Shown: positions 1 through 37,024 of the stretch, piece by piece
Position numbering within the stretch: position 1 is the stretch's first letter
Layout of the letters: every line of letters begins with the position of its first letter
From: Gracilibacter sp. BRH_c7a
GTDB lineage: Bacteria > Bacillota > Desulfitobacteriia > Desulfitobacteriales > Syntrophobotulaceae
Reading direction: 5' to 3'
Assembly (NCBI GenBank): GCA_001516055.1
Contig: LOEZ01000069.1
Location: forward strand, 1 to 37,024
DNA: 37,024 bases
Notes under the pieces: model-generated
What the model saw: the letters and a program-made list of their open reading frames with translations, nothing else
Database searches by the model: none
What the model was told of the DNA's origin: nothing
Position numbers and translations under genes: made by a program

Positions 1-111
1 CCCTACGAAACGTTCAGCTTTTACCACGGAGAAGATGTTTTACAGAAACTTGGATGTTCACCGATAGCCGCCGGTGAAATTCTGTTAAAACCTGCTCTTC
101 TCAAAAGATAA
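1..111 (+). CDS. C-terminal end of an unidentified protein
   Basis: Frame 1 is open from the first base and ends at TAA 109-111, giving 36 residues that finish in LLKPALLKR. The start lies outside the window. The fragment contains a GCSPIAAGE stretch but is too short for me to assign a family. No clear terminator follows. That it is a real coding end is inferred only from the open frame and its protein-like composition. Confidence 0.45.
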   Translation, partial: PYETFSFYHGEDVLQKLGCSPIAAGEILLKPALLKR

Positions 112-248
112 ACTATAAAACAGTGCCGCCAACAATCCATGCTCATCCGTAAAATAAGGGGTGGATTCTCCGATTACAAAAAATCGAGAGGGAGTCGATC
201 TCCATTTGGCATGCCCTTTTTTATCATAATACGATAGAAAAACGAATA

Positions 249-431
249 AATCAAACTGCAAGTGGGTTACAAAAGCTGCACTTCGTTTTCAAAACAGGCT
301 TTTCGGATACAAAAACTGCGTTTCGTTTACAAATATTCAGTTGTCGATTACGAATACTGCGTTTGAATTTGCAAAATGGCATCTCGCCTTTCAATTAAGT
401 ACTGCAGCCTTTCAATTAAGCGAGATCAGGA
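249..431. repeat. Degenerate 20-21 bp tandem repeat, about nine units
   Basis: Units resemble TTACAAAAACTGCGTTTCG. The C of the CAAA/CGAA/CAAT core falls at 252, 270, 290, 310, 330, 351, 372, 392 and 413, so the spacing is 18 once and 20 or 21 thereafter, close to two helical turns. Several units share CTGC in the middle and TTCG at the end; the last two share CCTTTCAATTAAG. Together with 112-248, in which I see no gene, it fills the gap before the next operon. Its function is unknown; intrinsically bent DNA or decayed protein-binding sites are possible. Confidence 0.6.
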
Positions 432-503
432 ATGAATTTATCAATAAACAATATATTATTATCAAATATCAAAACATATTTATTGATAAACAACAATTTA
501 ACA

Positions 504-532
504 TTGACATGCGATAAAATGTTTCTTACAAT
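504..532 (+). promoter_or_regulatory. Sigma-A type promoter of the DUF2975 operon
   Basis: TTGACA (504-509), a 17-bp spacer and TACAAT (527-532) lie just upstream of the ATG at 564. This is 11 of 12 matches to the vegetative consensus. An AT-rich stretch with TTATTGATAAA-like direct repeats precedes it. Confidence 0.7.
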
Positions 533-563
533 TGAACCAGAATTACGCGAAAGGAATGATACG

Positions 564-1010
564 ATGTGGAATCCAGATAAATCCGTAATCCTGTCTTCCA
601 TTTGTACAAAGACCGCCATCGCCCTGGTCATTTTGGCAGCTATAGCCATGCCCAAGTTGATCCCTACATATGTAGAATACACGGGGAAAAATACTGAAAT
701 TATGCACTCTTTGCTCTTGACGGTCTATGCCTGTGCTGTCCCTGGTCTGTTGTCTTTGGTCTGCCTTCACAGGCTGCTTGCCAACATCAGGCGGGAAGAA
801 GTGTTTGCCGAAAAAAATGTCAGTCTCCTGCGGATGCTGTCATGGTGCAGCTTTATCGTCTCCGTCATCTTGTTCATCTCGGGATTCTATTACATTCTGT
901 TTGTGATTATTGCTGTTTGTGCCGCCTTTTTAGGGCTGATTCTGAGAGTGATTAAAAATGTTTTTGAACAGGCGATCATCATTAAACGGGAAAATGATTT
1001 CACAATTTAG
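564..1010 (+). CDS. DUF2975-family membrane protein
   Basis: A 148-residue integral membrane protein with about four hydrophobic segments, starting ICTKTAIALVILAAIAMPKL. The segment order and the polar loop LLANIRREEVFAEKNV are typical of DUF2975 proteins of Firmicutes, which have no established function. ATG 564 was chosen because AAGGA at 551-555 gives 8-nt spacing and the promoter lies immediately upstream; the open frame extends back to 432, but that extension would lie partly upstream of the promoter. An XRE regulator follows after 15 nt, the usual partner of this family, so the pair probably forms a self-regulated membrane module. Confidence 0.8.
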   Translation: MWNPDKSVILSSICTKTAIALVILAAIAMPKLIPTYVEYTGKNTEIMHSLLLTVYACAVPGLLSLVCLHRLLANIRREEVFAEKNVSLLRMLSWCSFIVSVILFISGFYYILFVIIAVCAAFLGLILRVIKNVFEQAIIIKRENDFTI

Positions 1011-1025
1011 GGGGAGGGATTCTCA

Positions 1026-1244
1026 ATGATTGTCGTTAACCTCGACGTCATGATGGCCAAAAGAAAAATTTCAGCTGGCGATCTGGCAGAGAAAATCGGA
1101 ATCACTCCGGCCAACCTTTCGATTTTGAAAAACAACAAGGCCAAAGCCATCCGCTTTTCGACCCTGGAAGAAATCTGCAAGATTTTGAACTGCCAGCCAG
1201 GAGATATTTTAGAGTATAGGGAAGGAGAAGGGGGAAATGAATAA
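1026..1244 (+). CDS. Small XRE/Cro-family transcriptional regulator
   Basis: A 72-residue protein that is essentially one helix-turn-helix domain: MMAKRKISAGDLAEKIGITPANLSILKNNKAKAIRF, with the recognition region around ITPANLSILKN, then LEEICKILNCQPGDILEY. This form (the YozG/YgzD-like group, Cro/CI family) regularly follows DUF2975 genes. GGGGAGGG upstream of ATG 1026 is a strong ribosome-binding site. The stop codon overlaps the next gene by 8 nt, so translation is probably coupled. It presumably represses its own operon; I saw no clear dyad at the promoter. Confidence 0.85.
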   Translation: MIVVNLDVMMAKRKISAGDLAEKIGITPANLSILKNNKAKAIRFSTLEEICKILNCQPGDILEYREGEGGNE

Positions 1245-2775
1245 TAGTATGGATAATGCCATTAATCCAAAAAATTCAATTGAAATAAGAAAATTAATCG
1301 ATACAAACAATACAATTTATACAAGAAATGATATTCTTTTTGCCCTGGTCATGCTGGTCTGCGGTTTCTTATATATGAACCTGATCCGGCTGCCAGGCCT
1401 GGGGGCAGGTGTTACCTTGTTTGCCGCGATATTCTGCCTGTCTACCTTTATCTATCTGAAATCGGGGGTGATTCACCAAACGAGAACCAGCCTATTGTTT
1501 TTCGTTGTCATTGTCCTGTCCGCCCTGGTCTTTTTGCTTTTTGACAATATGCTGATAAAAGGATTGAATTTTCTCTTTCTTATGGCTGCTGTCATCTATT
1601 GGATCAGCCTGTCAACGGGCAGAACCCTGGAGAAGCGGATCTCCGTCTACATCTTGGGCGACTTCTTTCACCAGGTTTTGGTCATCCCGTTCAGCAATTT
1701 TGCCTGCTGCTTTAGCGCGGTCAGAACATTGATTGCCGGCAACAAAAAGGGGAGATCCCTGCTGGCCGGCACAGTTGGTATCTTCGTGATGATTCCGGTC
1801 CTGGCTGCCGTCATTAATTTATTAATAAAAGCCGATGCGGCTTTTGCAGGGGTAATCGCTAATTTGCATTTTTCAGTATCGATAGATATTCTCTTCCAGA
1901 TTATCCTGGGGATTCCTGTCGCTTGTTACCTGTACGGATTGATCTACGGTAACCGTTACGGAAGGAACACGGGATTTGTCACAGTTGAGTTGGTGGATAA
2001 AATGGCAGCCGCTTTTCGATTTGCCCCGGGTGTGACCGTATATTCTGCCTTGACTGCCTTGAATCTCGTCTTTATCGTCTTCTTTCTTTCCCAGATCACC
2101 TATCTTTTCTCGGCATTCCATAACCAACTTCCGGAACTCATGACGCATGCGGAGTATGCCAGGAGAGGTTTTTTTGAACTTTGTGCGGTTGCCGGGATCA
2201 ATCTGGCCGTGATTACGACCGCTCATCTGATAGTCAAAAGGGAAAAGGTGAGGGTCCTGCAGATAGAAACAACCGCGTTATCTCTGTTTACCCTGATGCT
2301 GATCATTACGGCCATCAGCAAGATGGTGATGTACATCAATACCTACGGGTTAACCCAACTGCGTGTCTATACTACCTGGTTTATGGTTGTGTTGTTCTTG
2401 ATATTCGCAGTAATTGCCGTTCGGCAGTTCAAAAAATTCAACGCAACCAGGGTCATACTGGTGGGATTTGTGGTCTTCTTCCTAATCATGAGCTACGGAA
2501 ATGTCGACGGGCGCATCGCCGCCTACAATATTGACAGGTATATGAACGGAACCCTGGAAAGTCTTGACGTCAAGGACTTATCTGGCCTGTCCGACGCCGC
2601 AGTCCCGTATATGTATAATTTATATCTGGATACGGAGAATCAGAGCCTGAAGACCGAACTAAAAGCGGCGATAGAGAAAACACCCGGATCTGAGAATATG
2701 ATTCCGCACCAAAAAACATTCCGGGATTTTAATTTTCAGAGTCATGCCGCGCAAACCATCAGAAACCTGCTCTGA
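1237..2775 (+). CDS. DUF4153/DUF4173-family polytopic membrane protein
   Basis: A 512-residue protein with a short polar N-terminus (about 30 residues), then some ten to twelve hydrophobic segments, and a soluble tail of about 80 residues from VDGRIAAYNIDRYMNG onward. The YARRGFFELCAVAGINLAV motif near residue 310 and the YGLTQLRVYTTWF motif are typical of the DUF4153/DUF4173 families. The molecular function is unknown. It overlaps the XRE gene by 8 nt and ends the operon. A perfect hairpin follows the stop codon. Confidence 0.8.
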   Translation: MNNSMDNAINPKNSIEIRKLIDTNNTIYTRNDILFALVMLVCGFLYMNLIRLPGLGAGVTLFAAIFCLSTFIYLKSGVIHQTRTSLLFFVVIVLSALVFLLFDNMLIKGLNFLFLMAAVIYWISLSTGRTLEKRISVYILGDFFHQVLVIPFSNFACCFSAVRTLIAGNKKGRSLLAGTVGIFVMIPVLAAVINLLIKADAAFAGVIANLHFSVSIDILFQIILGIPVACYLYGLIYGNRYGRNTGFVTVELVDKMAAAFRFAPGVTVYSALTALNLVFIVFFLSQITYLFSAFHNQLPELMTHAEYARRGFFELCAVAGINLAVITTAHLIVKREKVRVLQIETTALSLFTLMLIITAISKMVMYINTYGLTQLRVYTTWFMVVLFLIFAVIAVRQFKKFNATRVILVGFVVFFLIMSYGNVDGRIAAYNIDRYMNGTLESLDVKDLSGLSDAAVPYMYNLYLDTENQSLKTELKAAIEKTPGSENMIPHQKTFRDFNFQSHAAQTIRNLL

Positions 2776-2784
2776 GGCCAAATA

Positions 2785-2809
2785 TTTCAGACAGTATTTC
2801 TGTCTGAAA
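2785..2809. terminator. Hairpin between convergent genes, possible bidirectional terminator
   Basis: A perfect 10-bp stem, TTTCAGACAG/CTGTCTGAAA, with a TATTT loop. It sits between the stop of the DUF4153/4173 gene and the stop of the convergent hydrolase gene. There is no long T-run on either side, so termination efficiency is uncertain. Confidence 0.5.
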
Positions 2810-2819
2810 GAACAGCAGC

Positions 2820-3845
2820 TTAGTAGATAACTTGGGGACTATCAATAAACAATGCAATAAAGTCCGACACGATCATTTTATAATCCGGTTGATCCGCATA
2901 AAAAGCCATGCCGTGACCGGCACCCTGAACCAAATAGAGTTGCTTTTCGGCTTGACATGCATTATATAGCTGCCAGACCATTTCCACAGGCACAAATGAA
3001 TCGGAAGCCCCGTGAATGAAGAGCATCGGGGTTTTATTTTTTTTGACCTGTTTTAAAGACGATGCTTCGGAGAAATTATAGCCCGCCTTAATGTCGGTCA
3101 ATAGACTTGTCGCTGAGATAAAAGGGAAACTCGGCAGATTATACATGCGCTCCAATTGGTAGGCAAGTTCATCATAAACCGAGGTATAGCCGCTGTCTTC
3201 CACGATTACTTTCACCTGTTCAGGCAGGCTCTCTCCGCTGAGCATCATCACCGTAGCCCCGCCCATGGAAAGGCCATGCAGTGCGATTTGACTATCATTT
3301 CCGACCCTGTCCACTACCTTCTGAATCCAGAGCAGATAATCCAGCCGGTCCGGCCAGCCCAACCCGATATAATCACCTTCACTGGTGCCGTGGCCCCTGG
3401 CATCCGGCAGTAAGACATTATAGCCAAGGTTTTCCGCATAGAACTTGGCAAATTGGCCCATTTCCATTCCCTGGCCGCCATATCCATGAGCAAGAATCAC
3501 CGTCCTGGTGGTCGATATCCTGGCTGGAATATAATAAGCCACCAATTTCAACCCATCCCCGGAGGTCACTGTCCAGGTCTCATAATTCTGACTTTCAACC
3601 CATCCCTGGCTGCTTGTTTCAGTCTGGGCAAGATCAGATCGCTCAGCCGCAGCCATCACACTGATAGCTTGTCCCTGTTCACTTAATTGCAATGTCTGAG
3701 CCAATTGCATGTTTTGGGAGAATAAATCTTGGGTTTTCCTTTCAATTCCAATATGATATAAATAAAAGCTACTTGCTGCTAAAATACACAAAACGATAAC
3801 GGAGGCGGCTCCAAGTCCGATTATGGTGATCTTTTTTCTACCCAT
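2820..3845 (-). CDS. Membrane-anchored alpha/beta hydrolase
   Basis: A 341-residue protein of the alpha/beta hydrolase superfamily. An N-terminal hydrophobic helix (about residues 8-30) should anchor it with the enzyme domain outside. Visible elements are the oxyanion motif LAHGYGGQG, DARGHGTSEGD, the nucleophile elbow GLSMGG (catalytic Ser), the acid in HGASDSFVP, and the catalytic His in GAGHGMAF. It resembles the YqkD/BAAT-type extracellular esterase-like proteins of Firmicutes; the substrate is unknown. ATG at 3845 is preceded by AAGGAGGTG. It is transcribed alone and converges with the upstream operon. Confidence 0.85.
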   Translation of the reverse strand: MGRKKITIIGLGAASVIVLCILAASSFYLYHIGIERKTQDLFSQNMQLAQTLQLSEQGQAISVMAAAERSDLAQTETSSQGWVESQNYETWTVTSGDGLKLVAYYIPARISTTRTVILAHGYGGQGMEMGQFAKFYAENLGYNVLLPDARGHGTSEGDYIGLGWPDRLDYLLWIQKVVDRVGNDSQIALHGLSMGGATVMMLSGESLPEQVKVIVEDSGYTSVYDELAYQLERMYNLPSFPFISATSLLTDIKAGYNFSEASSLKQVKKNKTPMLFIHGASDSFVPVEMVWQLYNACQAEKQLYLVQGAGHGMAFYADQPDYKMIVSDFIALFIDSPQVIY

Positions 3846-4051
3846 ATAAAAAGCACCTCCTTATTACCATTCTAACAACAAGCCACCTTAGGGTTCAATG
3901 GAAGTTGTCGGTAATTCGGGAGATACCGTCTATGTGAATGCCTCCAAACAGGCGTATTATATCGCAGCATATTACCAGGCCAGCTAAAAGACTCGGTATT
4001 TTATGCCGGGCCCGCAGATCAAGAGCGTAAAAAACCCCTTTCATCAGTTCA

Positions 4052-4273
4052 GTGCCAGGAGGATTGTTTTTTCATCACACCCCGTCGGGTGACGCGGAAA
4101 TTGTGAGTTTTGAACTGGGCGGGCAACCGTTCAGCGCGATCAGTGCAGGTTCGTACTTCAAGTTTAACACCGTCTATCTCCCTGATGGTGGCGTTCCACC
4201 GCCGGAGAAGTGGACAGAGGAACAGGAAAGAGCCCGTGTGGGGCAGGGAATGAATCAATTGCAGAGAATATAA
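4052..4273 (+). pseudogene. Fragment of a PhnB-like VOC-family protein
   Basis: The frame encodes [20 protein letters not shown] followed by AGSYFKFN, which matches the middle of PhnB/3-demethylubiquinone methyltransferase-like VOC proteins (family pattern VEFELxGQxFxALNGGPxFKFN). The N-terminal metal-binding half and the C-terminal half (the WLKDKFGVSWQ-type motif) are missing; after about residue 45 the sequence no longer looks like the family. There is no ribosome-binding site at the start. It is read as a decayed remnant. The upstream piece 3895-3990 also has a protein-like frame (VEVVGNSGDTVYVNASKQ) that I could not assign. Confidence 0.55.
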
Positions 4274-4303
4274 TTATGTCAGGAAAAGGGGAGGGGAATA
4301 TGT

Positions 4304-4615
4304 ATGGCCTTGCTTCATGGATTGGTAGTATTGCTTATCGGGTGGCCCGGTATAATTACGGCAATCGTCCTTGTCAGTATCGGAATATACACCAGGAAGA
4401 TAGGTTTAATCCTTCTGGGAGCATTGTTTGCGGTGCCGATATCCTGGTACTTAGGCGGGATGCCGAAGTTCCGCTATATTATGTGGGGATTGCCCTTGGT
4501 TTTTATCGGATCGGCACTGGCAATGAAATACGGTAAAAACAGGTTAGCCTGGATTTTTACCTTACCTTATATCGCTGTAATTGGCTGGTTAGGATTTACG
4601 GTTCTAACACAATAA
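4304..4615 (+). CDS. Small multipass membrane protein of unknown function
   Basis: A 103-residue protein made almost wholly of hydrophobic segments, about four (LLHGLVVLLIGWPGIITAIVL; IGLILLGALFAVPISWYL; RYIMWGLPLVFIGSALAM; IFTLPYIAVIGWLGFTVL), with short basic loops. GGGGAGGGG just before ATG 4304 (or ATG 4300, other frame) is a good ribosome-binding site. I do not recognise a named family. The flanking fragments suggest a region of gene loss, but this frame is intact. Confidence 0.55.
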   Translation: MALLHGLVVLLIGWPGIITAIVLVSIGIYTRKIGLILLGALFAVPISWYLGGMPKFRYIMWGLPLVFIGSALAMKYGKNRLAWIFTLPYIAVIGWLGFTVLTQ

Positions 4616-4642
4616 AAACAGATATGCCGTAAATCTGATAAT

Positions 4643-4672
4643 GAAGTATTCAAATTAAAGGGATACTTCTCT
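4643..4672 (+). terminator. Weak terminator-like hairpin
   Basis: GAAGTAT (643-649) pairs with ATACTTC (663-669) and is followed by the T-rich TCTATTTATTTT. It lies 27 nt after the stop of the small membrane protein gene. The stem is short, so the call is tentative. Confidence 0.35.
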
Positions 4673-4824
4673 ATTTATTTTAAAATAATAAATATGTTAT
4701 AAAATGTTCACAGCCGACCATTCAACAGACCACTGAAGGGGTAGTGGAACAACTTCCTTTTGGTACCGGCACCATCCATCATAATTTATCTGACTTAACG
4801 CCGGTGTCATCTGAAGTAGAATGA

Positions 4825-5169
4825 TGCAACGATGTTAATTCAACACTTGGTTCCTGCAGTAACCTCAGCAATCGGACGGATTTTCAGGATTTTTTCCACA
4901 ACCAGATAAAAACTGCGGCTGACCGTCACAGAAAATATACGGAAATCTTACTGGCTAAAGGAATCATCCAGAAGCATCCAAGTATTGTGAAACCACCATA
5001 TACAGAGAAAGTTCCTGATAAAAAATTTTTAGGTTTATATTTTAATTTTTTCGGAGATCAAAGACCCTTAACTGCTGTGGAGATTGGTCACATCTATTCC
5101 ATCATGGAAATCAAAGCAAACAGCCCGACGATACCGTCAAAGTTATCCTGCAGGAAAGGGATAATTTAG
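4825..5169 (+). pseudogene. Fragment of a DUF3231-family protein
   Basis: After a TGA around 4822 the frame is open to 5169. It encodes IKTAADRHRKYTEILLAKGI, then PPYTEKVPDKKFLG and FFGDQRPLTAVEIGHIYSIM. This pattern (a helical repeat, a 'lakGI' turn, then FFGxxRPLnaxEI) is that of DUF3231 proteins, which are normally about 300-340 residues and contain two such halves. Only roughly a third of one protein is present, without a start or ribosome-binding site. An upstream piece (NLSDLTPVSSEVE, stopping at the TGA) may be its N-terminus. Confidence 0.5.
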
Positions 5170-5184
5170 AAGAATAGATTGCCA

Positions 5185-5211
5185 TCTGTCATCAGTGCTT
5201 AGGATGACAGA
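5185..5211. other. Perfect 9-bp hairpin between convergent units
   Basis: TCTGTCATC (5185-5193) and GATGACAGA (5203-5211) form a perfect stem with a 9-nt loop. It separates the DUF3231 fragment from the minus-strand VOC gene. No T-run follows, so it may stabilise a 3' end rather than terminate strongly. Confidence 0.4.
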
Positions 5212-5235
5212 CCTTGAAACGGAGCATGATTTAAC

Positions 5236-5637
5236 TTACTGACAGATAATCTGCCAGCCTATACCGAACTTATCCTTGACCCAGCCGTACATGGGACTGA
5301 AAAACTGAGGGGCAAGCTCCATCAACACCTCACCGTCTTCTTTCAACCGGTTAAAAGCATCCTTCACCTCATCGGCAGTGGGGTAATTGATAGCAAGGGA
5401 AATCATATCGCCGCGAACCACATCCTGCTGAGTGTCGCTAAAGCTAACCTTTGTGCCGCAGATAGTCATTTCGGCGTGCAAGACATAGTCTTTCATATTA
5501 TCGGGAATAGGAAAATCAGGGTTTGGCGGCGCATCTTTATAGTACATGACTCGTTTATCCTGTCCGCCCAGCACCTTTTCATAAAAAGCAAGTGCTTCGC
5601 TGCAGCGTCCCGCAAAATTTATAAATGGTGTAATCAT
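5236..5637 (-). CDS. VOC-family protein (PhnB/YjdN-like)
   Basis: A 133-residue vicinal-oxygen-chelate superfamily protein: PMITPFINFAGRCSEALAFY at the start, then LHAEMTICGTKVSFSD in the middle and the terminal PMYGWVKDKFGIGWQI. This layout is the PhnB/YjdN or glyoxalase-like group, which dimerises and may bind a small molecule or a metal. The specific reaction is unknown. A GTG at 5649 lies directly on the AAAGGAG site, so ATG 5637 is preferred. It is transcribed alone. A broken relative lies about 1 kb away on the other strand. Confidence 0.8.
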   Translation of the reverse strand: MITPFINFAGRCSEALAFYEKVLGGQDKRVMYYKDAPPNPDFPIPDNMKDYVLHAEMTICGTKVSFSDTQQDVVRGDMISLAINYPTADEVKDAFNRLKEDGEVLMELAPQFFSPMYGWVKDKFGIGWQIICQ

Positions 5638-5805
5638 AGGTAATAACACTCCTTTACTTAGTTAATTTTATCTAACTTTGCTGATCTGACTCTACTCATT
5701 TTACTCTTACTCAACCAACCTTACAAATTAAACTAGTTATATTATCAATCGGACGTCCAATTTTTACTCTGAAAAAAGCTGACGCTAACATATAATTTTA
5801 TTCTT

Positions 5806-5834
5806 TTGACAACTATACTTGTCACTGTTATAAT
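5806..5834 (+). promoter_or_regulatory. Consensus promoter of the XRE/DUF3169 operon
   Basis: TTGACA (5806-5811), a 17-bp spacer and TATAAT (5829-5834): a perfect match to the vegetative consensus, about 150 nt upstream of the XRE start at 5987. Such a strong promoter normally needs a repressor, and operator-like dyads overlap it. Confidence 0.8.
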
Positions 5835-5856
5835 AAGTGTGACAAGAATAGTTGTC
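5808..5856. promoter_or_regulatory. Two GACAA-N6-TTGTC operator dyads
   Basis: GACAA-CTATAC-TTGTC at 5808-5823 overlaps the -35 box and spacer. GACAA-GAATAG-TTGTC at 5841-5856 lies just past the -10 box over the start site. A single half-site, TTGTC, follows at 5873-5877. The dyads are 33 bp apart centre to centre, about three helical turns. The XRE protein encoded next is the obvious candidate to bind them and repress its own transcription; that is inference. Confidence 0.7.
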
Positions 5857-5986
5857 ATTTTGCTAAAAGAAGTTGTCAAATCAATTCCGATGAATTCGGG
5901 TAAAGGGAAGGGAAGGCTAATAATCACTTAATAATCTACTTAATAATCTCCGGGGGAGAAATAGATTTTTTGATGAGGAGAAGTAT

Positions 5987-6202
5987 ATGCCATTAGAAAA
6001 CTCTTTAAAAGTACAACGTGTAAAGATGGGGATAAACCAAGCCGAATTAGGAAATTTAGTTGGGGTATCCAGGCAAACGATTAGCTTAATTGAAAGAGGC
6101 GATTACAATCCTTCAATAACCCTGGTACTTAAGCTAAGTAAAGTATTTGATGTGGCTGTGGAGGAAATATTTTCTTATCAGGAGGACAAAGAAGATGAAT
6201 AA
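5987..6202 (+). CDS. XRE-family transcriptional regulator
   Basis: A 71-residue single-domain helix-turn-helix protein: LKVQRVKMGINQAELGNLVG, then VSRQTISLIERGDYNPSI (recognition helix) and LVLKLSKVFDVAVEEIFSY. It is a typical member of the group that precedes small membrane-protein genes in Firmicutes. Its stop overlaps the next gene by 8 nt. The GAGGAG site precedes ATG 5987. The paired dyads in its promoter suggest negative autoregulation. Confidence 0.88.
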   Translation: MPLENSLKVQRVKMGINQAELGNLVGVSRQTISLIERGDYNPSITLVLKLSKVFDVAVEEIFSYQEDKEDE

Positions 6203-6944
6203 GAAGACAATACTTAGAATGATAGTGTTAATGGTAATTGGCGGAATAATAGGAATTATCTTTTCCATCGGATTACTCAAACTGAATCAGCCTGCGTATA
6301 TAAACATTGCCACCCAAACAGGGCATTTCATTGTTAAGAACAGCTTAGCAATTTATATCGGATTGTTTCTATGCTTATTTTTACCAGCGGTATATCATTA
6401 TCAGAAAGCTAAGAGAAATTATAATCAAATCACGGACATGGCAGACGATAAAGACGATGCTTACGAAAAAGCCGGCGAGAAGTCATTTAACTTATCCATG
6501 CTGATCAATAGTACGTATCTAATCCTAAACATGATGCTGTTCGGCATGACTTTTGATAAAACCAGAGGAGATTTCTTCCTTATTATATTTCTGGTTATGT
6601 TTAGTGCTATCTGTGCCGCTGTATTAGAGATTATTGCTATCAAGTATATCCAAAAAATTGATAACCGTTTAAAAGGTGAACCTACTTCTTTTCGATTTCA
6701 TCAGGACTTTTTGGAAAGCTGCGATGAAGCAGAAAAACTCAGAATATATAAATGTGGGTATAATGCGTTTCAACTATCAAAAAACGTAACTCTAGGATTT
6801 ATAGTGATCACGATCATAAGCAATCTAATCTTGAATACCGGTATATTCCCAATATTTATAAGTTGTATGATTATGCTGATGCAGGTGACTTCTTACAGTT
6901 ACTATGCTCTCAAAGGAAATAAAAATCTTATATACAAAGGTTAA
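6195..6944 (+). CDS. DUF3169-family membrane protein
   Basis: A 249-residue protein with an N-terminal transmembrane helix (ILRMIVLMVIGGIIGIIFSI), a second at about residues 48-70, a cytoplasmic DDKDDAYEKAGEKSFNLSML segment, two more helices, an amphipathic RLKGEPTSFRFHQDFLESCD stretch and two C-terminal helices. This is the layout of DUF3169 proteins, always next to an XRE regulator and of unknown function. ATG 6195 has AGGAGG at 6180-6185; the frame is open from 6147, but that extension lies within the XRE gene. The operon suggests a stress- or peptide-responsive membrane module. Confidence 0.75.
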   Translation: MNKKTILRMIVLMVIGGIIGIIFSIGLLKLNQPAYINIATQTGHFIVKNSLAIYIGLFLCLFLPAVYHYQKAKRNYNQITDMADDKDDAYEKAGEKSFNLSMLINSTYLILNMMLFGMTFDKTRGDFFLIIFLVMFSAICAAVLEIIAIKYIQKIDNRLKGEPTSFRFHQDFLESCDEAEKLRIYKCGYNAFQLSKNVTLGFIVITIISNLILNTGIFPIFISCMIMLMQVTSYSYYALKGNKNLIYKG

Positions 6945-6957
6945 GGAGGGATTTTTG

Positions 6958-7152
6958 ATGACAGATAATGCCAAGTGCCCCGATTGTGGGAATACAGAGA
7001 TTGGTAGAGGTAAATTATCGGGATATGCAGTCTTAGAACCTATAAATAAAATTTTCTCTACAGGAAGTGATATATTAGTCGATGTTTGTACCAATTGTGG
7101 TACTATAATCAAAATGAAAGTCAAGCAACCTGAGAAGTTTAAAGTGCGCTGA
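6958..7152 (+). CDS. Small zinc-ribbon protein
   Basis: A 64-residue protein with two CxxC knuckles, AKCPDCGNTEIGRGKL near the start and DVCTNCGTIIKMKV near the end, about 40 residues apart, as in zinc-ribbon nucleic-acid-binding-like or YgiT/DUF2089-like small proteins. ATG 6958 is preceded by AAGGAGGG with good spacing, so an in-frame ATG at 6904 is rejected. It is the last gene of the XRE/DUF3169 operon (13 nt after the preceding stop) and is followed by a terminator. A role beyond zinc binding cannot be read from the sequence. Confidence 0.7.
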   Translation: MTDNAKCPDCGNTEIGRGKLSGYAVLEPINKIFSTGSDILVDVCTNCGTIIKMKVKQPEKFKVR

Positions 7153-7278
7153 GAGCACATTTCAAAGAGAAGACAGATGAATAAACTGCGCTATTATCCC
7201 GAGACTCTCAACGACCTTGATATCAGGAAGTGTTCGAAAATGAAAACTGAATAAAGATAAACTGTCAATGCCTTAGGC

Positions 7279-7306
7279 AAAAAGTTCAGTATTAACTGGA
7301 CTTTTT
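7279..7306 (+). terminator. Rho-independent terminator
   Basis: AAAAAGTTCAGT (7279-7290) pairs with ACTGGACTTTTT (7295-7306), with one G-T wobble and an ATTA loop, followed by more T-rich sequence. It closes the XRE/DUF3169/zinc-ribbon operon. The A-rich left arm would allow partial action on the other strand. Confidence 0.75.
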
Positions 7307-7337
7307 TATTTTTGGAAATCTATAAAGGTTAGATAAC

Positions 7338-7387
7338 TTGACAAATCTATACTCTGAGGTATACTAAAAACAGACCAAAGTCGGTTT
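7338..7387 (+). promoter_or_regulatory. Promoter and operator of the first TetR operon
   Basis: TTGACA (7338-7343), a 16-bp spacer and TATACT (7360-7365). Directly after it, AAACaGAC-CAAA-GTCgGTTT at 7368-7387 is an inverted repeat with one mismatched pair, covering the expected start site. It is a plausible TetR-type operator for the next gene. Confidence 0.6.
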
Positions 7388-7403
7388 ATGGGAGGTGCTC
7401 CAT

Positions 7404-8030
7404 ATGGCTAAGACAGCAAAAAATCACAAGCTAAAGAAAAATGAGCTTGTGGAAATTGCAGAAAAGTTGTTTTTAGAAAAAGGCTATGAAGAAACAACTG
7501 TTGATGATATTTTACATGCTTCAGGGTTATCCAAGGGGGGGTTTTATCATTATTTCAAGTCAAAGGATGAAGTATTGACAGAAAGCATCCGTAACTTTGC
7601 AAATAATCTGTTGAGTGAGCTTGAACCCCTTATTGAAGATAAAAAACTGAACGCTTTAGAGAAATTAAGACGATTTATGGAAATAAAGACTGCTTCCCAA
7701 AAGTCAAATAAGGAACTGTTAAACTATATGCGTATGCTAATGGAGTCTGATTCTACTTTCTATAAATTCACACTAACTATAACTCAGAAGTATGTTGAAC
7801 CCTTTGCCAGAATTATTGAGCAAGGTACGGAAGAAGGGACTTTTAAAGTTGAATTTCCACGTGAAACGGCAGATATTTTGTTAAGAGCGGTGACTTCATT
7901 TCCGCAAAGCATTTTTTATGGTGAATACATCCAGGATAAAAATAAAGCATTAAAGTATAAAGCTTCTCTGGAAGCAGTGATGGTCAGAACCCTAGGTATA
8001 GAGAATGAGGAAATTAAAATATACGGCTGA
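7404..8030 (+). CDS. TetR/AcrR-family transcriptional regulator
   Basis: A 208-residue protein. The N-terminal HTH is canonical: LVEIAEKLFLEKGYEETTVD, then DILHASGLSKGGFYHYFKSKDEVL. The C-terminal ligand-binding and dimerisation domain is alpha-helical and not assignable to a ligand. ATG 7404 is chosen because GGGAGG at 7390-7395 gives 8-nt spacing; the GTG at 7395 overlaps that site. The PEP-utilising enzyme gene follows 65 nt later, with a small AAGGGGG/TCCCCTT hairpin between them, and is probably co-transcribed and controlled by this repressor. Confidence 0.88.
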   Translation: MAKTAKNHKLKKNELVEIAEKLFLEKGYEETTVDDILHASGLSKGGFYHYFKSKDEVLTESIRNFANNLLSELEPLIEDKKLNALEKLRRFMEIKTASQKSNKELLNYMRMLMESDSTFYKFTLTITQKYVEPFARIIEQGTEEGTFKVEFPRETADILLRAVTSFPQSIFYGEYIQDKNKALKYKASLEAVMVRTLGIENEEIKIYG

Positions 8031-8095
8031 TGTCAGACTAAAGGGACCCGAAACTAAGGGGGTGTATCCCCTTACATTCAAGAGGAGTGTTAGAT

Positions 8096-10474
8096 ATGGC
8101 GAATACGGTAAAATACTTCAAAGAATTAACACCTGATCAACAAGCCACGGCGGGTGGAAAAGGCGGTATGTTGGCAAGAATGGTTCAGTCCGGCTATCCT
8201 GTACCGGAAGGTTTTGTTATTCTGCCGACAGCTTTTGAACAGGGGAAACTGAATGATGAGTCGTGGAAAGAGGTATTAGCTTCCTTGAACGCGATAAGAA
8301 AGAACAACGCACAAGCACTTTTTGCAATAAGATCTTCAGCCTTAAGTGAAGATTCAGCCTCAGCCTCTTTTGCCGGCGAGTTTGAAACATTTCTTAATGT
8401 AGAAACAGATGAGGCGATACTGGAAGCAATCTATGCGGTATACAGATCAAGAGAATCAGAGAGAGTAAAAGCCTACAGTTCGGCCCAAGGAATGGAACAG
8501 TCCCACCAGATCGCTGTAGTGATCCAATTGATGGTACAATCTGAAATATCAGGCGTGCTGTTTACAGCTGACCCCATCACAGGCAGCTATCAAAGCATGA
8601 TCGGTAACTATGTTCATGGTTTAGGAGAACAACTGGTATCAGGAGAAGTCAACGCCCATGATTTTAAGCTGACAAGACCGAAAGGGAAATATGAAGGACC
8701 GGCTGAATTTAAGAAATATGCCGCAAAGCTTTATCAATATGCAGCAAAGCTTGAAAAGGAGTTAGGCAAACCTCAGGATATCGAATGGGCTGTGGCAGAT
8801 GGGAAACTATACCTTCTGCAATCCAGGCCGATAACAACCTTGTCCCCAGGCAATCTGGATACCTATGAAATCAATTATTCTCTGGCGGGTGATGAACTTT
8901 GGACTAATACCAATGTCGCCGAGGCAATACCCGATGTCTATCCTCCGTTTTCCTGGAGTATAGCGAGGCAGTTAGATGACGCATTAAATTTTATTCCTGA
9001 ATACTATGTGTTTTCAGGCAATATCTGCGGAAGACCCTATATGAATATCAGCAAAAGAGTATCAGCAATTGCTTCTGTAACCGGCAAGGATGCCAGAAGT
9101 GCCCTAAAGTTGCTCGGGGATCTATACGGAGGGTTGCCTGAGGGAATGCAGATGCCTCTTTATCCCTTTTCCCGTTTAGGGGTCCTGAAGGTGATGCTGC
9201 CAATTGTAATTCGTATAGCCAAACAATCATTTAAAGCTTCCAAAAACTTGTCTAAATTCCTGCAAGAGACACCCGAGTGGTGCACAGAAATGCGGAAACG
9301 TATTGAAGAAGCAAAGAGCAAGGAAGAACTGCTGACCTTATGGAAGGGAAAACTGCAGCCCTATTTTTTTGAAGGGTTGAATGTAGGTTCTATTGCGGCA
9401 ATTAAACTGATGAACATTACTGCATTGGATAAAAAGCTTACAGAATTAGTAGGAACTGAAGATGCGGGCACCCTTCTTTCCAATCTCAGGAGAGGCTCCG
9501 GGCTGGCAAGTCTCGGACCGGTGATAGGGATTTCCAAGGTCATCAAAGGCGAAATGAGCAGGGAGGAATACCTTAGGCAGTATGGCCACAGAGGGCCTCA
9601 TGAATATGAGTTGTCCATACCTGCCCCCCTAGAAGACCTTGATTGGCTCGAAAAACAGGTAGAGGAATATAAAAAGTCAGATATCGATGTGGAAGGACTT
9701 TTAAAGAAGCAGCAGGCCCAATATGAGACTGCCGAAGTGCGGTTTAAAGATCGATATCCCAATAAAGTAAAATGGCTGGATAAGCAAATGAAAAAAGTGG
9801 CTGAAGCCGCCCAACTTAGAGAAGAAGCCCGTTCAGAATTTGTCAGGGTGTTCAGGGTGATTAGGGCTTTTGCCCTTAGAGCAGGTGAACTCCTTGGGGT
9901 GGGAGAAGATATATTCTTCCTTTATATTCATGAAGTGGAAGATCTTCTTTCCGGAGAGGCTTCAAAAGATAAGCATATTGATCCTGTTAAGTATATTCCC
10001 TCAAGAAAAGAGAACTTCGAGAAGTATAAAGCAATGCCGCCCTTCCCATCAATTATCAGGGGACGCTTCAACCCAGTGGAATGGGCTACGAACCCCAACA
10101 GAAGACTTGACTACTATGATGCTACTATCCCGCCTGCAGAATTATCTGACTCGCAAACCTTAAGCGGTTGTCCCGGAGCTGCAGGCAGGATAGAAGGAAC
10201 GGTACGTGTTTTGACAAGTCCGGAAGAGGGAGAAAAGCTTCAGGTGGGTGAAATCCTGGTCGCAGTGACTACCAATATCGGCTGGACACCCATCTTCCCG
10301 AAAGCCGCAGCCATCATTACCGATATAGGAGCACCGCTATCGCATGCCGCCATCGTCGCCAGGGAGCTTGGCATACCTGCCGTAGTGGGGTGCATGAATG
10401 CTACTTCAAGGTTAAAGACGGGAGATAGAGTTCTGGTGGACGGCGGACACGGGAAGGTGCAAATTTTAATATAA
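8096..10474 (+). CDS. PEP synthase-like / rifampicin phosphotransferase-like enzyme
   Basis: A 792-residue protein of the PEP-utilising enzyme superfamily. Residues 1-255 form the PPDK-type ATP-grasp domain (AGGKGGMLARM; AIRSSALSEDSASASFAGEF; GVLFTADPITG; the terminal QDIEWAVADGKLYLLQSRPI). A middle alpha-helical substrate region spans about 265-680. The C-terminal swivelling domain carries DIGAPLSHAAIVARELGIPA, in which His750 would be phosphorylated. The order ATP domain, unique middle, His domain is that of rifampicin phosphotransferase and unassigned paralogues (about 790-870 residues). It lacks the PEP/pyruvate TIM-barrel domain of PEP synthase. TetR control fits a detoxification role, but the substrate is unproven. 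Confidence 0.75.
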   Translation: MANTVKYFKELTPDQQATAGGKGGMLARMVQSGYPVPEGFVILPTAFEQGKLNDESWKEVLASLNAIRKNNAQALFAIRSSALSEDSASASFAGEFETFLNVETDEAILEAIYAVYRSRESERVKAYSSAQGMEQSHQIAVVIQLMVQSEISGVLFTADPITGSYQSMIGNYVHGLGEQLVSGEVNAHDFKLTRPKGKYEGPAEFKKYAAKLYQYAAKLEKELGKPQDIEWAVADGKLYLLQSRPITTLSPGNLDTYEINYSLAGDELWTNTNVAEAIPDVYPPFSWSIARQLDDALNFIPEYYVFSGNICGRPYMNISKRVSAIASVTGKDARSALKLLGDLYGGLPEGMQMPLYPFSRLGVLKVMLPIVIRIAKQSFKASKNLSKFLQETPEWCTEMRKRIEEAKSKEELLTLWKGKLQPYFFEGLNVGSIAAIKLMNITALDKKLTELVGTEDAGTLLSNLRRGSGLASLGPVIGISKVIKGEMSREEYLRQYGHRGPHEYELSIPAPLEDLDWLEKQVEEYKKSDIDVEGLLKKQQAQYETAEVRFKDRYPNKVKWLDKQMKKVAEAAQLREEARSEFVRVFRVIRAFALRAGELLGVGEDIFFLYIHEVEDLLSGEASKDKHIDPVKYIPSRKENFEKYKAMPPFPSIIRGRFNPVEWATNPNRRLDYYDATIPPAELSDSQTLSGCPGAAGRIEGTVRVLTSPEEGEKLQVGEILVAVTTNIGWTPIFPKAAAIITDIGAPLSHAAIVARELGIPAVVGCMNATSRLKTGDRVLVDGGHGKVQILI

Positions 10475-10613
10475 TTTAAGTCAAACTGGATCGCGGCGGG
10501 AATAAAGAAAAAGAAATAATAACTCATTACCGTGCAACGTTGAAATCTACTAGCCTGACACGCGGTAAATTTCTATGCACAGGGTAAGCGGGAATCGGAA
10601 CAATTTATGATTT

Positions 10614-10643
10614 GACGTGAAAGGATGCTTCCACGTCTTTTTT
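10614..10643 (+). terminator. Rho-independent terminator after the PEP-enzyme gene
   Basis: GACGTG (10614-10619) pairs with CACGTC (10632-10637), with an additional AAG/CTT pairing across one mismatch, followed by six T residues. It lies 140 nt after the stop; nothing else is seen in 10475-10613. Confidence 0.7.
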
Positions 10644-10653
10644 GCATTTTGTA

Positions 10654-10694
10654 TTGACAGACAAAAAGTTGAAGCGTAAAATTAACATTGTTAA
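10654..10694 (+). promoter_or_regulatory. Promoter and dyad of the second TetR operon
   Basis: TTGACA (10654-10659), a 17-bp spacer and TAAAAT (10677-10682). The -10 box abuts TTAACA-T-TGTTAA (10682-10694), a perfect 13-bp palindrome placed over the start site. Further TGTTAA motifs occur downstream to 10732. Self-repression by the next TetR protein is likely. Confidence 0.65.
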
Positions 10695-10779
10695 TATATT
10701 TAAACGGTGTTAATAATATATATTAGTGTTAAATTTATCTAACTTATTTAAGATAAGTTCTAGTCTGGAAGGAGATACC

Positions 10780-11373
10780 ATGGAAGATAAAAAAGATTTT
10801 AAGAAGCAGAGAACAAAATCCTATTTTCTAAATGCGACAAAAGAAATAATTGTTCATGAAGGTGTTGAAAACGTAACAGTACGAAAGGTAGCAGATATAA
10901 CGGGTTATTCTTATGCCACACTATATAATTACTTTGCAGATCTGAATGAACTCCTTTGGGACGTAAAACATCATATGATTAAGCATGACCTTGTTGAATC
11001 AATTAGCAGAAAACTGCCTAAAAAATTATTAGATTTCAAGGATATCAAGAAACTATTTAAAGTTTACGTTGAATATTATTTAGAAAACCCTAATGTCTTT
11101 AAGTTTTTCTATTTTTATCAGCTTAGCAGACCAGAAAATAAAGACAAGGATTTTGAGTCCGAGCCGGATTTTAACGCGATGCAAAAACAAACGTTTCAGA
11201 GTTTCGTTGCGGATGGAACCCTTCACGAGAAAGACGTGGAAGTAGTTGGCAAGATATTTATTTATGCGATGCACGGTATGTTGATGTTGTATTTTTCGAA
11301 TCAAGACAATCTGACAGAACACGATATTTATGACGATTTGGATAAAATGGTTGACTACTTACTTAAAAAATAA
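10780..11373 (+). CDS. TetR/AcrR-family transcriptional regulator
   Basis: A 197-residue protein. HTH region: YFLNATKEIIVHEGVENVTV, then RKVADITGYSYATLYNYFAD, with recognition helix YSYATLYNYF. The C-terminal domain has a helical, aromatic-rich run (VYVEYYLENPNVFKFFYFYQ). ATG 10780 has GGAAGGAG at good spacing; an in-frame ATG at 10726 lies upstream without one. The gene for a membrane protein follows 28 nt later and is likely its target. The divergence from the first TetR protein argues against a recent duplication. Confidence 0.87.
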   Translation: MEDKKDFKKQRTKSYFLNATKEIIVHEGVENVTVRKVADITGYSYATLYNYFADLNELLWDVKHHMIKHDLVESISRKLPKKLLDFKDIKKLFKVYVEYYLENPNVFKFFYFYQLSRPENKDKDFESEPDFNAMQKQTFQSFVADGTLHEKDVEVVGKIFIYAMHGMLMLYFSNQDNLTEHDIYDDLDKMVDYLLKK

Positions 11374-11401
11374 ACCTTTAATTTATAAGGAGGAAGGAAG
11401 T

Positions 11402-12145
11402 ATGTTAGAAAAAAATCAAAGTCCCATCCTTCAAAGTGATGAGCAATGGAAAAGTATTATCAGGATCGGTGCGGTGACAACGTTACTCGCAATATTGGGA
11501 ACAGTCTTTGATATTCTCGTAGGTTCGACTTTAGGTGGAGACTTATCAACAACACCGCTGACGGCAATCGATAAATTTACCCAATTCAAGGATAATTGGT
11601 TAATTGGGCTGTATAACCTTGATCTTCTCAATGCATTGACAACAGTACTGATGATACCGGGTTACTTGGCTCTCTGGGCTACCCACCGCCGGACAAATGC
11701 TGGTTATGTTACCCTAGCTACGATTATTTACTATATCGGTGCGGCAGTTTTTATTGCCAAAAATTCAGCTTTACCCATGCTTGATCTGAGCAGCAAGTTT
11801 TTTGCGGCAACGACTATAGCTCAGAAAGACTTATTAGCAGCCGCTGGGGAAGCCTATTTGGCAGGGGGAGGCCATGGAAGTCCTGGTGCTTTTGCAGGAT
11901 TCATCCTGTTGAGCACAGGATCTCTGTTAATGGCTTATGGAATGCTCAAAGGAAACGTGTTTAGTAAACGAACAGCATATGTAGGGATTTTGGGGAATTC
12001 ATTATTGTTCATCTACGTTGTTTTAGTGACATTCGTTCCCGAAATTAAAAATATAGCGGTGGCTGTTGCTGCTCCGGGTGGAATATTAGCTTTGGCTTGG
12101 ACGATTATGTTTACTAAAAAGTTGTTCGCGTTAGCTGGCTCCTGA
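11402..12145 (+). CDS. Multipass membrane protein (DUF4386-like), TetR-controlled
   Basis: A 247-residue membrane protein with about six hydrophobic segments (VTTLLAILGTVFDILVG; LDLLNALTTVLMIPGYLALW; VTLATIIYYIGAAVFIA; GFILLSTGSLLMAYGML; VGILGNSLLFIYVVLVTFV; VAAPGGILALAWTIMF). A glycine-rich GEAYLAGGGHGSPGAF loop lies between segments 3 and 4. GGAGGAAGG before ATG 11402 decides the start over an upstream ATG at 11330. The layout resembles DUF4386 proteins; the function is unknown. Pairing with a TetR regulator hints at a response to a membrane-active compound. Confidence 0.6.
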   Translation: MLEKNQSPILQSDEQWKSIIRIGAVTTLLAILGTVFDILVGSTLGGDLSTTPLTAIDKFTQFKDNWLIGLYNLDLLNALTTVLMIPGYLALWATHRRTNAGYVTLATIIYYIGAAVFIAKNSALPMLDLSSKFFAATTIAQKDLLAAAGEAYLAGGGHGSPGAFAGFILLSTGSLLMAYGMLKGNVFSKRTAYVGILGNSLLFIYVVLVTFVPEIKNIAVAVAAPGGILALAWTIMFTKKLFALAGS

Positions 12146-12170
12146 AATACCATTGTGGATTTTGGTAATA

Positions 12171-12412
12171 GGCTCCTATGCTATCGTTTTCAGTCACTGG
12201 ATAGTTGATTTTATCGCTAAACCGATGCTTAATCTTTTCCAACCGATTCGGGACTGCCCCTTTTCTTCGAGGGGTCGCCGGTAGTAGGACTCGGCTTATG
12301 GAGTACCCAAATCGGGCAAAATATTGGTGAGTATGGTGTTGTTCTTCTAGGACTGGTTATCTATGTGCTAACTTTGGTAAAGTTGAAAAAAGAAAAGAAA
12401 TCATCACAATGA
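12171..12412 (+). pseudogene. Frameshifted tail of a polytopic membrane protein
   Basis: Frame 12171 encodes GSYAIVFSHWIVDFIAKPML and stops at a TAG. A second frame starting near 12257 encodes EGSPVVGLGLWSTQIGQNIG, then EYGVVLLGLVIYVLTLVKLK, ending at TGA 12410-12412. The pair SHWxxD and GSPxVGLGLW belongs to one family of bacterial membrane proteins (annotated as permease or metal-dependent hydrolase-like). One reading-frame change around 12255-12265 would join them. The 5' part is absent, so this is a remnant. Confidence 0.55.
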
Positions 12413-12481
12413 GAATACTCGTGCATTTTGCGGCAGCATAAAACCATATCGGACTATCCAAGCTAAAAGGTAATTAATGTT

Positions 12482-12513
12482 AAATGTAGAATATCTTATT
12501 ATTCTACATTTTT
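12482..12513 (+). terminator. Rho-independent terminator or strong hairpin
   Basis: AAATGTAGAATA (12482-12493) pairs perfectly over 12 bp with TATTCTACATTT (12500-12511), loop TCTTAT, followed by further T residues. It would end transcripts coming from the TetR/membrane-protein unit. Confidence 0.7.
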
Positions 12514-12540
12514 GATGTTTGCGGAGGGGAATTTTTTGAT

Positions 12541-12588
12541 ATGAAACAAGAAGCAGTTATTTCTATACGGGATCTGAAAATACACTGA
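12541..12588 (+). pseudogene. Truncated start of an ABC transporter ATPase gene
   Basis: GGAGGGGA at 12532 is followed by ATG 12541 and the 15 codons MKQEAVISIRDLKIH, then TGA. The peptide matches the first beta-strand of ABC ATPases, and the ribosome-binding site is intact, but the rest of the gene is gone. It sits directly beyond the 3' end of the two-component genes. Confidence 0.5.
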
Positions 12589-12621
12589 TGAGTCAATCGA
12601 AAAATGCCGTACAGCTAAAAA

Positions 12622-13236
12622 CTAAATATGCTTATAATAATATATGGCAAGCTGCGTCCGGTCCCGTACGCCTAATTTTTCCAGCAGGGTACTGATATAA
12701 TTGCGCACCGTTCCTTCGCTTAAGAACAGCCGGGCTGAAATTTCTTTGTTGCTGAGTCCTTCCGCCACTAAAGTCAGAATGCTTTGTTCACGCTGGGAAA
12801 GCTCGGGAAAACAGCCGCTGGTGCTGTCCCTGTTCATCATCAGCGGGATTTTGGAAACGATTTCATCACCGAATATTCTTTGCCCTAGACTTACAGAGGT
12901 CAGTGCCGGAACAATGCTGTCAAAGTCCTGCTTTAACAGATAACCTTTAGCACCCATTTTTAAGGCTTTGACGATATACTCATCATCGGCAAAAGTAGTA
13001 AGGAAAAGAATCTTTGCCTCATTGTCACTGTCCAAAATCGTTTTCGCGGCCTCCAGCCCGTTTAGTTCTTTCATCCTGATATCCATGAGGATAATATCGG
13101 GGTGGATTTTTTTATATAGGGATATAGCATCAAGGCCGCTGTTTCCCACGCCGGCTACTTCGATCCCGCCGGCTTCTACGATGGTTTTGAGTGCTGAGCA
13201 GACAAGCTTATCATCGTCTACAATGATTATTCTCAT
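12622..13236 (-). CDS. NarL/FixJ-family response regulator
   Basis: A 204-residue protein. The N-terminal receiver domain has the acidic cluster VDDDK, phosphoacceptor Asp52 in DIILMDIRM, a switch Thr in ILFLTTFAD and a conserved Lys in GYLLKQD. The C-terminal LuxR-type HTH reads LSQREQSILTLVAEGLSNKE, then ISARLFLSEGTVRNYISTLL. It lies 22 nt downstream of the sensor kinase gene on the same strand, so both are one operon. The divergent ABC exporter genes are the expected target, as in the LnrJK-LnrLMN arrangement of Bacillus. The start is ATG 13236, with a ribosome-binding site in a 12-bp repeat. Confidence 0.9.
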   Translation of the reverse strand: MRIIIVDDDKLVCSALKTIVEAGGIEVAGVGNSGLDAISLYKKIHPDIILMDIRMKELNGLEAAKTILDSDNEAKILFLTTFADDEYIVKALKMGAKGYLLKQDFDSIVPALTSVSLGQRIFGDEIVSKIPLMMNRDSTSGCFPELSQREQSILTLVAEGLSNKEISARLFLSEGTVRNYISTLLEKLGVRDRTQLAIYYYKHI

Positions 13237-13272
13237 AATAATCTCTTTAATGACCTCCTTAATGATCTCCTT
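13237..13272 (-). repeat. Three 12-bp repeats forming the response-regulator ribosome-binding site
   Basis: On the minus strand the sequence reads AAGGAGATCATT, AAGGAGGTCATT, AAAGAGATTATT and then the ATG. The first unit encodes the end of the kinase and its stop codon. The copies differ by one to three bases. The middle unit holds the best Shine-Dalgarno sequence but sits about 17 nt from the ATG, and the nearest copy (AAAGAG) is weaker, so translation efficiency may be tuned by unit choice. Confidence 0.65.
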
Positions 13273-14350
13273 GTTTCAATTTGTTTTCCGCTTCCTTTGG
13301 CATCGATATAAAAATCTTGAAGCCCTTTTCGGAGCTTAGATGAACATGACCTTTTAAACCTTCAATTCTGGCTTTAATACTGCTGAGGCCCATTCCTTTT
13401 TCCAGGTCAAATTTCTTCGGGGAACCGTTATCTGAGATGATCAGCTGATAAAATCCCGGCAGTTCCCGGAAAACAATGGAGGCAGCCGTTGCATCGGAAT
13501 GTTTGATGATGTTGGAAAGAGCTTCCTTGACAACAGCGATCACCGAATAACTCATCTTTATATTAGGACTGCTTTGAGCATCATATTCATAGGAGAGCTT
13601 ACAAAAACTAAATTCCCTGACCAGCGCATAAAGCTGGGAATCCAGATCCATGGAATCATCGTGCAGGTCATGGACGCTGTTTCTGATACTGTTCATGCCT
13701 TCGGTCAACGTGTTCTTCAGGTTAATCAGACTTTCCTCAGCGTTTTTATCCTGCAAGGTGGCTATCAGGGCACCCACCTGCAGGATTGAGCTGGACATCA
13801 CATGTCCCACCGAATCATGGATTTCTCGGGCTATCCGGTTCCGTTCATTTAAAGTTGCCAGCTTGATTTCATAATCCTGTTTTTCCATAAGCTCTTGATT
13901 CTTCTGTTCCAGAGCAAATTCGAACTCTTTAGCATCATCACGCATTTGAATATAACTATTTTTCAGCCCGTCCAGTCTCACCGCGTAGAATTTAATCAAA
14001 TATGCCAGACCCACCAAAGACAGTAAAACAATAAAAGGCTGCCAGAGTTCAGCCGAAAAATTGACCGCTGCCGGCAAAATTACAATCAGGCCTGCAGGGG
14101 TATAGGGTTTCAGGAAAACGTCATATAAAAGCAAAGGCGCAAAAAACAGGAACTGATAAAAAAAAAGACTAAGTCCGGCAAATACGATTATTTCAAGTAT
14201 TCTTACAACCGGCTTGTCATAAAGGCTTCCCAGGGCACTGAGAATAATCACAACGATCATGGGCACAACCATATACATATCGTTGCTGGATATTACATAA
14301 ACAAAGAGGCAACAAAACAAAATCAACAGCTTATTAATCAGTTCCGTCAT
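13259..14350 (-). CDS. Sensor histidine kinase (HisKA_3 type)
   Basis: About 363 residues from ATG 14350 (ATG 14371 is also possible; neither has a strong ribosome-binding site, and the frame is open back to 14455). The N-terminus has about five to six membrane helices, starting INKLLILFCCLFVYVISSND. A coiled-coil region of FEFALEQKNQELMEKQDYEI leads to the dimerisation box LNERNRIAREIHDSVGHVMS, with the phosphorylated His in REIHDSVGH. The ATPase domain shows VVKEALSNIIKHSDA (N box) and LIISDNGSPKKFDLEKGMGL (G boxes). It probably senses a membrane-active compound or envelope perturbation and phosphorylates the adjacent NarL-type regulator. Confidence 0.85.
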   Translation of the reverse strand: MTELINKLLILFCCLFVYVISSNDMYMVVPMIVVIILSALGSLYDKPVVRILEIIVFAGLSLFFYQFLFFAPLLLYDVFLKPYTPAGLIVILPAAVNFSAELWQPFIVLLSLVGLAYLIKFYAVRLDGLKNSYIQMRDDAKEFEFALEQKNQELMEKQDYEIKLATLNERNRIAREIHDSVGHVMSSSILQVGALIATLQDKNAEESLINLKNTLTEGMNSIRNSVHDLHDDSMDLDSQLYALVREFSFCKLSYEYDAQSSPNIKMSYSVIAVVKEALSNIIKHSDATAASIVFRELPGFYQLIISDNGSPKKFDLEKGMGLSSIKARIEGLKGHVHLSSEKGFKIFISMPKEAENKLKQGDH

Positions 14351-14516
14351 TGGCTGTACCAAACCTTTCATTCGCCAATATCTGGTATCATAATAGCATA
14401 ACAAAAGGCACTTAGAAAGATTACATTTGTCATATCGTTTTTGGTTTCCTATCACTTATGGAAAGCCGATATTGTGGTGTATAGTGAGAATAGATTTTGG
14501 ATAGGAGGTCATTTAC

Positions 14517-15449
14517 ATGGAAATCTGTGTAAAGAATCTTGTGAAAAGGTATGGAAACCTTGTGGCTTTGGACCACTTTGACCTGGAAATCAATCAAGGA
14601 GAAGTATTTGGTCTGTTGGGACCCAACGGTTCCGGCAAAACCACAGCCATCAATTGTATCCTTGCCCTATTAAAATACGATAAGGGCACCATCGATGTAA
14701 TGGGTAAGCCTATGTCGCCTGATGCCTATGATACCAAAAGAAATATCGGTGTCGTAATGCAGAATGTGGCAGTCTTCGACGAGCTTACCGTTAGGGAAAA
14801 TATTGATTATTTCTGCGGCCTTTATATTAAAAACAAAAAAGAACGCGTCGGTCTTGTGGAGGAAGCCATAGAATTCGTAGGGCTCGCTGATTACCGCAAA
14901 TTTTACCCTAAGAAGCTCAGTGGCGGGCTGCTGCGCAGGCTGAACATTGCTTGCGGCATTGCCCATAAACCCAAACTGATTATTATGGATGAGCCCACCG
15001 TCGCCGTGGATCCGCAGAGTCGCAATAATATTCTGGAAGGTATTCTCAAGCTTAACCGGGAGGGTGCTACCGTATTATATACTTCCCACTATATGGAGGA
15101 AGTGGAGCAGATCTGCAGCAGGATCGCCATCATGGATAAGGGCAGAATCATTGCTTCCGGCACTAATAGCGAGCTGAAATCGTTAATCCGCACCGGAGAA
15201 AAAATCAGCATCGAGGTTTACGGAATGGATAGCAAGGTAATTGAATTTTTTAAACAGTTACCCGGTGTCAATTCTGTTGATTACACCGACAATAAGCTGA
15301 CCATTAAATCTCAGCGCGGCAAAAACAATCTCGTCTCTGCCGTCGATTATCTCAAGTCCAACAACATTGAGTTTTCCCGCATCTATTCCGAACTGCCTAC
15401 ACTAAATGATGTTTTCCTGGAAATCACCGGCAAAGAGCTTAGGGATTAG
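14517..15449 (+). CDS. ABC transporter ATP-binding protein (LnrL-like)
   Basis: A 310-residue ATPase. Walker A: GLLGPNGSGKTTAIN; Q-loop: GVVMQN; signature: LSGGLLRRLNIACGIAHKPK; Walker B: LIIMDEPTVAVDPQS; H-loop: YTSHYMEEVE. About 80 further C-terminal residues follow, as in exporters of the DrrA/LnrL type. GGAGGTC precedes ATG 14517. Two permease genes follow, with a 12-nt gap and then an overlap, forming one operon transcribed divergently from the two-component system. The layout matches linearmycin-type lipid-antibiotic exporters; the real substrate is inferred only by analogy. Confidence 0.88.
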   Translation: MEICVKNLVKRYGNLVALDHFDLEINQGEVFGLLGPNGSGKTTAINCILALLKYDKGTIDVMGKPMSPDAYDTKRNIGVVMQNVAVFDELTVRENIDYFCGLYIKNKKERVGLVEEAIEFVGLADYRKFYPKKLSGGLLRRLNIACGIAHKPKLIIMDEPTVAVDPQSRNNILEGILKLNREGATVLYTSHYMEEVEQICSRIAIMDKGRIIASGTNSELKSLIRTGEKISIEVYGMDSKVIEFFKQLPGVNSVDYTDNKLTIKSQRGKNNLVSAVDYLKSNNIEFSRIYSELPTLNDVFLEITGKELRD

Positions 15450-15461
15450 GAGGATAAGATA

Positions 15462-16613
15462 ATGTTCAGCCATATTTTTATGTATAATCTGAAAACCATA
15501 TTCAGAAATCGGCCTGCAATTTTTTGGACGTTGATCTATCCAATTGTACTTTCTACCCTTTTTTATTTTGCTTTCAGCAATCTGGTTAACGCCGAAAGTT
15601 TTGAACCGGTCGGTATTGCTGTAGCTGAAAGCAGTGAGCTTGCTGCAGAGACAGGATTTTACAGTGCCCTGGCGTCTGTATCGGATATAGACGGAACCGC
15701 TGAGAAGGAAGACATTTTTCGGATACAAACCGTATCCCAAGAAGAAGCGGAAGAGTTACTGAAAAACGGGAATATTGCAGCCTATATTTTTTATGATGAC
15801 GGCATAAAGCTTGCCGTAGCGGATTCGGGATTCGGACAGACCATAGCCAAGATTTTTATTGACGATTACCTGCAGGCCAGCTCAACAATACACACCATAT
15901 TAAGTGATAACCCCCAGGCGGCAGATCAGGGGCTTATTACCGACCTCGCCCAGCGGAAGGAATACTTGACCCAAGCCTCAGATTCCGCGTCCAGTCCGGA
16001 CACAACGGTAATTTATTTTTATGCACTGCTGGCGATGACCTGTCTGATGGGTTCTACTGTTGCGGTCGAAGAAATAATTAAACTTCAAGCCAATATGTCT
16101 CCTTTGGCTTCCCGCGTAAATCTGGTGCCGGTGGCGAAATTCAGAGTATTTCTTTACAACATATGCGCCACCATCCTTTTCCAGATGGTTGTGATCCTGC
16201 TTGTATTAGCCTACCTTATGTTTGCTCTGCAGATTGACTTCGGTGCGAAAACAGGCTTCATCCTTCTCACCTGCTTAATCAGCTGCATAACCGGCGTATT
16301 TTTCGGTACCACAGTCAGTGTCGGCTTTAAAAATACGGGTATTAAGTACGCTATTACAATCGGGGGCACGATGCTAAGCTGTTTTTTAGCAGGCTTGATG
16401 GTTGTCGATATGAAGTACATTATTCAGGAGTCGGCACCCATTATCGGCTATATCAGTCCGGCCAATCTGATTACGGATGCTTTCTACAGCCTGTACTATT
16501 ATGACGGTTTAAGCAGATATTTTGAAAACATCATACTCCTGGTTGCATACTCCGTTGTGATGTGCGTTGTTACCTGTCTTGTTATGAGGAGGAAGAAATA
16601 TGCAAGTATTTAA
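15462..16613 (+). CDS. ABC-2 type permease (LnrM/LnrN-like), first copy
   Basis: A 383-residue permease: an N-terminal helix (FWTLIYPIVLSTLFYFAFSN), a large extracytoplasmic domain of about 140 residues (roughly 45-180), then five to six membrane helices starting VIYFYALLAMTCLMGSTVAV. This is the ABC2_membrane_3-type fold used in LnrM/N and YhgE-like exporters. An AGGAGG site precedes ATG 15462. The next permease overlaps by 14 nt. The two permeases differ in sequence and probably form a heterodimer. Confidence 0.85.
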   Translation: MFSHIFMYNLKTIFRNRPAIFWTLIYPIVLSTLFYFAFSNLVNAESFEPVGIAVAESSELAAETGFYSALASVSDIDGTAEKEDIFRIQTVSQEEAEELLKNGNIAAYIFYDDGIKLAVADSGFGQTIAKIFIDDYLQASSTIHTILSDNPQAADQGLITDLAQRKEYLTQASDSASSPDTTVIYFYALLAMTCLMGSTVAVEEIIKLQANMSPLASRVNLVPVAKFRVFLYNICATILFQMVVILLVLAYLMFALQIDFGAKTGFILLTCLISCITGVFFGTTVSVGFKNTGIKYAITIGGTMLSCFLAGLMVVDMKYIIQESAPIIGYISPANLITDAFYSLYYYDGLSRYFENIILLVAYSVVMCVVTCLVMRRKKYASI

Positions 16614-17778
16614 AGTGTACTTCCAAATAATTAAGAACAATATCCCCATTCTGATGATTTACATTACTGTCTTTATAGGTATATCGATGGCGTTTTCAAC
16701 ATCGGGACAGAGCAGTGACATTGCCGAATTTACCGAAAGCAGAGCACCCGTCGCTTTTATCAACGATGATAATGATTCCGCGTTAATTAAAGGACTTATG
16801 GAATATGCCGGTGAGAAGTCTACTATTGTCGAAGTGGAGGATAATCAGGAAGCTTTGCAGGACGCCCTGTTTTTCCGTGAAGTTGAGTATATTATCAGAA
16901 TTCCGGCAGGTTTTACCGAAAGATTTATGAATGGTGAGGCTACGGCTCTTGAGAAAACCAGCATACCGAATTCCACTTCGGGAATATATATGGAGATGAT
17001 TCTCAACAATTTTCTGAACAGCGCAAACCACTACATCAAATATGTAAATGGTATCACTCAGGAAGAGCTTGTGGCCAAGGTAACAACTGATCTCACCAAG
17101 GAGACCGAAGTAGTCATAAGCGATTATGAAAGCGGGGTTGCCAACGGCAGCGGCATGGCCTTCTTCTTTAACTTTGCAGCATATCCGGTAATCATCATTC
17201 TTATCTTCGGCATTACATCTTTCATGTTGGTGTTTAATGATACCTTGAAAAAGCAGAGAACTCTATGTTCCCCGATTAGTCACAGCAGACTGAGTATGGA
17301 AACGCTTTTGGCCAATCTGTCATTTACCGTTATAGTCTGGGCAATCATGTTAACAGCATCTTTTGTGATGCTCGGCAAGGAACTCCTATCTATTAACGGT
17401 CTATTATGGGCCATAAACCTTTTTATCGTTGCTATTGTTGGGCTCAGTATCAGTTTCCTTATTGGAAGCCTTATCAAAAACAAAAACGCCCAGTCAGCTG
17501 TAGCCAATACGTTTACCCTCGGCTTAGCATTCCTGTCGGGCTGTTTTGTACCGCAGTCCCTATTAAACGAAGCAGTCCTTTCAGTCGGAAGATTCCTGCC
17601 AACCTACTGGTATGTACGGGCCAGCGATGAGATCGGGAAATTGAAATCCTTCGGCTGGGAGTCGCTCCAGCCTGTCATATTCAGCTACCTGATCCAGATT
17701 GGTTTTGCCGCGGCTCTTATTTGCATAGCACTTGTGATCACGCGGCAGGTACGCAGCGGGTCAGTAAGGCAGGCGTAA
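16600..17778 (+). CDS. ABC-2 type permease (LnrM/LnrN-like), second copy
   Basis: A 392-residue permease with the same layout as its neighbour: an N-terminal helix (NIPILMIYITVFIGISMAFS), an external domain with VAFINDDNDSALIKGLMEYA, then FNFAAYPVIIILIFGITSFM and four further helices. The PxxFLPTYWYVRA-like segment near residue 345 (GRFLPTYWYVRASDEIGKL) is conserved in this exporter group. The GAGGAGG site lies inside the preceding gene, and the start overlaps it by 14 nt, which implies coupled translation. Confidence 0.85.
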   Translation: MQVFKVYFQIIKNNIPILMIYITVFIGISMAFSTSGQSSDIAEFTESRAPVAFINDDNDSALIKGLMEYAGEKSTIVEVEDNQEALQDALFFREVEYIIRIPAGFTERFMNGEATALEKTSIPNSTSGIYMEMILNNFLNSANHYIKYVNGITQEELVAKVTTDLTKETEVVISDYESGVANGSGMAFFFNFAAYPVIIILIFGITSFMLVFNDTLKKQRTLCSPISHSRLSMETLLANLSFTVIVWAIMLTASFVMLGKELLSINGLLWAINLFIVAIVGLSISFLIGSLIKNKNAQSAVANTFTLGLAFLSGCFVPQSLLNEAVLSVGRFLPTYWYVRASDEIGKLKSFGWESLQPVIFSYLIQIGFAAALICIALVITRQVRSGSVRQA

Positions 17779-17807
17779 GCGTAATTAAGAGATATAATAT
17801 TTTACAG

Positions 17808-17861
17808 TTGACAAACACTCCCTACAAGTGTAGTCTGTTTATAGATTACACTTGTAGGGAG
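17808..17861 (+). promoter_or_regulatory. BlaI-type promoter/operator with 15-bp inverted arms
   Basis: TTGACA (17808-17813) and a weak -10, TAGTCT (17831-17836, 17-bp spacer), lie in a perfect inverted repeat: CTCCCTACAAGTGTA (17818-17832) and TACACTTGTAGGGAG (17847-17861), with a 14-bp centre. Each arm itself contains a TACA-N2-TGTA dyad (TACAAGTGTA and TACACTTGTA), the usual BlaI/MecI half-palindrome design, so two repressor dimers may bind. The RNA could also form a long hairpin before the start codon. Confidence 0.75.
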
Positions 17862-17873
17862 ATGTTTTTAATA

Positions 17874-18251
17874 ATGACAGATAAAAGCTGCCGTATTTCT
17901 GATGCCGAATGGCTGGTAATGAAAGTTCTTTGGCAGGAGAATCCCTTAACTGCATCTTTGATTACGGACCATTTACAACCGGAAATCGGGTGGAGTCCCA
18001 AAACAATTCAAACTTTAATTGCCCGCCTTGTTAAAAAAGGAGCTTTAGCGGTAAATAAAGAGGCTGGTTTAAACCAATACTATCCGTTGTTATCCCAAGA
18101 AGAATGCATGGTTGAAGAGACCAAAACCTTTCTTCGAAAAGTCTACAATGGTTCTTTGCATGGACTTATCGCCAATTTTGTTAACAATGAAAGCTTATCA
18201 CCGAAAGAAATCGAAGAACTCAAACGCTTGCTCGATGAGAAACTTCAATAG
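17874..18251 (+). CDS. BlaI/MecI-family transcriptional repressor
   Basis: A 125-residue winged-helix repressor: ISDAEWLVMKVLWQENPLTA, then GWSPKTIQTLIARLVKKGAL (recognition helix) and LNQYYPLLSQEECMVEETKT, followed by a helical dimerisation tail. ATG 17874 is chosen, 12 nt after the AGGGAG of the operator arm; an ATG at 17862 abuts that site. The frame continues upstream to 17721, but that part precedes the promoter. The M56 sensor gene follows by 19 nt, as in blaI-blaR1 pairs. In this family induction is by proteolysis of the repressor. Confidence 0.9.
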   Translation: MTDKSCRISDAEWLVMKVLWQENPLTASLITDHLQPEIGWSPKTIQTLIARLVKKGALAVNKEAGLNQYYPLLSQEECMVEETKTFLRKVYNGSLHGLIANFVNNESLSPKEIEELKRLLDEKLQ

Positions 18252-18270
18252 GGAAGGGAAGTGAAAATAA

Positions 18271-20283
18271 GTGAACCTAACCGAACTCTTTCACTCCATA
18301 GTCACGTTGTCCCTGCTGGGGAGTATTACAGCCGCCGGGTTATTCTTAATCAAACTGCTGCTCAGGCGGAAACTCAGTGCGAATTGGCATTACGCCATTT
18401 GGTTTATATTGATCTTACGGCTTGTTATTCCATTTACACCGTCCGCTCCATTTAATGTCCTTAATTTCATTCCGCATTACCAGCAGATGATGGATTCCGC
18501 ATCAATATCCATGCCTGATTGGCAAGGGACAAGCTCAAACAACCTCCAACCAGGGAACACCTCAAATCTGACGGGCGAAATGCTGTCTGGAAACGAAAAG
18601 GGCGGCCAGCCACCCTCTGCACCGGTAGAAGAATGGTTTTACTGGGATACTGCCGCTCTCATCTGGCTGGGTGGGGTACTGGCGATTTCCTTGTATGTTT
18701 TGTTAGTCAACGGAATCCTTCTACTGAAAACGAGAAAACTTCCGGTTTGTGTTTCATCGGATATTATAAGTATCTTGCAGGCATGCAAAGCAGATTTACA
18801 GGTTCATTCCGAAGTTTCTGTTGTCTATGATGATTCTCCTAAATCACCGGCACTTTTTGGTTTATTCCGCCCTAAGATCGTTATTTCACCGGATATAGTC
18901 GAGCGGTTATCACCCGAAGAACTGCGTCATATTTTTTTGCATGAACTGAGTCATCTAAAGAGGCATGACCTGCAGGTTAGTGTCCTGGTCTTGGCAATCC
19001 GGATTATTTATTGGTTCAACCCTTTCATCTGGTTCGCACTTTACCAAATGAAACGGGATTGTGAAATAGCCTGTGATGCTACAGTTCTGTCCGCTTTGAA
19101 ACCGCAAGATCACAAAAAATATGGACAAACCATTATCCGCCTCATGCAATTGCTTTCCGAACCTCACTGGGTTCTGGGTACGCTTGGTTTTGTCAGTAAA
19201 TTCAATGCCAGGAGGATAATAATGATTTCTAAATTTAAGAAGACAACCCTAAAATGGGCTGTTGTCGCTTTAGTCTTAACCCTGGTTGTTGGGTGTTCAA
19301 GCCTGAGCAATCCCATTAACCCGCCAAGCAACGGTCAAAATCAACAAGACACCAATGCGCCAAATTTACCTTCATTACCTCCCGACTCCTCAAATGTCTA
19401 CCAAAATACCCAGTACGGTTTCAGCTTTTCCTTGCCGGAGAGCTGGCAGGGTTATTCGATCGTAGAGAGTCAATGGGAGGGTTTAAGTCTTGGGAGCCAA
19501 ACCGGGGAACCAATTGTGGAGACCGGCCCGCTGGTTTCGATCAGAGACCCCCGCTGGACTTCGCAAACCCCGCGGCAGGATATTCCCATCATGGTGTTTA
19601 CGCTTGCAGAATGGAATTCTCTGCAACAAGGAGTATTCCATATCGGTGCCGCCCCGATCGGCCCAAGCGAACTGGGGCGTAACAATACCTACGTCTTTGC
19701 CCTGCCCGCACGTTACAACTACGCTTTCCCGGTGGGATATGAAGAGGTGGAAACAATTCTGGCAGGCAAACCGCTGCTCACCACGCAAGTGTCCCAACAA
19801 CACCCCGACGCCACGGAATCCCTATTGTTGAATATGATGGCAGCGGGAGAACAGGGTAAAGTTCTTTTCTGTGATTTCCCGGTGAAAACAACATCCCTCC
19901 AAGAGGTTGAGAAGGCATGGGGGAAAGCGGATCAAACCGACTATGTGGCAGCAGCTAAAGGCCGTTATGCGACCTATTCGAGCCATAATGTTGTGTTTGG
20001 GATCAACAAGGGCGACCAAATATTTGAAGTCCGCTCTTCCGATAGCCGCCTGAAAGGCATAACTCTTGCGGAAGCCAAAACAGTATTAGGAACACCGGCC
20101 TATAACGCCGAAAGCAACGGTCAGGAAATCATCGGCTATACGACCAATTCGGAATTCAAAGTTGAAATGGTCTTCCCTCAGCCGACAAGCGAAGATCCCA
20201 ATCCGGTAATCGATCATTATAATGTACTTTATCCGTCCGGGACAGTTAATTCTATGGCGGACGACCCAGGCAGGCAGTGGTAA
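18271..20283 (+). CDS. BlaR1/MecR1-like M56 peptidase with a C-terminal DUF4309-like region
   Basis: A 670-residue protein with a GTG start at 18271, supported by GGGAAGGG. The N-terminal half has about four membrane helices and the M56 zinc peptidase site HELSHLKRHD (His224, Glu225, His228), then DCEIACDATVL as the usual third-ligand region. Residues about 318-345 are KKTTLKWAVVALVLTLVVGC, a membrane segment ending in a lipobox-like Cys. After a Pro/Asn-rich linker, about 380-510 is an unassigned extracellular domain and about 515-650 resembles DUF4309/YjgB. No penicillin-binding domain (SxxK/KTG) is seen, so the signal is probably not a beta-lactam. Confidence 0.82.
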   Translation: MNLTELFHSIVTLSLLGSITAAGLFLIKLLLRRKLSANWHYAIWFILILRLVIPFTPSAPFNVLNFIPHYQQMMDSASISMPDWQGTSSNNLQPGNTSNLTGEMLSGNEKGGQPPSAPVEEWFYWDTAALIWLGGVLAISLYVLLVNGILLLKTRKLPVCVSSDIISILQACKADLQVHSEVSVVYDDSPKSPALFGLFRPKIVISPDIVERLSPEELRHIFLHELSHLKRHDLQVSVLVLAIRIIYWFNPFIWFALYQMKRDCEIACDATVLSALKPQDHKKYGQTIIRLMQLLSEPHWVLGTLGFVSKFNARRIIMISKFKKTTLKWAVVALVLTLVVGCSSLSNPINPPSNGQNQQDTNAPNLPSLPPDSSNVYQNTQYGFSFSLPESWQGYSIVESQWEGLSLGSQTGEPIVETGPLVSIRDPRWTSQTPRQDIPIMVFTLAEWNSLQQGVFHIGAAPIGPSELGRNNTYVFALPARYNYAFPVGYEEVETILAGKPLLTTQVSQQHPDATESLLLNMMAAGEQGKVLFCDFPVKTTSLQEVEKAWGKADQTDYVAAAKGRYATYSSHNVVFGINKGDQIFEVRSSDSRLKGITLAEAKTVLGTPAYNAESNGQEIIGYTTNSEFKVEMVFPQPTSEDPNPVIDHYNVLYPSGTVNSMADDPGRQW

Positions 20284-20380
20284 ACTTTATTCCACCAACA
20301 ACCTGGCAAACAATACTTTTTTTTCGTTATCTTATTGACAAAGTTACTGGAAAGGCGTTAGGCGATAAGAAAACGAAAGA

Positions 20381-20470
20381 ATGTTAAAGTTTAAACTATA
20401 TTATGATAAAGATGCTGAAGAAGTTTGGCTGAGAGAAATATCTTTAAAAGGTTTAACAACATTCATTTGA
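20381..20470 (+). pseudogene. Truncated 5' copy of a DUF2812 gene
   Basis: The first 24 codons (MLKFKLYYDKDAEEVWLREI...) match the intact DUF2812 gene at 27098 with about five mismatches in 72 nt, then the reading departs and ends at TGA 20468-20470. The rest of the gene is absent. Both copies lie on the same strand and flank the reductive dehalogenase region. No transposase is seen nearby. Confidence 0.75.
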
Positions 20471-20490
20471 TGAAAGGAAAAATGAACTTC

Positions 20491-20527
20491 TTGATTTGAT
20501 GGACTAAATTTGATACCATATTTGTAT
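20491..20527 (+). promoter_or_regulatory. Probable promoter and dyad of the toxin-antitoxin operon
   Basis: TTGATT (20491-20496), a 17-bp spacer and TACCAT (20514-20519) are a moderate promoter. ATAC-N7-GTAT at 20513-20527 is a short dyad overlapping the -10, where an antitoxin could bind to autoregulate the operon. Confidence 0.4.
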
Positions 20528-20543
20528 AGGCGGTGATGAGTTT

Positions 20544-20834
20544 ATGAAAATCAGGGAAGATATTCGACCGATTTCTTATATTAAGGCCAATGCAGCCGAG
20601 ATACTGGATCAAGTGCATGAGTCCCACAGGCCTGTTTATGTAACCCAAAATGGTGAAGCCAAAGCGGTTTTATTGGATACCGAATCCTACGAAAAAATGA
20701 AAAACGCACTGGGGCTGATGAAATTGCTGACACAAGGGGAAAGAGACATCGTTGACGGAAACGTTCTGTCTCAGGATGACTTTTTTCTGAATATGGATCA
20801 TCAGTTTCTTGATCAGGATAATCGGAAGTCATGA
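20544..20834 (+). CDS. Type II antitoxin, Phd/YefM family
   Basis: A 96-residue protein: the N-terminal DNA-binding and dimerisation domain reads ISYIKANAAEILDQVHESHR, then PVYVTQNGEAKAVLLDTESY, the Phd/YefM signature. The acidic C-terminal tail (ERDIVDGNVLSQDDFFLNMD) would wrap the toxin. GGCGGTGAT precedes ATG 20544. The stop overlaps the toxin start by 4 nt (ATGA), so translation is coupled. It probably represses its own promoter and neutralises the neighbouring toxin. Confidence 0.9.
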   Translation: MKIREDIRPISYIKANAAEILDQVHESHRPVYVTQNGEAKAVLLDTESYEKMKNALGLMKLLTQGERDIVDGNVLSQDDFFLNMDHQFLDQDNRKS

Positions 20835-21157
20835 GTAAGCAATATCAAATTTTTTGGACCAAAACTGCGCAACAGGATTTAAAAAAAATTATTGAATATA
20901 TATCCATCGACAGTACAAATAATGCAGGAAGAATCTATCAAGACATAAAGAATAAATCGGGAAATTTATATCAAATGCCCTTTCAAGGAAGAATAGTGCC
21001 TGAACTAAGATATTTCGGAATTTTGATATATCGAGAATTAATCATGCCTCCTTGGCGGCTGATCTATAAGATTGAAGATAATAAAGTTTGGATACTGGCA
21101 GTGATTGACGAAAGAAGAAATGTTGAGGACATATTGCTCAACAGGTTTATCGAATGA
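20831..21157 (+). CDS. Type II toxin, RelE/ParE superfamily
   Basis: A 108-residue basic protein: IFWTKTAQQDLKKIIEYISI, FQGRIVPELRYFGILIYREL, then PWRLIYKIEDNKVWILAVID and ERRNVEDILLNR. The order of beta strands and the final DERRNVEDIL motif (typically H/D-x-R-R in this fold) fit ParE/RelE toxins. Whether it cleaves mRNA on the ribosome (RelE) or acts on gyrase (ParE) cannot be decided from the sequence. The overlap with the Phd-type antitoxin supports a functional pair. Confidence 0.88.
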   Translation: MSKQYQIFWTKTAQQDLKKIIEYISIDSTNNAGRIYQDIKNKSGNLYQMPFQGRIVPELRYFGILIYRELIMPPWRLIYKIEDNKVWILAVIDERRNVEDILLNRFIE

Positions 21158-21189
21158 GATTATTGCTAGAAGAATATGGATAGAATACA

Positions 21190-21465
21190 ATGAATTCATC
21201 CCAACAACTAGCTTTCCGCACCATAAATATCTGCGCGACGAATTCCTGTCGCTTCTCTTCGGTAAGCCCAGCAGGAGGAGGACCTGGGTGTAAGTCAAAT
21301 GGGACACTGGTGTCCCATTTGACCCGTCGGATCCTTCAGGGAAGTTATGCCCATACTCCTCGTAGATCTTCATCAGCCTGAAGGCAGTTCGACGAGTATA
21401 GTCCACCGACTCTTCCAACTACTTGATCCATTCCCCGTGTTTGAGCATGGCCTTGAAGTTCAGTA
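21190..21465 (-). pseudogene. Broken DUF3102-type gene
   Basis: Read on the minus strand: KAMLKHGEWIK, an in-frame TAG where the family has Trp, then LEESVDYTRRTAFRLMKIYE and SHLTYTQVLLLLG. A frame change near 21265 then gives TEEKRQEFVAQIFMV. These are the successive motifs of DUF3102 proteins found on mobile elements (WLEExVxYSxRTAxxLMKIxEEY, LSYTQALxLLG, EEREEFV). One nonsense codon and one frameshift mark it as dead. It holds a 28-bp palindrome at 21295-21322 with 13-bp arms. Confidence 0.65.
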
Positions 21466-21533
21466 AAAATCGCAGTGACCAATATGCTGTTGATCATCTT
21501 CTAATAATGATTAAGAATTGATAAGATAAAGAT

Positions 21534-21566
21534 AGGCCGCAACGAACTTTAGTTTCGTCGCGGCCT
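21534..21566. terminator. Strong hairpin, probable terminator of the CRP/FNR gene
   Basis: AGGCCGC (21534-21540) pairs with GCGGCCT (21560-21566), and ACGAA with TTCGT inside it, leaving one mismatch and a short loop. On the minus strand it lies 47 nt after the regulator's stop and is followed by ATCTTTATCTTATC, T-rich but interrupted. On the plus strand a T-run comes about 14 nt later. Confidence 0.55.
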
Positions 21567-21612
21567 CATAAATTTGTAGTTTTTTATTACATACGTTTAT
21601 CACAACTTAACT

Positions 21613-22263
21613 TCAATCGGCTGTCTTTTTTACTTGTATTTTGCGATTCACGATTCGTATTAATTCTTCATCACAAAGCTCATTGATTAGCCGAGCAACC
21701 GTCACTCTATTGGCACTAATAATTTTAGCCATATCATCCTGGGAATACTGGAATCTTAAGCTGTACCAATTATCTTCCAGAGCGGACGCTGCATCTGCTG
21801 ATGCACAAAACAGATTATAGAGCCTGATCTTACAACAATCCAAAGAAAGACTTTCTATAACTTTCATAAGTGTCATGATAGTCTTGGACATGTACTTTAA
21901 TAAGCCGTCTTTTAATAGATTTGAAGAGGCAATTATACGATTATCCATTTTATATAAAACTGTTGGTGTCTCAGTAACAATCGACATGTTTGGCATTTGG
22001 AGTATTAAAAGTGAAGGTACGGCACCGAATATCGAACCTTCCTCTTGGATGAGTAATATTTTTTCCTTGCCTTCATAATTGGTTGTACAAAATCTTACCC
22101 GGCCTTTATCGATATAATAAATCGAATCGACAGCTTCGTAAGGGTGGATAAGAATAACATGAGCATCAGATGTAATTTTAATGCCATATCTATAGATTTC
22201 TTCTTTGAGTTCCAAACATTGAGATGATAAGAATGGAGTGCCGTATGATTGGTTGTCAGACAT
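21613..22263 (-). CDS. CRP/FNR-family regulator, CprK/RdhK-like
   Basis: A 216-residue protein: an N-terminal cyclic-nucleotide-binding-type beta barrel (about 35-125: HPYEAVDSIYYIDKGRVRFC, then GKEKILLIQEEGSIFGAVPS), a long dimerisation helix, and a C-terminal winged HTH (YSQDDMAKIISANRVTVARL). In this position, divergent from rdhA, the family (CprK of Desulfitobacterium) senses the organohalide and activates transcription. The overall similarity to CprK is modest and the HTH recognition residues differ (SANRVTVARL versus TGVHHVTVSRV), so its DNA site may not be the classical dehalobox. AAAGGATG precedes ATG 22263. Confidence 0.8.
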   Translation of the reverse strand: MSDNQSYGTPFLSSQCLELKEEIYRYGIKITSDAHVILIHPYEAVDSIYYIDKGRVRFCTTNYEGKEKILLIQEEGSIFGAVPSLLILQMPNMSIVTETPTVLYKMDNRIIASSNLLKDGLLKYMSKTIMTLMKVIESLSLDCCKIRLYNLFCASADAASALEDNWYSLRFQYSQDDMAKIISANRVTVARLINELCDEELIRIVNRKIQVKKTAD

Positions 22264-22341
22264 CGATAGGAATCATCCTTTCTTAATCTGAGTGCTTTCC
22301 TGACTCAAATTCATTATATCATACCCATTTCAACACACTGG

Positions 22342-22357
22342 TGTAGCATTTGCTACA
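22342..22357. promoter_or_regulatory. Palindrome upstream of rdhA, candidate regulator site
   Basis: TGTAGCA-TT-TGCTACA is a perfect palindrome between the divergent regulator and rdhA. TATCCT at 22381-22386 could be the rdhA -10 box; the palindrome centre would then lie about 43 nt upstream of the start site, near the -41.5 position of class II CRP/FNR activation. The classical dehalobox (TTAAT-N4-ATTAA) was not found here. ACAC-TG-GTGT lies just upstream at 22334-22343. Confidence 0.5.
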
Positions 22358-22439
22358 AAGACGCAAATGTAATACTCATTTATCCTATTTGTTTGTTAAA
22401 TTAGTATCAAGAATACAAACAGTAGGAGGTGGGGTGAGT

Positions 22440-23729
22440 ATGGATGAGAAGAAAACTCCCGTACAAAAACCAATTTCGAGGAGAAATCTACTTAAAGGTG
22501 TAGGTGCCTTAGGGGCAATAGCTACAGCGGCATCAATATCTAAGATACCCGGATTAAGCGGGTCTGACGGAATGGCGTATGCCGTTACTGAAGCAGAAAC
22601 AATACCGGCTGAAATCTCAAGTGACTACAAAAGAATGGATCAGAAATATACAACGTTTATGAGAGCGGGCTGGGATCCGGAGATTGCACCCCTGTTAAAA
22701 ACATTTCTTGCCAAGCGGCATGGACAGATACCGTATGAGGAAGGACCAGGATTTACAGATATTGATTTCGCTTTATCCGGTGCTGCCTGGTCTATTGAAG
22801 AAGATGCGGGCGGACCGGGAGTTGGTGCCGGCGTAGGCAATATGGGCCTTTATAGCTGGGAAGGCCATATTAATCCTAAGCAGAAGAAATTTGATTCACC
22901 CGAACAAGCTTCAGAGATCGTAAAAAAAGCAACGTCTTTTCTTGGAGCAGATTTAGTGGGTATCGCACCGTATGATGAGAGATGGGTTTATACACATTCC
23001 TATCATCCGCTTACGCAAAAGGGAGGACCAATTGAGTTTCCTTTTGAGCCGAAAAGCGTTATCGTGATGGCGATTGAAATGGATTATGATGCTTACCGTA
23101 CTTCCCCCTCTCTGATTGCAAGTGCCGGTACGGCAACAGGTTATGGAGAAATGATTACCACAGCCCATAAGGTTGCTACATTCTGCAGACAGTTAGGATA
23201 TCATGCCGTTCCCTGCGGCAATGATACGGCAATGAGTATCCCCTTGGCTATTCAAGCCGGTTTAGGTGAAATCAGCAGAATGGGATTACTAATTACACCG
23301 AAGTATGGACCCAGGGTAAGGTTATGCAAAGTATATACGGATCTTCCTTTAAAAGAAGATAAGCCGATCACTTTTGGTGTCGTAGACTTTTGCAAAGTAT
23401 GTATGAAGTGTGCAGATAACTGTCCAAGCGACGCTATATCGAAAGATCAGGAGCCTAGTTTCAATACGGTAAGTATCTCGAATAATCCGGGAGTAAAGAA
23501 ATGGGTGATTAAACCGGAGAATTGCTTTAAGTACTGGGCCGAACATATTGATTGTTGTAACTGTGTAGCCTGTTGTCCCTATAACAAGATTGAAGAATGG
23601 CATCATGACTTATCCAAACTGGCAACCCAAACTCCTGCCAAACCGATCTTAAGATACTTTGACGAACTGTTTGGCTACGGTAAAACATTCAACACAGACT
23701 ATATGACAGAATGGTGGAACAATAAATAA
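22440..23729 (+). CDS. rdhA: Reductive dehalogenase catalytic subunit, TAT-exported
   Basis: A 429-residue cobamide and iron-sulfur enzyme that removes halogen from an organohalide as the terminal step of respiration. The twin-arginine signal is SRRNLLKGVGALGAIATAAS (about residues 13-32). The core follows PceA closely: FLGADLVGIAPYDERWVY, FPFEPKSVIVMAIEMDYDA, PCGNDTAMSIPLAIQAGLGE and LLITPKYGPRVRLCKVYTDL. Two 4Fe-4S motifs follow: CKVCMKCADNCPSD, then C-FKYWAEHID-C-CN-C-VAC-CP. It is about 120 residues shorter than Desulfitobacterium PceA (551), mostly because the insertion between the YDERW and KPKSVIV motifs is missing. AGGAGGT supports ATG 22440 over GTG 22434. The substrate is unknown. 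Confidence 0.93.
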   Translation: MDEKKTPVQKPISRRNLLKGVGALGAIATAASISKIPGLSGSDGMAYAVTEAETIPAEISSDYKRMDQKYTTFMRAGWDPEIAPLLKTFLAKRHGQIPYEEGPGFTDIDFALSGAAWSIEEDAGGPGVGAGVGNMGLYSWEGHINPKQKKFDSPEQASEIVKKATSFLGADLVGIAPYDERWVYTHSYHPLTQKGGPIEFPFEPKSVIVMAIEMDYDAYRTSPSLIASAGTATGYGEMITTAHKVATFCRQLGYHAVPCGNDTAMSIPLAIQAGLGEISRMGLLITPKYGPRVRLCKVYTDLPLKEDKPITFGVVDFCKVCMKCADNCPSDAISKDQEPSFNTVSISNNPGVKKWVIKPENCFKYWAEHIDCCNCVACCPYNKIEEWHHDLSKLATQTPAKPILRYFDELFGYGKTFNTDYMTEWWNNK

Positions 23730-23756
23730 TAATCAAACGAAAATGGGGTGATCTTT

Positions 23757-24080
23757 ATGAGTCTTATCTGGCTTATACTCGGTGCAGCTACACTAGGAGC
23801 GATATGGGGATTAGTTTATTGGAACACTAAAAGAAAACAAAGATTTACAAAGCCTCAGTTCAGTGGCTTGCTGCTCTCTATCTTTGTAGGGCTATTTGCT
23901 GTTGCCTGGTCAATCAGCAGTATCTTGGAAGATGAAATCCAAGCGGCTGCGATGGGGATTATGATTTTTGGGGGAACAGCAGTGATCTTATTTTTCCTTA
24001 GCTTGAGACTGGAACAATTCAAAAGCTCTATTTCAAAAAGCAGAGGTATAAAAATCGCAGAAAACAATGAGATCAGTTGA
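23757..24080 (+). CDS. rdhB: Reductive dehalogenase membrane anchor
   Basis: A 107-residue protein with three membrane helices (LIWLILGAATLGAIWGLVYW; FSGLLLSIFVGLFAVAWSIS; AMGIMIFGGTAVILFFLSLR). The loop between helices 2 and 3 carries EDEIQAAAMG, which fits the conserved ExExxAxxxG motif of PceB-type anchors that contacts RdhA. It holds the exported catalytic subunit at the outer membrane face. ATG 23757 is chosen because GGGGTG at 23745-23750 is the ribosome-binding site; a GTG at 23748 lies inside it. It follows rdhA by 27 nt and is co-transcribed. Confidence 0.9.
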   Translation: MSLIWLILGAATLGAIWGLVYWNTKRKQRFTKPQFSGLLLSIFVGLFAVAWSISSILEDEIQAAAMGIMIFGGTAVILFFLSLRLEQFKSSISKSRGIKIAENNEIS

Positions 24081-24154
24081 TAATGAAAGGTTGTTACAAC
24101 TAAAAGTAGAGAGAACAAAGGAATTAATTTTTATACGAAGTAAGGTAAAGATCA

Positions 24155-25372
24155 ATGACAGAGAGAAAAGGGAAAAACACAATTACCTTGGTTGTAGCCT
24201 TGTTTGCGAGGCTAACACTAATTATCGCTTTATTTGCAAGTTGGGTTATGCCGGAAGATGATTTACAGCCATTGTTGAATAAAGTCCTCCCTGAAGCGCA
24301 ATCTTTCAATAAGATTGCGTCTTCCCCCCTTACTTATGAGGGGATAGTGGATGGTGAGGAAGGACTGGGACAGATCATAGGGTATGTAGTGTTCGATGAG
24401 GCTAACGCTTATGGTGGCCCGATTAAGATCGCTGCCGGAATTGATGTTGAAGGGAAGATAATTGGAACTATTATAGCTAAGCACAATGATACGCCCTCCT
24501 TCATCGAAATAATAATGAATCACAAGTATTTGCAGCAGTTCATTGGCAAGAGTATCTCTGATCCTATTACTATCGAACAGGATATTGACGGTATAACCGG
24601 AGCAACGTTCACTAGCAGAGGAATAGCTAAGGCCATATCCCAAGGCAGTCATGCTGTTGCCAGAAACCAGTTCGGATTGGATATTCAGGATGAGGTCGCA
24701 CCATTTCAATTTGGGGTTAAAGAGATTTCAGTGATTTCTTTAATGATTTTGATGCTGATCGGTGTAGTGCTGCAATACAAAAAACTGCGCTGGGTAACCC
24801 TCATAGGCAGCTTGGTGTTTATTGGTTTCCAATTTAATGTGCCGATTTCTTTAGGTAACGTCGCTGCACTTTTAATGGGGTATTTTCCTTCCCCACGCGA
24901 GAATTTGGTTTGGTATCTACTCATGGTGGGTATACCGATAATAACATTTTTCGTCAGCAGGAATCTTTATTGTTTTTGGCTCTGTCCCTTTGGTGCACTG
25001 CAAGAGATATTAGCTAAGATAGGCGGAGGAAGCTTCAAGTGTTGCAACAAATCTATAGAGACTAAAGCCACCAAGATCAAATATATTCTAGTATATATTG
25101 CACTATTAGGAGCCCTCTTGCTTAGATCGCCTGGACTCGCTGGGTATGAGCCTTTTGCTACTTTGTTCGGTTTACAGGGATTTGGTATTCAATGGATTAT
25201 CTTACCGATAGTTATCTTTACCTCATTGTTTATCAACAGGTTTTGGTGCAGGTACTTTTGCCCGGGTTTTGTAATCAATGAATTCATTTTGAAGATAAGA
25301 AAACTGGTGAATACGATAATAGGCAAATTGACCAAGTCGCCCTCAACAAATCGTGTGAATTATTTCAAATAA
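24155..25372 (+). CDS. rdhC: RdhC/PceC-like membrane flavoprotein
   Basis: A 405-residue NosR-family protein: one N-terminal helix, an extracytoplasmic FMN-binding domain (about 50-180), then five helices. DGITGATFTS contains the S/TGAT motif whose Thr (here Thr151) carries covalent FMN in PceC. Two membrane-associated Cys pairs, CFWLCPFGAL and CRYFCPGFV, match the CxxxCP motifs of the family, but there are no ferredoxin-type clusters at the C-terminus. In PceABCT-type loci it is thought to pass quinol electrons toward RdhA. The ribosome-binding site (AAGGT) is weak. A 74-nt gap separates it from rdhB. Confidence 0.88.
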   Translation: MTERKGKNTITLVVALFARLTLIIALFASWVMPEDDLQPLLNKVLPEAQSFNKIASSPLTYEGIVDGEEGLGQIIGYVVFDEANAYGGPIKIAAGIDVEGKIIGTIIAKHNDTPSFIEIIMNHKYLQQFIGKSISDPITIEQDIDGITGATFTSRGIAKAISQGSHAVARNQFGLDIQDEVAPFQFGVKEISVISLMILMLIGVVLQYKKLRWVTLIGSLVFIGFQFNVPISLGNVAALLMGYFPSPRENLVWYLLMVGIPIITFFVSRNLYCFWLCPFGALQEILAKIGGGSFKCCNKSIETKATKIKYILVYIALLGALLLRSPGLAGYEPFATLFGLQGFGIQWIILPIVIFTSLFINRFWCRYFCPGFVINEFILKIRKLVNTIIGKLTKSPSTNRVNYFK

Positions 25373-25401
25373 GATAATGTCATGTCAATATTGTATAGAT
25401 T

Positions 25402-25602
25402 ATGCCAAAAAATATAGTTGCACAGGGAAAGAATGCTGCCAGATTTAAAGATGTATTCCTGGAGCTGAATTCAAGATTGGTTGAGGGTTTTTCCGAATCA
25501 GAAAAAGATGTCTTAAGAATTATGCTGGAAAGAATGTATAGAAATACGGCCATGAACGAAAACAATTTTGTACTGGATGCTTTGAATTTCCTGGAAGTAT
25601 AG
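25402..25602 (+). pseudogene. C-terminal remnant of a MarR-family regulator
   Basis: The 66-residue frame has GKNAARFKDVFLELNSRLVE, then GFSESEKDVLRIMLERMYRN. This is the wing-to-C-terminal dimerisation segment of MarR proteins (pattern LTxxGxxxxxxxxxxxxxxNxxLxxGFSEEExxxLxxLLxRLxxN). The winged HTH that should precede it is absent, since rdhC ends only 30 nt upstream. There is no ribosome-binding site. MarR-type regulators control many rdhA genes in Dehalococcoides, so this may be a relict regulator of the following rdhA-like gene. A short expressed dimerisation peptide cannot be excluded. Confidence 0.6.
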
Positions 25603-25623
25603 AGTGCAGCGAGGAGGAATATT

Positions 25624-26571
25624 ATGAAACTGTACAAATTGATGAGAAAACCGCCATTTTTCTTAAGCGCCTCACATTGGATGACAAAGAAGGATCAACC
25701 GGTAAAAAGCGGCCCGAATTCCAGACAAGCGGTTATTATTCCATTGTTGCTTATTCAGTATGGAAGTATCAGTGCGAAACTCAAAGCGATGACAACGCTT
25801 AAGAATTATTTAGTATCTTCTATCAAAGGAATGCGTATTAGTGCCAAGGGTCTCCAGCATAATCCCCACTCCGGAAAGCGAATAATCGATGAAAAAACCT
25901 TAAAAGAGATGGAGGACTATGCAAAACAACTGGGTATTTCCAATATCGGTTATACAAAAGTAAATCCGAACTATGTATTTAAGGACTTTGAGATACTATA
26001 TGATAAGGCCATCATGTTCACAATGGAGATGAATAAACAACTGATTGCCACGAGTCCCAGTTTAGAATCTAACAAGGAGATCTTTAGGACTTACGCAGGG
26101 CTTGGTACTGCGGTCAATAAAATTGCTGATTTTTTAAGAGAAAATGGATTCAATTGTCATCCCAGCCCTGCGATCGGCGGTGATATCAATACCGTGCCCA
26201 CAGCTCAAGATGCCAATCTCGGGTGTGTTGGCAAGAATGGCATTTTGGTAACGCCGGAGTTTGGACCATGTGTCAGACTGGCAGGTATTTTTGTAGATAT
26301 CGATAATTTGCCTATTTCGGATCAAAAGGATCATAGGTGGATTGCCGACTTCTGTAAAACATGCAATCGCTGCGTCAAGTCATGCCCGGCAGGTGCGATC
26401 TATCAAGAACCCAAGGTGTTGAAAGATGGTACGCATGTATATATAGATCTGGAAAAATGTGCACCGCCATTCTCGGATGGTTGTTCGACGTGTATAAGTT
26501 CTTGCGTGTTTACCTCCGGTCAGTACGATAGAATAAAAAGTGCATTCAAATCAAAGACAGAGGCTTATTGA
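25624..26571 (+). CDS. RdhA-like iron-sulfur protein without a TAT signal
   Basis: A 315-residue protein homologous to the C-terminal two-thirds of RdhA: EDYAKQLGISNIGYTKVNPN, YAGLGTAVNKIADFLRENGF, then GKNGILVTPEFGPCVRLAGI. It carries a 4Fe-4S motif, CKTCNRCVKSCPAG, and a second cysteine set, C-APPFSDG-C-ST-C-ISS-C-V, that lacks the usual CP. There is no twin-arginine leader and no partner rdhB. In place of GPRxR in the neighbouring RdhA it has GPCVR. A strong GAGGAGG site precedes ATG 25624. It may be a cytoplasmic reductase, between QueG and RdhA in features. Its substrate and cobamide binding are unproven. Confidence 0.75.
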   Translation: MKLYKLMRKPPFFLSASHWMTKKDQPVKSGPNSRQAVIIPLLLIQYGSISAKLKAMTTLKNYLVSSIKGMRISAKGLQHNPHSGKRIIDEKTLKEMEDYAKQLGISNIGYTKVNPNYVFKDFEILYDKAIMFTMEMNKQLIATSPSLESNKEIFRTYAGLGTAVNKIADFLRENGFNCHPSPAIGGDINTVPTAQDANLGCVGKNGILVTPEFGPCVRLAGIFVDIDNLPISDQKDHRWIADFCKTCNRCVKSCPAGAIYQEPKVLKDGTHVYIDLEKCAPPFSDGCSTCISSCVFTSGQYDRIKSAFKSKTEAY

Positions 26572-26601
26572 TAGTTTTCCAATAATCACCATCCTTGTGA
26601 T

Positions 26602-26640
26602 ACACAATCTCTCATTTTAGCATGAGGGATTGTGTTTTTT
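26602..26640 (+). terminator. Rho-independent terminator of the rdh locus
   Basis: ACACAATCTCTCAT (26602-26615) pairs with ATGAGGGATTGTGT (26622-26635), with one T-G wobble and a 6-nt loop, followed by a T-run to 26640. It lies 30 nt after the stop of the second rdhA-like gene. Confidence 0.85.
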
Positions 26641-26702
26641 GTTGCACCTTCGTTCATAACCGTCCCAAACAGAAATCGCGAACTGCGAAAAAGAATATAT
26701 CG

Positions 26703-26757
26703 TTGACAGATATATCATGCAGTGATATATTTTTAATATATCGCTGAACGATATATT
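26703..26757 (+). promoter_or_regulatory. PadR promoter with two ATATATC operator dyads
   Basis: TTGACA (26703-26708), a 17-bp spacer and TATATT (26726-26731). GATATATCA-N5-TGATATATT (26709-26731) fills the spacer and -10. AATATATCG-N5-CGATATATT (26735-26757) is a perfect dyad right downstream. A further AATATATCG half-site precedes the -35. The dyads lie 26 bp apart. The design points to repression by the PadR protein encoded next. Confidence 0.8.
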
Positions 26758-26771
26758 GGAGGCTGATTTAT

Positions 26772-27086
26772 TTGGATAATAGTACACCTTTAACAGAAGC
26801 ATTATTTTATATATTATTGGCTGTGCGAACACCAAACCACGGATATGGAATAATTCAAGATATTAGTGAAATGACTGATGGCAGGGTCGTATTAGGCCCG
26901 GGGACCTTGTATGGGGCGATTAACTCGATGCTTACAAAAGGTTGGATATGTCTATACAGTGAGGATAAAGAATCTAGAAAGAAAAAAGAGTATTTGGTTA
27001 CAAGTATCGGAAGAGAAATATTTAAAAATGAAGTAAAAAGGTTAAATGAACTTGTTAAGAATGCTAAAAAGATGGATGAAGGATAG
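26772..27086 (+). CDS. PadR-family transcriptional regulator
   Basis: A 104-residue protein with a TTG start at 26772, supported by GGAGG at 26758-26762. The PadR winged helix reads LTEALFYILLAVRTPNHGYG, then LGPGTLYGAINSMLTKGWIC and KKEYLVTSIGREIFKNEVKR. It is the short form of the family. The DUF2812 gene starts 11 nt downstream, the standard pairing of these families, and the ATATATC dyads in the promoter point to autoregulation. The inducer is unknown. Confidence 0.9.
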   Translation: MDNSTPLTEALFYILLAVRTPNHGYGIIQDISEMTDGRVVLGPGTLYGAINSMLTKGWICLYSEDKESRKKKEYLVTSIGREIFKNEVKRLNELVKNAKKMDEG

Positions 27087-27097
27087 GAGATGATAGA

Positions 27098-27622
27098 ATG
27101 CTAAAGTTCAAACTATATTATGATAAAGATGCTGAAGAAATTTGGTTGAGAGAAATGTCTTTAAAAGGTTGGGCATTAAAAAAATTCTTTCTAGGGTTTT
27201 ATACTTTCGAGCCGTGTGAACCTGGAGAATATAATTATCAGATAGATTTACTTGATAATTGGAACGGGAATAAATCTGATTATGCATCTTTTATGGAGGA
27301 CCTGGGAGTAGAAGTCGTAGACCAATGGTGGAGATGGGTATATCTGAGGAAAAAGGCAGCAGATGGGCCCTTTGAAATGTATACAGATGTAGAATCAAAG
27401 ATTGATTTATATCGTAAGATTATGAATTTTTTCAAGATAGCTTTAGTTATAGAAGTCATTTGTTTCTTTATAGAACTCACAGCAACAATACGTACAGGCA
27501 GCTTGATGTTCGGAGCACTTACTGTTTTAATAGGGGCAATATCTTTAGCACTATTGAAAGTAGTTTGGAAATGTAAATGGAAAATTGAACAATTGCAAAA
27601 TGAAGAAAGTCAACAAAGGTAA
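27098..27622 (+). CDS. DUF2812-family membrane protein
   Basis: A 174-residue protein: a soluble N-terminal domain with MLKFKLYYDKDAEEIWLREM, then GWALKKFFLGFYTFEPCEPG and WWRWVYLRKKAADGPFEMYT, followed by two C-terminal helices (IALVIEVICFFIELTATI; LMFGALTVLIGAISLALLKV). This is the DUF2812 layout, of unknown function, co-transcribed with PadR. A truncated copy of its first 24 codons lies at 20381. Confidence 0.85.
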   Translation: MLKFKLYYDKDAEEIWLREMSLKGWALKKFFLGFYTFEPCEPGEYNYQIDLLDNWNGNKSDYASFMEDLGVEVVDQWWRWVYLRKKAADGPFEMYTDVESKIDLYRKIMNFFKIALVIEVICFFIELTATIRTGSLMFGALTVLIGAISLALLKVVWKCKWKIEQLQNEESQQR

Positions 27623-27792
27623 TTTGATTAAATAGAATCTCTGTTCTAAACATAGCAAAAGGCGCATTCTCGATCAGCTCTCGGGTAAGGAAATAATAAG
27701 ATACTTATTTTTTGGCAGAGGACAATAAATCTGGTAGTATTGAAACTGGAAAACCAAAAACAATTCTATCAACTTGATGGGGAATGATGAAC

Positions 27793-28785
27793 ATGTCTTC
27801 GATATTTTCCGGCGTCCGCGCCGAGTGGCTGCCGCTCTATGAACAACTCCGCAAGATGGCTCTGGACAAACTCGGCTCGTTCGACGAATATGAGACATCA
27901 AGTGCCGTGCAGTGGAAGCATACCACCACTTTCGCCGAGGTGAGTGCCAAAAAGGACTGTATGGTGGTTGGTTTTGCCTCCGATGTCCTTCATGTGGAAT
28001 GGGAACCATCGAAAGTACTCCAGACATCCAAAAACCGGGTGGCTCATTATTTTGAAGTGACGGACAATTCTTTGTTTCCGGTATTGATCGAACGTATCGC
28101 ACAGGCCTATGCCCTTACGCAGTCGAAGCGCGCGCGTAAAGATCCCGCGGAAAAACCGGTATATACCACCATTGACGAATACATAGCACTGTTTCCGGAT
28201 GAAGTGCGGGACATCCTCGCACAAGTCCGTCAAACAATACGCAAGGCCGCCCCGGAAGCACAGGAAAAGATAAGCTGGCAGATGCCGACGTTCTGGAAGA
28301 ATGAAAATCTTGTCCATTTCGCAGCAGCGAAAAACCACATCGGGCTTTATCCGGGTGAGTACGCTATTCGTGTCTTTGCCGGTAAGCTGAGCGGTTATAA
28401 AACATCAAAGGGTGCGATTCAATTTCCGATTTCCGAGCCAATACCGTATGATTTGATAGCGGAAATTACACGGTACAGGGTAAAGGAAAATGCGGGAAAG
28501 GCAAAAGGCGGTATCAACAAGAAGGAATATGCCTTTGAAGCTGTCATCCAAAAGGTTCCAGATATTGACGGTGCTTATGTGGAGATCCCGTTTAATGTCA
28601 AAGAAGAATTTGGTAAAGGCCGCGTTCCTGTCCACGTCACTTTTGACGGGGAACCCTACGACGGCAGTGTGGTCAAAATGGGTACACCCTGTCACATCAT
28701 CGGTATCCGCAAAGAAATTCGAGCCAAAATCGGTAAACAGCCAGGCGATACCGTCAAGGTTACCCTGAAGGAAAGGGATAATTGA
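27793..28785 (+). CDS. Three-domain protein: DUF5655-, DUF1801- and DUF1905-like
   Basis: A 330-residue fusion. About 1-110 ([20 protein letters not shown] ... [20 protein letters not shown]) looks like DUF5655. About 125-225 ([20 protein letters not shown], then [20 protein letters not shown]) is the DUF1801/YdhG-like domain. About 245-330 ([20 protein letters not shown] ... [10 protein letters not shown]) is DUF1905/YdeI-like. The three are usually found as separate small proteins. ATG 27793 fits the GGGGA site better than ATG 27784 or 27787. The gene is richer in GC and in CG dinucleotides than its neighbours, which suggests acquisition. The function is not known. Confidence 0.75.
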
Positions 28786-28796
28786 GCTTGATAACA

Positions 28797-28838
28797 AGGC
28801 CTTGAGCGATTATAACGAGTCGCAAGAGGTCTTTTTTT
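28797..28838 (+). terminator. Rho-independent terminator
   Basis: AGGCCTT (28797-28803) pairs with the strand ending GGTCT (28826-28832), with two G-T wobbles, plus an inner CGA/TCG pairing, followed by seven T residues. It closes the DUF1801-type gene. Confidence 0.6.
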
Positions 28839-28980
28839 GATTATATTAATTTATAGAAAGAATTTTTTCCAACACAAGCTTATATTAACGTTAATTTTAA
28901 TATTATTTTGTTATAATTAGTAGTAGCTAGCACCGCTTAGGATCTTATATCAATAGAAGAGGGTTTAGGGAGATAAGCAG

Positions 28981-29916
28981 ATGAGTGAAAAAAGAGACAA
29001 ATGGGATCTTTCATTGAAAAATATTGTTACACCCCTGATCTTTCTGGGAATATTCTGGGGGCTGGCAATAGTATTAACGATTACATCCGGTATAGTTTTT
29101 TATTTGTTTAACTTTGGCTACATAGGAACTTCGATAGCAATTGGTATTTTTCTGATTCAGGCTTTACCCAAAAAGCATAAAGCATGGGGAAGAAGAACCT
29201 CTCAAATCCTCGTCGGATGCTATATGTTGTTTTTTCTCGGATTGTTCAACAGAGAAAACATGCAGATCGAAGGTTTCTTCATGTTGCTCTTAGCAGGCGT
29301 GTTTGCGGCAGCGACCATGCATTATGTAATTGCCAAAATCGTTGGCCCGCTGATTTTTGGACGGGCGTGGTGCAGTTATACCTGCTGGACCGCCATGATA
29401 CTGGATTTACTGCCATATAAAAAACCTCAGAATAAGCGAATCAGATATCTTGGATTAATCAGATACCTATATTTCTTCCTATCATTAGGATTGGTACTAT
29501 TTATTTGGTATGTACTGAAAAATCCTGTGGAACCTCAATCAACGACTGAGCTTTACTGGCTGATTATCGGGAATATTCTATATTACATCTTAGGAATAAT
29601 TTTGGCATTCAGGTTAAAAGACAACAGAGCTTTTTGCAAATATATATGCCCTATTCCTGTATTGCAAAAGGTTACATCAAGATTTTCCCTGCTTAAGATG
29701 AAGATTGATCCCAATAAATGCATTGACTGTGGTAAATGTGAAAAGGTATGCCCAATGGATATCAAGTTACTGGAGTTTAAGAATAATAATCAGCGAATAT
29801 TATCAACGGAGTGCATCTGGTGCAGTACCTGCACCTATGAATGTCCAGAGAATGCTGTTACTTCGACAATTGGGTTTGATGTCGGAATGAAAGACAGAGT
29901 ATATTATCGATTATAA
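28981..29916 (+). CDS. NapH/YccM-like membrane polyferredoxin
   Basis: A 311-residue protein with about six membrane helices and two CxxxC pairs at the membrane edge (CSYTCWTAM; CKYICPIPV), then a C-terminal ferredoxin domain with two 4Fe-4S motifs (CIDCGKCEKVCPMD; CIWCSTCTYECPEN). Proteins of this type take electrons from the quinol pool and pass them to periplasmic or cytoplasmic reductases. Being 2.4 kb downstream of the rdh operon, with the C-terminal clusters that this RdhC lacks, it is a candidate electron donor to the rdh system. GGGAGATAAGCAG precedes ATG 28981. A dyad, ATTAACGTTAAT, at 28884-28895 lies in its promoter region. Confidence 0.82.
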   Translation: MSEKRDKWDLSLKNIVTPLIFLGIFWGLAIVLTITSGIVFYLFNFGYIGTSIAIGIFLIQALPKKHKAWGRRTSQILVGCYMLFFLGLFNRENMQIEGFFMLLLAGVFAAATMHYVIAKIVGPLIFGRAWCSYTCWTAMILDLLPYKKPQNKRIRYLGLIRYLYFFLSLGLVLFIWYVLKNPVEPQSTTELYWLIIGNILYYILGIILAFRLKDNRAFCKYICPIPVLQKVTSRFSLLKMKIDPNKCIDCGKCEKVCPMDIKLLEFKNNNQRILSTECIWCSTCTYECPENAVTSTIGFDVGMKDRVYYRL

Positions 29917-29941
29917 GTGCGAGAGGATTAATAGCTTATGA

Positions 29942-30655
29942 ATGGGGGTCTTTGGTTTGATACAGAACTTAATGAAGGTTTTCGCGAATTTTTCTACTCC
30001 GCTTATTGCCGATGCATGTATTAGATTAAATGTTCCTTTGAGAATCGCTTCCTCAGGCATTAAGCCTATTCGTTTCGGAAGTTATTTAGCCGGTAAGGTT
30101 CTTCCCGTGAAGCATTATGGAAGTGTGGATGTATTTATCAAAGCAATGAAAGAAGCAGACACCGGAGATGTCCTGGTAATCGATAATGAAGGCAGAATGG
30201 ATGAAGGATGTATCGGTGATCTAACAGTACTGGAAGCCAAAGCATCAAGTGTAGCTGGGATTATAGTTTGGGGTTGCCATAGAGATACAAAAGAGCTTGA
30301 TCGTATTGGCTTTCCGGTATTTAGTTATGGATCTTACCCAGCTGGTCCAATAAGGTCGGATTCAATATACGAATCGACCGAAGCAAGATTTGAAAATATT
30401 GAGATTGGCAAGGATGATGCAGTTTTTGCAGACGATGATGGAGTAATATTTGTACCCTTATCTAAGGTGAATGAGACCTTAGCCGTTGCAGAGGAAATAT
30501 CACAGACTGAACGATACCAAGCGGAAATGATCAGTAAGGGAATCAAACTTTATGATCAATTAGAATTCGATGAGTATTTGGCCAGGCAAAGAGAAGATAG
30601 CGGTTATACATTCAGACAACACTTGCGCAAAATTGGAGGTTCGATAGAAGAGTAA
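29942..30655 (+). CDS. RraA-family protein (HMG/CHA aldolase-like) with a 5' frameshift
   Basis: As read from ATG 29942, 237 residues. From STPLIADACIRLNVPLR onward it is a standard RraA-type aldolase/decarboxylase-like protein: GCIGDLTVLEAKASSVAGII and WGCHRDTKELDRIGFPVFSY (the GxxxxD and CxRD metal/substrate motifs), ending FDEYLARQREDSGYTFRQHL. The first 15 or so residues are unlike the family, but the other frame from ATG 29938, which has the better-placed GAGAGGA site, encodes LNEGFREF, the expected lead into STPLIAD. Removing one T from the T5 run at 29989-29993 joins them. The substrate is unknown; it ends 95 nt before the MerR gene. Confidence 0.75.
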   Translation: MGVFGLIQNLMKVFANFSTPLIADACIRLNVPLRIASSGIKPIRFGSYLAGKVLPVKHYGSVDVFIKAMKEADTGDVLVIDNEGRMDEGCIGDLTVLEAKASSVAGIIVWGCHRDTKELDRIGFPVFSYGSYPAGPIRSDSIYESTEARFENIEIGKDDAVFADDDGVIFVPLSKVNETLAVAEEISQTERYQAEMISKGIKLYDQLEFDEYLARQREDSGYTFRQHLRKIGGSIEE

Positions 30656-30749
30656 ATTATGTTTATTTTAAAAGGAAATGTCCAAAGACCAGCTAGCAAT
30701 ATTTCTTGGAGAACAATAAATATATAATCATAGTAGGAGTGATAATGTA

Positions 30750-31607
30750 ATGGAAGAAAGTAAGAAAATTACGCAGCCAAATCCAAGCTATACTGTAGGC
30801 AAAATATCTTTTCTCTTTGGAATAGCACCACAGACCCTGCGATATTTTGACAGCATAGGACTTATTTTTCCTACCAAAAATCCGGAAAGCGGACGGCGTA
30901 CTTATTCCATCCATAATGTACATAAGATTACACTACGAAAGATTTATCAGAATATCGGCTTTTCATCGAAGGAGACTGAAAATGCCTTAAATGGCTACAC
31001 AATGAACAATATTAAAGATGAACTGAGTCTGTGTGATAAGCGACTGCAGGAGATGGAGCTGAAGCTCAATATCAAAAAAGAAGGTCTCAAGAAACTTAAA
31101 AAACAGATAGAAAACGTAGAGAAATGCTATAACCGTTTCTTCTTTTCTGAACGACCTCCCATGTGGCGCCATATCCATATCGAGAAAGATCGTTTTGTAG
31201 ATTCTCCAGGTGCTATTAAGGCGAGAGAAATTCTATTGCAAAGCATACCTCTCTCCTCCATCTCCTTTGCTATAGACAATGACAAACACAATTCGGAACC
31301 CCACGGTAAATGGTATATTACTGCGGAGGAACCGCACGCATCAATGTTAGGACTCGATAAAATACCAACCGCTGAATTTATACCGGCACAACAGTGCATA
31401 TATACGACCTTTGCGTTTAAAGGGAAAGAGTTTATTCGTTGGGAATTATTTGACAAAGCCTTCACTTTTATGGAGTCCATGGGACTCAAGGTCGATGGAG
31501 AAGTCAGCGGTTCTAATATTCTTGAAGCGGTAGGAAACAACGCTGAGGAGACCCGTTACTACGAAGTATTCATCCCTTTCCAAAACGAAAGAGATGAACT
31601 GCCTTAA
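30750..31607 (+). CDS. MerR-family regulator with a GyrI-like effector domain
   Basis: A 285-residue protein. About 15-85 is the MerR HTH: YTVGKISFLFGIAPQTLRYF, then DSIGLIFPTKNPESGRRTYS. A coiled coil of about 40 residues (LCDKRLQEMELKLNIKKEGL ...) is followed by a GyrI-like ligand-binding domain in about 130-283 (PHGKWYITAEEPHASMLGLD ... YYEVFIPFQNERDELP). This is the BmrR-type design, in which a small hydrophobic or catabolic ligand activates transcription. A TAGGAG site precedes ATG 30750. The target may be the flanking RraA gene or the symporter cluster. Confidence 0.85.
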   Translation: MEESKKITQPNPSYTVGKISFLFGIAPQTLRYFDSIGLIFPTKNPESGRRTYSIHNVHKITLRKIYQNIGFSSKETENALNGYTMNNIKDELSLCDKRLQEMELKLNIKKEGLKKLKKQIENVEKCYNRFFFSERPPMWRHIHIEKDRFVDSPGAIKAREILLQSIPLSSISFAIDNDKHNSEPHGKWYITAEEPHASMLGLDKIPTAEFIPAQQCIYTTFAFKGKEFIRWELFDKAFTFMESMGLKVDGEVSGSNILEAVGNNAEETRYYEVFIPFQNERDELP

Positions 31608-31641
31608 GCTACAGCTACTGTAACCTTATAAAACATATCTA

Positions 31642-31679
31642 AACTGGCTTTTTTGTTATAATATTCAGAAAAGCCAGTT
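31642..31679. terminator. Terminator hairpin after the MerR gene
   Basis: AACTGGCTTTT (31642-31652) pairs perfectly over 11 bp with AAAAGCCAGTT (31669-31679), then ATTTTTATATA. It isolates the MerR gene from the symporter cluster. Confidence 0.7.
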
Positions 31680-31823
31680 ATTTTTATATAATGTTATGTT
31701 CATTTGTACAATAAATTACGTTTAATTTTGTATAAAGATAACAATTGATGTTCCAATAAATGTATCATTTATCTTAAGGTATATAGGACAGAAATTTTTA
31801 ACTAAAAGTTTTACCTTGGTTTC

Positions 31824-31837
31824 AAGACGGCCGTCTT
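31824..31837. promoter_or_regulatory. 14-bp palindrome upstream of the symporter operon
   Basis: AAGACGGCCGTCTT is a perfect GC-centred palindrome, 40 nt before the small membrane ORF, in an otherwise AT-rich gap. It is a plausible operator. Candidate binders are the PucR-type regulator at the window's end or the MerR-type protein upstream; nothing in the sequence decides between them. Confidence 0.5.
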
Positions 31838-31876
31838 AAACAATAAAATCATTATCCTTAAAGGAGGCGTAAAATT

Positions 31877-31987
31877 ATGTTTGGTTTTCCCATATCAACT
31901 TCATTATTTCTCTGGATCTTGCCTCTGCTTATTGCTGTTTATATGCTTTACTACACAGCTAAAAAGAATAAGAATGATGAGAATTAG
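31877..31987 (+). CDS. 36-residue membrane peptide, symporter accessory candidate
   Basis: ATG 31877, after AAGGAGGCG, opens 36 codons: one hydrophobic helix (FLWILPLLIAVYMLYYTA) followed by the charged tail KKNKNDEN, ending at TAG 31985-31987. The symporter gene starts 11 nt later. Very small single-helix proteins directly upstream of sodium:solute symporters are known in Firmicutes as small accessory subunits. The strong ribosome-binding site and the position support real translation. Confidence 0.65.
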   Translation: MFGFPISTSLFLWILPLLIAVYMLYYTAKKNKNDEN

Positions 31988-31998
31988 GGGGTGAGAGA

Positions 31999-33492
31999 AT
32001 GAAAATAACAGGAATTATTATCTTTGGTCTTTTCTTGGCTTTAATGATCCTAGTTGGTGTACTTTCTTCGAAGCATCAAAAAAATACCAGTGACTTCTGG
32101 GTAGGAAGCAGAGGATTTGGCAAATTTGTTCTTGCTATAGCCATTGTTGCTTCTATCATGCACGGCGGCACCTTGGTTGGAGGGGTCGGTATGATGGCAG
32201 CGAAAGGTCCCACAGTATTAAATAACATTAGCTTTGCCATTGGTTTTTTGATAGTTCTCGTTTTTATGGCAGATAAACTTAGACGTTTTGGAGGGTATAC
32301 CCTACCCGACTATATGGGAGCCCGCTACGAAAGTATTAAATTTCAGGCATTCAGTGCAATTGTTGTAATGGTGGCTGCAATTGCGACCTTAATTGCTCAA
32401 ACGAAAACCATGGGTATCGTTGTAGAGCAGATGACTGGAATTCCGTTTGCTGTTGCCCTGGTAGCATCAACTCTAATCTTTGTTTTTTACACTGCCGTAG
32501 GTGGAATGAGGGCAGCCATCTGGACCGACATTATTCAATGGTTATTTATGATGATAGGTGTAATTGCATTGGCTATTGCCATTTGGAAACCGTTGGGTGG
32601 AATGAGTGGAATGGTCACGAAAGTAGAGGGGGTTGCTCCCGGGTGGTCCTCCCTTACCGGACTCGGTTGGACTCCAATGGCCTTTATTTCCTGGCATGTG
32701 GTTTGGTTAATCGCTTACTTTACCAGGATTGAATTTGTGACAAAAATGTATACAGCAAAGGATGTAAAGACCGCTCGTTCTTCAGTAGCATTAGGACTTC
32801 CATTACTTCTCATATTTATCAACTTTACGGTGCTGTTTGCTGGAGCAGCAAGAGTGCTAGTTTGGAACGATGTGGCTAGTCCTGATAAAGCCCTTACAAC
32901 GTTGATTGCAAACTACATGGATCCTTTCTGGGCATCTGTTAGTTTGGCCGGGATTGCGGCTGCTGCAATGTCCACAGTATCTTCATTGCTTCTGATGTCA
33001 GGGGCAGCCATTGCGCATGATCTTATTCGCAAGTCTTACCATGAGCCAAGAGGAATTACAATGTCTGAGGATTATTACCTTAAAATCTCTCGTATCACTG
33101 TATGCGCTGTGGGACTTATAGCACTAATTGGGGCCTTTAATACACCAACGCTTGTCTTAGTATTAGTTTCATATGCAGTGGCTTTGACTGGTGCTTCATT
33201 TGCGATGCCAATGCTCTTAGGTTTAATGTGGAAGAGAGTAAGTTCAAGTGCAGCATTTGCATCTTCAATAGCAGGATTTTTAGGATCGGGTTTCTGGGCA
33301 CTGGCAGCAGAAATGGGTTATGCTTGGACAAAGGTTATGCATCCAATTATTCCCGGCTTTATCCTTTCTTTTGTAACAATATTTGTAATTACTGTCTTCA
33401 CAAAACCTGTTTCAGAGGAGACTTTAGCCAGATTCTTTGCTAAAAATCCCAAAAACCTTCAAACAGCAGCAAACCCGAATGTAGAAGTGTAA
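31999..33492 (+). CDS. Sodium:solute symporter (SSS family)
   Basis: A 497-residue transporter with about 13 hydrophobic segments. The family signature FYTAVGGMRAAIWTDIIQWL is present near residue 160, with ADKLRRFGGYTLPDYMGARY before it and SLAGIAAAAMSTVSSLLLMS, carrying the Na2-site Ser pair, near residue 320. It imports a small solute with sodium. The solute is unknown; the downstream creatinase-like hydrolase and PanE-like reductase suggest an amide, amidine or carboxylate compound. GGGGGTGA precedes ATG 31999. A terminator follows, so the transporter and the enzymes may be made from separate transcripts. Confidence 0.9.
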   Translation: MKITGIIIFGLFLALMILVGVLSSKHQKNTSDFWVGSRGFGKFVLAIAIVASIMHGGTLVGGVGMMAAKGPTVLNNISFAIGFLIVLVFMADKLRRFGGYTLPDYMGARYESIKFQAFSAIVVMVAAIATLIAQTKTMGIVVEQMTGIPFAVALVASTLIFVFYTAVGGMRAAIWTDIIQWLFMMIGVIALAIAIWKPLGGMSGMVTKVEGVAPGWSSLTGLGWTPMAFISWHVVWLIAYFTRIEFVTKMYTAKDVKTARSSVALGLPLLLIFINFTVLFAGAARVLVWNDVASPDKALTTLIANYMDPFWASVSLAGIAAAAMSTVSSLLLMSGAAIAHDLIRKSYHEPRGITMSEDYYLKISRITVCAVGLIALIGAFNTPTLVLVLVSYAVALTGASFAMPMLLGLMWKRVSSSAAFASSIAGFLGSGFWALAAEMGYAWTKVMHPIIPGFILSFVTIFVITVFTKPVSEETLARFFAKNPKNLQTAANPNVEV

Positions 33493-33587
33493 GGCATCAA
33501 GTCATTAGGGTCCAACCCTGATGGGGATATGATCTTGAATATGATGTATATCTTCGATTTGGTTGGCATAACTTCCGCGTAAAAATT

Positions 33588-33620
33588 GGGGGGGTCTTAT
33601 ACCTATACCCCCCCTTTATC
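33588..33620 (+). terminator. G7/C7 terminator hairpin after the symporter
   Basis: GGGGGGGT (33588-33595) pairs with ACCCCCCC (33607-33614) across an 11-nt loop, then TTTATCTTTG. A stem with a seven-G run is unusually G-rich. It lies 95 nt after the symporter stop; nothing else is seen in the rest of 33493-33728. Confidence 0.75.
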
Positions 33621-33728
33621 TTTGTCAATAATCATTGCCGCAATTACTTCTGCGTTTAGTGTAATCGGCTGTCAATTTCTTTAATCGTTTCAGAAAATGT
33701 GATAAATTTGAAAGAGGGGAATTAACTC

Positions 33729-34982
33729 ATGATAAATATGTCTCTCGAAGATCGTAAGCTCATGAAGGAATTGATTATATGGTCTTGTTCCGACCAGGAG
33801 TTAGAAAGAAGATGGGATGCAACTGTCAGGGCCATGGAGGATAAGGACATAGACTACCTAGTTGTTGCTCAGCGGAGCGATTATTTGGGCCAGTATGTAA
33901 AGTGGTTCACGGATATGCCTACATGGGACGAATATGGTGCCACAGTCATTTTCTCCAGAGAGAAAGAAATTGTCACTATTTATACCTGGGGAGGGTTCGA
34001 TGAAGAGCAACAGCCCTGGCAGCCCTCCAACAACTTTCCGGAGTCCTACTGCTGCCGCGGGATTGCCCGGCGTTGGTCAAGAGGCTATTTTCCCAGCATC
34101 AATTACACAGCGCACTATGATGCTGAGATTGTTGTGCATGAACTGAAGGACAGGGGTAAGATCAAGGTCGGTATCGTGGGCACCGCTTTCATGACCGTCC
34201 AATGTTATGAGCATATTAAGGCCAATCTGACCAATGCCGAGTTCGTTGATTTCACGGATGAGATAGATTCCATCAAAGCAGTCAAAAGCCCTGAAGAACT
34301 CGAAATGATCCGAGCGGTCGTGAAGCTCCAGGATGAAGTCCTCTTCGGTCTCCGGGATTTTATTAAACCGGGGATGAGGGAAATCGATATATATGCAGAA
34401 ATGCGTCATCAATCCCATAAACGTGGGGCTGAAAATGGTATATTCCTGGTAGGCTCCAATAGTTATAACACGGCTGCACCTTTTTACAATGAACATTTCC
34501 ACAGTAACCGCATCATCCAAAAAGGCGATACCGTCACCGTACTGAATGAAGCTAACTGCGCCAATGGGATGTATGGGCATGTTTCCGCCGTGTATTCTCT
34601 GGGTAAGCCCTCTCCGGCTCTTGTCGAGAATATGAAGATATCGAATGAGGCCCGTCAGTTTATCACAGAGCGTCTGGTGAACGGTGCTGACTGCAATGTG
34701 ATCCTTGATGAATACAATACGTTTCTCAAGGGTCTGGGCATGCCGATGGAGAGCAGACTTCTCGGCCATGGTCAGGGCTACTGCCTTGTGGAAAGACCTG
34801 CAATGCTGCCCGGTCGTGGCGAAACGATTAAGCTTGCTGCAGGTATGAATTTCTCTTATCACCCAACAATTGCAACACCCGAGGCCTTTGGGATAACCTG
34901 TGCCAACTATTTTATTAAAGAGGAAGGACCCCCGGAATTAGTCAACACTTTCCCAACTGGTGAGATTCAAATTATTGGATAG
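33729..34982 (+). CDS. Creatinase-like M24 family hydrolase
   Basis: A 417-residue protein. About 25-180 is a creatinase/prolidase N-terminal domain (ATVRAMEDKDIDYLVVAQRS; KIKVGIVGTAFMTVQCYEHI), and about 185-410 is a pita-bread fold (KAVKSPEELEMIRAVVKLQD; FIKPGMREIDIYAEMRHQSH; GDTVTVLNEANCANGMYGHV; LLGHGQGYCLVERPAML). The Asp-Asp-His-Glu-Glu metal set of aminopeptidases is not kept: the expected D-x(10)-D pair is replaced in LNEANCANGMYGHVS, and the terminal Glu position differs. It is therefore probably a metal-independent, creatinase-type C-N hydrolase, not a peptidase. AAGAGGGG precedes ATG 33729. Its neighbour is 39 nt downstream. Confidence 0.75.
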   Translation: MINMSLEDRKLMKELIIWSCSDQELERRWDATVRAMEDKDIDYLVVAQRSDYLGQYVKWFTDMPTWDEYGATVIFSREKEIVTIYTWGGFDEEQQPWQPSNNFPESYCCRGIARRWSRGYFPSINYTAHYDAEIVVHELKDRGKIKVGIVGTAFMTVQCYEHIKANLTNAEFVDFTDEIDSIKAVKSPEELEMIRAVVKLQDEVLFGLRDFIKPGMREIDIYAEMRHQSHKRGAENGIFLVGSNSYNTAAPFYNEHFHSNRIIQKGDTVTVLNEANCANGMYGHVSAVYSLGKPSPALVENMKISNEARQFITERLVNGADCNVILDEYNTFLKGLGMPMESRLLGHGQGYCLVERPAMLPGRGETIKLAAGMNFSYHPTIATPEAFGITCANYFIKEEGPPELVNTFPTGEIQIIG

Positions 34983-35021
34983 ACGTATAGCGGATCAAAC
35001 TTTAAAAAGAGGAGTGCTATC

Positions 35022-35951
35022 ATGAAAATTTGCGTACTCGGTGCGGGTGCTATGGGCTGCCTTTATGGAGGATGTCTTTCACTCATTGGCCATGATGTTA
35101 CCCTTGTCGGAGGCAGGAGCATTCCGGTTATTCGAGAAAAAGGTCTGAAGATGAATACAGCTTGGACGGGTCCCGTGGTGATCTATCCAAAAGCCTGCTA
35201 TGCCGATGAGTTAGAGGGAGAGTTTGAGATCCTCATCCTCCTGACTAAAACCTTGCAGTCACGTGATGCTATGGATTCTGTTCGCCATATCCTCAATAAG
35301 AAAATGACCGTCATTTCCCTCCAGAACGGCCTGGGTAATAAAGAGTTGCTTCAGGAATATGTTTCTACCGAACAGATTATGCTGGGTATGACGCTCTATC
35401 CATCTGACCTCATCGCTCCCGGGGAAATAAAAAGCACTTTTGCTGATATTGGAGCTCTGGTCGATGCCGAGGGCCCACTGACTGAAAGAACGAAGATGAT
35501 TTCTGCTGAGATGGATAAGGCGGGAATCAAACACATTATCGGAAAAGGGGCCTGGGAATTTATCTGGGAAAAGATTATTTTCAATGCCACAGCCAATCCT
35601 TTGTGTGCCATCCTGGGAATTTCCTCCGAAATGCTCTCGCCAATTGGCGGATATGATCTGTTATATCAGCTTGCTGACGAAGGTGTAGCGATTGCCAATG
35701 CCAGTGGAATTGCTATTTCCAGGGAAAGCATGAGAAAGCGATTATTCAATGTATTGGAAATGCAAAAACCTCATGCCCCCTCCATGTTAGTGGATATGAC
35801 CTCCGGTCGCTTAACTGAAGTTGATTTTATTAACGGAGGCCTTTCTAGAGAAGGAAAAAGACTTGGTATCCCCACACCAATGAACGATATAATCATCCAG
35901 TTAGTCCATTTGAAAGAAAATTCCCGGGGAAGAGAATACGCTCCACACTAA
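35022..35951 (+). CDS. 2-dehydropantoate 2-reductase-like protein (PanE/ApbA family)
   Basis: A 309-residue NAD(P)H-dependent reductase. The Rossmann start is KICVLGAGAMGCLYGGCLSL. The family's catalytic and substrate residues are seen in ISLQNGLGNK (Asn), GAWEFIWEKIIFNATANPLC (Lys) and GRLTEVDFINGGLSREGKRL. True PanE makes pantoate, but many relatives in catabolic clusters reduce other 2-oxo acids. Its place 39 nt after the creatinase-like gene, beside a symporter and a PucR regulator, favours such a catabolic role. GAGGAG precedes ATG 35022. Confidence 0.85.
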   Translation: MKICVLGAGAMGCLYGGCLSLIGHDVTLVGGRSIPVIREKGLKMNTAWTGPVVIYPKACYADELEGEFEILILLTKTLQSRDAMDSVRHILNKKMTVISLQNGLGNKELLQEYVSTEQIMLGMTLYPSDLIAPGEIKSTFADIGALVDAEGPLTERTKMISAEMDKAGIKHIIGKGAWEFIWEKIIFNATANPLCAILGISSEMLSPIGGYDLLYQLADEGVAIANASGIAISRESMRKRLFNVLEMQKPHAPSMLVDMTSGRLTEVDFINGGLSREGKRLGIPTPMNDIIIQLVHLKENSRGREYAPH

Positions 35952-36001
35952 ATGACGAGTTAAACATTTATATCTTCGATTGATAGTGAGGTAATGTATC
36001 G

Positions 36002-36847
36002 ATGGAGAGGACTTCTAAAAGTGAAGAAGAAATATTAGAACAATATTCTGAAGTAATGTCGCATCTTAAAGATATCCTGCAAGATGATATAATGGTTCTG
36101 ATAGCAAATCGGACACATATATTAGCTTACTATCCTGGAAACAAAATGGTGATGAGTGAACAGCCTGTAGGAACAGAAACCAGGCTATATAAACCAATCA
36201 TGGAAGCCATACTGACTGGTACAATAAACTCGAGCATTGGACCGGTAGGAAGGTGCCCTTTTCCATTTTTCTCTGTAAACTACCCAATTAATTGGACAAA
36301 TGGAGAAGTGATTGGTTGTGTTGCAATCGGTAAAAGCCTAGAAAAAGAGTATAAAGCCCAAGAAATATCGAATGTGCTGACCATAGAACTGCAACAAGCG
36401 AATGCGGGTTTACAAGAGGTAGCATCAGGTTCGGAAGGTCTCTTGAATACGATTAATGATCTTATCAAAAAGGCCAATGAATCATTAAATAATATTCTAC
36501 AAGTAAATACAGTGATAACATCTATAAACGATATATCTTCGCATTCTAATTTACTTGGTCTTAATGCGGCTATCGAGGCTGCCAGGGTTGGTGAACAAGG
36601 CCGAGGATTTACGGTGGTAGCTCAAGAAATGCGTAAGCTTGCAACCCAAAGTAATGAGTCCGCTAAGATGGCAGAAGCTATCTTGACAAATATGAAAAAC
36701 GCTTTAGAGGTAATAATCCAACATATTAATAATCTTGGAAGTATTGCCCAGAATCAAGCGGCAGCAACTGAACAAATATCTCAAGCAATCGAAGAAGTAA
36801 GCTATCAATACCAAACTCTAACAGATTCCTTAAAAATAAGAACGTAA
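36002..36847 (+). CDS. Short cytosolic methyl-accepting chemotaxis-like protein
   Basis: A 281-residue protein without a membrane helix. About 1-125 is a small sensory domain (DIMVLIANRTHILAYYPGNK; GEVIGCVAIGKSLEKEYKAQ). About 130-280 is a truncated receptor coiled coil with the hairpin tip SNLLGLNAAIEAARVGEQGR, then GFTVVAQEMRKLATQSNESA. It resembles YfmS-type soluble transducers of Bacillus. It may report the imported compound to the chemotaxis kinase or act by itself as a sensor. The ribosome-binding site (GAGGT) is weak. A PucR gene follows. Confidence 0.85.
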   Translation: MERTSKSEEEILEQYSEVMSHLKDILQDDIMVLIANRTHILAYYPGNKMVMSEQPVGTETRLYKPIMEAILTGTINSSIGPVGRCPFPFFSVNYPINWTNGEVIGCVAIGKSLEKEYKAQEISNVLTIELQQANAGLQEVASGSEGLLNTINDLIKKANESLNNILQVNTVITSINDISSHSNLLGLNAAIEAARVGEQGRGFTVVAQEMRKLATQSNESAKMAEAILTNMKNALEVIIQHINNLGSIAQNQAAATEQISQAIEEVSYQYQTLTDSLKIRT

Positions 36848-36912
36848 TGAATTTCAAGGTATACTCCAAGAGATATTAAAAATAATTGATTAATAGGGAA
36901 GGCGTGGACTAA

Positions 36913-37024
36913 GTGGGAATCAGCCTGCAAGAAGTTTTAACGATACCGCCATTCAATAAAGCATCAGTAATTGCTGGCCTGAAAGGTTTAAACCGGACAA
37001 TCACTTCAATTGGGGTTATGAATA
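36913..37024 (+). CDS. PucR-family regulator, N-terminal part
   Basis: GTG 36913 opens a frame that runs past the window end and encodes MGISLQEVLTIPPFNKASVI, then AGLKGLNRTITSIGVMN. This is the start of a PucR N-terminal domain (pattern LTVxDLLxLPxLxGAxVVAGxxGLxRxVxWVxVME). Family members control purine, gamma-aminobutyrate or other nitrogen-compound catabolism. Only 37 codons are visible; the C-terminal HTH lies outside. It is probably the regulator of the symporter/hydrolase cluster. Confidence 0.75.
   Translation, partial: MGISLQEVLTIPPFNKASVIAGLKGLNRTITSIGVMN

Follow-up and report, generated by a model that had tools for sequence, protein, structure and literature searches.

The 37,024-nucleotide stretch that we analyzed (the window, contig C69 of a 4.1 Mb genome) raises the question of what a second, non-exported RdhA-like protein is doing directly behind a reductive dehalogenase gene set. 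A first-pass annotation of the sequence had considered that it could be a cytoplasmic dehalogenase or a helper of the neighboring RdhA. We examined the reading frames, relatives, predicted structure and genomic neighbors of this 315-residue protein.

The 315-residue gene lies behind an ordinary respiratory rdhABC set

Reading frames between 21,613 and 26,571 comprise a divergent CRP/FNR gene, rdhA, rdhB, rdhC and the 315-residue RdhA-like gene, the last four in the order that the first-pass annotation had described; the divergent gene, with which the region begins, was unmentioned there. The regulator gene (21,613 to 22,263, minus strand) is RdhK/CprK-like and matches PF00027 and PF13545 above their cut-offs. 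The rdhA gene (22,440 to 23,729, plus strand) encodes a TAT-exported, respiratory-type reductive dehalogenase with the leader motif SRRNLLK, a TIGR02486 score of 246.7 bits against a cut-off of 160, a match of 5.8e-88 to the solved structure 8q4h, and a position in our tree as sister to the RdhA of locus L027. Its reading frame is open from a TTG at 22,350, and the likely start is the ATG at 22,440 behind an AGGAGG. The membrane anchor gene rdhB (23,757 to 24,080, plus strand; frame open from a GTG at 23,748) and rdhC (24,155 to 25,372, plus strand), which encodes a NosR/RnfG-like FMN-binding and Fe-S membrane protein with PF04205 and PF12801 above cut-off, follow.

The same CRP-rdhA-rdhB-rdhC layout recurs in related genomes, which we infer from gene content and kinship to be Dehalobacter- and Desulfosporosinus-like Firmicutes. 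The RdhA of the window is 47-54% identical to the RdhA of these modules, RdhB is 32-37% identical to its counterparts, and RdhC ~60-62%. The CRP-rdhABC part of the window is an ordinary respiratory set, and further RdhA genes or fragments lie on contigs C74 (two), C53 and C4 (two) of the source genome. The frequency of a palindromic CRP/FNR-type box (TTRATNNNNATYAA) in the window was no higher than chance, so control by the CRP-type regulator could not be demonstrated in this way.

The 315-residue gene (25,624 to 26,571, plus strand) starts behind an AGGAGG, and orthologues of 73-76% identity share the same MKLYK beginning. As the first-pass annotation had stated, its product carries neither TAT leader nor anchor: sequence and hydropathy scans turned up no membrane span or twin-arginine motif, the highest 19-residue hydropathy being 1.37 versus 2.33 for RdhB, and the sole rdhB of the locus belongs with the neighboring rdhA. 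Against TIGR02486 the protein scored 64.8 bits, below the curated cut-off of 160.35, and against the QueG model TIGR00276 it scored 40.9 bits, below the cut-off of 200. The Pfam Dehalogenase family PF13486 was matched neither by this protein nor, at 1e-3, by any of 29 family members. The closest solved structures by sequence search were the PceA-type 8q4h (2.8e-23) and 4uqu (6.6e-16), followed by QueG 5d08 (5.2e-9) and NpRdhA 4ras (2.3e-7). Its start, TIGR02486 score and alignment, together with the model, structural match and tree described below, are the basis for describing it as a compact cytoplasmic RdhA-sister protein.

The protein is predicted to be a compact RdhA core with the dehalogenase Tyr/Arg pair

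An AlphaFold2 model built with a 29-row alignment (mean pLDDT 91.6) was compared with solved structures by VIA-align. The model matched NpRdhA with Z 24.5 (3.1 Å, 280 residues) and PceA with Z 24.4 (274 residues), and QueG with Z 15.9 over 191 residues, covering residues 88-301 only. Since the RdhA match begins at residue 30-31, the segment before residue 90, which found no match in sequence searches, also has an RdhA-like fold in the model. By fold the modeled protein plainly sides with RdhA: it is a compact RdhA core rather than a QueG. The suggestion in the first-pass annotation that its motifs lie between those of QueG and RdhA is roughly right for the tree.

Alignment to PceA and to 78 relatives placed Tyr157 (codon 26,092 to 26,094, plus strand) at the catalytic Tyr246 of PceA and Arg218 (codon 26,275 to 26,277, plus strand), the arginine of GPCVR, at the catalytic Arg305. 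Two [4Fe-4S] motifs, with cysteines at 244/247/250/254 and 279/287/290/294, lie between 26,353 and 26,505 on the plus strand. In the tree alignment, the tyrosine, the arginine and all eight cysteines are invariant throughout the family (37 rows); the QueG rows have the tyrosine and lack the arginine. Position 185, the column of PceA Asn272, is Gly in the 315-residue protein and in the majority of members, a few having Asn, Met or Ser instead; most RdhA have Asn there, and QueG and NpRdhA have Asp. By alignment, Gly185 genuinely sets the protein apart from RdhA and QueG alike, so its active site differs from that of every characterized relative. The other two peculiarities that had been pointed out, GPCVR where the neighboring RdhA has GPRVR and CV in place of CP in the second Fe-S motif, are real but minor: the arginine and all eight cysteines are kept and CP is found in 17 of 29 relatives.

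The family forms a clade beside RdhA with moderate support

A tree of 79 sequences (LG+F+R4, 295 columns, rooted on QueG) with QueG and both respiratory and catabolic RdhA, a comparison that the first-pass annotation had proposed, united all RdhA, including respiratory, catabolic and other TAT-less forms, in one clade (99/100) and placed the family in a separate clade (SH-aLRT 70.8, UFBoot 87). Under a mixture model on a 207-column core, support was 96 for RdhA, 89 for the family and 100 for QueG. In the best trees the family falls outside the clade of characterized RdhA, and AU tests that moved the window protein and two orthologues to RdhA (p 0.37) or to QueG (p 0.42) rejected neither placement, which makes the deepest branching order provisional. 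On these alignments the family groups as a single clade adjacent to RdhA and separate from the QueG rows, and its support is moderate (UFBoot 87, SH-aLRT 71-89).

A scan of the genome collection with the single sequence gave no matches, and an alignment-based scan of 84,980 species genomes gave 34 loci, of which one (L081) is a classical RdhA and the others are family members, a few being disrupted or incomplete (L056, L082). A full-length orthologue (74%) was present in one genome of the same order, a phylum-wide draw added two more genomes with the family, and genes in two other genomes were 73-76% identical to the 315-residue protein over its full length. Members are ~300-370 residues long, align end to end, and come from Clostridia, Anaerolineae (46-49% identity to the 315-residue protein), Thorarchaeota, Hodarchaeota/Heimdallarchaeota, Actinobacteria and one deltaproteobacterium. 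Most listed relatives scored 60-90 bits against TIGR02486, as did the window member with 65 bits, and the libraries scanned hold no family-specific Pfam or NCBIfam model. We looked for a plasmid-borne member and found none. In the open-access literature we found no paper describing the clade by TetR/MarR linkage or tree position, which is weak evidence of absence; the clade is widespread and apparently unnamed.

An RdhA above the TIGR02486 cut-off was present in 7 of 24 member genomes and absent from 17, and the family in turn is missing from Dehalobacter-type genomes with their many rdhABC modules. The Thorarchaeota genome G479 holds both a protein inside the RdhA clade (L096) and a family member (L060).

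Family genes often neighbor TetR or MarR regulators, and a marR remnant marks the junction with rdhABC

When the genes at all family loci were clustered, the one neighbor type shared among unrelated genomes was a regulator of the TetR or MarR kind. At 20 of 35 loci such a regulator is no more than 1.5 kb away (19 detected by HMM, plus the overlapping MarR of L040), compared with 8 of 285 more distant genes of the same loci (Fisher p 6e-10, two neighbors counted per locus). The Asgard family loci showed no TetR/MarR neighbor. Regulation by MarR proteins is known among rdhA genes too, in some cases (PMC12090745). The clustering found no rdhB or rdhC homologues in family loci outside the window, and none of the rdhABC modules read in L135-L137 has a family gene behind rdhC. 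The first-pass annotation had expected a dedicated role to show as a distinct clade with conserved rdh linkage; the clade emerged, with the moderate support given above, while the linkage was seen in the window only.

Between the stop of rdhC at 25,372 and the 315-residue gene, a 66-codon frame (25,402 to 25,602, plus strand), missed by the first-pass annotation, can be aligned to the C-terminal portion of the MarR proteins encoded next to family genes. It scored 24.3 bits against an HMM of those MarR proteins (best of 2000 shuffles, 13.0), which alone revealed its identity, the frame having no Pfam or NCBIfam match. The N-terminal part of a MarR protein is absent upstream in every frame, and the best MarR match elsewhere in the source genome is only 29% identical. 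In the simplest reading of this sequence, an event that attached a cassette of regulator and enzyme to the end of rdhABC also truncated the regulator. Because of this remnant, the junction between rdhC and the 315-residue gene is probably a recent rearrangement.

A pattern scan found no terminator-like site on the plus strand between rdhC and the 315-residue gene, so read-through from rdhABC is possible, and the gene may now be co-read with the operon. Directly 3' of the gene lies a terminator-like hairpin (26,602 to 26,635, plus strand; 14 pairs and a T-run), in a region where such sites are no more numerous than expected from shuffling.

Proposed role and alternatives

We think it reasonably likely that the 315-residue protein is a stand-alone cytoplasmic reductase dependent on a cobamide and two [4Fe-4S] clusters, a member of a sister clade of RdhA and a probable dehalogenase or detoxifying reductase. 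By analogy with its enzyme class, low-potential electrons, probably from ferredoxin or flavodoxin, would reach base-off cob(I)alamin by way of the two clusters; Arg218 would tune Tyr157, which would donate a proton, as proposed for RdhA, and a halide or other group would leave. The target would be a small hydrophobic intracellular compound that is probably dehalogenated or otherwise reduced. The adjacent TetR or MarR regulator would control the enzyme in most relatives, and here the rearrangement that truncated marR would have placed the gene directly behind rdhABC, where operon read-through may reach it. The cytoplasmic location and adjacent regulator point to an inducible detoxifying or catabolic function and away from respiration.

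The proposal that the protein is instead a dedicated helper of the neighboring RdhA, supplying electrons or loading cobamide in the cytoplasm before TAT export, draws on its position directly behind the co-directional rdhC, where the scan of that strand detected no terminator-like site between the two genes, and on a weak match of the predicted fold to the B12-handling protein MMACHC/CblC (Z ~8). We consider it improbable, given that the rdh linkage occurs once and other family loci have no rdhB or rdhC, that most member genomes lack an RdhA above cut-off and rdhABC-rich genomes lack the family, that a truncated marR stands at the junction, and that the catalytic Tyr/Arg pair is kept. Another proposal of the first-pass annotation, a cytoplasmic dehalogenase, is supported as far as a cytoplasmic RdhA-like enzyme is concerned, by the predicted fold, the eight cysteines, the same Tyr/Arg pair and the moderately supported tree position beside RdhA. 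A decaying duplicate or fragment of rdhA without function would also be short, lack leader and anchor, and adjoin rdhA. This reading, which we give almost no weight, is refuted by the full-length orthologues in two other genomes and by selection: identity to the neighboring RdhA is only ~36% over ~136 residues, below that to the Anaerolineae members, and pN lies far below pS (0.14 versus 0.84 against L050; 0.14-0.17 versus >0.8 as a range), a history of strong purifying selection that may mostly predate the junction.

A substitute for QueG or another tRNA-modifying enzyme could be imagined within the superfamily that QueG and the 315-residue protein share, the more so as the source genome and one member genome (G423) have no QueG match at 1e-20. 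Both encode QueH, at 216 and 220 bits, and in three other member genomes a QueG accompanies the family protein, which makes a queuosine role unlikely; with Gly185 in place of the QueG Asp, the dehalogenase Arg present and a structural match confined to part of the chain, we reject it as highly improbable. The same chemistry acting on a non-halogenated bond (an epoxide, C-O, N-O or activated alkene) in TetR/MarR-induced detoxification or catabolism deserves more consideration, and we hold it to be unlikely without dismissing it. As QueG shows, epoxide reduction is possible with this fold (PMC4646009), the third active-site residue is unlike that of RdhA and QueG in most members, and members occur in genomes without an RdhA above cut-off, whereas the Tyr/Arg pair is of the dehalogenase type and the fold match is to RdhA. 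Returning to the stand-alone reductase, a broader and more tentative possibility is that the family makes up a class of its own, widespread and coupled to regulators, of cytoplasmic cobamide/Fe-S reductases that are sister to every characterized RdhA, with a mostly Tyr-Gly-Arg active site and a substrate that is perhaps not an organohalide, in bacteria lacking classical RdhA and in Asgard archaea.

Relation to known cobamide-dependent reductases

With respiratory RdhA (PceA of Sulfurospirillum multivorans, 4uqu; the 8q4h RDH complex) the 315-residue protein shares the predicted fold from residue 31, both Fe-S motifs and the Tyr/Arg pair; it differs in lacking a TAT leader and rdhB partner, in being ~100-150 residues shorter, in having Gly for Asn272 and in its TIGR02486 score, far below the cut-off. 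Catabolic RdhA (NpRdhA, BhbA) are likewise cytoplasmic, have no TAT leader and share the core fold (Z 24.5 for NpRdhA), but the plasmid-borne catabolic proteins covered by our analysis exceed 1000 residues, carry Lys and Asp at the Arg218 and position-185 columns and fall inside the RdhA clade. QueG shares the cobamide-binding module, the two-cluster ferredoxin and the conserved Tyr, and differs in having no Arg, Asp instead of Gly and a C-terminal domain of its own. RdhA-type proteins without a TAT leader have also been predicted among Asgard RDases (PMC6737245) and hybrid RDases (PMC6797604); unlike the 315-residue protein, the former are reported with PF13486 and the latter with three N-terminal membrane helices.

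The enzyme belongs to a cytoplasmic, regulator-coupled group that is probably sister to RdhA and predicted to have reductase activity, and the group is easily missed because the window member and most listed relatives score below the usual screening cut-offs. As of 2015, the structures representing reductases with base-off B12 and iron-sulfur clusters were those of two reductive dehalogenases and of QueG (PMC4646009). The window also cautions that a gene adjoining rdhABC need not be part of it. Adding a non-exported third clade that retains the dehalogenase Tyr/Arg pair and has regulators of its own would extend the known chemistry of the class, and would also raise the count of potentially dehalogenating organisms among Clostridia, Anaerolineae and Asgard archaea.

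Other genes of the window and additional RdhA-like proteins

Upstream of the rdh locus, the window carries a BlaI-BlaR1-like pair (17721-20283) followed by a Phd/YefM-RelE-like toxin-antitoxin pair (20544-21157), both putative assignments from sequence. A NapH-like membrane polyferredoxin gene (28981-29916) sits behind PadR, DUF2812 and DUF5655/DUF1801/DUF1905 genes, and its product matches an HgcAB-like fusion model weakly (51 bits, cut-off 285). Another contig of the same genome (L047, G000:C4, 3-2137) begins with an RdhA fragment followed by a divergent TAT RdhA with Cys aligned at the catalytic Tyr column.

Clostridia loci L098, L099, L101 and L102 encode a second cytoplasmic, TAT-less RdhA group of ~350 aa, which scored 119-139 bits against TIGR02486, below its cut-off, and was placed within the RdhA clade with L100, whose N-terminus resembles a membrane helix, as sister. 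A 709-aa ORF without a TAT motif (L134, G051:C30, 4970-7099) contains two tandem RdhA-like matches with 43-49% identity to the window RdhA; it and a 690-aa relative in a different genome (L019, G004) are apparently fused double RdhA proteins.

Within the family of the window 315-aa protein, a close orthologue of its gene is broken in Bacillota MES5 (L056, 8001-8806), where the open frame spans 109 aa, the match is split over several segments, and an intact divergent paralogue adjoins (8865-9779). Two Anaerolineae each carry two family paralogues, ~350 and 317 aa (L051, 1756-3773; L052, 2865-4870), whose genes overlap by four bases as if forming one translational unit, and the paired products may form a heterodimer.
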